Assembly (NCBI RefSeq): GCF_000803265.1
Contig: NW_014575400.1
Location: 124,001 to 188,000, forward strand
DNA length: 64,000 nt
Origin: Ordospora colligata OC4
Lineage: Eukaryota; Microsporidia; Ordosporidae
Direction of reading: 5' to 3'
Shown: positions 1 to 64,000 of the stretch, piece by piece
Position numbering within the stretch: the first letter of the stretch is position 1
How the letters are laid out: the number at the start of each line of letters is the position of its first letter
Program-made: the position numbers and the translations under genes
The notes under the pieces: generated by a model
What the model saw: only the letters and a program-made list of their open reading frames with translations
What the model was told of the DNA's origin: nothing
Databases searched by the model: none

Positions 1-138
1 CTTTTCATCCTCTTACGCAGCGTAGACCCGTATCTTGCTCCAAAACATCCAGATATCCCAACCTTCTTTGTTCCTTTTCCCTAAAAGTTAGCTTGCTCCA
101 CAATTCTTCAGATTGCCTTTATCACTTACCATTTCCAT
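1..138 (-). CDS. RPL43: 60S ribosomal protein eL43 (L37a), 5' part, with intron; cut by window edge
   Basis: Zinc-ribbon protein of the large ribosomal subunit; only the N-terminus lies in the window. Exon 1 is 130-138 (two in-frame ATGs at 138 and 132), the intron is 81-129, and exon 2 runs from 80 off the left edge. Spliced exon 2 reads GKGTKKVGISG..FGARYGSTLRKRMK, which matches the family N-terminus (xKxTKKVGIxGxxGxRYGxxLRK). A CCC triplet (139-141 on the top strand as GGG) directly precedes the first ATG. Without splicing the frame closes, so the intron is needed. The first ATG adds two residues compared with the second, and I cannot tell which is used. Identity is from sequence similarity known to me; the splice sites are seen directly. 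Confidence 0.9.
81..129 (-). other. Spliceosomal intron of RPL43 (49 nt)
   Basis: Begins GTAAGT and ends GCTAACTTTTAG, with a branch-like CTAAC almost touching the 3' AG. It sits immediately after the start codon. The short branch-to-acceptor distance and the position at the ATG of a ribosomal protein gene are typical of the few introns kept by Encephalitozoon-type microsporidia. Confidence 0.88.
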
Positions 139-724
139 GGGCAGTAAAAAATTCATCTTAAACCTGCGTTTACAAGTCATTAATACATCAGCATAACTAG
201 TTCGTCTCTAAATAATTTAAAGAATGTTTGGAAACATATTCAAATCATTCCCAAGTGATATTCAAATGATTCTCAGATGATATTCAAATATATTCAAGAT
301 ATAAACTCAACTACTGTTCAATCATAATCAAATGATTCCCAGGTGATATTCAACTACTGTTCATGATATAATCAAATGATACTCAACTACTGTTCAATCA
401 TATCAGGATATGCTAAAACTAAATTTCGATTTCATCAGGTTGCTAAACAATCGATTACTTGCAGAAATGCTGTTAAGCAAGGCGTCACCCTGCTCTATCT
501 CAATACTACTCTTAGTAGATGTTCGCACCTCACTTCCCTCTCCTCTACAAATCGTAACAAAACACACTATAAACTCTAAAAAGCGCATTGTTTATCGCTC
601 ACCATTGCATTATATTCAATACATACATATTGTTTCATCTTGCTATTTACTTCAAGCTGCTACATTCATACACTAACCATACCTACTTAACAAAGAATAC
701 CAAACACCATATACTCAATATACT
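139..724. other. Spacer between RPL43 and POB3, AT-rich with degenerate repeats
   Basis: About 590 bp without a convincing gene. It is rich in variations on TCAAATGATT and GATATTCAA between 230 and 410. Short open frames of 60-90 codons on both strands lack a CCC/GGG start signal and show no recognisable domain. This is the upstream region of RPL43 and the downstream region of POB3. Confidence 0.6.
307..396 (+). repeat. Three direct copies of a 14-mer in an AT-rich repeat field
   Basis: The 14-mer TCAACTACTGTTCA occurs at 307-320, 350-363 and 383-396. The copies are separated by related AATCAAATGAT/GATATTCAA blocks, so the whole 230-400 stretch looks like a decayed tandem array. Confidence 0.7.
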
Positions 725-1981
725 TCATTCATCAGAATCAACAATAATACTGTCATCTTCGTACTCCTCAGACTCATGTTCAGAACTTATCGCATCATCA
801 ATCACCTCGCTTCTTGCCTTTATTCCTTTCTCATGGAAATACTGCTCAAGCCCTCCAAACTCATCCTTCGCCAATCCGTTGAATATGTATGCCTTGTCAC
901 AAAAAATCGTCATATCAAATGTCTTCGCCTGCATTGTGCTAAGGTTGATTCTACTAAACTCAACCATCGTCATCACATTCAGGTCTAGTCTAAACACCTT
1001 AGGGAGAAAAATCACACAATCATCAAGCGGATAAAGCTGGCCCTCATATGCCTTCGTCGCACATCTCAAGCTCCTACTACCATCCTTAGCTTCAAATACA
1101 CTTCTTATTGGTCTTATCACACATAACGCTTGCATTATTTCAACAAAAATATCAGAAAGCATTCCAGAATACTCCTTCTTTAGTCTAGTGTCATTCGCAT
1201 TTACTTCTTCTTCACTCTCATCAAATGACAGCGCCACATACTCATACATAGTCTGTCCCTGCCTGATACATGGATCAACTCCAATCACAACATACTTCTC
1301 TCCGTCGTTTACATGTCCCTTCTCAAGTACATGCAATGACTTGATCCCTTTATATGCTATCTTGTGCTCATAGCTACTTCCAACCATCCTGAAATACTCA
1401 TGGAAAAATACAAATCCAAACTTTCCTCGTGGATAGCACAGAGACAGCCCTTCAATCTTCAATATTTCATCATCAATCATAGAACTGCAACTTCTCTTTA
1501 TCTCCTCCACTGTCCTGTTGTCACAGGCAAACCGAATCTCCATGCCCTTCAACGAAATACACAGTTCGTTCCTAACATCTACCACACCCTCAATATCATC
1601 TACTGGCACATCAAATATTGTCTTCTTACTCCTAAACTCCAATGCATTGCGACTGTTGATCCCAAGCTCTCCACTCAGAACATTTGCAATCTCAAGCTCT
1701 TTGATATACAGGTTTATCTTAAAGTGTTGTGAAAATGCCCTTTTCAGCTCTTCAGTATAGTTCTGGTCCACTCCACCAATCTCATACACACAATTCCCAA
1801 AAATCCTCATTGTCATCTTCCTTGCACCATAAAACAGCTCTGCATCCCTTATCTCGTCCCCTGTCATCACATGCGTCTTATCCTTGGTCTTTATTGCAAT
1901 ACCGTCCTTAGATATCTTGACCATGGTGTCTGCAGATGCATCAGACTTTAGCACGCAGTTACTGAGTGTCAGAACCTCCAT
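725..1981 (-). CDS. POB3: FACT histone-chaperone subunit POB3/SSRP1
   Basis: Subunit of the FACT complex that loosens and rebuilds nucleosomes for RNA polymerase II and replication forks. 418 aa. The SSRP1 core is visible (KISKDGIAIKT..., then PH-like domains with NALEFRSKK and FVFFHEYFRMV), and the C-terminus ends in an acidic tail (EYEDDSIIVDSDE). No HMG box, as in yeast Pob3. The longest open frame runs 217 codons further upstream through PRP17, but homology starts only near MEVLTLSNC. An ATCCC sits a few bases before that ATG, so I set the start at 1981. It is divergent from PRP17 with a 37-bp gap. Confidence 0.85.
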   Translation of the reverse strand: MEVLTLSNCVLKSDASADTMVKISKDGIAIKTKDKTHVMTGDEIRDAELFYGARKMTMRIFGNCVYEIGGVDQNYTEELKRAFSQHFKINLYIKELEIANVLSGELGINSRNALEFRSKKTIFDVPVDDIEGVVDVRNELCISLKGMEIRFACDNRTVEEIKRSCSSMIDDEILKIEGLSLCYPRGKFGFVFFHEYFRMVGSSYEHKIAYKGIKSLHVLEKGHVNDGEKYVVIGVDPCIRQGQTMYEYVALSFDESEEEVNANDTRLKKEYSGMLSDIFVEIMQALCVIRPIRSVFEAKDGSRSLRCATKAYEGQLYPLDDCVIFLPKVFRLDLNVMTMVEFSRINLSTMQAKTFDMTIFCDKAYIFNGLAKDEFGGLEQYFHEKGIKARSEVIDDAISSEHESEEYEDDSIIVDSDE

Positions 1982-2018
1982 CCAAGGGATTGCTAAAACT
2001 AATGCATTCAACACCTTC

Positions 2019-3275
2019 ATGGATGGCCTAGAAACAGACAAAATCACAAAGAAGGTAAAAAAAGATTCGCATAAACAGGCAAAGGCGCAAAGAAACCCAT
2101 TCGGTGATGCATCAGAGATAGGTGCATTCAATGGGCCTTGGCGTGGGTTTGTAGGCATGCATGAAAGCAGAAATACGCCAAGATATGCACGTGAAGAACA
2201 ATGTCTCAAGAAAATAGTCAACAAACACTGCCTTGTACAAGGAATGGAGCGCTCAAGAAGCATGTATGCATTATCAATCAACGATCCTGCATTGATAAGA
2301 ACACCAATGTCTAAGTTTGTCATTCCAAACCGCAATACTGCATTGTTCAACGAGCACAAAGATACAGTAACATCATGCGTTCTTTTAAAGAAGCACAAGC
2401 TGCTTGTCTCGTCAAGTTTGGATGGAAAGGTACATCTGTACAACTTAAGAAACAACGAGCTCGTGAAGACATACATGGGACATAGCAAGGCTGTATCATC
2501 AGTAGTGCTGGACACTGATGAATCGAGATTCACCACAGTGTCATTTGATGGATTTCTCAAACGATGGCAAGTCGAAAATGGCCGGTGTGACTCAGTAATA
2601 GATTTAAGTGTTCCCCTCACATGCCAGGCCAATCAATCATCAGGCAATCTTTTACTTGCAGCAGGGCTAGATGGAGGAGTCCGAACTTTGGATATGCGCA
2701 GTAAAACAGTTGAGAATCAAATCAATGTGCATGATGAAAACATTCAAAATGACAGATTCAATCAATTTTCTATATCTGATCTTGCGCTCGATGAGCAGAG
2801 AAACACACTGCTGGCCATAACAAGAAATGGACAACTGCATCAGATTGATCTCCGTAATTATAAGTATTTCAGAATTCATTCTGGAGAATATTCATTTATT
2901 GAGTTTGACTCAAGTAGAGGCATGTTTTTGGTGGCTTGCAGTAATTATATAGATATATTCAATGCACAATCAGGTTTAAGCTGTGTTGAAAAAACAAGCA
3001 AACAGGATTGCATAAGTACAGATGTACAGGAAGCTCAGCAAATGCGGATTCCGATTACAAATAGATGCTCAACAGTACCAAAAGCTTCAGAAGATGGTAC
3101 CTTTATATGTTATGGTAGTGAAGACGGCTTTATAAACTTTGTTGAATGCACTTCGCATCAAATCACATCCATTGGAGTTCGAGGAGATCCATGCACTTCA
3201 ATAGATTGGATAGACGGGAGCATATCGAATCTTGCATCAGGAAACCTACTTGGAAATGTACAGATATGGGAATAA
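2019..3275 (+). CDS. PRP17: Pre-mRNA splicing factor PRP17/CDC40 (WD40)
   Basis: Second-step splicing factor acting in the spliceosome. 418 aa from the ATG at 2019. The N-terminal part has the PRP17 signature DASEIGAFNGPWRGF near residues 30-44. WD repeats follow from about residue 110; the block GHSKAVSSVVLDTDESRF...FLKRWQVENGRC lines up with the human CDC40 repeat, and the last repeat ends in QIW. The open frame extends 45 codons upstream into POB3 but without homology, so I prefer MDGLETDK. A GGG lies about 30 bp upstream. With PRP9 in the same window this argues for a working spliceosome. Confidence 0.82.
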   Translation: MDGLETDKITKKVKKDSHKQAKAQRNPFGDASEIGAFNGPWRGFVGMHESRNTPRYAREEQCLKKIVNKHCLVQGMERSRSMYALSINDPALIRTPMSKFVIPNRNTALFNEHKDTVTSCVLLKKHKLLVSSSLDGKVHLYNLRNNELVKTYMGHSKAVSSVVLDTDESRFTTVSFDGFLKRWQVENGRCDSVIDLSVPLTCQANQSSGNLLLAAGLDGGVRTLDMRSKTVENQINVHDENIQNDRFNQFSISDLALDEQRNTLLAITRNGQLHQIDLRNYKYFRIHSGEYSFIEFDSSRGMFLVACSNYIDIFNAQSGLSCVEKTSKQDCISTDVQEAQQMRIPITNRCSTVPKASEDGTFICYGSEDGFINFVECTSHQITSIGVRGDPCTSIDWIDGSISNLASGNLLGNVQIWE

Positions 3276-3341
3276 ATAGTATTTGGCATTTTCTATATCA
3301 TGCTCAGTACTGAAAGACTTTCATAAACCACTTCCTGATTG

Positions 3342-4151
3342 TCATACATTATTTTGTGATTCAATAGCAATAGCAATATTTCGTATTATCTCTTGAAAAA
3401 TACTCATTAAAAACACATATTGACTATTACACTTGTCTTGTATCTTCCGATTTGTGGCTGTGACTGATGGTTTACTGTCCATGTATGCACCATCATCCTT
3501 ATAATCAATCATATTATCTACTTGCCTACGGTCGTATAAGTCTGTATCTACACCGCTTTGTATGTCACTGTCCATAATACTTTCTCTATAAACATTTGTA
3601 TTGTTTGCATTCCTAGCTATTGAATCTGCTTCCATATCCTGTGTGCTTACTTGATCTGATACATATTCTGCATCAGTACGCCCTGGAAAGTTCTTGAATG
3701 TCTTTACAACGAACAGGAAGCTATCAGGTGAGTTATCAGGCGTACTATCAGGTGATGGGCATTCTGAAAACTTTACTTCCCCGTTTATTTCCTGCATACA
3801 CAATGAGTTGTATCCTATCATGTTTTTACATCTCGGGGGATTCTTAAAGTAAAATCCATGATCAGGTACTTTATCTACTGACTCATCATACACTAAATTT
3901 CCACTACTTAAATCAATTCCAATATCTCCTTTATCTGTCCCAAGATTAAATCCATTTGTTCGATTATTCAATCTCCACTCAAATGCATAGTCCTCTATCA
4001 CTGAGCCTATACCTTCATTCTCTAATTCTAAGGTCAAAGGGCTCAAATACTTACCACTGCTCACAGACCTTATAGCAACCCTCTCTCGACAAAACACTCC
4101 ATACTCCATCAGCAAGAGTACATACATCATTGCACAGCGCCTGGCACACAT
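3342..4151 (-). CDS. Secreted protein with beta-trefoil (ricin-B-like) look
   Basis: 269 aa from the first ATG; the open frame extends to a TTG at 4178. The N-terminus is hydrophobic (MMYVLLLMEYGVFC), consistent with a signal peptide. The next 120 residues have trefoil-like features: VAIRSVSSGKYLSP, FEWRLNN, a Cys pair (RCKNMIGYNSLC) and regular beta-strand spacing, as in the secreted ricin-B-lectin-like families of microsporidia. The C-terminal half is acidic and polar, then ends in a hydrophobic stretch (QYVFLMSIFQEI) that could be a membrane anchor. No CCC signal is obvious. The fold is an inference; secretion is better supported. Confidence 0.5.
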   Translation of the reverse strand: MCARRCAMMYVLLLMEYGVFCRERVAIRSVSSGKYLSPLTLELENEGIGSVIEDYAFEWRLNNRTNGFNLGTDKGDIGIDLSSGNLVYDESVDKVPDHGFYFKNPPRCKNMIGYNSLCMQEINGEVKFSECPSPDSTPDNSPDSFLFVVKTFKNFPGRTDAEYVSDQVSTQDMEADSIARNANNTNVYRESIMDSDIQSGVDTDLYDRRQVDNMIDYKDDGAYMDSKPSVTATNRKIQDKCNSQYVFLMSIFQEIIRNIAIAIESQNNV

Positions 4152-4232
4152 CACAAAGAGAAACAAACATTCATCCAATCTTCACTGTTACACATTGTTT
4201 CATCTCCAACATCAAGTCACAGAAAACATCAT

Positions 4233-4910
4233 TTATTGGTCTACAGACGAATCAATCACACTCATAATCACAGAACATTCAACTCGCTTACATTCTTCCT
4301 TGCTTATTACAAATGTGGATATCTTGTTTGGATCAGACTGCACTACCTCCATTAATCCAAGAATGGTGAGTCTGACAAGATCACTTCGTTCTTCCTTCTC
4401 AAGATACTCACATACCTTCTGGCTCTTCTGTCCAATCGCTCCACAGTAAAACTCAGAAAAGTTACCATCAGGTTCAATCACATACGCAATTGGCTTGGCA
4501 CTCAATCCAAACAACACAGTCCTTACTCCAAACGGCCTCTGATGATACACAACAGTATATCTCTGTTTATACTCTCCAACTCTTCTTGCAAGCTGGTCAA
4601 TTGTAATATCCTCTCCGGTGCTACTCTTGTATGAAGTACAAATCATTCGAGCAACATTCATCACCAGATACGCATCAGGCTTGAATCCAGAATAGCTCAT
4701 CCATATCCCCTGTGCCTCGTTGATCATAAACATCTTTGGCTCCTCAATAAGCAGCCGATTCCCTGTCTTCCTTTCAAGACTTACCACAATCTCTTCAGAC
4801 CCCACTGCAAACACAACAAGAGATCCTTGCTCGCTTGCCTGTTGTGCATACTCAACCTGTATCAGCCTTCCATCCGGGGAAAACACCGCTAGCTGCTCTT
4901 CAAATCCCAT
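4233..4910 (-). CDS. 20S proteasome alpha-type subunit (alpha4-like)
   Basis: Component of the outer ring of the 20S proteasome. 225 aa. The proteasome-alpha N-terminal signature is intact (FSPDGRLIQVEYAQQA at about residues 9-24), followed by the usual fold (SYSGFKPDAYLV, RVGEYKQRYT, RPFGVRTVLFG). The VFSPDGRL..VEYAQ and LKQRYT-type features favour alpha4 (PRE6) over alpha3 or alpha7, but the divergence leaves the exact type open. The ATG at 4910 is preceded by CCCTTG; an upstream TTG is not the start. It is tail-to-head with NAD kinase, 47 bp away. Confidence 0.8.
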   Translation of the reverse strand: MGFEEQLAVFSPDGRLIQVEYAQQASEQGSLVVFAVGSEEIVVSLERKTGNRLLIEEPKMFMINEAQGIWMSYSGFKPDAYLVMNVARMICTSYKSSTGEDITIDQLARRVGEYKQRYTVVYHQRPFGVRTVLFGLSAKPIAYVIEPDGNFSEFYCGAIGQKSQKVCEYLEKEERSDLVRLTILGLMEVVQSDPNKISTFVISKEECKRVECSVIMSVIDSSVDQ

Positions 4911-4957
4911 CAAGGGCTACTGCAATTGTTTCATTTTCAAACCTCTGTGTACCTGGC

Positions 4958-5719
4958 CTATTCCAAGCTTAACACAGGTCCTGCATTTAGCATAAACAAC
5001 CCTTCAATCTGCCTAGACTCATCATAATCATTCAGATACCCAAACCTCACCATAGACCCATTATAAAATATGTCAAACATTCTCTCATGACTTCCTGCCT
5101 CTTCATACACTATTCCATCAAGGATGACCTGAGGATCCGAATCAATCTCAATACTAATCTTGCTTTCAATACTACACACAATCGGTCTGAATGCACATCT
5201 ATTTGGTGCAACAACATTAATCACAATCCCATCCATAAGAAGTAACGGTCCATCTGCAGATGCATTGTATCCACTACTTCCTGTGCGTGTAGATACAATC
5301 ACAGCATCTCCTCTTAGTATAAACGACACGCTGTTTATGCAAATCCGAAATGTATTCAGTCGTGGCACCTGTGATCTTATTATTGCCTCATTCAGAAAGT
5401 GTCTTTTCCCTACAAAACACAACCTTATGGATTGTTTCATGCTGATCTGTTCTCCACTCACAAGCTTGTATAACAGTACATCCAGCTTGTCATATGGGAT
5501 TGGGCATAGAAACCCAACCTTTCCACGGTTGACTGCATAAATAATAGGAGGATCATCATAACATGAAACTGCCCTCAGAACACTCCCATCACCTCCAATA
5601 ACAATAATACCATCGTAGCCTATTCTTTTGTCAACTACATCGCAATCAAGCGCGCTTCTAACATGCTCCACCACCTCAGTATTTTCACTATCTCTAACAA
5701 CTAGCAAGAACAATCCCAT
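4958..5719 (-). CDS. NAD kinase
   Basis: Makes NADP from NAD and ATP (or polyphosphate). 253 aa, short for a eukaryotic enzyme. The GGDG phosphate-binding motif is at residues 42-45, followed by NRGKVGFL, an NE motif (FLNEAIIR) and the second signature GDAVIVSTRTGSSGY..SADGP. The start at 5719 (MGLFLLVV) is fixed by CCCTT directly upstream. The longer frame to 5962 would run through the divergent helicase gene and adds no homology. It shares a 62-bp bidirectional promoter with that helicase. Confidence 0.87.
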   Translation of the reverse strand: MGLFLLVVRDSENTEVVEHVRSALDCDVVDKRIGYDGIIVIGGDGSVLRAVSCYDDPPIIYAVNRGKVGFLCPIPYDKLDVLLYKLVSGEQISMKQSIRLCFVGKRHFLNEAIIRSQVPRLNTFRICINSVSFILRGDAVIVSTRTGSSGYNASADGPLLLMDGIVINVVAPNRCAFRPIVCSIESKISIEIDSDPQVILDGIVYEEAGSHERMFDIFYNGSMVRFGYLNDYDESRQIEGLFMLNAGPVLSLE

Positions 5720-5777
5720 AAGGGTATCGCTAAGAATCTCATGCACATAGACTACACAAAAAATGCTGATGCTAAGT

Positions 5778-5781
5778 CCCC
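5778..5781 (+). promoter_or_regulatory. CCCC start-proximal transcription signal
   Basis: CCCC directly abuts the ATG of the DEAD-box helicase at 5782. It is a clear example of the CCC-type signal found before most genes here and it fixes the start. Confidence 0.65.
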
Positions 5782-7083
5782 ATGCAGATAGAAGATATCC
5801 TCTTGAAAGGAATACAACAGAAGAGGCAGAAAAAAGCACCAAAGGAATGTGTTGATTATGAAGTTGATGGAGAGAAGCTTGCGCATCTTGATGGATTCGA
5901 AACGTTAAGAGCAAAACTACCATTTGAATCACCTCTCTTGGTTCAAAAGATTGTAATTCCATACTTTCTTAATGATATCAATGTGATTGTTAGAGCATTT
6001 ACAGGTAGTGGTAAAACACTGAGTTATTGCCTGCCACTTGTAGAGCTTGGGATGCAAAAGAGTATCTTTGGTATTGTGATTGTGCCTAGTGCCGTGCTTG
6101 TGAAGCAGGTGCTAATGTGCCTGGATGAAATCAAATGCAAGGATATGCGCATAAAGGGTGTTTATACACATGCAAATGGAATAAAAGTATTGCAGTGTAA
6201 GAGCAACAGGATAATTGATGAGGAAATACTTGCTGTGCACAAAATTATTGAAGATGAATTTGTTCATACAAATGCAAAGGTTTTGGTAATAACACCTGAT
6301 GGATTATTGAAGATGCTTGATAATGTAAAGATAAGTGATGTTACGCATTTTGTAATAGATGAAGCAGATTATCTAATCTGCAAAGACTCGATTGAACAGT
6401 TTGGACAGATTCTCAAGGCAGTGGATCTTCGAAGAATACATGTCAGCTGCTTCAGTGCAACTATCAACGAATATGTTACCGAAGTGATGGATATGATTTC
6501 GAATGTTACTAAGATACACATATGGTCAAAAAGATATTTTGATCATGAATTTGTGTTTGGAACCAACAGAAGCATAAAACATCTTGCTTTGATGCAGTTG
6601 ATCGCTGACGGTGTTGAATCACCAGCATTAATTTTTGTCAGAGATGAAGCAACAGGACAGATGCTCAGCAATATGCTTGAAAAAAGTGCAGTATATACAG
6701 AATGCAAATGCCAACAAAAAGAAAGTAAGTGCAAAGGAGATATTGGTTGCACAGAGCATTGTTTACCAGATATGAGCATTATTGATGACTTCCGCATGAA
6801 GAAGATTTGGTATTTGTTTGCAACAGACTCCCTGAGCAGAGGCGTTGACTTTTGCAATGTTAGAAGTGTTATTAACTATGACATTCCAGACACAAAGACA
6901 CAGTTTGTGCATAGAGCTGGCAGAGTTAACAGAAACTGCACTGGACAGAAGATATATAGTATTTATTCACGTGAAGATTTTGAGAGGATGGGTATTGTAG
7001 TAGACTTTCTTGAGGAAAATAGGCACAAGGTGCCTGAGCACATTTCAAAGATTGCAGGCAGAACTGTAAAGCAATTGCAATAA
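5782..7083 (+). CDS. DEAD-box RNA helicase, ROK1/DDX52-like
   Basis: ATP-dependent RNA helicase, probably in ribosome biogenesis. 433 aa. Motifs in order: FTGSGKT (about 73), DEAD as DEADYL (about 193), SAT in FSATIN (about 224), DSLSRGVDF and HRAGRVNR (about 377, a variant of HRxGRxxR). Spacing and the SRGVDF..VINYDIP segment most resemble Rok1/DDX52. It is small because both flanks are minimal. A Cys-rich insert (ECKCQQKESKCKGDIGC) lies between motifs IV and V. Subfamily assignment is moderate; the helicase call is firm. Confidence 0.85.
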   Translation: MQIEDILLKGIQQKRQKKAPKECVDYEVDGEKLAHLDGFETLRAKLPFESPLLVQKIVIPYFLNDINVIVRAFTGSGKTLSYCLPLVELGMQKSIFGIVIVPSAVLVKQVLMCLDEIKCKDMRIKGVYTHANGIKVLQCKSNRIIDEEILAVHKIIEDEFVHTNAKVLVITPDGLLKMLDNVKISDVTHFVIDEADYLICKDSIEQFGQILKAVDLRRIHVSCFSATINEYVTEVMDMISNVTKIHIWSKRYFDHEFVFGTNRSIKHLALMQLIADGVESPALIFVRDEATGQMLSNMLEKSAVYTECKCQQKESKCKGDIGCTEHCLPDMSIIDDFRMKKIWYLFATDSLSRGVDFCNVRSVINYDIPDTKTQFVHRAGRVNRNCTGQKIYSIYSREDFERMGIVVDFLEENRHKVPEHISKIAGRTVKQLQ

Positions 7084-7155
7084 AATAAAGATATACATGA
7101 ATAACAGATAAACAATTGGATAGCATTTGATTAAGTTGTTGAATGACCCTACGAG

Positions 7156-7731
7156 ATGCCGGTTAAGGAGAAAGAGACACTTGTGGATGACATCAAACTG
7201 GATCTCCTAAACATCCGGGCAATGGTGCTTGAAGCAGATGACATATCTAGACTGGATGAGTGCGACTTTAGGAAGCTGGCCTGGATATACAAGAATCCTC
7301 AGCAACAGGTGATTTTTATTAGAAAGATGCACAATCAGATTATTCAGGAAGTTCTGAAGTTTCTGTTTGAAGGACGTAATATTGAGGCAGTGATAAACAT
7401 ATGCATTTTGTATGAGATTTATGACAGTCAGGATAGGATGATTGACATAGAAATGCAGTTGGAGTGGATTGAAGCAATCAACCAGCATTTGCATAGCATA
7501 GAGAAGAAAGTAGAAAAGGATGTTTTCCATCATGGATTGGGCGTGTGGGATTTTATGAGAAGCATAAATGCAATCAGAATATGCATAACGCCGTTTCCTG
7601 AGGATGATCAATGCTTGATGGCGCTTGAAGATGAACTCTGCCAGATATCAAATGCGCTCGATAGATTTGAAGCAGAAGGGGAGTTTAATAATGACCTGGA
7701 TGGATATGTAGAAGATGCGAATGAAAAATAA
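7156..7731 (+). CDS. Hypothetical helical protein, 191 aa
   Basis: A real gene by length, codon pattern and the CCC (ATGACCCTACGAG) just before the ATG. The product is acidic and predicted largely helical, with repeated amphipathic segments (IRKMHNQIIQEVLKFL, QLEWIEAINQHLHSIEKK). No catalytic motif, signal peptide or membrane segment is seen. I do not recognise the family. It is followed tail-to-tail by a small minus-strand gene 12 bp away. Confidence 0.7.
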   Translation: MPVKEKETLVDDIKLDLLNIRAMVLEADDISRLDECDFRKLAWIYKNPQQQVIFIRKMHNQIIQEVLKFLFEGRNIEAVINICILYEIYDSQDRMIDIEMQLEWIEAINQHLHSIEKKVEKDVFHHGLGVWDFMRSINAIRICITPFPEDDQCLMALEDELCQISNALDRFEAEGEFNNDLDGYVEDANEK

Positions 7732-7743
7732 ATTTATGCACAT

Positions 7744-7947
7744 TTATATCCAGTATTCCTCAAGGATCTTGCTTGTGATTTGGTATTCATTAAATATCCC
7801 ATCAGTAATAGGTATGTCTATGACATCAATGCTGTGTAGTTCATCATCAGAAACAATTATGCACTGTTCAGCTGGCTCTAGCTTATTGTACTGATGATGT
7901 AGCTTGTTTGTTATTTCTGTCAGTCTTTGCCTTTTTGCTTTGCCCAT
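7744..7947 (-). CDS. Small orphan protein, 67 aa
   Basis: Short frame with a CCCC directly before its ATG, which is why I accept it. The N-terminus is basic (MGKAKRQRLTE) and the rest acidic with isoleucines. No known domain is recognised. It lies in the gap between two larger genes and does not overlap their coding parts if the plus-strand gene starts at 7999. It could be a nuclear or ribosome-assembly accessory peptide, but that is a guess. Confidence 0.55.
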   Translation of the reverse strand: MGKAKRQRLTEITNKLHHQYNKLEPAEQCIIVSDDELHSIDVIDIPITDGIFNEYQITSKILEEYWI

Positions 7948-7998
7948 GGGGATTGCTCAGGTACAATTTTAGTTTGTTTTGTGTACTTTAGGGTTAGA

Positions 7999-9369
7999 AT
8001 GAGATGCATAGCAGAATATGCAGTAAGTGCAGATATGCTTATTAATCAACCATTGTTGAATGTGCTTGTTGAGAATCGGTATATTATGTTGCCAGCCGAG
8101 TATTCATGCATGTTCTATATCCGCCAAGGATTTCTTTGGTATACATCTAATAAGATTCTGAAAGTGGATGAAAGTTCAGTTGCAGTGCATGAATCTAAGA
8201 TGTTCGTGATACAAGAGACACTAAAGGTTTATGAACTACCTTTACATGGATTAGTAAATAATTTTAAGGTATATGTGAATGGTTCAGAGATTGTTTGTTC
8301 TGAAGATGGCAGGAGATACATGCTTCCACCTGGAATATTCTCTGAAGTTATGGATGTACTCGTTGATGATCAAAATGCATGGATCTGGACAAATGAAGAG
8401 TATAATGGAAAGAGATGTTTAGTACAACACCATTACATTATTGATAGAAACCTTCTACAAGAATGTGAAGTGAAGATATATTGCAGCTGCTCGAATGATT
8501 TTGTGATGATTAGAGACGTTTGTGTTCGAAGCAAGTCGAGTATATGCATGCCTATAATGGTACGCAGTAAGATTGTTGCAAAACAGGTACTGATGATGGT
8601 TTTGACAGCAGATGTTGTTTACATGGAGTATTCAGGGAGGATAAGTTCGAAAGCATATGACGATACAGTTTATGATATAGATATTGATGCATATGAACTA
8701 CTTACACTTGATAATAATATGGACTTATTTGATCTGTACATAGCGATTTTTATGCAATACGACATTGAAGCATGTGTCGATCCAAATGAGTGCTTGAATG
8801 ATGAAAATAATGCTATGAATATCCACTTACAGGCGAAGATTGAGAAGTATCTTTTTGAGGAGTTTGTACTTGGAAGCATGGGAGATAGAATGGTGGCGGG
8901 AATGGTTAGAAAGTATGGTAAGCATGGGATGGAGATTATTCTATGTAGGTTGTATAGAAAGGTTGATGATAGTGGAAAGCAAATGCTTGAGCAATGGGTT
9001 CGAGATGTGCATGCGCTTGATGCATTGAAGCTGATTGTAATATATTTTCCTATGGAAATTGAAAGATACATCCAGATGTGTATTGATGAGCATAGAGAGT
9101 ACGAGATTAATGATCTAATTGAGCATTATAGGGGAAGTGACATGATGGACGTGCTTGCAAGTATTCTACTCGAAAAAAACTGCCTTTATCACTTTTGCAT
9201 GTGTAGACCTGAGTACAGCACGATGTTTGGAGACTTTACACTGGTGGAGAAGTACAACATCCAAGCACAGAGGAATAGATGGATTGAGAAATGTTTGGGT
9301 TTGAATAAAGCAAAAGTTAGCCCTGAAGTAGCATACAGAGAAGGAAAGGATGAAAAGCAAGCATTATGA
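7999..9369 (+). CDS. Hypothetical protein, 456 aa, soluble helical-repeat type
   Basis: Start set at 7999 because GGG lies 6 bp upstream (TTTAGGGTTAGAATG); the frame is open further back but crosses the neighbouring small gene. The N-terminal half is beta-rich with many Tyr and Val. The C-terminal half is helical with evenly spaced hydrophobics (KIEKYLFEEFVLGSMGDRMV, DALKLIVIYFPMEIERYIQ). That beta-then-helix layout is seen in vesicle-coat and tethering proteins, but no family signature is recognised. The last 20 nt overlap the RecQ start. Confidence 0.65.
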   Translation: MRCIAEYAVSADMLINQPLLNVLVENRYIMLPAEYSCMFYIRQGFLWYTSNKILKVDESSVAVHESKMFVIQETLKVYELPLHGLVNNFKVYVNGSEIVCSEDGRRYMLPPGIFSEVMDVLVDDQNAWIWTNEEYNGKRCLVQHHYIIDRNLLQECEVKIYCSCSNDFVMIRDVCVRSKSSICMPIMVRSKIVAKQVLMMVLTADVVYMEYSGRISSKAYDDTVYDIDIDAYELLTLDNNMDLFDLYIAIFMQYDIEACVDPNECLNDENNAMNIHLQAKIEKYLFEEFVLGSMGDRMVAGMVRKYGKHGMEIILCRLYRKVDDSGKQMLEQWVRDVHALDALKLIVIYFPMEIERYIQMCIDEHREYEINDLIEHYRGSDMMDVLASILLEKNCLYHFCMCRPEYSTMFGDFTLVEKYNIQAQRNRWIEKCLGLNKAKVSPEVAYREGKDEKQAL

Positions 9370-11563
9370 GTTGGAGGACGAAGAATTTTTTGTTAATGCA
9401 GTTTTGAACGAAAAGGAGATGTTTAGTGAGAGTGACTGGAATTTTGATGGGATGACAAGCAGTTCGGATGGAATATGCGACAGTATACATGATGAAGAAT
9501 CAGATAGCGACATTGAGCTTGTGGGCGTGTCCAATGTATCTGGAGACAAGCATTTTGGTATGAAAGGAGATGACACATCATCTGGCAGTAAAATAAGAAC
9601 AGGAGTCGAGAGACTAAGGTTTTATGCAAATGAGAATAGAGAATTAACTAAGAAGGCTATAATATTGGAGACGGATGAGCTATATAAAGGAGGTACAGAT
9701 GATTTGTATGTTAAAAAAGAAGTTGATTATGAATATTATTCATCACTTGGAGATGACATTTCTGATATAAGCCTAAGTGTAGCGGAGAATCAGATAGAGA
9801 GTGTTGAAGCAATTGATCCGTGGGATGAGCGAAGAGATGAGCAGAACGAATCTTGCAGTTTTAGCAACGACATGATTAGGACGACGTTTCTGAGATCGTC
9901 TCTAGAGAGAGGAGATAGTAATGAAGAAGGATTTATGACAAGCCATGAAGCGAATCCTAGATGTATTGAGGAATTCTACTTACAAAAGGTTTTTGGAATG
10001 AAAGAGTTTCGGACTAACCAGAGAGAGGTGATATGTTCATGCATGGCAGGGAGGGATGTGTTTGTATTGATGCCGACAGGAGGAGGAAAGAGCATATGCT
10101 ACCAACTGCCAGCATTGATAGATGATGGGATTACGATAGTGATCAGTCCTTTGCTTTCTCTTGTACAAGACCAGATATACAATCTTCTACAGAAAGGGAT
10201 TCTTGCGCTTCCAATTAACTCAAATCTAAGTCAATCTGAACGAAGTCTTGTTTTTGATGTTCTTGGAGGGGAGGAGACTTTATGCAAGATATTTTATGTA
10301 ACGCCAGAGCTTGTTGCAAAGAGTGGGCATTTCCATGATGTTTTGAGTAATCTTGTCCGTAGGAACAAGCTGAAGAGGTTTGTGATAGACGAGGCGCATT
10401 GTGTGAGTCAATGGGGACATGACTTTCGACCTGATTACAAAGAGCTTGGAAGCATAAGGCAGCGCTATCCAAATGTTCCGATTATTGCATTAACGGCCAC
10501 TGCAACACAGAGGGTAGAAATGGATATTCTGGAGAACCTAAGAATCCGAGGATGCGAAAGATTCCGGATGAGTTTCAACAGGGCTAATCTGAGGTATGAA
10601 GTGCGTGCAAAGACAAGCACAGTTGAGATAGACATGGTTAGTTTTGTGCAAACACACTTTCCAGATTGCTGCGGAATAGTTTATTGCACATCTAAGAAGG
10701 AATGTGAGATGATCAGTGAACGACTCAGGAAGTATGTGAAGACTGCTTTCTATCATGCAGGGCTGAGCAAAAACGAAAGGAATAGTGTACAAGAGAGATG
10801 GAACAATGGTGATGTGAAGGTGATTGTTGCAACGATAGCATTTGGAATGGGGATTGACAAGAAGGATGTGAGGTTTGTGATTCATTATTGTATACCGAAG
10901 TCTCTGGAAGGGTATTATCAGGAGACAGGACGAGCAGGAAGGGATGGACTTGAGAGTGTATGTGTGCTGTTCTATACGTATGGAGATAAGAAGAAGATTA
11001 CGTTTATGATTGAGAAGGGAGACGGAGGATATGAGCAGAAGCAACGCCAAAGGGATGATTTGGAAGCAGTGATTCAGTTCTGTGAGAACAAGACTGATTG
11101 CCGCAGGATGCAGGTGTTGGCACATTTTGGAGAAGTTTTTGATGCAAATCAATGTGGAAAGACGTGTGACAATTGTAGACGCGAATCTGTGGTTAAGAAA
11201 GATTATGTAAAGGAGGCGAAGGACCTTATTCTGCTTGTTTATACAAGTAACAAGATTACGCTATGTCAGACGGTTGATGTGTACAAGGGAGTGTCCACAA
11301 AGAAGAGTAAAGAGTTTTTTGGGAGTGAGTATTATGGAAAAGGGGTGAAGATGAGCCGAACGACTATAGAGAGGATATTGAGGAACCTGATAAGCCAGGG
11401 ATATATTCAGGAGAAGGTTGAGGCTGCAGACCGTAGGTTTTCGTGGGCATATCTTATTGCAAAGAAGACGAGGATAGAGAAGCTTGAGATTGTTGAGGAA
11501 GAGGAGCCTGTGACATTGAAGAAGACAGATCGGAAGAAGCCAATCAAGAAGATTAAAAGATGA
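9350..11563 (+). CDS. RecQ-family DNA helicase (SGS1/BLM-like)
   Basis: 3'-5' DNA helicase for recombination and fork repair. 737 aa. A 200-residue acidic, disordered N-terminal region is followed by the helicase core: MPTGGGKSICYQLPAL (Walker A, about 240), DEAHCVSQWGHDFRPDY (about 347), LTATATQ, QETGRAGRDG. The RecQ zinc site is present (CENKTDCRR...CGKTCDNC), then a winged helix (MSRTTIERILRNLISQGYI). No HRDC domain follows; the protein ends in a basic tail. This is the only RecQ in the window and is probably the sole BLM/SGS1 equivalent. The first 20 nt overlap the upstream gene. Confidence 0.93.
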   Translation: MKSKHYELEDEEFFVNAVLNEKEMFSESDWNFDGMTSSSDGICDSIHDEESDSDIELVGVSNVSGDKHFGMKGDDTSSGSKIRTGVERLRFYANENRELTKKAIILETDELYKGGTDDLYVKKEVDYEYYSSLGDDISDISLSVAENQIESVEAIDPWDERRDEQNESCSFSNDMIRTTFLRSSLERGDSNEEGFMTSHEANPRCIEEFYLQKVFGMKEFRTNQREVICSCMAGRDVFVLMPTGGGKSICYQLPALIDDGITIVISPLLSLVQDQIYNLLQKGILALPINSNLSQSERSLVFDVLGGEETLCKIFYVTPELVAKSGHFHDVLSNLVRRNKLKRFVIDEAHCVSQWGHDFRPDYKELGSIRQRYPNVPIIALTATATQRVEMDILENLRIRGCERFRMSFNRANLRYEVRAKTSTVEIDMVSFVQTHFPDCCGIVYCTSKKECEMISERLRKYVKTAFYHAGLSKNERNSVQERWNNGDVKVIVATIAFGMGIDKKDVRFVIHYCIPKSLEGYYQETGRAGRDGLESVCVLFYTYGDKKKITFMIEKGDGGYEQKQRQRDDLEAVIQFCENKTDCRRMQVLAHFGEVFDANQCGKTCDNCRRESVVKKDYVKEAKDLILLVYTSNKITLCQTVDVYKGVSTKKSKEFFGSEYYGKGVKMSRTTIERILRNLISQGYIQEKVEAADRRFSWAYLIAKKTRIEKLEIVEEEEPVTLKKTDRKKPIKKIKR

Positions 11564-11609
11564 ATGTGTTATGTGTGTATGTGGAAGAGTGATCCCTGTT
11601 TTTGAGTGG

Positions 11610-12752
11610 ATGGAGGACAGACTACGGCGACATATTAAGATACTTGAGCAAATGGAAATGATCAGTAGATGGATCGTTGGGATGGATGCTGGAGTAGGGA
11701 GGAAAGAAAGAGCAATAAAAAGACACATGAGGAGTGTTTTTGTGGCGAAGTATATGCACTACAAAAAACTTGCAAAGTTAAATATCGAAGGAAAGCTTTG
11801 CAGAGATATAAAGGCACTGAAGAGTCATGAGTATTATGAAAGAAAGTCATCTAGGATGATTGAATGTGTTTTTAAAGGATTTAAAATGTATGGAGAGATT
11901 CTTGAGCTTGAAGGAATTTTCAAGAAATACATGCATGTGCATGAATGCGATAAATATGAAGACTTTATTGGAAGGATTCATGAGCTTGAGATTAAAGAAG
12001 CAGGGATGTGTGGACTGATGTACCTGGATGAACTACAGAGGTATATTTTGAAAGTTATGAAGGCAAGGTACTATAGAAGGTTTAAAAGGATTAGGAAGAA
12101 ATGTAAATTGAACGTTCTGAATGAATGCTGCATTGAAGATTTTATTAAGAGACTAGATGAAAGGATTTATGAGAAAGAAGGTAGTGAACTGTACTCAAGA
12201 GTGTATTGTGTTGGGTGCAGTAAGGAAGTATGTACGAATGTGTTCAGATACCATGTGAATGGAAGTAAGCATATGAGCCGAGCACAAACAACAGTTTTAT
12301 ATTGTTCAAGACCGATAGTTTCAATAAAAGATGAATTGAAGAAGATGCTTTTGGAAGTAAGCAAGGAGCTAAATTATATCATTACATTTGCTGCAGTAAA
12401 GAAGGAAAAACATAAGAAACGCGAAGTGCCTAGATGGCTGTACAAGAAGAAAGATCTCGATGTTGAATTTGAGTGTGAAGTGTGTGGATATGTGTGTCAT
12501 GGATGGCAAGACTTTGATCTGCATTTTGAATCTGAATGCCATTTGAAAGGGATGAAAAGATATGGAGTTGGATTATATAGTAAGCTGTATTGGGGAATAA
12601 CACGAGTGGATACATTAATGCGTATGAAAGCTAGAGTAGCATCTGAAGAGCAGAAAGAAGCATTAGAGTACCAGGAGGAATTTGAGGATTGCGAAGGAAA
12701 TGTGTTTGATAAAAGAACATATGAGGATCTGAAGAGGAATGGACTTGTTTAG
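11610..12752 (+). CDS. PRP9: Splicing factor 3a subunit 3 (PRP9/SF3A60)
   Basis: U2 snRNP component needed for branch-site recognition. 380 aa. The C-terminal signature is decisive: PRWLYKKKDL, a C2H2-type finger (CEVCGYVCHGWQDFDLHFESECHLKGMKRYG) and the terminal block EFEDCEGNVFDKRTYEDLKRNGL, nearly the family consensus. The middle has a second Cys/His set (CVGCSKEVCTNVFRYHVNGSKH). Start at 11610 (MEDRLRRH) from the CCC at about 11594; the frame is open 13 codons further back. Confidence 0.92.
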   Translation: MEDRLRRHIKILEQMEMISRWIVGMDAGVGRKERAIKRHMRSVFVAKYMHYKKLAKLNIEGKLCRDIKALKSHEYYERKSSRMIECVFKGFKMYGEILELEGIFKKYMHVHECDKYEDFIGRIHELEIKEAGMCGLMYLDELQRYILKVMKARYYRRFKRIRKKCKLNVLNECCIEDFIKRLDERIYEKEGSELYSRVYCVGCSKEVCTNVFRYHVNGSKHMSRAQTTVLYCSRPIVSIKDELKKMLLEVSKELNYIITFAAVKKEKHKKREVPRWLYKKKDLDVEFECEVCGYVCHGWQDFDLHFESECHLKGMKRYGVGLYSKLYWGITRVDTLMRMKARVASEEQKEALEYQEEFEDCEGNVFDKRTYEDLKRNGLV

Positions 12753-12774
12753 AGTGTATTGAAGTGTAGAGCCC

Positions 12775-13116
12775 ATGATCAGACTTGAAAAGCAGCCGGT
12801 GTATGGAAAGATTTATCAGATAAGGTACAGCAACAGGGCAGCGCTAGATATGTTTCGAGACACAGTAGTGATACAGACATATGGGAAGAAGCTCGATGGA
12901 AGCATTATATGCACTAATGAGACTGATCTACTACAGATTCTAAAAGGGCTCATGTATGAGAAGAGAGACATACTGTTGCTGAGTCCATCTACTCTGGCTA
13001 TCACAAACGATGTTTACAAGATGTTTCGAAGGTTGAATTCGGTTGGGATATCGCTTTTCATGCTTACTCTACAGGAAAAGCCTGTTTGGTATGCAGATCT
13101 AGTTGCTAGTATATAA
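12775..13116 (+). CDS. Hypothetical protein, 113 aa
   Basis: CCC directly abuts the ATG (GAGCCCATG), so a real gene is likely. The product is mixed alpha/beta, slightly basic, with no signal peptide or membrane segment (IRLEKQPVYGKIYQIRYSN...VVIQTYGKK...DILLLSPSTLAI). I do not recognise the family. It is only 22 bp downstream of PRP9. Confidence 0.6.
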   Translation: MIRLEKQPVYGKIYQIRYSNRAALDMFRDTVVIQTYGKKLDGSIICTNETDLLQILKGLMYEKRDILLLSPSTLAITNDVYKMFRRLNSVGISLFMLTLQEKPVWYADLVASI

Positions 13117-13207
13117 TTAATATAAATGTGTTGAAGAAAGTTAGAGCATTAAAGAGTATATTTTAAATGCATTACTGTTTATTATGTTACAATCGATTGG
13201 TGTAGAT

Positions 13208-13468
13208 TTAGCTGAAGTCTATTTTTCTAACGGATTCGTACTTTTTTGATTCTGAATTACTTGAGATTTCTACTCTGCTGGCAGGCGACAGGATCCTGAT
13301 GATTCTTTTTGGTGTTTCTATTTGTTTTGTGGTGGTGATTGTGTTTTTAAGTTTCTTTGCTTGTGTTTTTAGGGTTGATGGGCAGTATGCCTTTCTCTTG
13401 ATGAGGACGTCTACAGACCTGAGCTTCCTAATGGATTTTTTTGAATTAGTGGTGTTGTGTCTTTCCAT
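13208..13468 (-). CDS. Small basic orphan protein, 86 aa
   Basis: CCCA precedes the ATG, and the frame fills a gap between two plus-strand genes without overlapping them. It is highly basic and Ser/Thr-rich (KKSIRKLRS, LKTQAKKLKNTITTTKQ), likely disordered, and could bind nucleic acid. No domain is recognised. Confidence 0.5.
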   Translation of the reverse strand: MERHNTTNSKKSIRKLRSVDVLIKRKAYCPSTLKTQAKKLKNTITTTKQIETPKRIIRILSPASRVEISSNSESKKYESVRKIDFS

Positions 13469-13606
13469 TGGGATTTGAAGTATTGATTATTTATGTGTTA
13501 TTTTGGTGTTTTGGAGGGAATTTGCATACTTGCGGTTGAGATTGTGTGCTTTGTTGTTATATGCAGATAATCGGTGTGGATGTTGATGAGAAGGGCTGTT
13601 TGCAAG

Positions 13607-13609
13607 CCC
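13607..13609 (+). promoter_or_regulatory. CCC signal fixing the Dus start
   Basis: CCC abuts the ATG at 13610. The open frame extends 12 codons upstream, but those codons have no family homology. Confidence 0.55.
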
Positions 13610-14719
13610 ATGAACGAAGACATTGAGATTAGTCTTGCGCCGATGATGGATGTGACGACTCCACAATTCAGGAGGCTGATTAGACTGACGTCCAAAAGCA
13701 CCGTTTTGTTTACTGAGATGATTGTGTGTAGCACGGTTGTTCATGTAACATGTGAAAAGCTGCTGGAGATGGTTGGCAAGTATGATGCGAATACTGTTGT
13801 GCAGATTGGTGGGAGCGATGCGTCCGAGATTGTCGAGGCGGTCAAGATTCTTCAAAGTCTTGGATATAAGGAGTTCAATCTGAACTGTGGATGCCCAAGT
13901 GCAAGGGTCAAGAAAGGATGCTTTGGGGCGATCCTCATGCTCAAGAAGCAGTTAGTGGCTGAGATTGTGAACAAGGTTCACTGTGATACTGGGGTGGTTC
14001 TAAGTCTGAAGATCCGAACGGGTGTTGATGATCATGATGGAGTTGAGTTTTTAGATGATTTTATCACTTATTTGAAGATGAACACAGCATGTAGGAGCTT
14101 TTATGTGCATGCCAGGAAATGCTGGCTTTCAGGACTGTCTCCAAAGCAAAACAGACAGGTGCCACCTCTTGACTATGAAAGTGTATATGCAATTAAGCAG
14201 CTGCATCCTGATTTGAAGATAATGCTGAATGGATGCATTGATGCTGATGGGTTAGAAAAGCTATGTAGCCTTGATGGATTAATGATTGGCAGGGAGAGCA
14301 TGAAGAATATTTTTGTATTTTGGGAGATTGACAGGAAGATTGGAAAGGAAAGATTTGGAGAAGGAGAAGAAGGATGTAGTAATGATAATGTTAGAGCGAA
14401 TACTGGATTTGATAGTGATTGTAAAGAGAATAAATTGATAGATGATAATGAAAAGAAGGTTATGGTTCATGAAGTAATAAGAAGATACTTTGAATGGTAT
14501 GGAAAAGAGAAGGAGATGAGGATTTGGGATATACAACCAATGATGAATCTACTAGTTGGGAAGAAAGGATGCAAAGCATATAGACAAATGCTTGGAGAGA
14601 TTGTAAGGCGGAGGGAAAATGCGGAGAAGGCATATAAAAGGATTATGAATTTCCTGAATATGAGCGATGGTTGTGGAAGAGTGAAAGAGCCCTTGTATAT
14701 TGATGGTGCCGGTGACTAA
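13610..14719 (+). CDS. tRNA-dihydrouridine synthase, DusA-like, catalytic Cys replaced
   Basis: FMN enzyme family that reduces uridine in the tRNA D-loop. 369 aa. TIM-barrel features: LAPMMDVTTPQFRRLIR (about 9-25), NCGCPSARVKKG (92-103), LSLKIRTGVDD, HARKCWLSGLSPKQNRQVPPL (167-187), MLNGCIDADGLEKL, GLMIGRES. The HARKxWLxGLSPKxNR block is the hallmark of the bacterial DusA branch, not of yeast Dus1-4. Where DusA carries its catalytic Cys (GACLM) this protein has GAILM (Ile108), with a Cys at 104. The C-terminal 120 residues are acidic then helical. Its end overlaps the next gene by 17 nt. Confidence 0.85.
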   Translation: MNEDIEISLAPMMDVTTPQFRRLIRLTSKSTVLFTEMIVCSTVVHVTCEKLLEMVGKYDANTVVQIGGSDASEIVEAVKILQSLGYKEFNLNCGCPSARVKKGCFGAILMLKKQLVAEIVNKVHCDTGVVLSLKIRTGVDDHDGVEFLDDFITYLKMNTACRSFYVHARKCWLSGLSPKQNRQVPPLDYESVYAIKQLHPDLKIMLNGCIDADGLEKLCSLDGLMIGRESMKNIFVFWEIDRKIGKERFGEGEEGCSNDNVRANTGFDSDCKENKLIDDNEKKVMVHEVIRRYFEWYGKEKEMRIWDIQPMMNLLVGKKGCKAYRQMLGEIVRRRENAEKAYKRIMNFLNMSDGCGRVKEPLYIDGAGD

Positions 14720-15122
14720 GGAAACGCGATTTAATGAACTTCCTGTGCATATAAAGCAGAAACTGATTAACATACATAGAAGCTCTCATCAACAACACAC
14801 GTCAACGGAGATGTTGAAGCCAATGAAGTTTGGAAGCCTGTATTCACAGACACAGGACCTGCAAACACTGAATTTGAAGAAAAATTTTAGCATGGTTGTT
14901 GAGAGTGCAGAGAGACTGAAGAGGATGTACGCTGGAGGAAAGGATGATGTTGATTTTAAATACATTGGAGAGAACCTGAAGAGGATGTTTGAGGAGCTGA
15001 AGGAGGATGTGATGCTGTATAAGAAGAATGAGGGAAGCACAGAGTTTGCAGATGAAATATTGGTAACATACCTGATGCTCCGAAACAAGCTTGAAAGTAT
15101 TACGAAGGAAAGGAGGATGTGA
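14703..15122 (+). CDS. Nup49/Nup58-like nucleoporin fragment-size protein, 139 aa
   Basis: Starts at ATG 14703, inside the Dus 3' end; a TTG one codon earlier is not the start. CCC lies about 15 bp upstream. The motif FNELPVHIKQKLINIHRSS matches the linker-to-coiled-coil start of the central-channel nucleoporins Nup49/Nup58 (FNxLPxxxQxLIxxI), and the remainder is helical. No FG repeats are present apart from one FGS. If correct it is a severely reduced member of the Nup62 complex. Alternative: an unrelated coiled-coil protein. Confidence 0.4.
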   Translation: MVPVTKETRFNELPVHIKQKLINIHRSSHQQHTSTEMLKPMKFGSLYSQTQDLQTLNLKKNFSMVVESAERLKRMYAGGKDDVDFKYIGENLKRMFEELKEDVMLYKKNEGSTEFADEILVTYLMLRNKLESITKERRM

Positions 15123-15529
15123 TAAATAATAATGGTTGAAATAAAGTAATTGAAATGAAAAGGATGTGTGAAAATAATTGAAATGAAAAGGAGGAAGTGA
15201 AAATGTGTGAAAGTAATTATGTAATTGTTAAGGACGTGGAAGTAAGTAGAAATGGATGCAATTGAAGGAAATGAAATATGTTACAATCAATGGGAAAATG
15301 TGAAAATGAAAGGAAGGATTTAAAAATCGATGGAAATAAATGAAATAAGTGGAATAAAAGTGATGAATTGAATATGTATTAGTGTGTTATTATTTGTTGA
15401 ATGAATGTGTTAAGCTGTGTTTGATGTGGTAAGGAATGCTTGAATAGGTAAATATAAGGGAGGAGTGAGTAAGGCAAAAACCTGTGGAGAAGGTTAATAT
15501 AAAATTTTGTTTCGGAATGCCCCAAGAAG
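15123..15529. other. Spacer upstream of alpha-tubulin, purine-rich
   Basis: About 400 bp, one of the longest gaps in the window and strongly A/G-rich on the top strand. It holds a 17-nt direct repeat (15148-15164 and 15176-15192) and many TGAAA variants. Minus-strand frames here are shadows. It likely serves as the promoter region of a highly expressed tubulin gene; CCCC lies just before the tubulin ATG. Confidence 0.55.
15148..15192 (+). repeat. 17-nt direct repeat upstream of alpha-tubulin
   Basis: AATTGAAATGAAAAGGA at 15148-15164 and again at 15176-15192, 11 bp apart. Related TGAAA-rich sequence continues to about 15310. Confidence 0.7.
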
Positions 15530-16855
15530 ATGAGAGAAATAATATCATTGCATGTTGGGCAAGCAGGAGTCCAGATTGGAAATGCATGCTGGGAGTTATT
15601 CTGTATGGAGCATGGGATAATGCCTGATGGACGACTTGGTGAGAACCGGATGGATGATGAGAGCGCAGAATCTTTTTTTTCGCAGACGAGTGTTGGAACG
15701 TATGTTCCCAGGACGCTGATGGTTGATCTTGAGCCTGGAGTGCTTGAAAGTATCAAGAGTGGAAGATACCGCGATCTTTATCATCCAGGACAGTTGATAT
15801 CTGGGAAGGAAGATGCAGCAAACAATTATGCACGAGGACATTATACGGTTGGAAAGGAGATTATTGAGCCTGCAATGGAGCAGATAAGAAGGATGGCAGA
15901 CAACTGCGATGGATTGCAAGGATTTTTGATATATCACAGCTTTGGAGGAGGAACAGGATCAGGATTTGCATCTTTGATGATGGACAGGCTAGCATCAGAG
16001 TATGGAAAGAAGAGTAAGCTTGAATTTAGTGTGTATCCGGCGCCTAAGATAGCAACAGCAGTAGTTGAGCCTTACAACAGCATACTGACGACGCATACAA
16101 CACTCGACTACTCTGATTGTTCATTTCTTGTTGATAATGAGGCAATATATGATATGTGCAGGAACCTAGGGATACAGAGGCCGTATTACACGGACATAAA
16201 TAGGATTATTGCGCAAGTGGTATCGTCGATAACTGCATCGCTGAGATTCCCTGGATCATTGAATGTTGATTTGACTGAGTTCCAGACGAATCTGGTGCCA
16301 TATCCACGAATACACTTCCCGCTTGTTGCATATTCGCCTATGCTGTCACGGGAGAAGGCAGCGCATGAGAAGCTGAGCGTGCATGAAATTACGAATGCAT
16401 GCTTTGAGCCGCAGAACCAGATGGTGCGATGCGACACAAAGAAAGGAAAGTACATGGCATGTTGCCTACTATTCCGAGGAGAAGTGAATCCGAAGGAGGC
16501 GAACAGTGCAACTGCTAATGTGAAGGCGAAGAGGACGAACCAGTTTGTGGAGTGGTGCCCTACTGGGTTTAAGGTAGGAATAAACAGCAGGAAGCCAACT
16601 GTTCTTGAAGGTGAAGCCATGGCAGAAGTGTCTAGGGCTGTGTGTGCGTTGTCTAATACAACTGCTATTTCTGAGGCATGGAAGAGATTGAACAATAAGT
16701 TTGACCTTATGTTTTCGAAGAGGGCGTTTGTGCACTGGTATGTTGGAGAGGGAATGGAAGAAGGAGAGTTCAGTGAAGCCAGGGAAGACCTTGCAATGCT
16801 TGAGGATGACTATCAAAGGATATCATCTAATGCAGAGCCTACTGATGAGTATTAA
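15530..16855 (+). CDS. TUB1: Alpha-tubulin
   Basis: Microtubule subunit for the intranuclear spindle. 441 aa, full length. Starts [22 protein letters not shown]. The GGGTGSG nucleotide-binding loop is intact ([11 protein letters not shown]), as is the alpha-specific DxxR-type region ([18 protein letters not shown]). Position 40 is not Lys (the loop reads DDESAESFF), so the acetylation site is absent. The tail is short and ends EPTDEY, keeping the terminal Tyr. CCCC lies 8 bp before the ATG. High similarity to the Encephalitozoon protein, from memory, supports the placement of this genome. Confidence 0.97.
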
Positions 16856-17045
16856 ATTTATTGATCCATGAAATAGTGAGTGGAATAGGTTATTGTATGG
16901 CTTTTTGATATATTATGAATGTACATGAACATATTTATATCATTGTATGCTCTGAGGGTTGAATGGGGAGACTTACTTACAGTGAGCTTTGATGTTGATA
17001 GCCTAATTTGATTGAATAATGGCTGAACCTTGTGACTCCCCTGAG

Positions 17046-17423
17046 ATGGCAGAAGAAGATTCTGTAGCGAAGGTTAGGGAGATGTTACAAAGATATTCGT
17101 TAAGAACAGATAATTTTTCAGACTCGAGCATATTGTCTGACATAGATGTATTTGAGGAACGGTATCTTTCGGCTCATGAGCTTGCATCAAGAATTAAGAG
17201 TGGAATTAAGAAATGCAAGAAGACAATTGCTACTGCTAGGCAATACAATGTATGTATGAATGTACAAGATTTAGAGATCTGTGTTGGACTATTAGATGAT
17301 CTAAGAAGAGAAATAGGGCATACTTGCAAATATACGCCATGGAAAGTAGGAATGTCTGCTTATTGCGTATCTATTGGAGTATGTGTCTTTATGACGTTTG
17401 CTTTATGTAGACTGTGTTTATGA
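17046..17423 (+). CDS. Tail-anchored helical protein, 125 aa
   Basis: CCCC ends a few bases before the ATG at 17046, which I prefer to the in-frame ATG nine codons upstream. Acidic N-terminal part, a basic helix (SRIKSGIKKCKKTIATARQ), then a single C-terminal hydrophobic segment (MSAYCVSIGVCVFMTFALCRL), i.e. tail-anchored topology. This resembles SNAREs and other small ER/Golgi tail-anchored proteins, but no clear SNARE core is seen. Confidence 0.6.
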   Translation: MAEEDSVAKVREMLQRYSLRTDNFSDSSILSDIDVFEERYLSAHELASRIKSGIKKCKKTIATARQYNVCMNVQDLEICVGLLDDLRREIGHTCKYTPWKVGMSAYCVSIGVCVFMTFALCRLCL

Positions 17424-17584
17424 ATATAAGACATTTCATTGGGTTGATGTGTAGCAACCTGTGTATTCTTGTTAATAATGCCATTGCAAATGGATATGTG
17501 ATTGGAATTTTCGTGATATTGAATAGAATAAAAGTTATTTAAGTGATAGATTTATGGAGTTTAATTCAGTAATTATGCTTAAGA

Positions 17585-17929
17585 CTAAACTTGTTCGCCA
17601 ATAGATGAAGTAATTTGATTTGAGATCCATGTGAATGTGCTTCTAAATGCGGACCTAATTACTGAAAACAGCCTTTCGATACCTGAGACGAACTGCTTCA
17701 TAATGCTTGTTTTCTTTTCTATTTCTGGAGGCATTTCTGATATGTATGGAAATGGATCTTCATGAAATGGCAAATCGTATTGATTAGTGCATTCATGAGT
17801 AGAATCATTCAATGGAGTTGTGTTTGGATCGACAACAATTTCTTGTTGACATTTGGAAGTGTCTTCGTTTCCAAACTCAATATGAGCCTTTTTCCTCTCG
17901 TGCATACCTCGATCTCTGTGCTTTCCCAT
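17585..17929 (-). CDS. Small orphan protein, 114 aa
   Basis: CCC lies about 10 bp before the ATG and the frame does not overlap a neighbour. Basic N-terminus (MGKHRDRGMHERKK), acidic Pro-rich centre, amphipathic C-terminal helix (MKQFVSGIERLFSVIRSAFRSTFTWISNQI) that could attach to a membrane. No family recognised. Confidence 0.55.
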   Translation of the reverse strand: MGKHRDRGMHERKKAHIEFGNEDTSKCQQEIVVDPNTTPLNDSTHECTNQYDLPFHEDPFPYISEMPPEIEKKTSIMKQFVSGIERLFSVIRSAFRSTFTWISNQITSSIGEQV

Positions 17930-18097
17930 CAGTTGTTAAGGGTACAGATGCAAACCTGTTCATTTGCATGACAACAAATGCTTGTATGTTTTGATCTAGT
18001 GTAGAAATGCAGAAGGCGAGCATCATTAAACATGCATTAAACACTATGCCAAACAATTGATATATTATGAATCGATAACACTCGGTAAAATAGATTG

Positions 18098-18100
18098 CCC
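18098..18100 (+). promoter_or_regulatory. CCC signal fixing the formin start
   Basis: CCC abuts the ATG at 18101; the TTG two codons upstream that opens the longest frame lies before this triplet and is not the start. Confidence 0.55.
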
Positions 18101-20122
18101 ATGGAGTCGTGGAAGTCGAAGTCGCTGGAGCATATCAACATACAGTTTAGAAGCATAATGGAGGACATGGGGATAGATGAGGAGAAGCAGCATAAGCTAG
18201 CAGCAAAGCTGAATCTTTCGAAAAAGATCAAGACAATCACCTCTATGCAGACGATGGATGAGAGGAAGAAGAAGATCAGAGAATATGTTGTTAAGCTTAG
18301 CGACAGGAACAGCGTATTGAATCTATTGAGTTTGTCATGTTCTCTTGAAAGCGGGCCTGACGTGTTGTATGAGATATTCACAATAGAGGGAGGGCACGAT
18401 GTGCTTGTGAGATGCATGAGAAGAATGGATGATGAGTTCAGTGATGCGATTTGTGATACTCTGAGCATGATATTGTCGAAGTATGGAAATCATTTCCCAC
18501 CGTTTCTAAGGCCATTGCTTGATAGATTTATCTGTGGCAAGATTCAGGATACAAAAGCGTTTTTCAAGATAATTGAATTTTTAGTTAATGAAGGAAAAGC
18601 GGAGGAACTGTTCTACAGCATAGATTTCAACAGATGTGTATGCAATACGTATTTATCCAGGATAATTGAGCATGTTATGAGAATCCCACGAGTTGTTGAT
18701 GAGCTGAACTTTCTCATTACATTGCTAAAGTCTGCCAGGTCCGTGCATGTGAAGTACATTCTTTTTGTTTCCGGATTCCATCAGTTAGAGCAAAGGGTTG
18801 TATGCCGGGAGATTTACGATGTGATTGCGAAGGAGATTAGATGTAGTATGACAGGTGACTTTCGAAAGGACAGGATTGAGGAGATATTGAGGATAGCCGA
18901 GAGCCAAGGCCATTTGGATATTGTGTGTTGTGTTGCAGAGGCGTTTGTATTTGGAGATAGAGAGATCTTTAAGAATGTTGAAGTAAGGAGCCGAGAGCCA
19001 GCGAAGTGTATGATTGAAGAGAAAGCTGAAGAGCAATCTGTGAATGAGAAAGAATGTGTAACTATGGATACTGGAAAACCAAAACCAAAGAAGATAATCA
19101 AGAAGGTAGTGAAGAATGCAATGCCTAGCAAGAAGTACATGCCTGTGAAATGGAAGAAGATAGGGAAAGGAAGTAGTCTGTGGAGTAAGATCAACATTAA
19201 GGAGATTGAAGGGCTTTTTAGTGTGGATGATTTTGAGGCATTTGAAGTCAAAGAGGAGAAACCCAAAACAAGCAGTGTAAGATTGGATAATAAGAGACCA
19301 AGTGTATTTTCTGAAAAGAAGAGTTATGCAATAAATATTGCTCTTGGAAGAGTCAAGGTAAGTAATTATGAGCTTAAGCAGACGATTGTTGAGATGCGAG
19401 ATGATTTTGATGAGAATCTTGTGAAGCAACTTTTGTTCTACTTTCCGACGGATGAAGAGATTGAGCATTTGCAGGTGACTGAAGATCTGTTTGGACGTGG
19501 AGAAGAGTTTTTCAAGGAGTGCATTGATGAGATTGAGATGATTAAGAGATGCCTGTATTATTTATACTTTGCAACTTCATTTAAGGATCAGTGCCTGATG
19601 AATACGTTGAGTATTCTTAGGGAGTATTATGAGGTGCTATTGAGAAGTAATGAGCTGCGAAAGTTTCTAGGGGTTGCACTTGCAGTAGGAAACTACCTGA
19701 ATATGGGAAGTTTTCTGGGAAATGCAGAAGGGTTTACGATGGACTCGATTCCAACGATTCTTGAAGCAAAGAATAATGATGCAAGTCTGTTTAGGTTTAT
19801 TGAGAGGAGGATTAATGCCCGAACGCTGGTGAACGAACTATTTATTGTGCATGAGGCAAGTAGGATGAATTTTGAAGCGTTGTGTGTAGAGATTGATGAG
19901 TTGAAGAAGAACTATATCAATGCTAATGGGTCATCGTTTGCAAGGATACAAGAGAAGATGGATGAGATACAGCCAAGGTATGACACAGTATGCCTGATGT
20001 ATGAAGATGTAGTGAGACTGCACAGAGAGTGTGGAGAGTATTTTGGAGAGTCTATAGATGATGAGTTTAACAGCCGAATGATTCTTTTTTTGGACAGGCT
20101 TTCGCATGACTTGCATGAATAA
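18101..20122 (+). CDS. Formin (FH2), diaphanous-type N-terminus, no FH1
   Basis: Actin nucleator and elongation factor. 673 aa. N-terminal armadillo-like FH3/GBD region (residues ~10-300; LEHINIQFRSIMEDMG, FTIEGGHDVLVRCMRR). A short basic linker (KPKPKKIIKKVVKN) is followed by FH2 from about 341 (MPVKWKKIGKG..LWSKI) to about 665, including GNYLNMGSFLGNAEGF at about 531. Formins normally have a proline-rich FH1 between these parts to recruit profilin-actin; here there is no polyproline. Followed by an EF-hand gene in the same direction. Confidence 0.88.
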   Translation: MESWKSKSLEHINIQFRSIMEDMGIDEEKQHKLAAKLNLSKKIKTITSMQTMDERKKKIREYVVKLSDRNSVLNLLSLSCSLESGPDVLYEIFTIEGGHDVLVRCMRRMDDEFSDAICDTLSMILSKYGNHFPPFLRPLLDRFICGKIQDTKAFFKIIEFLVNEGKAEELFYSIDFNRCVCNTYLSRIIEHVMRIPRVVDELNFLITLLKSARSVHVKYILFVSGFHQLEQRVVCREIYDVIAKEIRCSMTGDFRKDRIEEILRIAESQGHLDIVCCVAEAFVFGDREIFKNVEVRSREPAKCMIEEKAEEQSVNEKECVTMDTGKPKPKKIIKKVVKNAMPSKKYMPVKWKKIGKGSSLWSKINIKEIEGLFSVDDFEAFEVKEEKPKTSSVRLDNKRPSVFSEKKSYAINIALGRVKVSNYELKQTIVEMRDDFDENLVKQLLFYFPTDEEIEHLQVTEDLFGRGEEFFKECIDEIEMIKRCLYYLYFATSFKDQCLMNTLSILREYYEVLLRSNELRKFLGVALAVGNYLNMGSFLGNAEGFTMDSIPTILEAKNNDASLFRFIERRINARTLVNELFIVHEASRMNFEALCVEIDELKKNYINANGSSFARIQEKMDEIQPRYDTVCLMYEDVVRLHRECGEYFGESIDDEFNSRMILFLDRLSHDLHE

Positions 20123-20305
20123 GTCTGTATGATGCTCATGAATGAATCTATCTAGAATTGATTATGTTTAATGTGTATGGCATATAGAATGTGAAATGTA
20201 CGGTCAGAAGACATGAGATATCTAGTGATTCTTGTTTAATCAGAGGATGTCCAATGGGATGTGAAGAGTATGAAGTAGTTTGTGTTTGTTGTAAGCCCTT
20301 AGAGA

Positions 20306-20683
20306 ATGAACAGAGAAAAGATGCTTGATCAATGGAAGATGTTTGGAGGCAAGGATCTCACGAATGAGGCGACACTTGATTTACTGAGACTGTGTGGGTA
20401 TGCACCACAAGAGATGAGTGTGCCTATTCCAAGAAGCTTTGAGGAGTTTGAGGAGGTTGCATCAAGTGTAAGGCCGTCTATGCAGAGGGAGCAGATGAGG
20501 AGGATGATATCACAGTTTAATCACAGAACACACTTTACCAAACAAGACATGATGAAGTATCTTGGAATGGGAGACAGACTCAGTGAAGAAGAGATGCGAG
20601 AGTTTTTGAAAGTTTTTTCGTTTGATAGGAACGATGAGGCCACTATTGATGAGCTTGTAGAGTTTTTGTATGCCTCTGATTGA
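20306..20683 (+). CDS. EF-hand protein (calmodulin / light-chain type), 125 aa
   Basis: CCC about 8 bp before the ATG. The layout fits a short calmodulin-superfamily protein: helices with spaced loops, LSEEEMREFLKVFSFDRNDEATIDELVEFL at the C-terminus being a recognisable EF-hand. The loop FDRNDEATIDE keeps D1, N/D3 and E12-like positions but lacks the usual Gly at 6, so calcium binding is doubtful. A myosin light chain or centrin-like role is possible, and the position after a formin suggests the actin system, but this is inference. Confidence 0.6.
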   Translation: MNREKMLDQWKMFGGKDLTNEATLDLLRLCGYAPQEMSVPIPRSFEEFEEVASSVRPSMQREQMRRMISQFNHRTHFTKQDMMKYLGMGDRLSEEEMREFLKVFSFDRNDEATIDELVEFLYASD

Positions 20684-20763
20684 ATAAATGTTTGATTGTG
20701 TGTGTAATTGACTAATATGTGTGTATGCAATGGAAGAGTACTATGATGGACTTGAAGGCAAAA

Positions 20764-20767
20764 CCCC
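20764..20767 (+). promoter_or_regulatory. CCCC signal fixing a downstream start
   Basis: CCCC 4 bp before the ATG at 20772; suggests that the in-frame ATG at 20730 is not the start of the 75-aa gene. Confidence 0.45.
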
Positions 20768-20771
20768 TGGA

Positions 20772-20999
20772 ATGCCTAGCATTGAGGAGATCATAATGGA
20801 AAAGGATTTGTGCAGTTTGTTCAGAGCATCACTTGCAAGAGGTAAGAATATGATTCCAAACAAGCACAGGGTTGTTGGAAGAATACGAGCATTTGAGCCT
20901 ATGTCAATTGATGATTTGGAGGGATTTATGGATAGAGAGATTGTGAGTGAACTAGAGAAGTTTAAAAGATGGTCTGTGCTCAAGGAAATCAGGAGATAA
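20772..20999 (+). CDS. Small orphan protein, 75 aa
   Basis: Starts at 20772 on the CCCC signal, or at 20730 (89 aa) if that signal is fortuitous. Highly charged, helical, with FRASLARGKNMIPNKHRVVGRIRAF and MSIDDLEGFMDREIVSELEKFK. No family recognised. It lies between the EF-hand gene and a membrane protein gene in the same orientation. Confidence 0.5.
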   Translation: MPSIEEIIMEKDLCSLFRASLARGKNMIPNKHRVVGRIRAFEPMSIDDLEGFMDREIVSELEKFKRWSVLKEIRR

Positions 21000-21070
21000 C
21001 TGCATGATGAGTGATTGCTTTATGTTTGTTTCAGGGGATGCTATAAATAAAAATCAGAAACATCCCTACA

Positions 21071-21700
21071 ATGGTAGTTAGATCTTCAACAAGAAGCTCT
21101 AGCACTCAGAAGATATTTGATGCACTCAATGGAAGCGAGTCATCGTATAGCTTTATTAGGGATTATTTAAATGCGTTAAGATTGTATCCGGTGAGTATTA
21201 ATGAGCCAATTGATTATATGCTGCCGAGTATTTTTTGTTCGTTAGTTACTTCTGTGAAGACGGGCTTGTTTATGTGGGCTCTGATGATCGCAAGATCCTC
21301 GGATAACGCTGGGTCTATAGCCTTTGAAATTGGAATGTGGGCGTTTATGATACTGATGGGTTTTTGCTTTGTTGCAGGATTTGTGTATAAGAAGGCGTTG
21401 GGAAGGATGATGGGCGATGCATCATACGCAGGCTATGTCTATATGGTTGGTCTTTCTGTTGTACACATTCCATATATATTACTCGTGTATACACTTGTAA
21501 ATCCGAAAAGCATACTAAGATTCATCTGCCTGATCATTTTGGCATCGATATCTCAGTTTTCACTAAAGACATCAATGCTGAAGGATCATCAGTTTGAAAG
21601 CGGTAGAGATAGTTTTATATTTGAGATTCTGATGTATGCGCTGCAGATTGGTTTAGTATTTACTGCAGTGAGCACTTTGAGCTCATTTATTGGAGAATAA
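21071..21700 (+). CDS. Multi-span membrane protein, 209 aa
   Basis: CCC just before the ATG (CATCCCTACA). Soluble Ser-rich N-terminus of about 50 residues, then about five hydrophobic segments (MLPSIFCSLVTSV, IGMWAFMILMGFCFVAGFVY, VYMVGLSVVHIPYILLVYTL, FICLIILASISQF, ILMYALQIGLVFTAV). The soluble-N then five-span topology resembles Yip1-family Golgi proteins, but I see no diagnostic motif. Confidence 0.65.
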   Translation: MVVRSSTRSSSTQKIFDALNGSESSYSFIRDYLNALRLYPVSINEPIDYMLPSIFCSLVTSVKTGLFMWALMIARSSDNAGSIAFEIGMWAFMILMGFCFVAGFVYKKALGRMMGDASYAGYVYMVGLSVVHIPYILLVYTLVNPKSILRFICLIILASISQFSLKTSMLKDHQFESGRDSFIFEILMYALQIGLVFTAVSTLSSFIGE

Positions 21701-21766
21701 AGCAAATTTAATATCAAATTGTGTTGAACCAATGTTCTAAAAAGGCTATGTTGCTGCTATATGGTT

Positions 21767-22831
21767 TTATTTATTGTATATTTTGTTGAGTTCATAGCCT
21801 TTTGCAGATGCCCAGGAAATATTGATTCCGTTATTTGTATCTATTTTCTTGATATCCTTGAGGTCGTTGATGCCAAGGGCATTGATGAATGAAATCAGAT
21901 AGAAGATGTTTCTGCAGTCGGATGAATCCAAAAGACTGCATTTCTTGTAGAACTGGTCTTTTATTTCCCTCATGTTTGTTTCTGTGCCTCGTACAATCTT
22001 TGTGAATTCATCATGGAAGTATGAGAGCAGATACAGACTGTCAATGTTATTAAGAATTGGTCTGCTTTGTACATTCAAGAGCTTTGCAATGATCTTCTGT
22101 GCACAGGACTCTTGTTGTTCCTGGCTATTGACTGCACAATCCTCCATATCATCAGCATTGTTGATTGCTGTTATGCCAAGATTGATTGAGTCTGAAAGGA
22201 TTTCCCCGTTATTTTTCAGTACTGAAACCTGTGTGCTTGCACCGCCCATATCTACGACGCCAACAGTTTTGTTGTTGTTGTTTCCCATTTCCTTACTTGA
22301 TATTAACAATGACATCAGTGCAAGCCTGCCCTCCTCGTCTCCGCTAACAATTTTTGCTTCTTTAAGGTTGTATTCATTCAATTCGTTCCTTATGAGCTCA
22401 AGAATGTGATCTGTACGCGTAGTATCCAATGCTCGAAGTCCAGCCGTTCCATAAAACCCCATAGGAATTGTCTTAATATTATTGTAGAATGGCTGAGCAT
22501 GCATGAGCAATTCTTCCAGCGATGATTTTATTTTACTGTCCTCTTCCATGCTTGCGATTCCAGGTGTGTTTGTAAATAATCCTTGATGCCTGATTTCTTG
22601 TCCTACAAATCCATATACTTCGAGCCTTGTTCCTGTTGAGCCTGCATCTATCACTGCGGTGTATGTCATTCCTGTTGATGGAGCAGACTGTATAGAAGAT
22701 GAGATGGCCAACACAACACTAGTGTATAACACACATACAAGCACACTTACATGCATCGTTTGTTTTGCAATGCAATCAGAGAAATCTGTGTTTTGTTTTA
22801 TGTTCGACACATAATGCCTAGTAGAGTGCAT
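21767..22831 (-). CDS. Secreted/ER-Golgi nucleoside phosphatase, GDA1/CD39 family
   Basis: Hydrolyses nucleoside tri- or diphosphates. 354 aa, shorter than usual (about 450). Apyrase conserved regions: ACR1 DAGSTGTRLEVY (about 69), ACR2 YGTAGLRAL, ACR3 GDEEGRLALMSLL (shortened), ACR4 VVDMGGASTQVSV. A hydrophobic stretch at 26-48 (MHVSVLVCVLYTSVVLAI) is a signal peptide or anchor; the start may instead be at that Met (22756). It could be the Golgi GDPase needed for glycosylation or a secreted enzyme acting on host nucleotides; sequence alone does not decide. Confidence 0.88.
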   Translation of the reverse strand: MHSTRHYVSNIKQNTDFSDCIAKQTMHVSVLVCVLYTSVVLAISSSIQSAPSTGMTYTAVIDAGSTGTRLEVYGFVGQEIRHQGLFTNTPGIASMEEDSKIKSSLEELLMHAQPFYNNIKTIPMGFYGTAGLRALDTTRTDHILELIRNELNEYNLKEAKIVSGDEEGRLALMSLLISSKEMGNNNNKTVGVVDMGGASTQVSVLKNNGEILSDSINLGITAINNADDMEDCAVNSQEQQESCAQKIIAKLLNVQSRPILNNIDSLYLLSYFHDEFTKIVRGTETNMREIKDQFYKKCSLLDSSDCRNIFYLISFINALGINDLKDIKKIDTNNGINISWASAKGYELNKIYNK

Positions 22832-22955
22832 GAATCTGAATTAATTTATTTGAATGTAGGATTGATGCATTACCAAATACATGAGTAGCACAATGCTGTC
22901 ATTTTCTTAGAGATCTCTACACATGCTATTCAAGGGCTAGTTTGCATCTCCCCAC

Positions 22956-23912
22956 ATGGCAACATTGTCACAGAGAAAGCTTGCAGAATCAATAAAGCTA
23001 TTGGAAAGAGAATGGATAAAAATGCACAGGACATCCATCCAATTGAGATGCGGAGAGAAAAAGGAAATGTCATACAGATATGTTGATGTCACGGGTAAAG
23101 GATCATTTGGTGTTGTTGTCAAGATAGCCGATGATAACAACAACTTTTTTGCACTGAAGAGAGTCTATCAGGACAGAAGATATCACAACAGAGAGCTCAG
23201 CATTCTAATGGATATGGAACATCCAAACATCATAAGCCTTGTGTCGTATTTCTACACGGACAAGTCTCCTTCAGGAATGTATCTGAACATTATCACGGAC
23301 TTTGTTGACATGAATCTTGAGGAATACATCTCGAGTGCAAAGTGTTTAGATATAAAGAGCATAGGATCAATATATAAGCAGATTTTAGAGGGACTGCGAT
23401 ACCTGCATGGAAAAAGCATCTGCCACAGAGATATCAAACCATCAAATATTCTTATTGGCCATGACGGACTTGTCAAGATATGTGATCTTGGAAGTGCTAA
23501 GATGATCAAGAGCGGAGAAAATAACGTGACATATATATGCTCTAGATTCTATAGAGCACCTGAAAACCTGCTTGATTACAAAGAATACGATTTCAAGATG
23601 GATGTGTGGTCTGTTGGATGTGTAATGGCCGAGTTTAGGCACCCAGAGCCAATATTCAAAGGAGATACAAGCAGATCAACACTCAAGAAGATCCTTGAGA
23701 TAGTCAAGGCCAACGAGGAAGAACTAATTGAGCTTGGATGCCAGGATATTATGTTAAATCCCAAGGGATGCATCGGGATCAAAAGATACCTAGAAGATTA
23801 TTTTGATGATCCAGGGATTCTGGATGTTTTTGAGCGCACATTTGTGTTTTCTCCACACAGAAGATCCTCTGCAGACGAGCTTCTCAAAAGAAAGTTTTTT
23901 GAAGCAGTTTAG
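22956..23912 (+). CDS. Serine/threonine kinase, GSK3/shaggy type
   Basis: CMGC kinase. 318 aa, almost only the catalytic domain. GKGSFGVV loop, ALKRV lysine, DRRYHNRELSILMDMEHPNI, CHRDIKPSNIL (about 157), DLGSAK (about 177), YICSRFYRAPE activation segment with the GSK3 Tyr. The DFG motif reads DLG. The set ICHRDIKPxNIL + YICSRxYRAPE is diagnostic for GSK3. CCCC lies just before the ATG. Confidence 0.9.
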   Translation: MATLSQRKLAESIKLLEREWIKMHRTSIQLRCGEKKEMSYRYVDVTGKGSFGVVVKIADDNNNFFALKRVYQDRRYHNRELSILMDMEHPNIISLVSYFYTDKSPSGMYLNIITDFVDMNLEEYISSAKCLDIKSIGSIYKQILEGLRYLHGKSICHRDIKPSNILIGHDGLVKICDLGSAKMIKSGENNVTYICSRFYRAPENLLDYKEYDFKMDVWSVGCVMAEFRHPEPIFKGDTSRSTLKKILEIVKANEEELIELGCQDIMLNPKGCIGIKRYLEDYFDDPGILDVFERTFVFSPHRRSSADELLKRKFFEAV

Positions 23913-24122
23913 CTCAAGCAAGGCGTTGTATTTTCCATTCACATTATATGCCTGATGATTCCAGGCAATCAATCAATCACGAATGACGGTGATCATGAAT
24001 AAAAGCATATGTAATAGTAGTCTCATTACAATATCCATAAAAACAACTATAGAAAACAGGATTGCGAAGATATCACAAATCAGTTTATTTGCGAATCCAT
24101 TCGATGCATGACATACTTTGGA

Positions 24123-26114
24123 CTATTCAACTGTTACTGACTTTGCCAGGCTTCTAGGAAAGTCTGGATCATATCCCTTTGCTACAGCAAGATGGTACGA
24201 CAGAAGCTGAAGTGGAATGACAGCCAGCACACCTTGAAGACAGTCAACTGTTTTGGGTATTTTGAGCACTTGATGCACAGAATAGTCATCAGCAACATCC
24301 TCAGTGCATATCACCATTGGATTCCCATTTCTTGCACAAATCTGCTCCATTGCATTTCTGGCCTTATCATAGTTCAAATCATTTGCTGCAATGAATATTA
24401 ACTCAAGTTTGTCATCAACAAGTGCAATTGGACCGTGCTTAAGCTCACCTGCCGCCAAACCTTCTGAGTGAATATATGTGATTTCTTTGATTTTGAGTGC
24501 GCCCTCCAGGCATGTTGGATACTGATACCCTCTGCCAAGTACTAGCATACTTGTGCAGTCTTTCATCTTTCCGTTCGCAATAGATCTTACTGATTCATTC
24601 AGCATCAATGTTTTGTCTATTTGTGAACTAATGCTCTTAAGGCCTTCAATAATCTCCTTTCTTCTGTTTGTATGCAAAGGATTGCATTCACTGAGTTTTA
24701 GTGTGATTAGAACCAATGTAATGTACTGGGAGGTGTAAGCCTTTGTACTAGCAACACCAATCTCAGGACCGGCATTGATATGCACTCCACATGCAGTTTC
24801 CCTTGAGATTGTGCTTCCAATTGTATTTGTTATGCCTATACATAATGCATCATTTTTTAAACAATATCTCATTGCCATAGCACTATCTGCAGTCTCTCCA
24901 CTCTGTGACATAATAAATACCGCATCATTGCTTGTTACAGGCGGCTTTCTGTCAAGAAAGTCAGTTGCCATTTCAACAGTAACAGGCACACCAACCAATT
25001 CCTCAAAAAGTGCTCTGCAGGAAAGACATGCATAATAACTAGTTCCGCATGCTATAAAAACAATTCTCTGTGCGCTTCGTATGGCATCGATGTAATCCTT
25101 CAGTCCATCCAAAAAAACACTATACCTGTCAAAATCAATTCTACCTGCCATTGTCCTTATAACCGAATCCTTTTGTTCGTTAATTTCTTTTATCATGTAG
25201 TGATCATACTCTCCTTTCATTATAGAGCTTAATTCCATATTTATTGTCTTTACTTCTCGTTCCTTTACTGTTGTATCGTGCTCCTTGGCAATCAATCTGT
25301 GTATCAGCACATTCCCATTTGATACGTGTGCAATGTCATTATCTTCCAGATAAACAATGTTTCTTGTGTGCTCTATCAATGCAGATGCATCAGATGAAAC
25401 AAATACTTCCGAAGGCGTTGCTTCTCCTAAACCTGAATTATCATAAGGATCATAAACAACTCTTATAGATTTTGGGATCGAGCCTTGCGCTAGTTTCAAT
25501 CCAATTAAAACAGGTGATGACTTCCTAACAATAACCATTTCATTTGGAAAGTATGAAGATACAAACACAAACGCAAATGCACCATCGCATTGCTTCGCAA
25601 CATTCTTAATTACATCAACGAATGAAACACACTTATTATCTTTGCTCATCTGTATGTAAGTGTCCATTGCAAGTTTTGCTGCACATTCTGTATCTGTATT
25701 CGACTCAAAAATAAATCCTTTCTTCTCAAGATCCACTCTAATTTCCTTATAGTTTGTTATAATTCCATTGTGGACAACAAGAAAGTGATTGTCTTTATCA
25801 CTGCTCAGTGGGTGGCTATTTTCAACGGACGGTTGTCCGTGTGTTGCCCACCTTGTGTGTGCAATTCCTGCATATCCTTGCACCTTTCTGCTTAGATTAA
25901 TATTGCATTGTGTCTGCACTGCTTGAGCAAGGCATTCAACCTTCCCAACTGCCCTGATCCTTACGAGTTGAATGTCAGAGTCGTCAGTGATGCAGATACC
26001 AGCCGAATCGTATCCGCGATACTCTATGCGCCTTAATCCATTCACTAAAACATCGATAATTCGTTTCTTGCTCATTTCTGTGGCAAAACCTGCGTATCCA
26101 AATATCCCACACAT
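24123..26114 (-). CDS. GFA1: Glutamine--fructose-6-phosphate aminotransferase
   Basis: First committed enzyme of UDP-GlcNAc synthesis, feeding chitin of the spore wall and glycosylation. 663 aa. The mature N-terminus must be MCGIFGYAG with the catalytic Cys2, so the start is 26114 rather than the Met five codons upstream. Class-II amidotransferase domain (HTRWATHG, HNGIITNY), then two SIS sugar isomerase domains (ACGTSYYACL, SQSGETADSA, LGRGYQYP) and the C-terminal KSVTVE. Full length, no missing catalytic residue seen. Confidence 0.96.
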   Translation of the reverse strand: MCGIFGYAGFATEMSKKRIIDVLVNGLRRIEYRGYDSAGICITDDSDIQLVRIRAVGKVECLAQAVQTQCNINLSRKVQGYAGIAHTRWATHGQPSVENSHPLSSDKDNHFLVVHNGIITNYKEIRVDLEKKGFIFESNTDTECAAKLAMDTYIQMSKDNKCVSFVDVIKNVAKQCDGAFAFVFVSSYFPNEMVIVRKSSPVLIGLKLAQGSIPKSIRVVYDPYDNSGLGEATPSEVFVSSDASALIEHTRNIVYLEDNDIAHVSNGNVLIHRLIAKEHDTTVKEREVKTINMELSSIMKGEYDHYMIKEINEQKDSVIRTMAGRIDFDRYSVFLDGLKDYIDAIRSAQRIVFIACGTSYYACLSCRALFEELVGVPVTVEMATDFLDRKPPVTSNDAVFIMSQSGETADSAMAMRYCLKNDALCIGITNTIGSTISRETACGVHINAGPEIGVASTKAYTSQYITLVLITLKLSECNPLHTNRRKEIIEGLKSISSQIDKTLMLNESVRSIANGKMKDCTSMLVLGRGYQYPTCLEGALKIKEITYIHSEGLAAGELKHGPIALVDDKLELIFIAANDLNYDKARNAMEQICARNGNPMVICTEDVADDYSVHQVLKIPKTVDCLQGVLAVIPLQLLSYHLAVAKGYDPDFPRSLAKSVTVE

Positions 26115-26247
26115 TGTTCTATGCGTCACAAATATTTTTATTTATACAAATGTTTTGATTGACATACATGTGCCTTAGTGCATCAGACCAGGTATTTAAC
26201 AAACCCATCATACTTGATTTGACTCTTTTTTATTACCAAGCCATTGA

Positions 26248-26949
26248 ATGAGAATTGTAGTGAATGATAAGAAGCTGTTCAAGGCTGCACTGAAGTCTTT
26301 GTCGTGCAGGAAGGAAATCACAATTGATGCGATGCATAACAGAATGATTTTATCTTCACATGGATTTTCACATGCACAGTGTAGGTTTTACCTGTCAATT
26401 GATACACTTGGATCTGACATTCCATCTGACTTGGATCATCTTGTGTTTACTGTGAATCCTTTTCATCTATTTGAAGGCATTTTACTGCTTGATGAGTATG
26501 ACATAGTGATTGATGACAGTATGAAACTAACAGACTTGAAAAGTACCATAATGATTCCATTTATTTCGACAGTAGTAAATGAATATGAGGATATGGGATT
26601 GCCTGTTACGAAGTGTGTGCTTACACCAAAGATTGCAAGCACACTTGGTATGCTAAGAGGCATAGTTGTTTATGAAGCAATAAATAGCAAGTTACTTGTC
26701 AAGAAGAGTACATGTGACGGTGTTGATGAGATTGAGATTTGTAATACTGAGTTTCTAATGAATGGAGACCTGAAGTTCAAATGCAATAATGACTGGACAG
26801 ATTTTCTTGATGCTTTTGAGGAGCATTCTGAGAGTGTAATGCTGACATTCAGCTCAAGCCTGCTATCAGTTCAGTTTTTACTCAAGAATCACACAGAAGG
26901 GTATTTGGAAATTCAAGTTCCTAGATTGATTGTTGATCAAATAATGTAA
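26248..26949 (+). CDS. Sliding-clamp-fold checkpoint protein (Rad9/Rad1/Hus1 type)
   Basis: 233 aa. The N-terminus (MRIVVNDKKLFKAALKSLS..KEITIDAMHNRMILSSHGFSHAQCRFYL) has the beta-strand pattern of a PCNA-like half domain, most like Rad9 where SLS..ExxLxxxxxGLxLRxxNSSRSAYxxF occurs. The second half also fits (SESVMLTFSSSLLSVQFLL). Not canonical PCNA. Likely one of the 9-1-1 DNA damage clamp subunits; which one is uncertain. No CCC signal is obvious before the ATG. Confidence 0.45.
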   Translation: MRIVVNDKKLFKAALKSLSCRKEITIDAMHNRMILSSHGFSHAQCRFYLSIDTLGSDIPSDLDHLVFTVNPFHLFEGILLLDEYDIVIDDSMKLTDLKSTIMIPFISTVVNEYEDMGLPVTKCVLTPKIASTLGMLRGIVVYEAINSKLLVKKSTCDGVDEIEICNTEFLMNGDLKFKCNNDWTDFLDAFEEHSESVMLTFSSSLLSVQFLLKNHTEGYLEIQVPRLIVDQIM

Positions 26950-27011
26950 GCACGTAAAATGGGATCAGCAATAATTTTATAGCACGTTAAAGATGGCAGC
27001 CAAATACCCTA

Positions 27012-27800
27012 ATGGACACAAATACTGGAGAATGCAATATTGCAGAAGTTGATATATCTGAATGGGCAGCACAGAAGATAAAAGATGCGCTTGAGGCAAA
27101 AGGATATTGTGTTAATGAGATGAGTGTAAATGTCAAGATGCACAGACAAGGCACAACGATCAGAATAGTGTATATAGTGAGTTTTGAATGTGTTAAAGAT
27201 GGAGTAAGCTGTGGAGTGAAAGGATTCCACAGTATATATGATGGAGCAGAAGGAATAGAGGACTTTGATTGGTTTGCAGAGTTCTTTGCAGAAATGGAAG
27301 CAGAAGCTGTACTGAGATATGGAAGTAATGTTGTTGATGAATGTATTGAAAGACAAAGTGAAAATAAGGTATGTCAAAGTATAAATACACCAGAGGCGAA
27401 GACCAAAAAGATGATTCATACTACAAGGATAAATTGCGAAGCAGATGAAATTTGTGCGTTTCTATTAGACAAGCAATACATTTGTGTATGGGGTGTCGAT
27501 GTTAGAGTTGATGATAATAAGGTAGTAATTGGGAATGTGACTATACAGAATCTTAAAGTTGAGAAGCAGCATGATGGAGCAATGTGTGTTACAATGTATT
27601 GGAAGTTTGATGGATGGAGCATGTTCTCTGATGTCTCAGTTCATATTGAATCGAAAGATGGGATTAGCAAGGTAAGGGTCAAGCAGGAGCAGGTTCCAAT
27701 CACAGCAGTCAAGAATGTTGAGACGTGGTGGCGAGAAGCGGCATTTTCACGGATTGCATTGAATTTTGGATTTTCGATTATGCCAGTTGAAGATGAATGA
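27012..27800 (+). CDS. AHA1: Hsp90 co-chaperone AHA1-like
   Basis: Activator of Hsp90 ATPase. 262 aa. CCC just before the ATG. The N-terminal domain is degenerate (DISEWAAQKIKDAL...KMHRQGTTIRIVYIVSFEC), and the C-terminal AHSA1 domain shows TMYWKFDGWSMFSDVSVHIE and the ending VETWWREAAFSRIALNFGFSI, which aligns with the family GWxxxxFxxIxxxFGYG. Two-domain order is right, length is shorter than yeast Aha1 (350). A moderate call based on the C-terminal pattern. Confidence 0.6.
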   Translation: MDTNTGECNIAEVDISEWAAQKIKDALEAKGYCVNEMSVNVKMHRQGTTIRIVYIVSFECVKDGVSCGVKGFHSIYDGAEGIEDFDWFAEFFAEMEAEAVLRYGSNVVDECIERQSENKVCQSINTPEAKTKKMIHTTRINCEADEICAFLLDKQYICVWGVDVRVDDNKVVIGNVTIQNLKVEKQHDGAMCVTMYWKFDGWSMFSDVSVHIESKDGISKVRVKQEQVPITAVKNVETWWREAAFSRIALNFGFSIMPVEDE

Positions 27801-27875
27801 GGATATGCACAAATGCAATAAAATATGGTGTTACAATAATGAATAAAAGGGTTGGATGCATGATTGAATTAAGAA

Positions 27876-28274
27876 ATGGATTGTGGAGATACAGAATATG
27901 TGATCAGGTGCTTTGGATGCTCAAGCATTGTGTGCCGCAGGGCAATGAGATCAATGCTTTTGTTGAATACCAAGATCAAGGTTTACTCAGCAAGCAGCTC
28001 TACAGAGTGTGTGCAATGTATTAGAGATGTATATATGGCATACATGTGTAAGTGCATTGTGATTGATATCAGTTGCAAATGCTGCCGCATGGTGCTTGGA
28101 TATTACATTGTCAGGCCATGCATTGAATGCACAGCAGGCATCTGTAGTGGCCGTAGATGGATATTTGATACGAGCTCTGTAAAGCCTTCGGCTAGAAAGC
28201 CAGGATATATGATTCAGGCACATGAGCTGCAACACTTTAGCACCGATTACGATCATGAAATCAAAATAAGATGA
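27876..28274 (+). CDS. FAM72-family protein
   Basis: 132 aa with the Cys pattern of FAM72: RCFGCSSIVCRRAMRSMLL near the N-terminus and CKCIVIDISCKCCRMVLGYYIVRPCIEC...GRRWIFDTSSV in the second half, which matches the human [28 protein letters not shown]...GHFWMF block. Probably a zinc-binding protein of unknown molecular function. The start has no CCC; an overlapping frame on the same strand (27797-28024) is a shadow. Confidence 0.75.
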   Translation: MDCGDTEYVIRCFGCSSIVCRRAMRSMLLLNTKIKVYSASSSTECVQCIRDVYMAYMCKCIVIDISCKCCRMVLGYYIVRPCIECTAGICSGRRWIFDTSSVKPSARKPGYMIQAHELQHFSTDYDHEIKIR

Positions 28275-28416
28275 TTAAAATGTTGGAACCAACCTAATTT
28301 ATTACAGCATACAAGAGCTGTATGCAAATACATTGAATAGTTATCTGGAGATCTGACACTGATCAGCCTAGGAACTGTTTTATGCAACCCTGATGCGTTT
28401 AATAAATATGCATTAT

Positions 28417-29424
28417 TCACCATTTCAATCTGATATAATACATCAATGCCATTAGCAATATAATCAACAGCACATTGCCAAGAACTATCATGATGAGAAC
28501 AACCTCAAACTTCTCTACATTGCTTCTGTTTGTGTTTTCACTCAGAATCTCCAGAATTCCATTTATCACATCGCATCTTCTGTTTAATAGATCTGCTCTA
28601 TGCTTGATGTCAAGATACCTCTTACATGTCTCATACAACGGAGAAAAAGCCGGATAGTCCCACACAAACTCAGGCTCATCAAGAATGTTTGATCCAAGAT
28701 TCAGATTAAACCTCAGTCGATGTAGTTTACCAATCATCTTTAGTATCTCTCTTCTGTTCTTACTGACCTTACCTTCACGCTCCATCTCTTCAGGAAACTC
28801 TTTGACATCTTCAATTGTGTTGTCAACAAGATTCTCAAAGTAATCAAGCTTCACACTCTGTGCAATTGCAATAGAAACCACCATCTTACTAAAATGATTC
28901 TCAGAGTTCAGGTATATTATGTCGTTCATAATAAATGGATTTTCAGTTATTCCATACTTGAATGACTCAACCTCAATGTCTGATGCCTCATATGGATTCT
29001 CCTCATGCTTGGACACAAGCTTAACTATCATCGACTCCTGATTTGCATCCATTCCCCAGCAGACCACCACCCCATACTCATAGAAAAAGCAATCTAACCC
29101 TTCATCTCCCTCTCCCCCAAAGCTCATTCTTGTGTACAGGCATTCTCCAAAATACATCGAAACCTTACTGCAAAGTGAGTTCTTTTTCAGATACTTGTAC
29201 AAGTTCTTGAGATCATAGTTATCTGCAGTGCAATATGCAGTCACACAAAACAGATTGGTGTCTGGTGCTACGTTTTCCTCTTTTGGCAGTACGTCTGGCT
29301 CAATCTTGAGAGAACATGCTTCCTTCAGTAAACGTAGTTCTATCCTGGCTTGCTTCCTACCTCCGGTGTTTGGCTCCCTATTTATATCTGTGAGATACAC
29401 CTTTTGCTTGCTATAATCACTCAT
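28417..29424 (-). CDS. RMD1/RMND1-family (DUF155) membrane protein
   Basis: 335 aa. CCC about 8 bp before the ATG. DUF155 features: an N-terminal strand region with FFYEYGVVVCWGM (the conserved F-x-Y/F-G-x-x-V-x-W/F-G), then a helical part (NHFSKMVVSIAIAQSVKLDYFE), and a C-terminal membrane helix (VLIMIVLGNVLLIILLMALMYYI). In yeast RMD1 is a cytosolic/vacuolar-membrane relative and RMND1 is mitochondrial; here there is no obvious targeting peptide, which suits an organism with only mitosomes. Confidence 0.82.
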   Translation of the reverse strand: MSDYSKQKVYLTDINREPNTGGRKQARIELRLLKEACSLKIEPDVLPKEENVAPDTNLFCVTAYCTADNYDLKNLYKYLKKNSLCSKVSMYFGECLYTRMSFGGEGDEGLDCFFYEYGVVVCWGMDANQESMIVKLVSKHEENPYEASDIEVESFKYGITENPFIMNDIIYLNSENHFSKMVVSIAIAQSVKLDYFENLVDNTIEDVKEFPEEMEREGKVSKNRREILKMIGKLHRLRFNLNLGSNILDEPEFVWDYPAFSPLYETCKRYLDIKHRADLLNRRCDVINGILEILSENTNRSNVEKFEVVLIMIVLGNVLLIILLMALMYYIRLKW

Positions 29425-29499
29425 AACTACAGGGTTAAAAAATGGGTCTTCACATGAAGCCCCTTATGCATAAAACAAATGGATTATTCGGTTTATTAA

Positions 29500-30351
29500 C
29501 TATTGGCTAGAAAAATACTCGTTCACCTCCTTCTTGAACGCTGGCGACCGTTTTCTTGTACCTTGTGGCCTTGTGAAATATTTTGAAAGTTCAGTGCGCT
29601 TGAACATCCCTTGCGTCTCAAGAATCCTTAAATACTCTTGGATTATCATCTTCTCCCCACTCAGCTCCTCAACAAACTCCTCAATTGATTGAAGAATGGT
29701 CTTTGGTGCAACGCATGAGCATAGCGATTGAAAGCTCTTGAGAATGTATTTATCCATCTTTAGAAGCTCTTTAACTGCCTGGCAATCATCAAATCCGTTT
29801 ATTCTAAGCAGTTCAATTGCATCGGATGATCTGTCGTCTCCTGAACCAATCATGGTTCTAACCTGCTCCTCATAACTATCCTGTTTATCCTCAGTTGCTC
29901 CTGAATATATATCGTCATTCACACTGCAGCTTTTGTCAATGTCCTTTAGAATCATCCCACTCAGCTTTGATGTTTTTAATACTGATTGTCTTCCACATGC
30001 AAAGCACTCCATCATTAAGCCACTGTTTTCAACATAAAAGGTCTCTGGATTGTTGCAAAGTAGACACACAACAAACGCATCTATGTATGCATATATAAGC
30101 TCTTGAACTCTTGATGCGTCATATTTGCCGGTTATTGCATATCTTCCTGCAGTAACATCTGTTCTTGTTGCCAGTTCATAACTCACAAACTTCAAGATAT
30201 GCATTGGCATCCTATTGAGTGATGCAGCAATCTCATCAAGGTTAGTCACGAATGTCTTTGTGTTTCCTGGCTTTCCCTCATACTTCACGATTGCCCTGGG
30301 CATCTTGTATCGGTAGTACGTGTCATTTGCTGTTCTGATTATGTCAATCAT
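29500..30351 (-). CDS. TIF5: Translation initiation factor eIF5
   Basis: GTPase-activating protein for eIF2 in start-codon selection. 283 aa (yeast about 405). N-terminal GAP domain with the YRYKMPR segment carrying the arginine finger, NLDEIAASLNRMP, and a zinc site (CLLCNNPET...ECFACG). The C-terminal W2/HEAT domain is shortened and ends in a basic tail (TRPQGTRKRSP). CCCC precedes the ATG; divergent from SPB1 with a 73-bp shared promoter. Confidence 0.93.
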   Translation of the reverse strand: MIDIIRTANDTYYRYKMPRAIVKYEGKPGNTKTFVTNLDEIAASLNRMPMHILKFVSYELATRTDVTAGRYAITGKYDASRVQELIYAYIDAFVVCLLCNNPETFYVENSGLMMECFACGRQSVLKTSKLSGMILKDIDKSCSVNDDIYSGATEDKQDSYEEQVRTMIGSGDDRSSDAIELLRINGFDDCQAVKELLKMDKYILKSFQSLCSCVAPKTILQSIEEFVEELSGEKMIIQEYLRILETQGMFKRTELSKYFTRPQGTRKRSPAFKKEVNEYFSSQ

Positions 30352-30424
30352 AGCATAAATGGGGTTTGCAGAGCAAGTTTGGAAACTGCAATTTGTTCAT
30401 AAATTTCAATGCAATTTTTTATTG

Positions 30425-32098
30425 ATGGGGAAGAGCAATCAGATTGGAAAGGCAAGACTCGACAAGTATTACAATCTTGCAAAGGAAAAGGGATACAGGG
30501 CACGGTCTGCATTCAAGCTGATACAGATGAACAGGAAGTATGGGTTTTTGGAGAATGCGCACATCTTGATTGATCTGTGTGCAGCGCCGGGGTCGTGGTC
30601 GCAAGTAGCTGCGCAGGAGATGCCGCTGCGCAAGAAGATTGTTGCAATAGATATTGAGCCAATAAAGTTTATTGGAGATGTTGAGACTGTGGTTGCAGAC
30701 ATAACAGGTGAGCATTGCAGGTCTGAATTAAAGAGGATTCTTGGGAATCACAAGGCAGACGTGATTCTGAACGATGGGGCGCCAAATGTGGGCACGTCGT
30801 GGGAGAACGATGCATTCAATCAGAATCTGCTTGTATTGCATTCTATAAAGCTAGCAAGCGAGTTTTTGAAGAAGGACGGTGTGTTTGTAACTAAGATCTT
30901 CCGTTCTCAAGACTACTTTTCTTTATTAGATGTGATGTCTCGACTGTTCAATGTTGTTGAGACATCGAAGCCTCTGAGTTCAAGATTGCAGAGTGCAGAG
31001 ATATTTCTGGTATGTATGGGGTTTGTTGGAGAAGAAGGAGTTGAATCTGGAATGCTTGAGCCGTCTGCAGTGTTCAAGGAAGAGAAGGAAGCTGGAGGAT
31101 ATGAAGATTTTAACTTCTATAAGAAGCTGAAGCTTACGGATTTTCTGATGGAAGACGATCCGCAGATACTATCTGGGATGTTTCTGAAGTATTCTGAGAT
31201 TGTGATTGATGTGAGCAAGGAAACTGCGGATAAGATCCTAGAGCCTGAGATGATTGAATTATTTAAGGATCTGAAGGTGCTTGGCAGGGGAGATGTACGA
31301 ACAATAATGAAGAAAAGAAAGAACATATTGAAGATGGTAAGAGAGGGAAATATTGAAATTGAGGAACTAAACTTTTTAAAAGTAGAGAATGAAGAAGAGT
31401 CTGAGGAGGAGTTTGAAGAGAAGCAGAAGAGTGTTGAAGAGAAGATCGAGGAGATCCGTGCAGAGATGGATAAGAGGGCAAGGGCTGAAGATAGGAAAAG
31501 AAAGCAGGTTTATATAGAAGACAAGATGTGTTTTTTGAACGATAATGTTTTTGAGAAGCTTAGGATGATAAAGGAAAATACGGAGATGAAGGAAGAAGAG
31601 AATGATGTTGGGCAAAGCAGAGATATAGAAGTTAGCAGCTGTTCAGATAGTCTTGATCTTGATGAGGAGGAGATGATGTGTGTTGCAAGACTAAAGGAGA
31701 ATCCGGATGCATTTATTGAGGACACGATTGACAGAAACATCCGTGACCCAAATGAAAAGTTGCCAAATTATTTACGCGAGGATCAGGCGATGTTCTATTC
31801 AAGACGGTCTAAAGCAGATGAAACTCGAATGACGAAGAAGGAGAAAGAGGCACTGATGAGGCGAAGAACACGTGCTGAAAGGCGAGCAGAGATATTCATG
31901 AAGGATCTTATTGTTGATGATTCAGAGGAGGAGGGAAAGATAGCAAAGAAGGTATATCGATCGTCATTCAAGAAGACCAAAGCGAAGCCGAGGATTGTAT
32001 TTTCGAAGAAGAAGGGATGCGGAATACCGAGAGGAAAGGGAAGGCTTGTGATGCTAGACAAGCGAATGAAGAAGGACAAACGAGTCAAGAAGGCATAA
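30425..32098 (+). CDS. SPB1: rRNA methyltransferase SPB1 (FtsJ type)
   Basis: 2'-O-methyltransferase of the large-subunit rRNA A-loop, acting in the nucleolus. 557 aa (yeast about 840). MGKSNQIGKARLDKYYNLAKEKGYRARSAFKL matches the Spb1 N-terminus, so the start is 30425, not the ATG at 30359. FtsJ core DLCAAPGSWSQVA (about 50), DGAPNVG, FVTKIFRS catalytic Lys. The middle is Glu-rich coiled coil, the C-terminus is basic and matches Spb1_C (RRTRAERRAE, GRLVMLDKRMKKDKR). Confidence 0.93.
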   Translation: MGKSNQIGKARLDKYYNLAKEKGYRARSAFKLIQMNRKYGFLENAHILIDLCAAPGSWSQVAAQEMPLRKKIVAIDIEPIKFIGDVETVVADITGEHCRSELKRILGNHKADVILNDGAPNVGTSWENDAFNQNLLVLHSIKLASEFLKKDGVFVTKIFRSQDYFSLLDVMSRLFNVVETSKPLSSRLQSAEIFLVCMGFVGEEGVESGMLEPSAVFKEEKEAGGYEDFNFYKKLKLTDFLMEDDPQILSGMFLKYSEIVIDVSKETADKILEPEMIELFKDLKVLGRGDVRTIMKKRKNILKMVREGNIEIEELNFLKVENEEESEEEFEEKQKSVEEKIEEIRAEMDKRARAEDRKRKQVYIEDKMCFLNDNVFEKLRMIKENTEMKEEENDVGQSRDIEVSSCSDSLDLDEEEMMCVARLKENPDAFIEDTIDRNIRDPNEKLPNYLREDQAMFYSRRSKADETRMTKKEKEALMRRRTRAERRAEIFMKDLIVDDSEEEGKIAKKVYRSSFKKTKAKPRIVFSKKKGCGIPRGKGRLVMLDKRMKKDKRVKKA

Positions 32099-32223
32099 GA
32101 GACTTTTGTGAATGACTGTTAGGAGTCCATGGGAAAGCATACAGCTATAATATACATCGATAGGTATGCGCTATTATATGCTTGAAAAATTGATTGGATA
32201 ATGAATTGCAATAGTAAGTAAAA

Positions 32224-32297
32224 TTATTCAATCTCTTTACATAATGCAAAATAATTATATTGATAGTTAGATGACTTATTCGATCTCTTTACATAAT
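32224..32297 (+). repeat. 22-nt direct repeat between SPB1 and V-ATPase c
   Basis: TTATTC(A/G)ATCTCTTTACATAAT at 32224-32245 and 32276-32297, one mismatch, 52 bp offset, inside the 257-bp convergent spacer 32099-32355. The surrounding sequence is AT-rich and otherwise shows nothing. Confidence 0.7.
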
Positions 32298-32355
32298 AGC
32301 AATTGAATAATAGCTGAATAAAGCCATTTAAGAATTCTTGTTTATTTCTGAAACA

Positions 32356-32820
32356 TTATGCCTTGCCTATGTTTGATGACATTGCCATTGCGCATACCAA
32401 CCCAAGAAGGCCTGTCAACTCGCCAAAAATAAAGACAAGGAAGAATGTCGTAAGGAACTTTGGCTGCAACGCTCTAACAACACATGCGTACTTTGCAGAG
32501 TGTCCTATTGAGTAAGCAGCTGCGCCCGAGGATACTCCATTGATTATACAGGCACTCAAAACAAGCAATCCGTCGCTAAGTGTTTCTACGTGTTTATCAT
32601 AGACCATGAAATAAAGGATTACCGAGTACATTGTTGGCGCAGTGATGAAGATGATTGGGATCAGTGAATATGTGGTGTTAACAGAATGCTCTGCAGCCTT
32701 ACATATACCCTCCGTTCCGGAGATAAATCCCAATCCGCTTCCTATTGCAGAGATAGACACCATCAGTCCTGGCCCTATCTTTGAGATAATTAGGCTTAGT
32801 GTTTTTTCGTCTAGCTCCAT
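32356..32820 (-). CDS. V-type ATPase proteolipid subunit c
   Basis: Ring subunit of the proton pump on endomembranes. 154 aa, four hydrophobic helices. The ion-binding Glu is in the fourth helix (FIFGELTGLLGL). The glycine-rich helices are seen in both halves (SAIGSGLGFISGTEG; INGVSSGAAAYSIG). GGG just upstream of the ATG. VMA3 versus VMA11 cannot be separated by eye. Confidence 0.87.
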   Translation of the reverse strand: MELDEKTLSLIISKIGPGLMVSISAIGSGLGFISGTEGICKAAEHSVNTTYSLIPIIFITAPTMYSVILYFMVYDKHVETLSDGLLVLSACIINGVSSGAAAYSIGHSAKYACVVRALQPKFLTTFFLVFIFGELTGLLGLVCAMAMSSNIGKA

Positions 32821-32921
32821 GGCGTCCCTGTTTTATTTTGATAAATATTTTTGTAAACAAGTTTCTGAATGAAACACAATATGTTTTTACAATGCTCTAG
32901 ATCATTACATGGGGATGCCCT

Positions 32922-33401
32922 ATGAACAAAGGAATGCCTTCGAAGGTATCTCTTGTGAAGGCAGTTGATGGACAGATGGAGCCTGAAAACCAGTCAGATA
33001 ATTGGTGTCGCCACTTTGGAACAAAGACTAAAGGAAGACTTGTTCTGAATGCGCATGAAGTGGAGTACTTGAATGGCAATAATGAATCTAATTGTTGTAT
33101 TATGACGAAGGCTTACTTCTTCATTAAGAGCAATTGTTGCAATCTTCTTCTTGATTTGAACGGCGACTTTATGCTGTATAAAAAGCACAAGAACTTCAAC
33201 CGAAAAAAGGACAAACCTATGTGTTCTATGAAATTTGTTGGCAGTGATGATGCAGCAAGAGATGCTATTGGATGTATTGGAGGAATATTGAGCAAAGAAA
33301 GCCTTGGATTTTGTGTGCTATCTGAGTCTCAATTTACGTTTTTGAAGGTGACGAAGATGGAGTGTTTAGATATGAAAACACCATTAAAGTTAAAGAAGTA
33401 G
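32922..33401 (+). CDS. tRNA-splicing-endonuclease-like protein (SEN), tentative
   Basis: 159 aa; CCC 1 bp before the ATG. The central and C-terminal part (AYFFIKSNCCNLLLDLNGDFMLYKKHKNF...MKFVGSDDAARDAIGCIGGILSKESLGFCVLSESQFTFLKV) has the strand-helix-strand pattern of the SEN/EndA catalytic domain (GGDFxxY, then a helix and a final FxxV strand). The catalytic His expected after the GDF strand is not seen, so it could be a structural subunit such as Sen15 or Sen54. Weak call; otherwise hypothetical. Confidence 0.35.
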   Translation: MNKGMPSKVSLVKAVDGQMEPENQSDNWCRHFGTKTKGRLVLNAHEVEYLNGNNESNCCIMTKAYFFIKSNCCNLLLDLNGDFMLYKKHKNFNRKKDKPMCSMKFVGSDDAARDAIGCIGGILSKESLGFCVLSESQFTFLKVTKMECLDMKTPLKLKK

Positions 33402-33481
33402 GCTTTACGGATTGCTGATGAATGCCAGTGTTGTGGTCAAAGGCTGTATGAGTGATTTGGATATTTCAATGCATGCCCCTG

Positions 33482-34228
33482 ATGAGCAGCAAAACGGGTG
33501 AACAGGAGCATTTGACGAAGACAATCATAGTTACAGGGTTTACGGATGAGGCTCAACATGAAGAGGTCAGAGACAGACTTGAAGAGATGTTTGATGTGAA
33601 GGAGTGCTATACGATCCAAAATGATTATCGGGTGCTTTGTGTTCTGTTTTATGATGAGAGGAAGGCCAGAGAAGCGTTTGAGCATGTGAAAGAACACGAA
33701 AGACTGTCAGCAAGCCATATCATAAGCAAATATGAGATTCCAAGGGAGATAGACAAGTGTGACGAGTCTAAGAATCAGAGCACGTTAGTTTTTACATTTA
33801 AAAATTCGAATGCATCTGTGGATGACAAAGAGTTTTCTGAGCAGATTGAGAAGTTTGGTGAAGTGAAGGAGATCAGATATGTCAAGACTCACCAACGATG
33901 TGTTGAATTCTATGACTCGAGGAGTGCTAGTGCAGCATTTCACGGGATGAACGAGCTGAGCTTTATGGATGGAGTTATACAGGCAAAGTGGGTGTGGGAC
34001 CTCTCGACAAAGACAAGATGGGAGTTGATTAGGCTAACAGATAGTATTTTGAAGGAGTGCAAACTAGAGATGAAAGCACCACCAAAACGAGATGTAGAAG
34101 AGATACGGGACGATGTAAAGAAGAGAAGAGTGCCCGAAGGGCGCCAAAGAAACATCTTTCTTCATAGATTCGACATGTTTCTACTATCTCACATTGACGA
34201 GATTAATGAGGAGTACATTAATAATTAA
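33482..34228 (+). CDS. RNA-binding protein with RRM domain(s)
   Basis: 248 aa from the ATG at 33482, which follows CCCC. First RRM-like fold at about 12-85 (TIIVTGFTDEAQHEEVRDRLEEMF...YRVLCVLFYDERKAREAFEHV), second at about 100-175 (STLVFTFKN...KFGEVKEIRYVKTHQRCVEFYDSRSASAAFHGM). The second has RNP1-like RCVEFYD. This tandem layout resembles Mei2-type/RRM3-like proteins. Basic C-terminal region (PPKRDVEEIRDDVKKRRVPEGRQR). Role unknown. Confidence 0.7.
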   Translation: MSSKTGEQEHLTKTIIVTGFTDEAQHEEVRDRLEEMFDVKECYTIQNDYRVLCVLFYDERKAREAFEHVKEHERLSASHIISKYEIPREIDKCDESKNQSTLVFTFKNSNASVDDKEFSEQIEKFGEVKEIRYVKTHQRCVEFYDSRSASAAFHGMNELSFMDGVIQAKWVWDLSTKTRWELIRLTDSILKECKLEMKAPPKRDVEEIRDDVKKRRVPEGRQRNIFLHRFDMFLLSHIDEINEEYINN

Positions 34229-34396
34229 ACCTAAGTTATATTATATGTTATATAAACTGGTTTGCTATCTATGCCCAGTAAGTAAGTTTGCTGTTGTTGT
34301 ATGTCTTAGTATAAACAGAATATCCATGTCTACACAAGGATAGTTTGTGAATAGCTCAGTGGTAATTTTATGAAATGAAGATTTAATTATTAGTTC

Positions 34397-34798
34397 TTAT
34401 TTCTTAGAGGTGGTGTTTTTTGCATCCTTTTTGCACCTAAGATCTGAACATTGGCATTTTCTGCATATCGATGCTTTGATTGCGCACCTTGCATAACATC
34501 CACGACAGATCATTTTGCTTGTTACTCTTTGATGTAGTGCAAGAGCCTTGTCGTTTTCAGACATGTTTCCTCCTCCACCAAGTACTTTCGGAGATGCTTG
34601 AACAATGTCAAGATTCTGTATTCCACACGCAGCGATTGTTTTGAAGCCTTCAAGTACATTTGTGTTGTGTAGCAGTGTAATCGCATCTGAGTTTATTCCA
34701 AATATACTACACACTGATTTCCTCAGCAACGATATGGACGAAAGTGCCTCTACCTGGAGAAATGATGTTTCTCCACCGAACCTCAATCCGATCTGCAT
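34397..34798 (-). CDS. RPL40: eL40 with a strongly diverged ubiquitin-like N-terminus
   Basis: Fusion of a ubiquitin-like domain (1-77, ending GGGG) to ribosomal protein eL40 (78-133; KMICRGCYAR...CRKCQC). Ubiquitin-ribosomal fusions are normally cleaved after GG. Here only the MQI start, IQ at 60-61 and a Gly run remain; the positions aligning with K6, K11, K29, K33, K48 and K63 are not Lys (K48 and K63 positions are Asn). Ubiquitin itself is among the most conserved proteins, so this domain is not working ubiquitin. CCC just before the ATG. Confidence 0.85.
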   Translation of the reverse strand: MQIGLRFGGETSFLQVEALSSISLLRKSVCSIFGINSDAITLLHNTNVLEGFKTIAACGIQNLDIVQASPKVLGGGGNMSENDKALALHQRVTSKMICRGCYARCAIKASICRKCQCSDLRCKKDAKNTTSKK

Positions 34799-34942
34799 TG
34801 TTAAAGGGTAAAAATTTTAGGATGTATATCTATGAACACAATTGGTTTGAAAGCAAGCATATTTGCATGAATAGCAGTAAGCATGTATTGATACTTTGTT
34901 TGATAATGTATCTTATTGATGATGCGATTATGCTAACAAGAT

Positions 34943-35203
34943 TTATTGAAATATCTTGTGATATTCCCATAGCATCCTACACATAGGACAAACCTTTCTC
35001 TGCTGTAGCCAAAGTGAAAGACAATGTGTATGGAACGTGTGATTACACTTTCCTATGCATGGTTTGCAGTCTATTGGGTGTTTACACTTGGAACACACCT
35101 GATCGAATCCTTGTTGGCATATTCCGCAGATATCATCATCGATGTTCCATTTCCATGTGTATACGGGATAAACCTTCTTAATCTTGATGTCGATTGTGCT
35201 CAT
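34943..35203 (-). CDS. APC11: Anaphase-promoting complex RING subunit APC11
   Basis: Catalytic RING-H2 of the APC/C. 86 aa, about family length. The KIKK..YTWKWNIDDDICGICQQGFD..CSKCKHPIDCKPCIGKCNHTFHTHCLSLWLQQRKVCPMCR layout keeps the RING Cys/His set and the APC11-type W(K/L)W start. RBX1 is the alternative, but the spacing CxxC...CSKCK..C and the C-terminal W after CPMCR favour APC11. CCC is upstream of the ATG. Confidence 0.85.
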   Translation of the reverse strand: MSTIDIKIKKVYPVYTWKWNIDDDICGICQQGFDQVCSKCKHPIDCKPCIGKCNHTFHTHCLSLWLQQRKVCPMCRMLWEYHKIFQ

Positions 35204-35336
35204 TGCACAGGATGGGCTTGGGCTGTTAGATTGTGAATCCAGCTATTTTGAATGAAATGTGATGCAGGCTGTAAATTTGTATGGACTGAATAAAATTTTG
35301 CAATTCACACATATGGGAGAAAAAAGTATCCCTGGA

Positions 35337-35888
35337 ATGGTGATGAAGTATAGTTATGAGATAAACGATCCGTCGAAGGCAGTGAAGGCAAGGATTGACA
35401 ATGCAAAGGTGAGTTTCAAGAACACACGGGAAGCGTCTGGGACGCTACGTAAGCGCAAGGTGGTCGATGCGATTCAGTATCTGAAGAATGTGATTGCAAA
35501 GACGGAGTGTGTTCCATTCTGTAGGTATAGCCGAGGATGTGGGAGGACTGCACAGGCAAGGAAGTTTAGTGTGCCTGACAGAGAAGTTACCAAGCCCAAT
35601 GGGGAGAAGGCAATTAAAAGAGGATATGTGCAGGTGAAAGGCAGATGGCCGAAAAAGTCAGCGGAGTTTCTGATCAATCTTCTTGAGAATCTGAAGGAGA
35701 ATGCAGTATCGAAAGGACTGGAAGTTGAGGAGCTTGTGATAACGCATGTGCAGGTGAATAAGGCGCCTAAGATCTATGGAAGGACTTTCAGAGCACATGG
35801 AAGAGTGAATCCGTTCAACAAGAGTCCGTGCCATATCCAGATGGTTGCGGAGGTGATAGGAAATAATGATGTGAGCATTGAAGCCTGA
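35337..35888 (+). CDS. RPL17: 60S ribosomal protein uL22 (L17)
   Basis: Lines the peptide exit tunnel. 183 aa, full. [82 protein letters not shown], and the tunnel-loop [33 protein letters not shown] are intact. Start at 35337 (MVMKYS) from homology and a CCC 4 bp upstream; the open frame continues 26 codons further. No intron. Confidence 0.96.
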
Positions 35889-35945
35889 GATTAAAGCATT
35901 CTTTTTATTTTGTGAATGATATTGTTTTGGAAAGGCCCTTGTAAT

Positions 35946-36845
35946 ATGAGAATGAGGTTGAATGAATTGCGAATGAACAGAAGATTGAACAAGGAAGTGG
36001 ATTGTGAGTTGATCAAGATGTATGGTGGACAAGAGAGTGAAAGTTGTTTTGACGGAGTAGATTCTGAGATGCAATTATGTGGAGAGATGATGAAGAAGAC
36101 CTGGAACGAAGGATTGTTTGTTGATGGAGAAGATGGAGATATGCGTATTAGACAGAAACAAGTGATGGACATGAGTGAAGATACCAATATGAGGATGAAG
36201 AAGGAGGATGAAGAAAGATTTAATCCGTATGACGATAATTCAGGAACAACAGTATGTTTGAAGCAAGAAGGATTTATTGTTATTTCGGCAGACACAAGGC
36301 ACTCTTCAAGCATGGGCATAAACTCACGTGAGATGTCGAAGATATACCGGCTTGGTGATTTTTTTCTGACAGCAACTGGATTTTATGCAGATGGGCATGA
36401 AGTGTATGTGAAGATGATGTATGAGATCAAGAAGTACGAGGGGGATGGTCGAATGAGTATACACAGTGCAGCGAATATGCTCTCGAAGATTCTGTACTCA
36501 AAGAGGTTTTTCCCATACTATGCGTTTTGTACGCTGAGTGGATTTGAAGGTAGAAAGCCATATGTATATGGATATGATCCATTGGGATCGTTTGGATCTG
36601 TGACTTGTATTTGCAATGGAAGTGGAAAGCCTATGATACAGCCGCTTCTTGATTCGTTTATTGACAAGAAGAACTGGTACGGTGCAAGCAGCACGAATGT
36701 GAGTGAGGAGGATTGTGTAAGGCTTGTTGCAAAGGCATTTAATGCAGCAGCCGAGAGGGATGTGAAGACGAAGGACGGATTGGAAGTGTATGTTTTGAGG
36801 GATGGGAGTGTTGAAAGAAGGATGATTGCGTTGAGAAGAGATTAA
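35946..36845 (+). CDS. PRE7: 20S proteasome beta6 subunit with long N-terminal extension
   Basis: Inner-ring beta subunit, non-catalytic in yeast. 299 aa. The core starts near residue 88 (ERFNPYDDNSGTTV) with VISADTRHSSSMGINSREMSKIY, MLSKILYSKRFFPYYAF, GYDPLGSFGS, MIQPLLDSFIDKKNW, AERDVKTKDGLEVYVL; these match PSMB1/PRE7 closely. CCC is 6 bp before the ATG at 35946. The first ~87 residues, acidic and Met-rich, have no counterpart; PRE7 propeptides are normally about 20-30 residues. Confidence 0.9.
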   Translation: MRMRLNELRMNRRLNKEVDCELIKMYGGQESESCFDGVDSEMQLCGEMMKKTWNEGLFVDGEDGDMRIRQKQVMDMSEDTNMRMKKEDEERFNPYDDNSGTTVCLKQEGFIVISADTRHSSSMGINSREMSKIYRLGDFFLTATGFYADGHEVYVKMMYEIKKYEGDGRMSIHSAANMLSKILYSKRFFPYYAFCTLSGFEGRKPYVYGYDPLGSFGSVTCICNGSGKPMIQPLLDSFIDKKNWYGASSTNVSEEDCVRLVAKAFNAAAERDVKTKDGLEVYVLRDGSVERRMIALRRD

Positions 36846-36939
36846 ATTCTGTTTGGTTTATGCGGATGGATTGTTTTTTATGGATTGGGATGCATGAATT
36901 TATTTGAAACATAAGTAATGATAAGTGAATCCCCAATTA

Positions 36940-38874
36940 ATGAGTTTTTTGATTTTTATGTTTATGCTGTTTGTGTATTCTGAGAGTCTTGGAATCAGAT
37001 ATGATGATATTATCAGTAAGTGGGTAACTTATGAAAGGAGGAGGATGGCAGACAAGACATTTGATCCAGTGCAGGCGATGTTTGTGATTGAGGATGGAAT
37101 GCCGTGTACTGCATTAGTAATGGGTAGGAATGCTATTTCTAGTGCAGTTGAGATGTTTGAAGATGGATTTGAAGGGATACCCAGCGGGGGGAATATTGAG
37201 AATGCTTCTGAAGGAAGATACAGGGTCAAAGGATATGAAACGGAGATTGATGTGAAGGGAATGAATTATCTGTGCCTGAAGACAGGGATTGATGCTTTTA
37301 GGCACGTCAAGTTAGAGAGTGTGGACAAGGTTGGGATTGCATACAGGACATATTTTGGAGCGGAGCAGGCCATGGAGCTTGGAGAGAGTTTGGCTGATGT
37401 GGTGGATATGGAAGAGGTGTATGTGGTGCCTGAAGCTCTTTGTGGACTTGTATCCAAAGTTGGACACATAGATGGAGAAGCTGAATTTTTGTGTTTGGTG
37501 ATATCTATGAGTGGAAGCAAGGGAATGCTTTCGTTGTATGATGTTGAGATAAGAGAGAGGAAAAGGAAATTTAAGAACCGAGCTCATGTTGAATGCCCGA
37601 TGGTAAGTGACAGGACGATACAACGGATGATTTATGAAGAGATAGAAGCTGAGCTTAGGAGGGATATACAAAGCAAGGAAGATGTGAGCGATGAGAAGAA
37701 GGATGTGACGTTTTACCCGCGAACTGGAGAAGGGCAATTGTATGATTTGAAGGTTGATATGAAACCTGTGTACAAGGAGGTCAGTAAAGGATTGAGGTAC
37801 AAGGAGATAGTTGAAAACATTAAGATAATTGAAGGAGTACCGATAGTTGATGAGGAGGAGAATGTAAGGTATGTGGTTGAGGCGCCTGTGTTTAACACTG
37901 GGAACATACAGAAGATGATAATGAAAGCAGTTGAAGAAGATCGGAAGAAAATAGAAAATACGGTTGAGAAAGTTTATGCGATGATTGATGCAGAGAGAAA
38001 AGATGGAAAGCAGATTTCTGTGATAATGCGATCTGAGTTTAGCGAGAATCCTGTTTTTGACGAAGTGTTCAAGATGTTTGGAAAGAGAGAGCATGTAAAA
38101 GCGGAAGATATTGAGCAGGGAGCGGCAAGGGTGTTAAGGAGCCAATGCGAGGTTGAGGATGAGAAGTATCTGCGTGTTTTGAGAAAAGAGAGTCAAGGAA
38201 AGAGATACTTGGATGAGGTGAAGCTACGCAAGGATGTAGATGCAATAAGAGCAGAAGTGGAGAACGATGGAATTGAGAAGATGTTTGGAGGAGCCGAGAT
38301 TAATGAAGAGGATAAGTTTTTTATGAGGATTGGCGAAATGAATAGCTGTGAGGAGCTGGAGAGGGTGAGGAGTAGATGGAATGAGCTGAAGAGAATGGAG
38401 AGTGAAAGGCAGAGGGAACTTGTAAGCAGGATTAGTAATTTGGAGAGTTTGAGGAAGGCAATACAGGAAGGAAAGAAGAAGCAAAAGGAGGTGAGTGAGC
38501 CATGGAAGGAACAGATTAGAGGATATGTTGAGAAAGCAGATTTGGCGTATAAACAGATGAGTAAAGACATGAAGTCGAGGAGTGTAGATATTGAGGATGC
38601 AGAGCTTGAGCTAGTAGTCAAGGTGAAGATGGCGACTGGTGAATATGACGAAAAGATCAGAAAGGAGAAAGAAGCCAAAGAAGCACAACAGAAGAGTGCT
38701 AAGGAAGTCAAAGAAGGGGATGTGAGGGATAATATTGATGAAGAAAAGGGAACCACAAGTGGAGATGATGAAAGAAATAAAGATGAGCATGGAGTAGGAG
38801 AAAATAAGAGCGATGGAGGAAGTAATTGTAGTGGAAAGGAAGGAGTCTCGGATGAAGAAAAACAAGAGTTATAA
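36940..38874 (+). CDS. Secreted/ER-luminal Hsp70-superfamily relative (GRP170/LHS1-like), degenerate
   Basis: 644 aa. CCCC precedes the ATG at 36940; a GTG five codons upstream is not the start. Signal peptide MSFLIFMFMLFVYSESLG. The first 200 residues have the outline of an Hsp70 ATPase domain: MFVIEDGMPCTALVMGRNAIS (cf. VIxxxGxxxxFGxxA), then RTYFGAEQAMELGESLADVVDMEEVYVVPEALCGLVSK followed by LCLVISMSGSKGMLSLYDV, as in PxYFxxxQRxAL..AAxLAG..VLxLIxEN..AAL. ATP-binding motifs are eroded. The C-terminal half is coiled coil with a highly charged tail, ending KQEL, an ER-retention-like tetrapeptide. Inference, but the layout is specific. Confidence 0.45.
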   Translation: MSFLIFMFMLFVYSESLGIRYDDIISKWVTYERRRMADKTFDPVQAMFVIEDGMPCTALVMGRNAISSAVEMFEDGFEGIPSGGNIENASEGRYRVKGYETEIDVKGMNYLCLKTGIDAFRHVKLESVDKVGIAYRTYFGAEQAMELGESLADVVDMEEVYVVPEALCGLVSKVGHIDGEAEFLCLVISMSGSKGMLSLYDVEIRERKRKFKNRAHVECPMVSDRTIQRMIYEEIEAELRRDIQSKEDVSDEKKDVTFYPRTGEGQLYDLKVDMKPVYKEVSKGLRYKEIVENIKIIEGVPIVDEEENVRYVVEAPVFNTGNIQKMIMKAVEEDRKKIENTVEKVYAMIDAERKDGKQISVIMRSEFSENPVFDEVFKMFGKREHVKAEDIEQGAARVLRSQCEVEDEKYLRVLRKESQGKRYLDEVKLRKDVDAIRAEVENDGIEKMFGGAEINEEDKFFMRIGEMNSCEELERVRSRWNELKRMESERQRELVSRISNLESLRKAIQEGKKKQKEVSEPWKEQIRGYVEKADLAYKQMSKDMKSRSVDIEDAELELVVKVKMATGEYDEKIRKEKEAKEAQQKSAKEVKEGDVRDNIDEEKGTTSGDDERNKDEHGVGENKSDGGSNCSGKEGVSDEEKQEL

Positions 38875-38935
38875 TCAATGAGAGATATAAGGCAAAAGAG
38901 TTATAATCAATGAAAGGTAAGAACAAGAGTTATAG
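38864..38935 (+). repeat. Direct repeat carrying the 3' end of the upstream gene
   Basis: AAGAGTTATAATCAATGA at 38864-38881 (covering the stop codon at 38872) and 38896-38913, then a partial copy (AACAAGAGTTATAG) at about 38922-38935. The second copy lies just past the gene, so the end of the coding region has been duplicated in the spacer. The rest of 38875-39120 is A/G-rich and featureless. Confidence 0.7.
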
Positions 38936-39120
38936 GAGATGAGAGTTATAAAGTGAATGGAATTTATTAAAGACGATTGTTTTATTGTATTTATGGTTTT
39001 GATGATTTTATGTTTGTGATGAGCTCTTAATTGAAATATGGAATAGCTTATGATGGAGGAGGTAATCGAGAAGGAAGGAATGGGAATGTGGTTATAGCAT
39101 AGAAAAATGAGCCCTTGTTG

Positions 39121-42100
39121 ATGGACAATAGCAAAGCGAAGTATGAGGCAGAGATTACGAAGAAGCTTGATGCATTTAAGAATGCGAAGGAATGGTCTGA
39201 TTTTATTTCTTTGCTGAATTCACTTGACAGCACTATCAAAAGATATGCGATTGCGGATGTTCCCAAGAAGAAGCTTTTGTTCAAACGATTGAATCAGTGC
39301 CTGAATCCAGGATTGCCAGCTGGTGTGCACAACAAGGCGTTGGAAACGTACTCTTTGGTGTTTGGGAAGCTTTCAAGAGAGGACTTTGTGAAAGAGTTTG
39401 ACTTTCTGACGCTTGGTCTTTTTACGTTTTCTGCGCATAGTCGGATTCTTGTGACTGGATCGTTTTTGGATGTGCTTGAGAAGTATATTATTCCACTTGG
39501 AAAGTGTATTGAGAAGTATTGCAAGAGTGTTTTGATTGGACTGTTTCCACCGATGGAGTTTGAGTCTGGAGAGTACTACAACCGAGCAAGATTGATAATG
39601 ATGGACTTTAGGAAGTTTGTATCGACGGATATGTTTTATCACTCACTCTGGAGTATTTTTTTGAATGATGAGAGATTGAGAATGTCTATATCAAACTACA
39701 TATTTGATGCAGAAAAGGAGGATGTGATACATGACAGCATGAAGCTTGTATCTAAGGCGTTGTGTGCAGGTCTAGCAAGCGAATCTGCGTTGGTTGTGAG
39801 ACGATGTCTTGATTTATTGATATATGTGTTTGCAGACACAGGTAGTATTGAGGATGGAATGATTACTTGTGACCTTGTTGAGGCAGTTGTGAAGCTTTTT
39901 GTAAAGAGGGATCTTTCGCTCAACAAGAGGATTTATGCATGGATGAAGTTGAATGAGAGAGCTTGCAGATCGGATTTGGCGCTTCTTACGAATGTGATGA
40001 GGAGGTTTATTGCAAGAAGCAGTGCTGAGGACATGCAGTTTTTTTTCAGGATTCTGATAACACTACAGGACAAAGGGAACCTGTGCGAGGTTATTATGTA
40101 TAATCTTGTGTTTGAAGTTCTTGAGAGTCTTAGACAGCATAGTAATGGAGATTTTGTAAGTGTGATCAGTGGAGAGTTTTTAGAGGGACATAATGAGAAG
40201 ATAGACGTTCTGAAGATAGCAAAGGTGTTTTTGACAAGTGATCTTGATGGGATGTGGAGGATATTCTATATGAAGTTAAGAAAGGAGCTTATTGAAGAGA
40301 ATGAATGCGAGATGGTTAGCATGAATGATGAGTGTATTAGTGTTGATGGCATGAGATTGGGTTCTGTACAAGACCGTTATATTGAATCTTGGAATACAAA
40401 TGAATGTATTTTTACAGATGTGAGTCAAGAGCAGAAAATAAAATGTGATGATAGATATGATGCAAGAGAAATAATGAAGATGCAGTTTGATACGGGAATG
40501 CGTCTTGGTTGTGACGAGATGCTTGATATTGTAAGATATGTTGTTGAGGAACATGTGATGGTTGATGTGGAGGTCTGTAAGTATCATCTTCCGTTTTTGA
40601 CTGGCCTTGTGCTGCAGAATTCCCAACAGTTTGATTTTGGAGTGCTGCTTAGATTTTTGAGGCTGAGCATTGAAGTGATGAAGCTTGAGGAAGGGAATCC
40701 AGGAAGGCAAGAATGTATGCAGGAGATGGTTTACAGATTTTATATTGAAGAGAATACCGAACTTCTGAAGTTTATACAACCTTGGCTGCTCAGTGAGATT
40801 TCCGTACATCTTGAACGTGTTATTGAGTTTGATGCAGAACGTCTATTACCGCTAATGATTGAGTTTATGAAGAAATATGGAGTTGGCGTGTTTTCGAATG
40901 AGTTTATGCAACGATACCATGAGATTGTGTTGAATATGCCTGCGGGCGTTATTAAGAAGCATTTACAGGTTTATGAGATGATTGACATAAATAAGCTTGA
41001 TTGCTTGATAATGTTTGAGACTCTGTGGGAAAGATTTTGTATGAGTGGGAAGGGAGCATGTTTGAAGAAGAAGGTTAAGCAGGTGGATGAAGGGTTGAAT
41101 GAATGGAGATATGAACTGGATGTTGAAGTCAGTGATGTATGTGTGGCAAGCACAGCGAGAAGTAATGCAAATGCGGACCTAATGAAAGAAGGCCTGATGT
41201 TGCATTGGGATTGTGATCATTGGCTGTTTGCAGAGCTTATATGGCTATACAATGATGTTTTCAACGGGGAGTTTGAAAGGTTTCTTCTGGAAAAGATAGG
41301 AGAAGGGCAGGTTAAAGAAGTGGGATGTTTTCTAATTGCAAAGATTGAGGAGTTCAAGGGAGAGTTTGACTTTATGGAGGTATACTATGTAATCAATTGC
41401 AAGCTTGATGCCGAGGATTCTGTGTTGGACATGCTCTTATGCTCTTTAACATATTTTGATGATATATTTTTGTATCTTATTAGGAGCATCGAGAGATCAT
41501 GCATGAATGTGAGTGAGAGAATGATTAATGGTGTATCTGATACTAATCGGATTTTTGGGGTTCTTAGATGTATAAGGAATCTATTGAGGCACTCGAGAAG
41601 ATTCAGGAATTTGCTTCGGGAATCAGAAAATTTAATAGAGTCTAAGGTATTTCTTCCAGGTGCGAATGTGAATGCGAAGGAAATGGTTTACAGGATGCTT
41701 GTGCATTTACTTGTACATAAACATGGATGTAGACAAATGAACATTGAAGTAGTGCAGATGCTTGAAGTGCTTGTGAGGAAAGGGATCCTGGATGGTGCTA
41801 CATTGAATGTAATTGATGTTTTGAGGATTGCTGAGGTTGCAAAGGAAAATAGAGAAGATTCGGTGATTGTTCTTGGGATTGGATCAATACTTAGACATAG
41901 TGGCAATGCTTCTGTGATTTGTGAAGTTTGTGTGATTCTTGATAGTTGGTGTTTCTACTATCATGAGATGCTTGAATATATTTTTTCACTGCCTGATAGA
42001 CTGCAGAGGAAAATTATTGCGAATGTGATGTCCATGCTTAAGAATGAGGGATTCGGATTGATGATAGCACGTGAAATTTTAGAAAGTATGTTGCTGAAGA

Positions 42101-43710
42101 GAGGAGTTGAAGCCGATCTTCCTGGTGTTATTGATAGAAGCATGGGTTTTATGTTTGATTTTTTTGAAAGTCAATATGAACCTGATTGCGAGGATGCATG
42201 CGCCAAATGTTGTGTGAAAGGTAAGTATAATATTGGCGAGGGTATGATTGATGATGGAGTGCCTGTGAATAAGAAGTGTGTGAATGCCAGGATGAACATA
42301 TTGAAGCTTAAAGCAGCCAAACAGTTGTCTGAGCTGTTTTTTAAGAAGGTACCGATAAAGTTTATTGAAAGGCTTGTTGAACAGCCGTGTGCCCAGCTTA
42401 TAGAAGTGCTTGACTTTAAGGAACAGCTTTATGCATCGGTTCTGAATGCGCCATCGAGTAATGCACAAATGTTTAGACTGTTAATGCATTTGAATGGGCT
42501 GATAGATAAGCAGGAGCTGATGGATTTGTTTGAAAAATCAAGAGGGATGTTTGAGAGGGTTTCGTCTTATAGGATAGGGCCATACTACACGTCTCTGCTT
42601 TTTGGATTAGATACTCTTTCTAGGCTGAATATGAAAAATAACAGTGAGCCTCTTGTGCTGATGTTTCTGCAGAATTCTGTGTATTTCCTACAGAAACGAC
42701 TTGATATTAAGTGCAAAGGCGGAGAAGATTGTTTTAAAGACGAGTTTGAGCTACTTGATGCGATTGTTGGATTTGAAGATGGTGTTTTAGGTGTGATGCC
42801 TGGGATGATAGGTGTGATATTTACATTGATAAACTCGAATGATGCTTACCTGAGAGAGAAGGGAATAGATTTGCTTATGAGGGTGAGTTCTGAAAAGGCC
42901 GAGGTGAAGTATTGGAAACGGGAGTTTCTGGAGATTTTCCACATGCTTGATTTTTTTTCGCATGAATTGCATAAGAAAACTGCATTGATGAGGAAAATAG
43001 TGGTTGATGACCCGAATGTGATAAGTGAGCTTATTTTAAGACTTGATGGAGGGTTTTTTGTATCTCAAGCATCTGATGTGAATAACAAGGTGCTTGTACT
43101 CAAGCGGATATCTTACATTATATTCTGTGCGCCTTACAACCACTTCTTAGGTGTATCATTGAAGATAGTTGAGAAGATAGCAATGCTTATAAGTCATACG
43201 TCTGCTAAAGTTAAGAAGGAGGTATTATTTCTATCGAAAGTTCTGCTCCTGAAGATGTCGCATGATAAGCTTATTAGTCTTTATCCAATATTATTTTATG
43301 ATGTTGGGGTGACTGTTGAGGAGGCTGAGAATGAAGATTTGGCGTTACTTGGAGAAGCGCTTAAGTTGTTAGATGTTGTTTTTTTGCTGAACACGTCTCA
43401 ACTTTCTGAGATTAGTGTAGTTTTTCTTGATTTTTACAGGAAAGCAGATGGAATGAGAAAGGGAGTGTTTAGCAAGACTGAAGAGGTGTTAAGGCAAGCC
43501 TGGAAGATTGATATAGATATTGAAGAGCACCCAATGCCAGAGAAGCGGGTGCCTTTGATGATGCCTGGGAAAGTTTGCAGAGAGAATGTCTTGAGATACA
43601 TGGGCTCAGCAGCCATGTACTACAACTGGTTGAACGTAAACTGCTGTGAGATAGATTATGAGCATTTGTTTAGTATGATTCTGGATGAGTTAAAGGAGGT
43701 TCCTGAATAA
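39121..43710 (+). CDS. DOP1: Dopey/DOP1-family trafficking protein
   Basis: Large peripheral protein of Golgi/endosome trafficking (Dop1 works with the Neo1 flippase and Mon2 in yeast). 1529 aa, the longest gene in the window. The N-terminal Dopey domain is clear: AKEWSDFISLLNSLDS, VPKKKLLFKRLNQCLNPGLPAGVHNKALETYSLVF, YIIPLG..., FESGEYYNRARLIM. The rest is helical repeats with no distinct motif. GCCC lies about 8 bp before the ATG at 39121; the TTG two codons earlier is not the start. Confidence 0.88.
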   Translation: MDNSKAKYEAEITKKLDAFKNAKEWSDFISLLNSLDSTIKRYAIADVPKKKLLFKRLNQCLNPGLPAGVHNKALETYSLVFGKLSREDFVKEFDFLTLGLFTFSAHSRILVTGSFLDVLEKYIIPLGKCIEKYCKSVLIGLFPPMEFESGEYYNRARLIMMDFRKFVSTDMFYHSLWSIFLNDERLRMSISNYIFDAEKEDVIHDSMKLVSKALCAGLASESALVVRRCLDLLIYVFADTGSIEDGMITCDLVEAVVKLFVKRDLSLNKRIYAWMKLNERACRSDLALLTNVMRRFIARSSAEDMQFFFRILITLQDKGNLCEVIMYNLVFEVLESLRQHSNGDFVSVISGEFLEGHNEKIDVLKIAKVFLTSDLDGMWRIFYMKLRKELIEENECEMVSMNDECISVDGMRLGSVQDRYIESWNTNECIFTDVSQEQKIKCDDRYDAREIMKMQFDTGMRLGCDEMLDIVRYVVEEHVMVDVEVCKYHLPFLTGLVLQNSQQFDFGVLLRFLRLSIEVMKLEEGNPGRQECMQEMVYRFYIEENTELLKFIQPWLLSEISVHLERVIEFDAERLLPLMIEFMKKYGVGVFSNEFMQRYHEIVLNMPAGVIKKHLQVYEMIDINKLDCLIMFETLWERFCMSGKGACLKKKVKQVDEGLNEWRYELDVEVSDVCVASTARSNANADLMKEGLMLHWDCDHWLFAELIWLYNDVFNGEFERFLLEKIGEGQVKEVGCFLIAKIEEFKGEFDFMEVYYVINCKLDAEDSVLDMLLCSLTYFDDIFLYLIRSIERSCMNVSERMINGVSDTNRIFGVLRCIRNLLRHSRRFRNLLRESENLIESKVFLPGANVNAKEMVYRMLVHLLVHKHGCRQMNIEVVQMLEVLVRKGILDGATLNVIDVLRIAEVAKENREDSVIVLGIGSILRHSGNASVICEVCVILDSWCFYYHEMLEYIFSLPDRLQRKIIANVMSMLKNEGFGLMIAREILESMLLKRGVEADLPGVIDRSMGFMFDFFESQYEPDCEDACAKCCVKGKYNIGEGMIDDGVPVNKKCVNARMNILKLKAAKQLSELFFKKVPIKFIERLVEQPCAQLIEVLDFKEQLYASVLNAPSSNAQMFRLLMHLNGLIDKQELMDLFEKSRGMFERVSSYRIGPYYTSLLFGLDTLSRLNMKNNSEPLVLMFLQNSVYFLQKRLDIKCKGGEDCFKDEFELLDAIVGFEDGVLGVMPGMIGVIFTLINSNDAYLREKGIDLLMRVSSEKAEVKYWKREFLEIFHMLDFFSHELHKKTALMRKIVVDDPNVISELILRLDGGFFVSQASDVNNKVLVLKRISYIIFCAPYNHFLGVSLKIVEKIAMLISHTSAKVKKEVLFLSKVLLLKMSHDKLISLYPILFYDVGVTVEEAENEDLALLGEALKLLDVVFLLNTSQLSEISVVFLDFYRKADGMRKGVFSKTEEVLRQAWKIDIDIEEHPMPEKRVPLMMPGKVCRENVLRYMGSAAMYYNWLNVNCCEIDYEHLFSMILDELKEVPE

Positions 43711-43750
43711 ATTGTTTGCTTGTGATTGGAGGAATGCCCTGTGTTTTTTG

Positions 43751-44065
43751 ATGAGAGAGGTGTATGCGGTATTTAAGGATGAAGAGAAAAAGTATGCAAC
43801 TGGACCTTTTGAGCCTCTTGTTCTTGATTTAGTTCAAGGCCTGAGTGATATAGCAAGCAATGTTTACAAGGATGAGTTTCTCAGTGTTGAGCTTGATGAC
43901 AATAGAATTAGGGTATTGAGGAAACCCAAGAATGTGATGGTTATTTGTGTAAGCAAGAATGATTGTGAGCACCAGATGGAATTTTTGTATCGAGTCTATG
44001 GAGTATGTAAAGCATATGAGAATTTTGGATTGATGGACATTCTTGTGGGACGGTATTTTGATTGA
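43751..44065 (+). CDS. Small longin-like protein, 104 aa, tentative
   Basis: Start at 43751 from the CCC at about 43737; the frame is open 13 codons further up to a TTG. The arrangement of strands and helices (LVLDLVQGLSDIASN, FLSVELDDNRIRVLR, NVMVICVSKNDCEHQMEFLYRVYGVCK) resembles the longin/roadblock folds of trafficking proteins, but there is no firm match. Position after DOP1 in the same orientation fits a trafficking role but does not prove it. Confidence 0.4.
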   Translation: MREVYAVFKDEEKKYATGPFEPLVLDLVQGLSDIASNVYKDEFLSVELDDNRIRVLRKPKNVMVICVSKNDCEHQMEFLYRVYGVCKAYENFGLMDILVGRYFD

Positions 44066-44171
44066 AGATGGATATGCTTGCTTCGAAAGCATGTTATAGC
44101 ATCATAATAAATTTTGGCTGGCCTAACACAGCTGGGAAAATAAATTTTTTTGATAATGGATGCCCAAAGAA

Positions 44172-44474
44172 ATGGTAAGTCGGTGCAAGCAGATTAATTT
44201 GTAGAGTAAAGGAACAGCAAGCTTTGGAAAGAAGAACAAGAGAAACATGGAGATGTGTAGAAGATGCGGAAGGCAATCTTATCACAAGCAGAAAAACTCG
44301 TGTTCCTCGTGTGCGTATCCTAATCCAAAGATGAGGACGCCTGCATCAATAAAGGCAAGGCGTAGACGCAATATTGGAACGGGAAGGATGAGACATATGA
44401 AGAAAGAGAGGATTGCAGCGAAGAATGGGCATAGGGGAAACCCCATATTGAGGGCGTTGTGGGCCAAGAATTAA
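44172..44474 (+). CDS. RPL37: 60S ribosomal protein eL37, with intron
   Basis: Exon 1 is only the ATG (44172-44174), the intron is 44175-44204, and exon 2 is 44205-44474. The spliced protein (90 aa) begins [15 protein letters not shown], which is the family N-terminus, followed by [25 protein letters not shown] and [15 protein letters not shown]. The unspliced reading would start at MEMCRR and lose the N-terminal arm that every eL37 has. CCC lies 7 bp before the ATG. Confidence 0.92.
44175..44204 (+). other. Spliceosomal intron of RPL37 (30 nt)
   Basis: Starts GTAAGTCGG, contains TTAAT directly before the acceptor (AATTTGTAG), only 30 nt. It starts immediately after the start codon. The next AG (44206) would give a stop codon, so the acceptor is set by the frame. 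Confidence 0.85.
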
Positions 44475-44590
44475 AGAGATGTTCTTGAAATAATTTATTT
44501 TGGTTATTGTTTTGTATGAATATGAATGTGTAGATTTTGTGTATGTTATGATGGGCAATATGATGAATAAGGATCTTTTGCCAAGCCCTG

Positions 44591-45289
44591 ATGAAACTTT
44601 TAGTTTATGCTGGTTGTGCAATAGGCGCGTTGTTTTATGGAATAGAAAGGATAAGAGATGGAATGGAGGGAGTGAAACCATATGCAAAAGAGATTGTGCA
44701 AGGATGGAACACCACCGTATACCTGATGAATACAGAAAGAGAGATAAGGAATATACCATTTCCACTACTGATTCAGCAGCTTAGCAATTTAGATGAGTTT
44801 GTGATAGAGAGGGGAGGAAGTGTTTATGTGATCAAGCCGTTTAAGTCGATCCGGATAGATTCTAGCGATGGCAGATTGATATTTGGCATTTTTTATGGAA
44901 TTGAAAGTGTAACAAATGATGAGGTAATAGTGAAGTATCTTATGCAAAAGTGGGAAGGAAATGTGGAGATGTACAGTAGTATTAAGGTTATGTTTACACC
45001 ATATTCTGGAGATAATAGAGTGGAAAGGGTGTATAGTGGAAGATCTGAACTGTGCATATTACGGGTTCTGACACCCAAACTGAATCTCAAACAAGAGATA
45101 AGGATGATGCAGATTTCTGCTTTGAATGTTAATGAAGAAGGAAATGAAAAGTATTGGATGGATTGCTTGGGATATGAATCTATGGATGGAAGTAATAAAG
45201 AAATTGTCGAGCAGGAGATAAAAGTGTTTGAGAAATTTGATAATACAGGTCTCAATGAAAAGGATATAAAGCATAAGGATGATGAATGA
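44591..45289 (+). CDS. Hypothetical protein with N-terminal hydrophobic segment, 232 aa
   Basis: CCC 2 bp before the ATG (AAGCCCTGATG). Short hydrophobic N-terminus (MKLLVYAGCAIGALFYGI) suggests a signal anchor. The body is beta-rich and acidic with no recognised motif. An overlapping frame starting at 44500 is a shadow. Confidence 0.6.
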   Translation: MKLLVYAGCAIGALFYGIERIRDGMEGVKPYAKEIVQGWNTTVYLMNTEREIRNIPFPLLIQQLSNLDEFVIERGGSVYVIKPFKSIRIDSSDGRLIFGIFYGIESVTNDEVIVKYLMQKWEGNVEMYSSIKVMFTPYSGDNRVERVYSGRSELCILRVLTPKLNLKQEIRMMQISALNVNEEGNEKYWMDCLGYESMDGSNKEIVEQEIKVFEKFDNTGLNEKDIKHKDDE

Positions 45290-45360
45290 ATTTATAACGA
45301 GGAGTGTAAGTGAAATGTGATGAGCAGCAGTTGTCCGGGAATGACAAAATTAAATGTTGT

Positions 45361-45432
45361 GGGCCTCTAGTATAATGGCTAGAACAGTTGGCTTCGGACC
45401 AATCAGTCTGGGTTCGAGTCCCGGGGGGCCCG
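45361..45432 (+). tRNA. tRNA-Arg (UCG)
   Basis: 72 nt. Acceptor GGGCCTC pairs with GGGGCCC at the 3' end (one GU pair), anticodon stem GTTGG/CCAAT closes the loop CTTCGGA, giving anticodon TCG. T-arm CTGGG-TTCGAGT-CCCGG. No intron, CCA not encoded. T-run just downstream. Confidence 0.95.
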
Positions 45433-45435
45433 TGC

Positions 45436-45440
45436 TTTTT
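45436..45440 (+). terminator. RNA polymerase III T-run after tRNA-Arg
   Basis: TTTTT four bases after the tRNA. Confidence 0.7.
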
Positions 45441-45559
45441 ATATTAAACCCCAATAAGAGTTATGCTACAAAAGCTGATTAAAATGCATTTTGTCAATGA
45501 CTTTTCCATGAATTTGTGAATAAGAATATATAAAATGTTGGATTATCATGATAATTGTT

Positions 45560-46309
45560 TTATTTTCTGATAGATTCTCTGTTTTTGACTGATTGCATGA
45601 TTTTATCACTGATGCTCATATTTTTCTTTGTATTTACTTTTTGAACATCATTGTTGCATCCTCGCCTTACATCAGTAATCTTTTTTTCTAACTCATTCCT
45701 TGTGTTATCAAATAGGCTCATGAAATCATCAATAAACTCCTTGTCTTCAAGCAGTCTAAGCTTACCTTTGAGATAAACCTGGCTTTCAGAGTCGATGTAA
45801 CCATTATCTATGCTTTCAGGCACATAACTTATCCATAAACTACTTATATCATTGTATTTTTTCAGAAAATCAATATGCTTCTTTTCAGGACTTCCAAATA
45901 CCTTATACTGAGGTGTACTTTCAACAAGATACTTTTTGACATACTTCAGTCCATAGTGTTTTGGCGTTATTGTCTTTTTGAAGGCATACATGCATGGCGC
46001 TTTTGTTTTCAGACATCCTATCAAAGTCAAGCTTTCATTTGGAACAGTACCTAGAATGTATGTTGGGCAAAAGTCTCTTTTCAATGTGATTATCGAACAT
46101 AAATACACAAGAACATCATGTCCTATGAACTTTAAGCCATGCTGATGCACAGAAACAGGATCACTGATGGTTCTGGTGAAATGAGGTATGAAAGGGCGCA
46201 ACAGCACAACCTTTCCATTCAATTCCTTTCTTTTGTTGTTAATTATTGAAAAGCACAAGATGAGCACCACAGCAACAAACAACAATTCATACAGCATATG
46301 AGAATGCAT
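45560..46309 (-). CDS. Membrane-anchored protein, 249 aa
   Basis: CCC directly before the ATG. Single N-terminal hydrophobic helix (MLYELLFVAVVLILCFSII), then a soluble domain with a beta-rich centre and a basic, helical C-terminus (NELEKKITDVRRGCNNDVQKV). No motif recognised. Lies between two tRNA genes. Confidence 0.65.
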   Translation of the reverse strand: MHSHMLYELLFVAVVLILCFSIINNKRKELNGKVVLLRPFIPHFTRTISDPVSVHQHGLKFIGHDVLVYLCSIITLKRDFCPTYILGTVPNESLTLIGCLKTKAPCMYAFKKTITPKHYGLKYVKKYLVESTPQYKVFGSPEKKHIDFLKKYNDISSLWISYVPESIDNGYIDSESQVYLKGKLRLLEDKEFIDDFMSLFDNTRNELEKKITDVRRGCNNDVQKVNTKKNMSISDKIMQSVKNRESIRK

Positions 46310-46393
46310 GGGTGCTACATTTTGAAATCAGATTTACTTGTAAGCAATGTACTTGTACAATCGCAACATAATACACTCCACAAAATTAGTGGA

Positions 46394-46465
46394 GCCCCGT
46401 TAGCTCAGTGGTAGAGCATTAGGCTTTTAACCTAAGGGTCGTGGGTTCGATACCCCCACGGGGCG
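46394..46465 (+). tRNA. tRNA-Lys (UUU)
   Basis: 72 nt. Acceptor GCCCCGT pairs with ACGGGGC; anticodon stem TTAGG/CCTAA with loop CTTTTAA gives anticodon TTT. Standard D-arm (TAGCTCAGTGGTAGAGC) and T-arm (GTGGG-TTCGATA-CCCCC). No intron. Confidence 0.96.
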
Positions 46466-46466
46466 C

Positions 46467-46472
46467 TTTTTT
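46467..46472 (+). terminator. RNA polymerase III T-run after tRNA-Lys
   Basis: TTTTTT one base after the tRNA. Confidence 0.75.
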
Positions 46473-46564
46473 AGGTACCATCATACGAAACATATTCATA
46501 TACATCAATAAAACAACATCTGTTATTCACATCTTTATTTTGTTCTATGTATGCTACAATAAAA

Positions 46565-47164
46565 CTATTCATCGGTTAGCAGATACTTGCAATACTCAAC
46601 AACCTCTACAATCTCATACAACCTCTCGTCAAACGCCTTTTCAAGAGATTCTACTTGTTTTAGCATCCGTCTTATATTTATTTTCTCCTGCTCATGTGTA
46701 TTTCTTAACTGCTGTACTTCTCTCTTTAGTTCACTTGTGCTTTCCTCATTGTTTATCAGATCTCTTCGAAGTGCCTGGATATACGTTCTCAGTCGTTGCT
46801 CATTAGACTTGAGTCTGTTAATCTCTTCATATGCATTGCAATTACACCGTTCATTAGTGCTTGTGGGCCCATGTAGCTCTTCAGTACTACTACTATACCT
46901 GATTGCAATTGAAGGAATTGCCTCTTCAGAAAAACTCATGACATCGTCATTCTCGCTATGTGTGTGTTGCTGTAACTGTGGTCCATGATCTGAAATCTGC
47001 ACTAATGAGCTCAGATTAGCAATTGAATCAGAGATGTATTTTGTGATTCCTTGCGATCCGTTCATACAAGGATATCTACTTCTGCGTGATTTAACATAAG
47101 TAAGTATATCATACACCAGTATTAAACAATTTAAGAGCAATCCAACGGATTCTATCATACACAT
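46565..47164 (-). CDS. Membrane-associated coiled-coil protein, 199 aa
   Basis: N-terminal hydrophobic segment (MIESVGLLLNCLILVYDIL), a Ser-rich middle, and a long coiled coil from about residue 110 (YEEINRLKSNEQRLRTYIQALRRD...). Golgin or tether-like architecture; no family motif. The start has no CCC signal; the second Met (MIESV) is equally possible. Confidence 0.55.
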   Translation of the reverse strand: MCMIESVGLLLNCLILVYDILTYVKSRRSRYPCMNGSQGITKYISDSIANLSSLVQISDHGPQLQQHTHSENDDVMSFSEEAIPSIAIRYSSSTEELHGPTSTNERCNCNAYEEINRLKSNEQRLRTYIQALRRDLINNEESTSELKREVQQLRNTHEQEKINIRRMLKQVESLEKAFDERLYEIVEVVEYCKYLLTDE

Positions 47165-47212
47165 ATATACACCGAGCTAATGAACAGAAATCAAACTCAC
47201 TAATAAATATGC

Positions 47213-47217
47213 AAAAA
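47213..47217 (-). terminator. RNA polymerase III T-run after 5S rRNA
   Basis: Five T on the minus strand immediately after the 5S 3' end. Confidence 0.75.
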
Positions 47218-47333
47218 GTTGCAGCACCCAGGATTCCCGAGTGGTCTCCCAACTCAGTACTAACCAGGCTCGTACAGGCTTAACTTCGGAGATCTGACGA
47301 GTTCCAGTGCTTTTCCGTAGATATGGCCGCAAC
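47218..47333 (-). rRNA. 5S ribosomal RNA
   Basis: 116 nt. Minus strand begins GTTGCGGCCATATCTACGG and includes the conserved AGCACTGGAACTCGTCAGATCTCCGAAGTTAAGC block and GTACTGAGTTGGGAGACC (internal control region). The two ends pair (GTTGCGGC with GCTGCAAC). A single dispersed copy rather than a cluster. Confidence 0.96.
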
Positions 47334-47623
47334 TGTCACTTTTACACATGCGATACATATACTGCTCATAATATACACATAAAATAATTCACTTAAATCA
47401 TCATTATATTCATGTACACTTTAATACTATCCTTATATAAACATATAACCCAAATCATCATTTACTCAATACTCATTCATTCCAGCACATATTACCTTAC
47501 TTCATCATTACCTTACATAAATACGTTAATATTATCTTCAATACATACACTTCAATATTTCCTACTCACCACCATTCTCTTTCATATACACTCCAACACA
47601 TTAATATCATCAAACATTTATTC
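47334..47623. other. Spacer between 5S rRNA and the P5 ATPase 3' end
   Basis: 290 bp, T/A/C-rich on the top strand with repeated TCATT and CTTCAATA words. I see no gene or RNA in it. Confidence 0.5.
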
Positions 47624-50600
47624 TCAATCACTTCCCTCACTATCATCTCCACACTGCCTTTTGCCTTTCAACATCTTTGAAATCAACGGCTGTACAACAA
47701 ACACCGCAATCGCAATAACCGCTATGGATAAAACAACCATCACAAACTCACTCATTCCGATCTTTACAAACTTATACTCAGGAAGCCACTCCATAGCAAC
47801 ATCCGGATACTTATAAACACCAACAAGCAAAAGAAAATTCACAGAAATCATTCCAATCGCAAACACCTTGAAAATCATATTACTTGCTGAGTCTTGACAA
47901 TGAGGCTTATTGTTGTTCAGGTACATTCCATTCAGAATATACATAAACACTGTTCCAAAAAAAACAAGCTCTCCAGATACAGTCTCAACACTCAGAAATG
48001 CACTGGGCTTCTCATATATTGACAGCAACAACAATATAACACCCTCGACAGCAACAGTAATGCACAAAGGTATTGAGCTCGACTTCGTCGTAAGAAAAAC
48101 ATTCGGCCGTGTCGGAAATATCTTCTTGGAGGCCTTCGATCGCGTAAGCACATATGCAATAGGTACAGAAACAAACAAATCCCCATGCATCGTCTGCAAA
48201 TCACTCAGGAACTTCCTTCTAATAATCAGAAATACCAACGCCATATATGCAACCACACATGATGAAATAACATACTTAAAAGTAGCAACCGACGTCACAA
48301 ATGCAGACCGTCCCTCCCGGATAAGATCAATCACAGATCCTATCTCAGAAGACATAAAATTTGCTGCAAGACTCGCCTCATTATGCGCAAGCGCAAGACC
48401 CACATCCGCACTACTAAGTGCTCCACTATCATTCGCCCCATCTCCACAGAACATAACCACACGTCCTCTTGCTTGTAGATTCTCCACAAGAGCTTTCTTC
48501 TGTCCAGGGTTGAACCTTGCAAACACAGCCCCACGTTCTAGAATAAACTGGAAGTAATGAGTGTTTCTGAAAAAATCAAATTCCCTTCCTTCACAAGCAA
48601 CTACAAAGTCCGTACTCGATCCCCGATCATTCTCTCTATACAGGCTCAGCCTCACCTTGTCAAAAGTAAATTCTTCCTCATCTCCAACACACAGCCATTC
48701 CACATCAAAAATAGAATCTGCATTCTCCTCAATCACAGGAAATATGACTGGCATAAACTCTTCAATAATTCCACATTCCCTACCAACAGATATCGCAGTC
48801 AGAATATTATCTCCAGTACACATTAAATTTCTAATCTTTGCCTCATTCAGCTCGTCAATCGTCCTCCTTGAATCAGCTTTAAGCTTATTAGAAAACACCA
48901 CAAGAGCAAGGAAATTTAGTTCAGATTCATCCGTGCTTCTGTCTATACTTTCAGATACATCCTTATATGCCAATGAAATCACTCTATACCCACCCAATGA
49001 GTACTCTCTAACCTTCTCTTCATATCCATTCGGCACACTTTTCAGAACTGAGCGTATAGACTCAGGAGATCCTTTCGAAAAAATACTCTTCTTATTTGTA
49101 TACTCCACTACCACACTCATCCTTCGTATAACAGAGTCAAATTCATAACTCTTTACTATTGTCACATTAATCTCCTCATTAATCTCCTGTTCATGCGATC
49201 CTTCATCCCTTAAACTCATCTCATCAGAAGTCTCACGCTCCCATACTCTTTCAAGTCCAAGACTTGTCGGATACGCATCCTGAATCTCCTCGTCGCTCAT
49301 TACGTGTGTTCCTTTTCTGCCTTTCTGATAATACACTGTGCCATTAGTATCATTGTACTCCTTAAGAATCGGACCATATACCTTGCTGTGCCCACCAACA
49401 ACTACACTTCGCAGGTTTTCATGCTGCACAAGCCTAGATGACGAAAAAATAAACATCTTTAGATCCAGAGAGTCACCAGAATACTTCCCGTCCAGCTCAT
49501 AAACAAGATGGCACGTGCTCAGTCCAATCCTGGCCTTAATGTCCACCTTCTCAATCTCGCTCGTAGGCTTCTGTAAATCATCAATACACAGTATATCAAG
49601 TCCTTCACACGTCAACGTTCCTGTCTTGTCAAATACCACAGTATCAACCCTTCCAGCCAAGTTAATCCTATCAAGACTGCTGCAATGTATATTCCTCCTC
49701 AACAGCTTCTTGTAGCATAACTGTGTCCCAAGCCTAAGATATATCGGAAGTGCTGGATTGGCAAGTGTAAAAAACAAATCAATGCTGTATGCAACATTCA
49801 TCCTATTGGAAAATCCCATCGCATCAAACACAAAGGCCATGGTTGCAGTCAATACAATAGCAACGCATAAAATACCGAATATTACAAGCTCAGCCTCCTT
49901 AACAAATCTATTAACTACAGGCCTTGCATTTAACATATTCTTCAAAATCTGTCCACGTGCTGTATGGAACCCCGTTCGTAGAACAAGTCCAATCGCAAAG
50001 TTCTCAAATGCATCAATCGACCCCGTAATCCCAACCGTCCTAGGCTTGTTCTTATTCGTCAGATTCCTAACCCTGCATAAATTCCCTCCTCCCATGCATG
50101 CAGACATAGGCATGGTGTTAATACTCTTTAGAACGCCAGTCCCTGAATATATTATCGACTCTTGATCTGCATTCTTATATATCGGTACAGTCTCCCCTGT
50201 AAGAAGGCATTCGTTTGTTATTGCATCTCCTCGTATCACCAATGCATCACACAAAAACTCATCGCATGGCTCAATATATATCACATCCCCAGGATACACT
50301 TCCTGGCTGTCTACCTGCACAAATTGTCCTGTACGAAGTACTCGGACACTCTTTTTCTTTAAAAGTCGTCGCATGCTCATTGAATGACGGATGTCCTCCC
50401 AGTTCGTAAATACAAACGAATACATAACAATAATGCCCATCGCCATTGCATACCTTGCATAATCAATCTCACTCCACACAAGCACACATGCAACATTGGA
50501 CATAAAAGTAACACTCAATGTATTCTTCAAAAGAATGTCAATAATCCCAGGAATAGGCATATTCGTTATATTCTTCCCGTAAAACACATTCCTCAGTATA

Positions 50601-51079
50601 TACTCCGCCATTTCCTTCTCTGGTGACTTTGAAACTTCTCCACTGTAAAACTCCTCAAAGCTCTTTTCAAGTGTCTTTTGCTCTGGTGGGACAATAAATC
50701 TCTTTGCAGACACATCATATATTAATCTGTAAAACTGTGACTCAATTACACGTGCTTTGCCTTCCTGTGAATATCTTTGAAGAGCACACACACCCATCGT
50801 CTCATACAATCTTACATCAATAAACTCTTCTTGCCCATTGTGATGTGTGACTATCACACAATCTGCATCTGAAATGTTACATCGAGAGCTGAGTATGACT
50901 TTCTTGGCACTCCGCACATACTTACAGATCATGTACAGCATCCCAAATGTTGCTACACACAACACATTGTAGAGAAATACAGGCAAGCGTCTTTTGCGCC
51001 CTTCAACATTTACAAAAGGCCTTTCCTGTTTGATTGCTACGAACATTCCAAGGGCGATCAAGATCAACGGATTTTGCAT
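47624..51079 (-). CDS. P5-type ATPase (ATP13A/YPK9-like)
   Basis: Endomembrane P-type pump; P5B members move polyamines out of lysosomes. 1151 aa. TGET in the actuator domain, NPALP in TM4 (P5B normally PPALP, P5A PPELP), phosphorylation site DKTGTLT (about 481), MCTGDNILTAISVGRECGI, GDGANDSGALSSADVGLAL (about 877), and about ten TM segments overall. Start at the ATG at 51079; the longer frame opens with GTG. The first Pro of the TM4 motif is Asn, so substrate handling may differ. Confidence 0.9.
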   Translation of the reverse strand: MQNPLILIALGMFVAIKQERPFVNVEGRKRRLPVFLYNVLCVATFGMLYMICKYVRSAKKVILSSRCNISDADCVIVTHHNGQEEFIDVRLYETMGVCALQRYSQEGKARVIESQFYRLIYDVSAKRFIVPPEQKTLEKSFEEFYSGEVSKSPEKEMAEYILRNVFYGKNITNMPIPGIIDILLKNTLSVTFMSNVACVLVWSEIDYARYAMAMGIIVMYSFVFTNWEDIRHSMSMRRLLKKKSVRVLRTGQFVQVDSQEVYPGDVIYIEPCDEFLCDALVIRGDAITNECLLTGETVPIYKNADQESIIYSGTGVLKSINTMPMSACMGGGNLCRVRNLTNKNKPRTVGITGSIDAFENFAIGLVLRTGFHTARGQILKNMLNARPVVNRFVKEAELVIFGILCVAIVLTATMAFVFDAMGFSNRMNVAYSIDLFFTLANPALPIYLRLGTQLCYKKLLRRNIHCSSLDRINLAGRVDTVVFDKTGTLTCEGLDILCIDDLQKPTSEIEKVDIKARIGLSTCHLVYELDGKYSGDSLDLKMFIFSSSRLVQHENLRSVVVGGHSKVYGPILKEYNDTNGTVYYQKGRKGTHVMSDEEIQDAYPTSLGLERVWERETSDEMSLRDEGSHEQEINEEINVTIVKSYEFDSVIRRMSVVVEYTNKKSIFSKGSPESIRSVLKSVPNGYEEKVREYSLGGYRVISLAYKDVSESIDRSTDESELNFLALVVFSNKLKADSRRTIDELNEAKIRNLMCTGDNILTAISVGRECGIIEEFMPVIFPVIEENADSIFDVEWLCVGDEEEFTFDKVRLSLYRENDRGSSTDFVVACEGREFDFFRNTHYFQFILERGAVFARFNPGQKKALVENLQARGRVVMFCGDGANDSGALSSADVGLALAHNEASLAANFMSSEIGSVIDLIREGRSAFVTSVATFKYVISSCVVAYMALVFLIIRRKFLSDLQTMHGDLFVSVPIAYVLTRSKASKKIFPTRPNVFLTTKSSSIPLCITVAVEGVILLLLSIYEKPSAFLSVETVSGELVFFGTVFMYILNGMYLNNNKPHCQDSASNMIFKVFAIGMISVNFLLLVGVYKYPDVAMEWLPEYKFVKIGMSEFVMVVLSIAVIAIAVFVVQPLISKMLKGKRQCGDDSEGSD

Positions 51080-51388
51080 TCTTATTGATCTGGAAAATAA
51101 GGAGATAACATGCACTGTGTAGAATCACTACATCTACGAATTGTCACTTGTACTCCTCATAAACTAATCTCTTAGGCATGGTTTCAAATATCCGGATCCA
51201 AAACAGAGCATACACAACACCTGATCAAGCAACAAATCGTATTATGTGTTTCACAGTGTACATTCATTAATCAAGGTGTGTTATTGAGCCATAAGTGCAC
51301 CATACATGCCATTCTACATTGTCCAATCAAATTTTATGTGCCACTGCAGAGTGATAAATAAAGCAATGCATGATGGTGTGAATTGCAA

Positions 51389-52183
51389 ATGCCTTTGTTT
51401 TGTTTGGGAAGCTCATATGAACTGGTGCTTGCTGCAAAGGACATATTTGAAAGAAGAAGCTTACTAGTTGATGCGAGCAGAACATCATTGCTTCTTGTGT
51501 TCTCAGGCGCTTTGCTTATGGTGTTCCAGGGTCAAGCGTACAAGAACATTGCACTTTCAATAGTAATTAGATTATCAATGATTGCGATCGATCCAACAAT
51601 ATGCACTAGAATCGTGCAAGCCGATGAAGTTGGAATTCTTTCAAGCATTATCGAAGTTTTCAACAGGGCGTTGTTGAGAGAGTTGTTTTTCTGTGCATTA
51701 TGCATCTGCATAGCATTTGTCACAAACACATGTGTAGTTCCGATTCTATGGTTGATTTCTGCAATTGTTGGATCATCGCTTGCAAATAAGATCTTCACGA
51801 GCGCTTTAGTTGAGACTGGATCCGGAGAGATTGTCTCGCATTTCATATGCTTCTATGCACTTGTTTTGATTGTAGGGAGATTTGAGCAGATTAAGAACGC
51901 ATTTTATGCAGTTTTCTTTAGTTCTATTGGTGTAATGCTGATGTGGATTGTTCTTGAGATTATTTTGAAGCGTGACCTGGGTGTGGATGCAGTAAATCAG
52001 GTGATATGGAAGTCGCCGATTAGGATTTTCAGAATACCACAGGCATATCCATTTATTGCGTTGATGGGGATTGGAGTAGGATTCCAGATGAGGATGAAAG
52101 GGCTGTTTATTGCAATGAAGAAATGGAGACGAAGGATGGCTGTGGTTATTAGAAAGAGCGAGAATAAGATAATAGAGGCTTGA
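51389..52183 (+). CDS. Multi-span membrane protein, 264 aa
   Basis: ATG at 51389 (a TTG lies two codons upstream). About six hydrophobic segments with a basic C-terminal tail (MKKWRRRMAVVIRKSENK). No recognised motif. Upstream, the 273-bp gap 51116-51388 shows no gene. Confidence 0.6.
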   Translation: MPLFCLGSSYELVLAAKDIFERRSLLVDASRTSLLLVFSGALLMVFQGQAYKNIALSIVIRLSMIAIDPTICTRIVQADEVGILSSIIEVFNRALLRELFFCALCICIAFVTNTCVVPILWLISAIVGSSLANKIFTSALVETGSGEIVSHFICFYALVLIVGRFEQIKNAFYAVFFSSIGVMLMWIVLEIILKRDLGVDAVNQVIWKSPIRIFRIPQAYPFIALMGIGVGFQMRMKGLFIAMKKWRRRMAVVIRKSENKIIEA

Positions 52184-52323
52184 GCAACACGGTTGGATGT
52201 GTTGTCAAAACCAATAAATATTTGCATGTTGTATGTGTGTTGGAGTTAGATGTTGAGAATAGTTGTGTTGATGATGTATGAAATGTAGTATGAAAAGCGC
52301 GGTACGGTTTAATATTTTTTGAA

Positions 52324-52395
52324 GGGGGGTTAGCTCAGTGGTAGAGCGCTTGCTTAGCATGTAAGAGGTCGCGGGTTCAACTCCCGCATTCTCCA
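52324..52395 (+). tRNA. tRNA-Ala (AGC)
   Basis: 72 nt. Acceptor GGGGGGT pairs with ATTCTCC (GU pairs tolerated), anticodon stem CTTGC/GTAAG with loop TTAGCAT gives AGC. D-arm TAGCTCAGTGGTAGAGC, T-arm GCGGG-TTCAACT-CCCGC. No intron. Confidence 0.94.
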
Positions 52396-52398
52396 GCC

Positions 52399-52402
52399 TT
52401 TT
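52399..52402 (+). terminator. Short RNA polymerase III T-run after tRNA-Ala
   Basis: TTTT three bases after the tRNA, with a longer T-rich stretch following. Confidence 0.55.
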
Positions 52403-52555
52403 GATTATTTTTGTGTTTATGCATGTTTCTTTGTATTATTTCTTCATGTTTATGTGTGTGCCTTGTATGTTGTTCTATGCTCACAATCTGAAACAGCAAA
52501 CAATCTGATGAAACGGGTTTATTTGAGGCCAGATGCAAGTAAATAAACAATCTTC

Positions 52556-55204
52556 ATGAAGCCAATGTTACTGATGATGCTGTTTGCATTCTCAATCAAC
52601 AAAAGGGTGTTCTATATCAACCTGAAGGATGTCAAGTCTGGAAGTGACTTCCTGAGTCAATTGTTTGAAAAGTCAGGCATCCTCAATACCATATCAAGTA
52701 CAAAAAGCAGTCTTGGTGAGTCACCAGATGCTGCTGTACCTACAGGACAGGATGATCAAGCAGAACAACAACCACTTGATCAAAAACCTGCAGATCAAGC
52801 TGATGAACCAAAATCAGGCAAAGCCAAACAAGATGAGCAACAAGCATCAGAAAAGACACTCTCAAACAAAAAAGATACATCAGCAGAGCAGAGCAAACAA
52901 AAGACTGATCAAGAAACACAAGCTACTGATGAACAAAAGGTTAAAGAAAAAGAAGCACAGAAAGTAAAAGATAAAGAAGAAGAAGAAGCTGAAGCTGAAA
53001 AGAAAAAACAAGAAAAGCAAGCCAAGGACGAACAGAAAGCAAAAGACAAGGAAGAACAGAAAGTAAAAGATAAACAAAAACAAGAAAAGACCGAACAAGA
53101 AAAGCAAGCCAAGGACGAACAGAAAGCTAAAGAAAAAGAGGAGCAGAAAAAAAAAGATAAGGAAGAAGCAGAAAAAAAGAAGCAAGAAAAAAAGGACAAA
53201 GATGAACAGAAAGCTAAAGAAAAAGAGCAACAGAAATCCAAGAAACAAACACAAGAAAGTAATAAAAGCGAAGCAGACAAAAACAATCAATCTGAACAAG
53301 CAGATAACAAAAAACAAGATAAGCAAAGTGTAACACGTGACATTAAAAAAGATGCTAGTAAAGAGCCAAGTACTGTTACATCTGCAGATTCAAAGAACAA
53401 AACACAAGCAAGTAATAAAGCTCCACAAACCAAAAAGAACGATGAAAGCATAAATTCAGTCCTTGAAAAATCAATTTCAGATGGTTCATCAATTACTACA
53501 TCAAGTATGAACACATCAAATAAGATTCACACATTAGTTACTAGCATTGGAAGCATTGAGTCTATACCATCGTCAATTATGTCAGAATCAGTGCCATCAA
53601 CAGTATCTGCACCTTTGATCTCATCAATGTCACTTTCTTCTGCATCTATGAATTCTATGACCTCATCAATATCTTCAGCAATTATGTCTTCAATGGCATC
53701 AGCTTCTATTATGTCACACAGCATTTCTGCTGCTCCTCAATCAACGATATCTTCTCTGATGAAAAAGATGCCTGAAATAGAAAAAGTTAAGGAGCTCAGC
53801 CCGTCAGACATTAATAAAATCTTGGAAAGTTGTGAAGACTGCGAAAGAGTCGATCAGGTGTTGGTATACAGAAATGGTGATTCTTTCACGGACTACTCCG
53901 GAAATATAAAATTTGAAGAACGAGATGGAAAGCTAGTCGATGCATCAGGATTGTTCATTGGCAAAGACTGTGGATGCCCAAAAGAAGAGATTCCAGAAAT
54001 GGGCAAACTATCTGAGACAGGATTGTATCAGGATAAACAGGTTAGCAGCCAGAGCTGCCAGAAACAAGCAAATGCCATTGAAAAGATATACTCTTCAGTG
54101 GATGTCATCCAGAGTCAAAGCATGGCAATGTCTATCCATTCAGAGTCCACTTACTCAAGTGTGATGCCAATATCGAATACAACAGGAAGTGCATTATCTG
54201 GGTCTGTTTCATCTTCCGTTAGTATTCCAAGCAGTGTGTCCAGTAATACATCATCAAGTAGTTCAGGTTCAAGCGGTACATCTCCTTCAAGTATTTCACA
54301 AACTACAAGTGTTATGCAGTCTTCACCAGCAACAAGTGCATCCTCCACATCTAATGCTACACAAACATCTAACATTGCACAGGCAAGTACGAACAATCAA
54401 CAATCAACACAACCTGTCGCAAATACCAATTCAGTAATTTCAAACAGTCCACAGGCGCCATCACCTAGTGTTGCAATGCTGCCTGAAACAGTTCAGCAAG
54501 CTCCAGTGGCAACTATTTTATCACAACCCAGTAATATAAATGCACAAGCGATTGAATTGCAGGATACAAACAAAGGCTCGCATACACAAAATAAGCCATG
54601 CAGTGTATCACCAAGCATATCCATTAAGGCCATAAAGGTTAAGTACAATGACAGTTGCAAGGATGAATCTGATGTCGATGATTGTAAGAAGACGATTGAA
54701 CCTGAAAGAATAAATGAAGTAACAATAACAGCACCACCAGAGACAATAACAAAAACCGAAAAGATTGAGCTTCCTCCAACTACAATTATAAAGGAACTGA
54801 CGATCGTCAAGCCACCATGCACCATTGAAAAAGAAGTGATAATCACACAAGAGATTACACAAGAACCAGAAATAATCGTAGAGCAGAAGACTGTAATTAA
54901 GCCAACAACAATTGTTGAATACAAGACAATCGAAATCACAACCACGGCAACAGAGATCATGCATGAGACAACAACAGTTACACAAACAAAGGAAGCAGAA
55001 GTTCCTATATCGACTGTTTACGTGGAGGCATTAAGGAAGACAAAGATACCTGATGAGGGATATGTGAAAACGATCAACACCACTATAATACTTGAAGATC
55101 CTGAGGAGATGCCTGAAGAGATAGAATGTGAGGAGGAATGCGAATGCCAGGGAGATAAATGCATGAATCCATGTGGCAAGATACGGTGTGTGTCTTCTGA
55201 ATAG
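52556..55204 (+). CDS. Secreted low-complexity protein A of the tandem trio (spore-wall/polar-tube candidate)
   Basis: 882 aa. Hydrophobic N-terminus (MLLMMLFAFSI). Residues ~60-250 are Lys/Glu/Gln repeats (KDKEEQKxKEK-type), ~300-400 Ser/Met-rich, then a shared module at ~433-493 (VLVYRNGDSFTDYSGNIKFEERDGKLVDASGLF..GKDCGCPK) flanked by Cys pairs (ESCEDCE, SQSCQ). Next a Ser/Thr/Gln region, and a C-terminal part with repeats of the type EVTITAPPETITKTEKIELPPTTI, ending in a Cys-rich tail (CEEECECQGDKCMNPCGKIRCVSSE). Such Lys- and Ser-rich secreted proteins with terminal Cys are typical of polar-tube and spore-wall proteins. The exact family (PTP or SWP) is not recognised. Confidence 0.75.
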   Translation: MKPMLLMMLFAFSINKRVFYINLKDVKSGSDFLSQLFEKSGILNTISSTKSSLGESPDAAVPTGQDDQAEQQPLDQKPADQADEPKSGKAKQDEQQASEKTLSNKKDTSAEQSKQKTDQETQATDEQKVKEKEAQKVKDKEEEEAEAEKKKQEKQAKDEQKAKDKEEQKVKDKQKQEKTEQEKQAKDEQKAKEKEEQKKKDKEEAEKKKQEKKDKDEQKAKEKEQQKSKKQTQESNKSEADKNNQSEQADNKKQDKQSVTRDIKKDASKEPSTVTSADSKNKTQASNKAPQTKKNDESINSVLEKSISDGSSITTSSMNTSNKIHTLVTSIGSIESIPSSIMSESVPSTVSAPLISSMSLSSASMNSMTSSISSAIMSSMASASIMSHSISAAPQSTISSLMKKMPEIEKVKELSPSDINKILESCEDCERVDQVLVYRNGDSFTDYSGNIKFEERDGKLVDASGLFIGKDCGCPKEEIPEMGKLSETGLYQDKQVSSQSCQKQANAIEKIYSSVDVIQSQSMAMSIHSESTYSSVMPISNTTGSALSGSVSSSVSIPSSVSSNTSSSSSGSSGTSPSSISQTTSVMQSSPATSASSTSNATQTSNIAQASTNNQQSTQPVANTNSVISNSPQAPSPSVAMLPETVQQAPVATILSQPSNINAQAIELQDTNKGSHTQNKPCSVSPSISIKAIKVKYNDSCKDESDVDDCKKTIEPERINEVTITAPPETITKTEKIELPPTTIIKELTIVKPPCTIEKEVIITQEITQEPEIIVEQKTVIKPTTIVEYKTIEITTTATEIMHETTTVTQTKEAEVPISTVYVEALRKTKIPDEGYVKTINTTIILEDPEEMPEEIECEEECECQGDKCMNPCGKIRCVSSE

Positions 55205-55447
55205 ATACTGGATCTGAGTTGAATTAAATTGATATAATATCTGAGTTCTTGAAAAGTCTAATGATTTATGATATAATACCTGAGTTTTTTAAAAAGTCAA
55301 TGGTTTATGCATGGTTAGAATCAAAGAATTTCCATCTAGGAAGTAAATCACATAACTGAAAGATTTGACGGATATCAACAGTAAAACATGTTTTGATGTG
55401 ATAACTTGAAACAAATGAGATATAAGCAATGTTTTTGCGAAACATAA
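55205..55447. other. Spacer between secreted genes A and B
   Basis: 243 bp, AT-rich, dominated at its start by a 39-bp tandem duplication. No gene seen. Confidence 0.6.
55231..55308 (+). repeat. 39-bp tandem duplication
   Basis: Two consecutive 39-nt copies (55231-55269 and 55270-55308), each starting GATATAATA(T/C)CTGAGTT and ending AATG(A/G)TTTAT, with scattered mismatches. Confidence 0.8.
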
Positions 55448-57085
55448 ATGAAAACAGCATTGGTGTTGGTGATGTTCAGATACTTTGTACGAGCAGATGT
55501 GTTCAAGGAGGTTAATTTGGAGCGTCTTTTGAGCAGTGATTCTAAGGACACACAGTCTGACGTAATAGGTAGCTCATCTTTAAGCGAAGGCTCGAAGATG
55601 CCATCGATGCTCATGGGACAAGAGAAAGACGCTAGCGTGGAAAAGCCAAGCGATGTTCCGATTATTATTATATCTTCTGAAGAGAGCATGAAAGGCAAGA
55701 CAGGGCAAGAGCGTGAGCAGCAGGTTATTTCAATTGTGAAAGGTGTTCTATCTGATCAGAACATCAAGGCGGATCTTCAGTCTCTATCTGATGGGAATGC
55801 AAATGAGATTAATGATTCTGGAAGATTCAGAGAGAGTGATGAGAGTGCTAGAATTCCTGGAGTGGTGTACACGCCATCAGTAGCAAATATTGCAGGGGGA
55901 AGTAGCAATGAATCATATTGGACTAGCATAATTGACGATGACGGAAAGGTCAAGAAGGTTAAAGTGAATGTCAAGGTTATGACGATTGTGCAGGATATTG
56001 AAGAGCCAAAAGGGCAAGGCAAGGATGATAAGAATCTAAATGGTGTGAATGGATCAGAGGAGAAGCAAGAAGCGACTCAGGGGAATGCAGATGTTTCTAC
56101 CAAGGTATCTACAATTGGAGTGAATGATAGGAAGGAAAAAGATAAGGAGAAAGAGAAAGAGAAAGAGAAAGAAGAAAAGGAAAAGGAAAAGAAAGAGAAA
56201 GAAAAGGAAAAGAAAGAAAAAGAAGAAAAGGAAAAGAAAGAAAAGGAAAAGAAAGAGAAAGAAAAGGAAAAGAAAGAGAAAGAAAAGGAAAAGAAAGAGA
56301 AAGAGAAAGAAGAAAAGGAAAAGAAAGAAGAAAAGGAAAAGAAAGAAGAAAAAGAGAAAAAAGAAAAGGAAAAGGAAAAGGAAAAGGAAAAGAAAGAAAA
56401 GAAGGAGAAAGAAGGTAATGATAAAGACAAGAAAAACAAGGAAGACAGTGATAAAGATAAAGATAAAAAAGAGAAGCTAAAACAGAAGGAAGATAAGAGA
56501 AAAAATGAGAAGGACAAAAAAGATGATGATGAATCTTCAGATGCATCCTCTATAAAAAGTATCTTTGGATTTTCAGATAAAGGCAAAGACACAGAGTCTA
56601 AGAAAGAGGATATAAACGAAAATGATAGTAGCAATAAGGAAGAAAAAGAAGGCAAGAATAGGAAAGAAAAGAATGGTGGCCGAGACGACAAGGATAGGAA
56701 GGATAAAGAGGAAAAGAAAGAAAACAAAGATAAGAAGGAAGATAGGAAGGAAAAGAAAGACCAAGAAAACAAAGATAAGAAGGAAGATAAGAAGGAAGAT
56801 AAGAAGGAAGATAAGAAGGAAGATAAGAAGGAAAAGGATGAAAATAACAGCGATAAGAATGATGATAAGAATAACAAGCGAGAAGGAAAGAAGGAAGATA
56901 AGGAAGAAAGAAGTCCTGAAATGAACGATTTGTTTTATGTTCTGAAAAACATGCCTGAGAGAACTAATCCCAACAAGCCTGGTGGAAAATTGTTTGTCGA
57001 AGGAAACTTTGCAGCTGTCAAGGAAGAAAAGCTGAAAGATAAGAAGTTTACCTTCTCTGGATATATCCAGGCAGCAAGCACATAA
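55448..57085 (+). CDS. Secreted Lys/Glu-repeat protein B of the tandem trio
   Basis: 545 aa. N-terminal hydrophobic start (MKTALVLVMFRYFVRADV) as signal peptide. Residues ~230-325 are nothing but K and E in KEKEKKEKE order, followed by D/N/K-rich tracts with 12-nt tandem units. The last ~35 residues (GGKLFVEGNFAAVKEEKLKDKKFTFSGYIQ) correspond to the end of the module in A and C (G-K/R-L...G-x-F...K..T-x-SGxIQ). No Cys in the mature part. Probable structural, secreted protein; long charged repeats make alignment with other families unreliable. Confidence 0.75.
   Translation: MKTALVLVMFRYFVRADVFKEVNLERLLSSDSKDTQSDVIGSSSLSEGSKMPSMLMGQEKDASVEKPSDVPIIIISSEESMKGKTGQEREQQVISIVKGVLSDQNIKADLQSLSDGNANEINDSGRFRESDESARIPGVVYTPSVANIAGGSSNESYWTSIIDDDGKVKKVKVNVKVMTIVQDIEEPKGQGKDDKNLNGVNGSEEKQEATQGNADVSTKVSTIGVNDRKEKDKEKEKEKEKEEKEKEKKEKEKEKKEKEEKEKKEKEKKEKEKEKKEKEKEKKEKEKEEKEKKEEKEKKEEKEKKEKEKEKEKEKKEKKEKEGNDKDKKNKEDSDKDKDKKEKLKQKEDKRKNEKDKKDDDESSDASSIKSIFGFSDKGKDTESKKEDINENDSSNKEEKEGKNRKEKNGGRDDKDRKDKEEKKENKDKKEDRKEKKDQENKDKKEDKKEDKKEDKKEDKKEKDENNSDKNDDKNNKREGKKEDKEERSPEMNDLFYVLKNMPERTNPNKPGGKLFVEGNFAAVKEEKLKDKKFTFSGYIQAAST
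56144..56415 (+). repeat. 272-nt pure purine tract in gene B
   Basis: No pyrimidine on the top strand from 56144 to 56415; built from GAAAAGGAAAAGAAAGAGAAA-like units that encode Lys/Glu. The reverse strand accordingly carries a Ser/Phe/Leu-only shadow frame. Confidence 0.95.
56774..56833 (+). repeat. 12-bp tandem repeat, five copies, in gene B
   Basis: GATAAGAAGGAA repeated five times without interruption, encoding DKKE units; length may vary among strains. Confidence 0.9.
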
Positions 57086-57195
57086 TCAAATAAATAATTA
57101 GGCAAACTCTATTATAAAGTATTGCAGATGATGTATTGATTATGAAACATTTGTTTTGAACATTGTTTTAGCAGAATTGATTGGTGTTTGCAGGC

Positions 57196-58173
57196 ATGAG
57201 AGGATTGCATGTGTCAGGGATCATTTCGATTATGTGGATTATCATAGCACATGCCAGTGCAGTTCATGAATTCAACAGAGATGATGAAAGCACGGTTGAA
57301 ATAGTCTTGTTGAATGATGAATCAATTAACACACAGCAAAGACACTCACAAGCAAATACGATTCGCAATCCAAAGAAAAACACAGACAAAGCATCCAAAG
57401 ACAAAGCATTGAGAGATCTTCTAACAATCCTTCTTGGACGCATCCTTACAGAAAAAGCAAGTGTGACAGGAAGCAAGTCAGCTGATGAACCGCATCTCAA
57501 CTCTATACAAACCAATAAAGATACACAAATCATTGCAAATAACAAAGATATCACACAACATGATAAAGAAGTATCATCAAATGACGCTAAGACAAGAATA
57601 GAGATGCTTAAGAGCATCGAGCACATTCCCATGAACTACAATTTACTCTGTACATTTTTTCAGAATATCGGCTTCATCCGAGACAAGCTCAAGAATAAAC
57701 CTGGAATAGGAGTTGTTCGTAATGTCATTGTATATGACAATGGTAATCAACTGATCGATTACTGGAGTAGATTAGTATTCAAAGAGCAGGCAGGCAGGCT
57801 TATTGATGAAACTGGGTATTTTGAGGGAATCAAAGTTAGTAAGTTTGAAGATGTACTAAAGGATGGTAAGATGACAGTGTCTGGACTGATTCAAAAACGT
57901 GATATTTCTAGTATGGAAGCTTTAGATACACTCAATACTATAAAGCTGCTGCTTAATGAGGTTGCAAATGAAAAAAAGATTCCACTTCACAACCTGATCA
58001 ATGAAAGCTGCACATTATCAACAGTAGAAGAAGTGGTGTTCTATGCAATGCATCCTTCAATAAATAATGAAGAAAGTGCATATGTGTGCATATGTTCAGA
58101 CTCATTCTGTAAAGAGCCATGCAAAGAAGTCATTCTAATGAAGAAAAAGGACATAGTAAACAGAAATGGCTAG
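57196..58173 (+). CDS. Secreted protein C of the tandem trio
   Basis: 325 aa from ATG 57196; the longer frame opens with TTG. Signal peptide (VSGIISIMWIIIAHASAV). Polar, Asn/Lys/Ser-rich region to ~140, then the shared module at ~172-236 (VIVYDNGNQLIDYWSRLVFKEQAGRLIDETGYFEGI...DGKMTVSGLIQ), and a C-terminal Cys cluster (NESCTL..YVCICSDSFCKEPCKEV). It has the highest module density of the three, and Cys at the end as in A. Candidate partner of A and B in the spore wall or tube. Confidence 0.75.
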   Translation: MRGLHVSGIISIMWIIIAHASAVHEFNRDDESTVEIVLLNDESINTQQRHSQANTIRNPKKNTDKASKDKALRDLLTILLGRILTEKASVTGSKSADEPHLNSIQTNKDTQIIANNKDITQHDKEVSSNDAKTRIEMLKSIEHIPMNYNLLCTFFQNIGFIRDKLKNKPGIGVVRNVIVYDNGNQLIDYWSRLVFKEQAGRLIDETGYFEGIKVSKFEDVLKDGKMTVSGLIQKRDISSMEALDTLNTIKLLLNEVANEKKIPLHNLINESCTLSTVEEVVFYAMHPSINNEESAYVCICSDSFCKEPCKEVILMKKKDIVNRNG

Positions 58174-58278
58174 TTGATTATCAATTACATTTGCATCAGC
58201 TCTTACTCCTAAAAGAATAAATCAAGACCTGGCAATCCATATTCATAACTAATCGAGTAGAAATAAACATAATACTTT

Positions 58279-60198
58279 TTAATTGCTTATTGTGGCTTTC
58301 GTAATGTCCAGAATGTCTTCAAACTCAAGCTTCTCATCGGCCATTTGATCCAGAATGTCTTTGAATGCATTGATATCGAAATTCTTGTTTTCTTTGCCAA
58401 ACCTAACATTTATCTCCTGGTTCTCAGCCTCCTTCTTCCCAATAACACACACAAATGCATATCCTTGTGTTTCTGCTGTCCTTATCCTCTTGTTCAGAGT
58501 GTTATTGTCATCAATCACATCAACCCTAAATCTAGAGAGCAAAACCTTCACTCCATTAACATATTCTGCATTTCCCATGCTAACAATAGCAATCTGTCTC
58601 GGTGACAACCAGAATGGCAGCCTCTTCCCAAAGCTCTCAAGAATAATTGCAATCATTCTTTCTATGCTTCCAAGAATCGCCCTGTGTATTATAACAGGCG
58701 TTTTTTGCTGTCCATCGCTGTCACGGTATTCCAATCCAAACCTCTGTGGAAGCTGAAAGTCAAGCTGAATAGTTGCACACTGTATTGCCCTTCCTAATGC
58801 ATCATGGAGGATAATATCAATCTTAGGTCCATAGAATGCTCCATCGCCCTCATTGATTTTAAATGGAATTCCACACTCATCCATGGCATCAGAAAGCGCC
58901 TTTTCTGCATCATCCCATTCATTAATAGACCCAAGATACTGGGTAGGTCTTGTGCTCAATCCCAATTCAAACCTAAACTTGAATATTCGATAAACAAACC
59001 TTAGAAACTCAATGCATCCCTTAATCTCATCCTTCACTTGCTCCTTAGTGCAGAATATATGTGCATCATCCTGTTGAAATCTTCGTACCCTGGTTAATCC
59101 TGTAAGTGCGCCAGTCAGTTCGTTTCTGTGCAGTACTCCAAAATCCGCATATCTCAATGGAAGCTCTCTAAAACTGTGGTCCTGGTGCTTGAACATGACA
59201 CAATGACCAGGGCAGTTCATAGGCTTCATTGCAAACTCATTTCCCTCGATAATAAACATATTCTCCTTATAATTTGTAAAGTGTCCACTTTCTTCCCATA
59301 GCTGTGTGCAAAAAATGTTTGGCGTTATAACTTCTTTAAATCCTCTTTTCCTATACTCTCCTCTCAAAAACTCAATCAACGTGTTGTAAATAATCGCTCC
59401 ATTAGGAAGAAAGAAGCACGATCCTGGTGAATACTTTGAGAAAAAAAACAACTCAAGCTCAGTGCCTATTCTCCTATGGTCTCTTTCTTTTGCTTCTTGC
59501 TTCTTCCTTAAATATTCTTGCAGTAGCTCTTTCGATGGAAATGCAATTCCGTACACCCTTTGTAACGACTCCCGATTCGGATCATTCAAAAAGTATGCGC
59601 TACCATTCTTCAGCACCTTAACTGCCTTTATCATCCCAGTCGATCTTACATGAGGCCCAAGACACATGTCCACAAACTCTCCTGATTTATAGACAGTACT
59701 TCCTCCTTCAATTTTATTCAGAAAATGTGTCTTAAATGGATTGTCCTTATACATCTCCAACAACTCATTTCTACTCTTTGCACTTTTTTCAAACCTTGCA
59801 TTTCTCTTTATAATTCTATACATCTCATCCTCAATCTTCTTATAATCATCAGACGAAATCGCCTCAGAAACATGCACATCGTAGAAAAACCCTTCTTCTG
59901 TCGCAGGCCCATGAGATAGCCTTGCTCCAGGATACAGGTTCAACAGTGCATTTCCTAGAACATGTGCTGACGAGTGCCAGAATACCTCCCTTCCTTCAGC
60001 ATCATCAAACCTCACAAACTCTAGCACACAATCATTCTGTATTTCTGTGCACATATCGCTCAAAACACCATCGATCTTGCACACCACGACATCATTATCA
60101 CCTTTTCTGGTTTCATTGTATACATCATATGCACTCTTACCCTTTACAATCTTGATCTCTTCTTCTCCAAGCCTTACTTTCAAACATATTTCATTCAT
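58279..60198 (-). CDS. THS1: Threonyl-tRNA synthetase
   Basis: 639 aa. TGS-type N-terminal domain, editing domain with HSSAHVLGNALLNLYPGARL, class II core: motif 2 region RVRRFQQDDAHIFC, motif 3 GSIERMIAIILESFGKRLPFWLSPRQIAIV, and an anticodon-binding domain at the end. The CCC directly before MNEICLKV (60198) fixes the start; the open frame extends five codons further. Cytosolic; no mitochondrial targeting. Confidence 0.95.
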   Translation of the reverse strand: MNEICLKVRLGEEEIKIVKGKSAYDVYNETRKGDNDVVVCKIDGVLSDMCTEIQNDCVLEFVRFDDAEGREVFWHSSAHVLGNALLNLYPGARLSHGPATEEGFFYDVHVSEAISSDDYKKIEDEMYRIIKRNARFEKSAKSRNELLEMYKDNPFKTHFLNKIEGGSTVYKSGEFVDMCLGPHVRSTGMIKAVKVLKNGSAYFLNDPNRESLQRVYGIAFPSKELLQEYLRKKQEAKERDHRRIGTELELFFFSKYSPGSCFFLPNGAIIYNTLIEFLRGEYRKRGFKEVITPNIFCTQLWEESGHFTNYKENMFIIEGNEFAMKPMNCPGHCVMFKHQDHSFRELPLRYADFGVLHRNELTGALTGLTRVRRFQQDDAHIFCTKEQVKDEIKGCIEFLRFVYRIFKFRFELGLSTRPTQYLGSINEWDDAEKALSDAMDECGIPFKINEGDGAFYGPKIDIILHDALGRAIQCATIQLDFQLPQRFGLEYRDSDGQQKTPVIIHRAILGSIERMIAIILESFGKRLPFWLSPRQIAIVSMGNAEYVNGVKVLLSRFRVDVIDDNNTLNKRIRTAETQGYAFVCVIGKKEAENQEINVRFGKENKNFDINAFKDILDQMADEKLEFEDILDITKATISN

Positions 60199-60202
60199 TT
60201 GA

Positions 60203-60205
60203 GGG
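60203..60205 (-). promoter_or_regulatory. CCC signal fixing the ThrRS start
   Basis: On the minus strand CCC lies 4 bp before the ATG at 60198 and after the ATG at 60213, so the shorter form is favoured. Confidence 0.5.
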
Positions 60206-60266
60206 CATTGCATCTCAAATAATCTTTATTTAAACTTCATGCACAAATATTATATTCATTTACATA

Positions 60267-61457
60267 TCAAATTGGGTTTAAGCACATCCTTGCACTTCCA
60301 TTGTGATTTTCAGGCGATTTGCCAATTCTTCTCATCCCTTGGAAAACTGCATCCCACATTACATTTGCAAGCACATTAGGAACATTATCTGCCCTGCTTA
60401 GCATAAACTTAATATTTTCATGCAGATATTTGGCATTCACATACGTTCCTGTCTCCACAAGCCTTTTGAAAGTAAACGCTAGTAATAGTTTATGCCTTAA
60501 ACAAGTCTTTGCTTCAAATAAACTATTCAATCCATCTTGTACCAAATAGTCAAATGATCTTTCAAATAATGATGAAATGGCATCAATCTTGTACTCCTCG
60601 CATCCGTCATAACAGATAAGAACATCAAGCGCTTCTTTGCATCTATTCTGTATCACTCTTTCAGTTGCACTTTGCACAAGATCACGAAAGCATCGGAAGC
60701 TTGCTTCTATCTTGTCTCTGTATTTTTCTTCAGAAATTATCCTAATTGCATCTTGGAGATATCTTGGCTTCCATAACAACCTAATTTCATTTACATCGTT
60801 CTCCACTCTCGTATAATTACAAAATACATCATTTGGATTCATAAAATCACATTTATACTTGCATAGAATATGCTCTGGAAGATCATCAAGCATTTTTTGT
60901 GCTTCTTCCATTGCTGCTATCTTAAAATCCGCACTGTCCATCAAAACACTTGCAACAATAGCTCCATGTTCATAATACTTCCTACGTCCATCAATAAAAT
61001 GCTTATTAACTCCTTTTATTAAAAGGCTCATGTCATCAGCTTCTATTGTATGGCTTCTTAATGCCATAACCACACATCTTGTAAAAAATAAATCCTGATC
61101 AGGCAATCTATTAATGCCCTCTAGGAAGCATTTCCCAACTATCTTAAACATCATCCGAGGACTCCTCGAGCATCTTATGACATCAAGACAAACATCAGAT
61201 TGTCTCTCTATACAATACATTTGCATACATCTCTTCTCAAATTCCTCATTGTCTACAGACACCCTGCATTTTTCGTAAAGTATTGCTTGAGAATCAACTG
61301 AAACTTTGCTGTAGTACTTCAGAAAACATTCTTGAACACACTCAGGATTCCTTTTTAGATACAAGTCAATGAATCCAATCGCATCAGAACAGTTATGTAA
61401 AATTTGATTAACTATCCATGGCTGGTCTTCTGCTTTTAATACCTCGTCTCTAAGCAT
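60267..61457 (-). CDS. TEL2: TEL2-like telomere/PIKK-maturation protein
   Basis: 396 aa from the ATG at 61457, which follows CCC (CCCTTATAAAATG). The C-terminal third matches the Telomere_reg-2 domain pattern: KPRYLQDAIRIISEEKYRDKIEASFRCFRDLV followed by CKEALDVLICY...FDYLVQDGLNSLFEAKTCLRHKLLLAFTFKRLVE, corresponding to YLRDCIEYL..., then EALVALV..., then a FFS..YSLxxRxxxLxALxxAA pattern. The N-terminal half is helical without motif. Tel2 with Tti1/Tti2 stabilises PIK-related kinases. Much shorter than yeast Tel2 (688 aa), consistent with reduction. Confidence 0.6.
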   Translation of the reverse strand: MLRDEVLKAEDQPWIVNQILHNCSDAIGFIDLYLKRNPECVQECFLKYYSKVSVDSQAILYEKCRVSVDNEEFEKRCMQMYCIERQSDVCLDVIRCSRSPRMMFKIVGKCFLEGINRLPDQDLFFTRCVVMALRSHTIEADDMSLLIKGVNKHFIDGRRKYYEHGAIVASVLMDSADFKIAAMEEAQKMLDDLPEHILCKYKCDFMNPNDVFCNYTRVENDVNEIRLLWKPRYLQDAIRIISEEKYRDKIEASFRCFRDLVQSATERVIQNRCKEALDVLICYDGCEEYKIDAISSLFERSFDYLVQDGLNSLFEAKTCLRHKLLLAFTFKRLVETGTYVNAKYLHENIKFMLSRADNVPNVLANVMWDAVFQGMRRIGKSPENHNGSARMCLNPI

Positions 61458-61538
61458 TTTATAAGGGATATATATCATATGTCAAACTTATTTATTATTA
61501 TATTTATTCTTTATTGCTCTCTATCTAAATAACATTCA

Positions 61539-64000
61539 CTAGCCAACAGATATCGATGCCACAGTGCTTTCACCTTCATTTTGTGTTTGATCTGCACTGA
61601 TAGAAGACATATTTATTCCGTTTACAAACGGCGTTAGCTTTTCCACTATCTCATCTATGACAATCTCATCAGAAATCAGCAAACTGTCATTTGGAATCTT
61701 CTTTTGTTTTATATCCAATACAACATCGTCCATGCTTTTTCCATCTAAGCTTTTTGCATCAATACTTTCCAAGCATACCGATTCCGGTTGTTTTACATAA
61801 GACTCAATTCTTGAGTATGCGACTTTTGGTATCTCATTATACACCGTACTGATGCTTGCATCTTTACTAATACTCTCTTTTGACTCAATCACTGTAACCA
61901 TTCTAGTTCTCATTCTTTTCGATTTACTTTCTTTTTCAGTTGTATCTTCATCGCTTGTTCCTATCACAGATCTAGATATAACAGGTAATACAACAGAAAC
62001 AATCTCATCATTATGACTACGATCGGCATTACGATGCATTTTGAATTCTTTTAGCTTCTTTCCAACCACTGCTTCAACCTTCTCCTCAAACCCATCTAAT
62101 TCCCTTTCAAGCCTTCGTACCTGATCTTCAACAACTGAACTCACCACACTAATATGCATATCCTTGTCCAACTCTTTGGCAACCGTACTGATAACAGTCT
62201 TAGTTACCACCTCATGCTCCGTAAGCGTCTCCTTCAATCCCTTTAACACATCAACCACACTTTCTATCATAACTCTATCTTCATCATTCTTAGAAATATC
62301 TCTAGCAATCTTCTTCTTGCCATTTTTCTTGCCGTATCGCAGTATCTCAGGTTCATCAGCATAAACTGATTTTAGATTGTATTTATTCTTCATGGCAGAT
62401 GCATGATGCTCATTCTCTTTTGGCAGTTTCTGTCTTTTAGTATCAAATTCATGCGTAGATAATCTCTCAATCGATAGCACACTCATTATTGATTTTATAG
62501 AGTCTTTCTCAGCTTCTTTATCTTCATTCTCACTAACACTATCTATATCCTTACTACTCGATATTCCATTATACATACCTATATCATTCGCTCGGTCATC
62601 ATGCAATCCAGGCACTTTCGCTCCATACTTCTTAATATCATTCAAGCCTTCCATATGCTTTAGATAACGTGGTAAATAAACACTAGATTCTATATGCTCT
62701 TCATCCATGGTATCTTTGTCATGTACTCGTATCATCTCAAATTCATTCTGTTCATTCTTCATATTCTTGTTTCTTTCCATCGTTAGTATCATGTCAATTA
62801 GTTTCTGTTCTCTCTCTTCATTCATTGAAATCCTCTTCATAAGCTCTTCAACCTTCTTTTCATACTTGCTCATTATGATAGAATGCTCTTCATCTTCTTT
62901 AGTCTGTGAAGCATGAGGTATATTCAGAACAGTAGCCACAGAAGGCAGTGCTATTGATTGGCTCTGTGATAAGATGGAATCATGAACATTCTTTGTCTTT
63001 GTAACTGTCTCCACTACTGTGGTTGTTAATTTCTTCGTAGCCACATTCTTTCCATTCAATATGCTCTCTTTTGTAGATGGTAATGCCTTGTTGATCTTCA
63101 TAAATTCAGAAACTCCCTTTAACAACTCTTTAAATGCATCTTCATACTCCATGGGCATACGGTCCTTATGCATAGATTCCAAATATCCCTTATTAGAAGG
63201 TTCAGGTACGCTTTTGTAGACTGTTGTTGTGTGTTCTTTGCTAATCGTGAGCGTGGTTGTGTGAGGAACTGTATATAATGCACTTTCTGGTGATTGATGA
63301 TGCAGAAGTTCAGCTATTGATGGCTTATCAGGTACTATGGTTGTAACAATCTTCTTGTTGGCATTGTGTGTCTCCGAGTCGAGCAGACTCTTGATTTGTT
63401 CAAGCAAATCAAACTCCATCAGTTTTTGTGTACTTGGCTTATACTTTTTATTTTTAAAGCCATTCTTTGTCTTATTTTCAAGAGCAGCTGCTGAGAAAGC
63501 ACTTGATTCAGATTCAGCACGATCATCTGTTTCTATTTTGCTATCCATGCCATCTCTATCAACATACATTGTCTTAAGAATTGTTGTAGTGAGATCACGC
63601 ATGCCTCGAGACACTCTTGGATGCCTTGTAATTGTTCTGGTTGTTATTATTGTTTGTGTTTTCATCTTCTTTGATGCCATGTCTTCTGCTTGCTCAATCA
63701 ACCGTGCCTTGGTTGTTGTTGTTGTGGTTGTTGTTCTCAATGTAATTGTTGACACAGATACTCCAGTGTCTTGATTAAGAAGCATCCTTGGATCATCTTT
63801 TTGTGTATATCTTTCAGGATATATATTATGGAACACATCTGAGTCCCTGATAAATACAGGAATCACGTTATTTCTTTCTATTATAACAGGTTCATTAAGG
63901 TTTGTGAGGGAATGAGAAGGCATCTCTTCTGTAGAGGTATCAGGCACTGAACGTTTGTTATCGATGTTCTGAATGACTTTAGGAAGCTCTATTACAGAAG
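61539..64000 (-). CDS. Thr/Ser/Val-rich secreted-type protein, 5' end beyond the window
   Basis: About 820 codons seen; the frame stays open to the window edge, so the N-terminus and any signal peptide are missing. Repeated beta-like stretches of the form TTTTTT, TLTISKEHTTTVYKSV, TTVVETVTKTK, TVISTVAKEL, MVTVIESKESISKD. Glu/Lys-rich helices between. No transmembrane segment in the visible part. The TxTV pattern recalls the C-terminal TITAPPETITKTE part of gene A. Candidate spore-wall or surface protein; the GTG at 63947 is not a credible start. Confidence 0.6.
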   Translation of the reverse strand, partial: SVIELPKVIQNIDNKRSVPDTSTEEMPSHSLTNLNEPVIIERNNVIPVFIRDSDVFHNIYPERYTQKDDPRMLLNQDTGVSVSTITLRTTTTTTTTKARLIEQAEDMASKKMKTQTIITTRTITRHPRVSRGMRDLTTTILKTMYVDRDGMDSKIETDDRAESESSAFSAAALENKTKNGFKNKKYKPSTQKLMEFDLLEQIKSLLDSETHNANKKIVTTIVPDKPSIAELLHHQSPESALYTVPHTTTLTISKEHTTTVYKSVPEPSNKGYLESMHKDRMPMEYEDAFKELLKGVSEFMKINKALPSTKESILNGKNVATKKLTTTVVETVTKTKNVHDSILSQSQSIALPSVATVLNIPHASQTKEDEEHSIIMSKYEKKVEELMKRISMNEEREQKLIDMILTMERNKNMKNEQNEFEMIRVHDKDTMDEEHIESSVYLPRYLKHMEGLNDIKKYGAKVPGLHDDRANDIGMYNGISSSKDIDSVSENEDKEAEKDSIKSIMSVLSIERLSTHEFDTKRQKLPKENEHHASAMKNKYNLKSVYADEPEILRYGKKNGKKKIARDISKNDEDRVMIESVVDVLKGLKETLTEHEVVTKTVISTVAKELDKDMHISVVSSVVEDQVRRLERELDGFEEKVEAVVGKKLKEFKMHRNADRSHNDEIVSVVLPVISRSVIGTSDEDTTEKESKSKRMRTRMVTVIESKESISKDASISTVYNEIPKVAYSRIESYVKQPESVCLESIDAKSLDGKSMDDVVLDIKQKKIPNDSLLISDEIVIDEIVEKLTPFVNGINMSSISADQTQNEGESTVASISVG

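What the first reader, a model, noticed from the sequence alone, without database searches (positions are those of the whole stretch)
52556..58173. Tandem trio of secreted low-complexity proteins sharing one module: candidate undescribed spore-wall or polar-tube locus
Genes A, B and C lie in tandem on the same strand, each with a signal peptide and different low-complexity bodies (K/E/Q and Ser; pure K/E; Asn/Lys). A and C share VxVYxNGxxxxDY...F.E..G(K/R)LxDxxGxF and B carries the end of the same module (GKL..GxF...TFSGYIQ). A and C end in Cys clusters while B has none. Head-to-tail placement with a shared module points to local duplication and cooperative assembly, as with polar tube proteins. 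I do not recognise the module as a named family.
Basis: partly seen in the sequence, partly recalled or inferred. Interest (0 to 1): 0.75.

Follow-up and report, generated by a model that had tools for sequence, protein, structure and literature searches.

The report
Undescribed secreted microsporidian protein family
Three neighbouring genes of a tiny fungal parasite, probably of water fleas, appear to encode secreted proteins, two of which are clear relatives built on a small domain with no named family; they are plausible but unproven parts of its spore coat or its infection tube.

Summary
The three genes are real and intact: A 52556-55204, B 55448-57085, C 57196-58173, all + strand. The window's nearest named relative is Ordospora pajunii, so the source is probably O. 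colligata. The module shared by A and C is far above chance: a profile of C and nine relatives hits A at E 1.6e-14. In A it lies in one compact predicted alpha/beta domain (pLDDT 87, pTM 0.81) without a Pfam, NCBIfam or convincing PDB match. A and C also share a C-terminal CxCx4CxxPC spacing, though a profile of that tail does not link them. B has no Cys and may keep the last part of the module; this link is weak. All three genes have O. pajunii homologues with consecutive tags; C relatives occur in four Encephalitozoon species. No other module copy was found in the genome. PTP2 and MICSWaP lie elsewhere, and the domain does not look like the ricin-B lectin of PTP4-6. A spore-wall or polar-tube role is a guess from apparent leaders, conserved cysteines and a layout like that of PTP gene pairs.

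The parts
52556..55204 (+). Gene A, 882 aa: short hydrophobic leader, K/E/Q body, Ser-rich bodies, domain, Thr/Pro/Ile strand-like stretch, Cys tail
   Evidence: relatives P0012 (O. pajunii) 80% and P0013 30% over query residues 430-882
53753..54130 (+). Gene A residues 400-525: confidently predicted alpha/beta domain containing the module
   Evidence: AlphaFold2 pLDDT 87.4, pTM 0.81
53837..54061 (+). Gene A residues 428-502: shared module
   Evidence: 77 of 78 residues (428-505) identical in O. pajunii P0012 against 126 of 185 in the Ser body that follows
54701..55045 (+). Gene A residues 716-830: PPxT / TxT strand-like stretch, T+I+V+E up to 73% of 60 residues
   Evidence: residues 691-850 are 134 of 160 identical in P0012
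55127..55189 (+). Gene A residues 858-878: C-terminal Cys cluster with CxCx4CxxPC
   Evidence: all six Cys invariant in the three rows A, P0012, P0013
55448..57085 (+). Gene B, 545 aa, no Cys, pure K/E stretch, conserved islands
   Evidence: only two relatives found, P0014 (O. pajunii) and P0015 (jgi)
55856..55999 (+). Gene B residues 137-184, a fully conserved island
   Evidence: 48 of 48 identical to P0015
56132..56536 (+). Gene B residues 229-363: K/E rod, length-variable
   Evidence: a 60-residue window of K and E only; tandem repeats; gapped between P0014 and P0015
56981..57070 (+). Gene B residues 512-541: possible remnant or part of the module (weak)
   Evidence: tail 488-545 is 55 of 58 identical in P0015
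57196..58173 (+). Gene C, 325 aa: leader, variable segment, domain, Cys tail
57697..57915 (+). Gene C residues 168-240: shared module
   Evidence: pLDDT 78-88 in the blocks 171-210, falling to 47 in block 221-230
58087..58122 (+). Gene C residues 298-309: CxCx4CxxPC
   Evidence: all six Cys of C invariant in the 10 rows
52324..52395 (+). tRNA-Ala(AGC) that bounds the cluster on the left
58279..60213 (-). Threonyl-tRNA synthetase (by its Pfam domains) that bounds the cluster on the right

Best explanation
A and C are two old tandem paralogues of one apparently secreted, so far unnamed protein family of the Ordospora-Encephalitozoon line. Each carries one small alpha/beta domain and a C-terminal Cys cluster; B is a Cys-free, K/E-rich neighbour that may hold a cut-down copy of the domain. 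Most likely mechanism (inferred): the proteins enter the secretory pathway during spore formation, the domain acts as a binding or docking unit, the Cys tails lock the proteins into a disulphide-linked extracellular layer, and the charged or Ser-rich stretches act as spacers, with B as the uncrosslinked spacer. The layer would be the spore wall or the polar tube. Shown: genes, A-C homology, domain conservation, conserved even Cys set of C. Inferred: secretion, disulphides, place in the spore, cooperation.
For: A-C homology. Domain of A predicted with confidence, while a flanking body drifts: A module 77 of 78 identical to O. pajunii, Ser body 126 of 185. All six Cys of C invariant in 10 rows, and all five Cys of A's domain and six of its tail invariant in 3 rows, as disulphides in an oxidising compartment would need. 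Three relatives with consecutive tags HK407_08g13280/13290/13300 in O. pajunii. Layout like PTP1-PTP2 and PTP4-PTP5, reported as adjacent pairs, and Cys-poor PTP3 beside Cys-rich PTPs (PMC10229552, PMC10468886, passages).
Against: No proteomic, expression or localisation datum was found for any of the three: searches by the tags I could name or guess found no paper. Signal peptides were judged by hydropathy only, and B's leader is weak. A's and C's Cys tails agree in spacing but not by profile. B's link to the domain is weak, and absent against A. A and B relatives were not found in Encephalitozoon, so the trio is seen in Ordospora only; the search for A scored only part of its candidates.
Confidence: 0.45

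Rival explanations
1. Host-exposed secreted proteins: A, B and C are released into the host cell or the space around the parasite and act there, with the domain as the binding part and low-complexity stretches as drifting surface.
For: Apparent leaders without later strongly hydrophobic segments; relatives found only in Ordospora, Encephalitozoon and unnamed sources; no confirmed match in the prokaryote and viral collections.
Against: A's domain and the tails are strongly conserved rather than fast-evolving; C relatives occur in Encephalitozoon as well as Ordospora, whose hosts differ widely (established knowledge), which suits a structural role better than a host-specific one.
Confidence: 0.25
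2. Secretory-pathway residents: C and perhaps A work inside the parasite's ER or vesicles, for instance in packaging spore proteins, and are not part of the finished spore.
For: C is mostly not low-complexity and has a conserved, partly helical stretch after the module.
Against: No ER-retention-like C terminus is seen in A, B or C (inspection); the long Ser-rich and K/E bodies of A and B suit an extracellular matrix better (inference).
Confidence: 0.15
3. B is unrelated to A and C: a separate K/E-rich protein that merely lies between two paralogues, its tail resembling the module by chance.
For: Whole-ORF score E about 1; no match of the tail to A beyond chance (654 of 2000 shuffles) and none elsewhere in a whole-genome search with the tail at E<=10; hhalign probability under 50%.
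Against: Tail against C: 0 of 2000 shuffles; against the A+C profile 0 of 160 column shuffles; first of 965 window segments after A and C; tail 55 of 58 identical to P0015.
Confidence: 0.4

Closest known systems
Polar tube proteins PTP1 and PTP2 (adjacent genes)
   Same: Adjacent genes, one product K-rich, conserved Cys (PMC10468886, PMC10229552, passages)
   Different: The PTP2 family PF17022 matches once in this genome, on contig C6, and A, B, C do not match it; none is proline-rich like A. algerae PTP1 at 32% (A has 42 Pro in 868)
PTP4 and PTP5 / ricin-B-lectin family
   Same: Adjacent, weakly alike pair; Encephalitozoon PTP4 has 6 Cys like C
   Different: PTP4-6 are reported as ricin-B-lectin proteins with a beta-trefoil domain (PMC10759460, passages); the A domain is predicted as two helices, five strands, a helix, two short strands and a long helix. 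No direct structural comparison was made
PTP3
   Same: Cys-poor, charged, proposed scaffold (passage), like B in composition
   Different: PTP3 has more than 1100 aa; B has 545 aa and a pure K/E window of 60 residues; no PTP3 sequence was compared
MICSWaP spore wall family (PF17018)
   Same: Microsporidian spore-wall label (recalled; the tool gives only the name)
   Different: Its only match in this genome is on contig C2; none in A, B or C
PTP7 of Anncaliia algerae
   Same: Lineage-specific secreted protein with 6 Cys (passages)
   Different: Its only reported orthologue is in Tubulinosema ratisbonensis; its sequence was not compared here

Membership tests
Family defined by the A/C module (new, this report) | Significant match of both members to one profile | tested here: met
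   A against the C-relative profile E 1.6e-14
Family defined by the A/C module (new, this report) | B as a third member | tested here: inconclusive
   E about 1 for the whole ORF and chance against A, but first of 965 window segments after A and C
PTP2 (PF17022) | Match over the curated cut-off | tested here: not met
   No Pfam match at E<=0.1 in A or B, and in C only Gastrin below its cut-off; the genome's PTP2 is on C6
PTP1 | Proline-rich, acidic, 13-19 Cys | tested here: not met
   A: pI 5.06 and 15 Cys but 42 Pro of 868; B 10 Pro of 529, C 7 of 303, cleavage sites assumed; features
PTP4/PTP5/PTP6 (ricin-B-lectin) | Beta-trefoil lectin domain | tested here: inconclusive
   The A domain model has another order of elements; no ricin-B structure is in the rows shown and none was compared directly
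PTP3 | More than 1100 aa, charged, few Cys | tested here: not met
   B has 545 aa, A 882; A has 15 Cys and C six
MICSWaP (PF17018) | Match over the curated cut-off | tested here: not met
   None in A, B, C; single match on C2
Polar tube or spore wall protein in general | Located in extruded tube or spore wall | not testable with these tools
   No localisation or proteomic datum found in the searches made

The most novel reading that the evidence does not exclude
The trio is a dedicated extracellular assembly of the Ordospora-Encephalitozoon line, built on a microsporidia-only domain with a fold not yet in the Protein Data Bank: A and C are disulphide-linked subunits that dock through the domain, and B is a length-variable K/E spacer whose part-domain completes or caps the A/C domain.
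Probability: 0.15. Interest if true: 0.7.

Novelty: new variant of a known kind. Interest (0 to 1): 0.42.

Why it matters
The spore wall and the polar tube are how microsporidia survive and enter cells, and their parts list is incomplete because the proteins diverge fast. A small conserved domain inside drifting low-complexity proteins is a handle that searches with whole proteins can miss. C homologues in Encephalitozoon, some labelled with unlikely enzyme names, can be read as one family with A, and the domain is short enough to express and solve. If the products are absent from spores, the family is still a conserved, apparently secreted one without a name.

Tried and rejected
Pfam and NCBIfam on A, B, C: only matches below the curated cut-off (Gastrin 16.9 against 22.2 bits, TolA, TrlF, RelB). 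Pfam on the 11 module rows: one stray match, VMAP-M20, E 0.024 in 1 of 11 rows. I considered MORN-like beta hairpins from the GKL..G.F spacing; no MORN match appeared, so I dropped it.

Spread outside microsporidia: 60 viral and 137 prokaryote stretches matched a pattern, none was confirmed. Plasmids, with C: no match.

N-terminal likeness of A (VFYINLKDV), P0013 (VFTINLNDV), C (VEIVLL) and B (VFKEVNL) is too short to test; seen and left out of the argument. Bacterial promoter and terminator patterns were under the shuffled mean.

Literature: besides the tag searches, listings only. PMC9997559 (O. colligata population genomics) holds no 'polar tube', 'spore wall' or 'signal peptide' in its main text. 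PMC10158259 (Encephalitozoon assemblies) holds no 'guanylyltransferase' or 'geranyl' in its main text. The O. colligata genome paper was not held.

The search for A relatives scored only the 7986 candidates sharing most words, so absence of A from Encephalitozoon is not shown. Rows dropped: P0001 (the window's own C) and P0005 (near-copy of P0006) from the alignments; P0005, P0006 and P0010 from the 11-row module alignment.
Full report
The observation. Searches give three intact reading frames on the + strand: A 52556-55204 (882 aa), B 55448-57085 (545 aa), C 57196-58173 (325 aa), with gaps of 243 and 110 bases. A tRNA-Ala lies 160 bases before A, and a threonyl-tRNA synthetase gene on the other strand ends 105 bases after C. 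The window is part of a 2,279,121-base genome in 13 contigs. The closest named relative of C is from Ordospora pajunii at 70%, and the taxonomy lists two Ordospora species, so O. colligata is the likely source; that is an inference.

A and C are homologues. C as a query finds A in the whole genome at E 2.2e-8 and no third place at E<=0.001; A finds C at 1.2e-7, plus one match to its K/E/Q body at E 0.05. A profile of C and nine relatives (residues 130-325) hits A at E 1.6e-14 among 340 window ORFs. The Smith-Waterman score of A's module against C is 109; the best of 5000 shuffles is 55. The distant relatives P0011 and P0013 find the same two genes and no third at E<=10. A tree of 11 modules separates three A rows from eight C rows with support 100/99; P0013 sits on a long branch, so its place is unsure. 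P0013 and P0011 come from unnamed organisms. Both Ordospora genomes have A and C, so the split is older than they are, and it is probably older than the split from Encephalitozoon (inference).

The domain. An alignment of 13 rows gave a confident model of A residues 400-525: pLDDT 87.4, pTM 0.81, two helices, five strands, a helix, two short strands and a long helix. The C model is poor as a whole (pLDDT 51), but its module shows a similar run of strands; the two models were not superposed. Ten columns are invariant across the 13 A and C rows, all within the module. No curated family passes its cut-off for A, B, C or the module rows, and no solved structure matches convincingly by sequence or fold. 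The prokaryote and viral collections gave no confirmed relative.

What is kept and what drifts. Between the window and O. pajunii P0012, A's module is identical at 77 of 78 positions and its Cys tail at 31 of 32, while the Ser body that follows is identical at 126 of 185. P0012 starts at about residue 355 of A, so A's leader and K/E/Q body could not be compared. In B against P0015 (jgi), segment 137-184 is identical at 48 of 48, the tail at 55 of 58, the second K/E body at 34 of 69 aligned. P0014 (O. pajunii) and P0015 appear to differ only in the length of the K/E stretch. C's module against O. pajunii P0002 is less strict, 56 of 73, with the helical part 41 of 50, the tail 29 of 35 and the variable segment 47 of 85. 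All six Cys of C are invariant in 10 rows. A's five domain Cys and six tail Cys are invariant in three rows.

The Cys tails. C's pattern CxCx4CxxPC, taken from C relatives, occurs in A's tail; 125 of 200000 shuffles of the last 32 residues contain it, and of 340 window ORFs only A and C do. P0013 has the same pattern with one residue more. Against this, a profile of C's tail gives A's tail -2.2 bits, and 1340 of 4823 scored shuffles do as well. Shared origin of the tails is likely from position and spacing but not proven.

B. The evidence is mixed. Against: whole-ORF E is about 1, hhalign probability is 38.5% and 48.9%, the tail does not match A (654 of 2000 shuffles reach the score), and the tail finds only itself in the genome. 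For: 0 of 2000 shuffles against C, 0 of 1858 scored shuffles (2000 made) against the A+C profile, 0 of 160 column shuffles by hhalign, and first place among 965 58-residue segments of 122 window ORFs after A's and C's own pieces, score 24.3 against 18.0 for the next. I give B about 60% to be a remnant or part copy.

Composition.

Function. Tag-based paper searches found no paper. The UniRef label of the E. hellem C homologue P0006 begins 'Spore wall protein' and is cut off; others bear labels such as geranyltransferase (P0005) or guanylyltransferase (P0008). These are names that disagree with each other. The best-supported reading is a secreted, disulphide-stabilised structural family; the choice of wall, tube or host is open.

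Known families. PTP2 and MICSWaP each match once in this genome, on other contigs. PTP features come from passages of PMC10468886 and PMC10229552; PTP4-6 as ricin-B-lectin proteins from passages of PMC10759460. A, B and C resemble these in layout; apart from the two Pfam families, PTP sequences were not compared.

Score. The family is real and unnamed, with a confident domain that has no convincing match in the libraries at hand. Lineage-specific secreted proteins are common in microsporidia (established knowledge), and no datum places these in the spore. Interest 0.42.

Noticed in passing
window 3342-4151 (-): 269-aa protein with a leader-like start and an opening that looks like a ricin-B lectin (by eye; no Pfam match at E<=1), about ten ORFs before what looks by eye like alpha-tubulin (15530-16855). 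From recall, PTP4/PTP5 lie near alpha-tubulin in E. cuniculi; PMC10759460 reports O. colligata as the exception in the PTP4 and PTP5 clades (passage). It may be a diverged PTP4/PTP5 relative.
   Followed up: partly
window 21767-22831 (-): Apyrase-like protein (GDA1_CD39, E 2.6e-20) with a hydrophobic stretch right after a second ATG at residue 26; possibly secreted.
   Followed up: partly
window 52556-53617 in gene A: The O. pajunii record P0012 begins about 355 residues into A; either its annotation is cut short or the first part of the gene differs there.
   Followed up: no
window 55230-55309: A 39-base direct repeat of 2.1 copies between A and B, starting about 25 bases after A's stop.
   Followed up: no
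P0014 and P0015 (gene B relatives): Two B proteins that appear identical except for K/E stretch length (478 and 515 aa), which suggests length variation between isolates or assemblies.
   Followed up: partly
C relatives P0005, P0006, P0008: The same family bears the labels geranyltransferase, Spore wall protein and guanylyltransferase in public records; the enzyme labels look unfounded.
   Followed up: no
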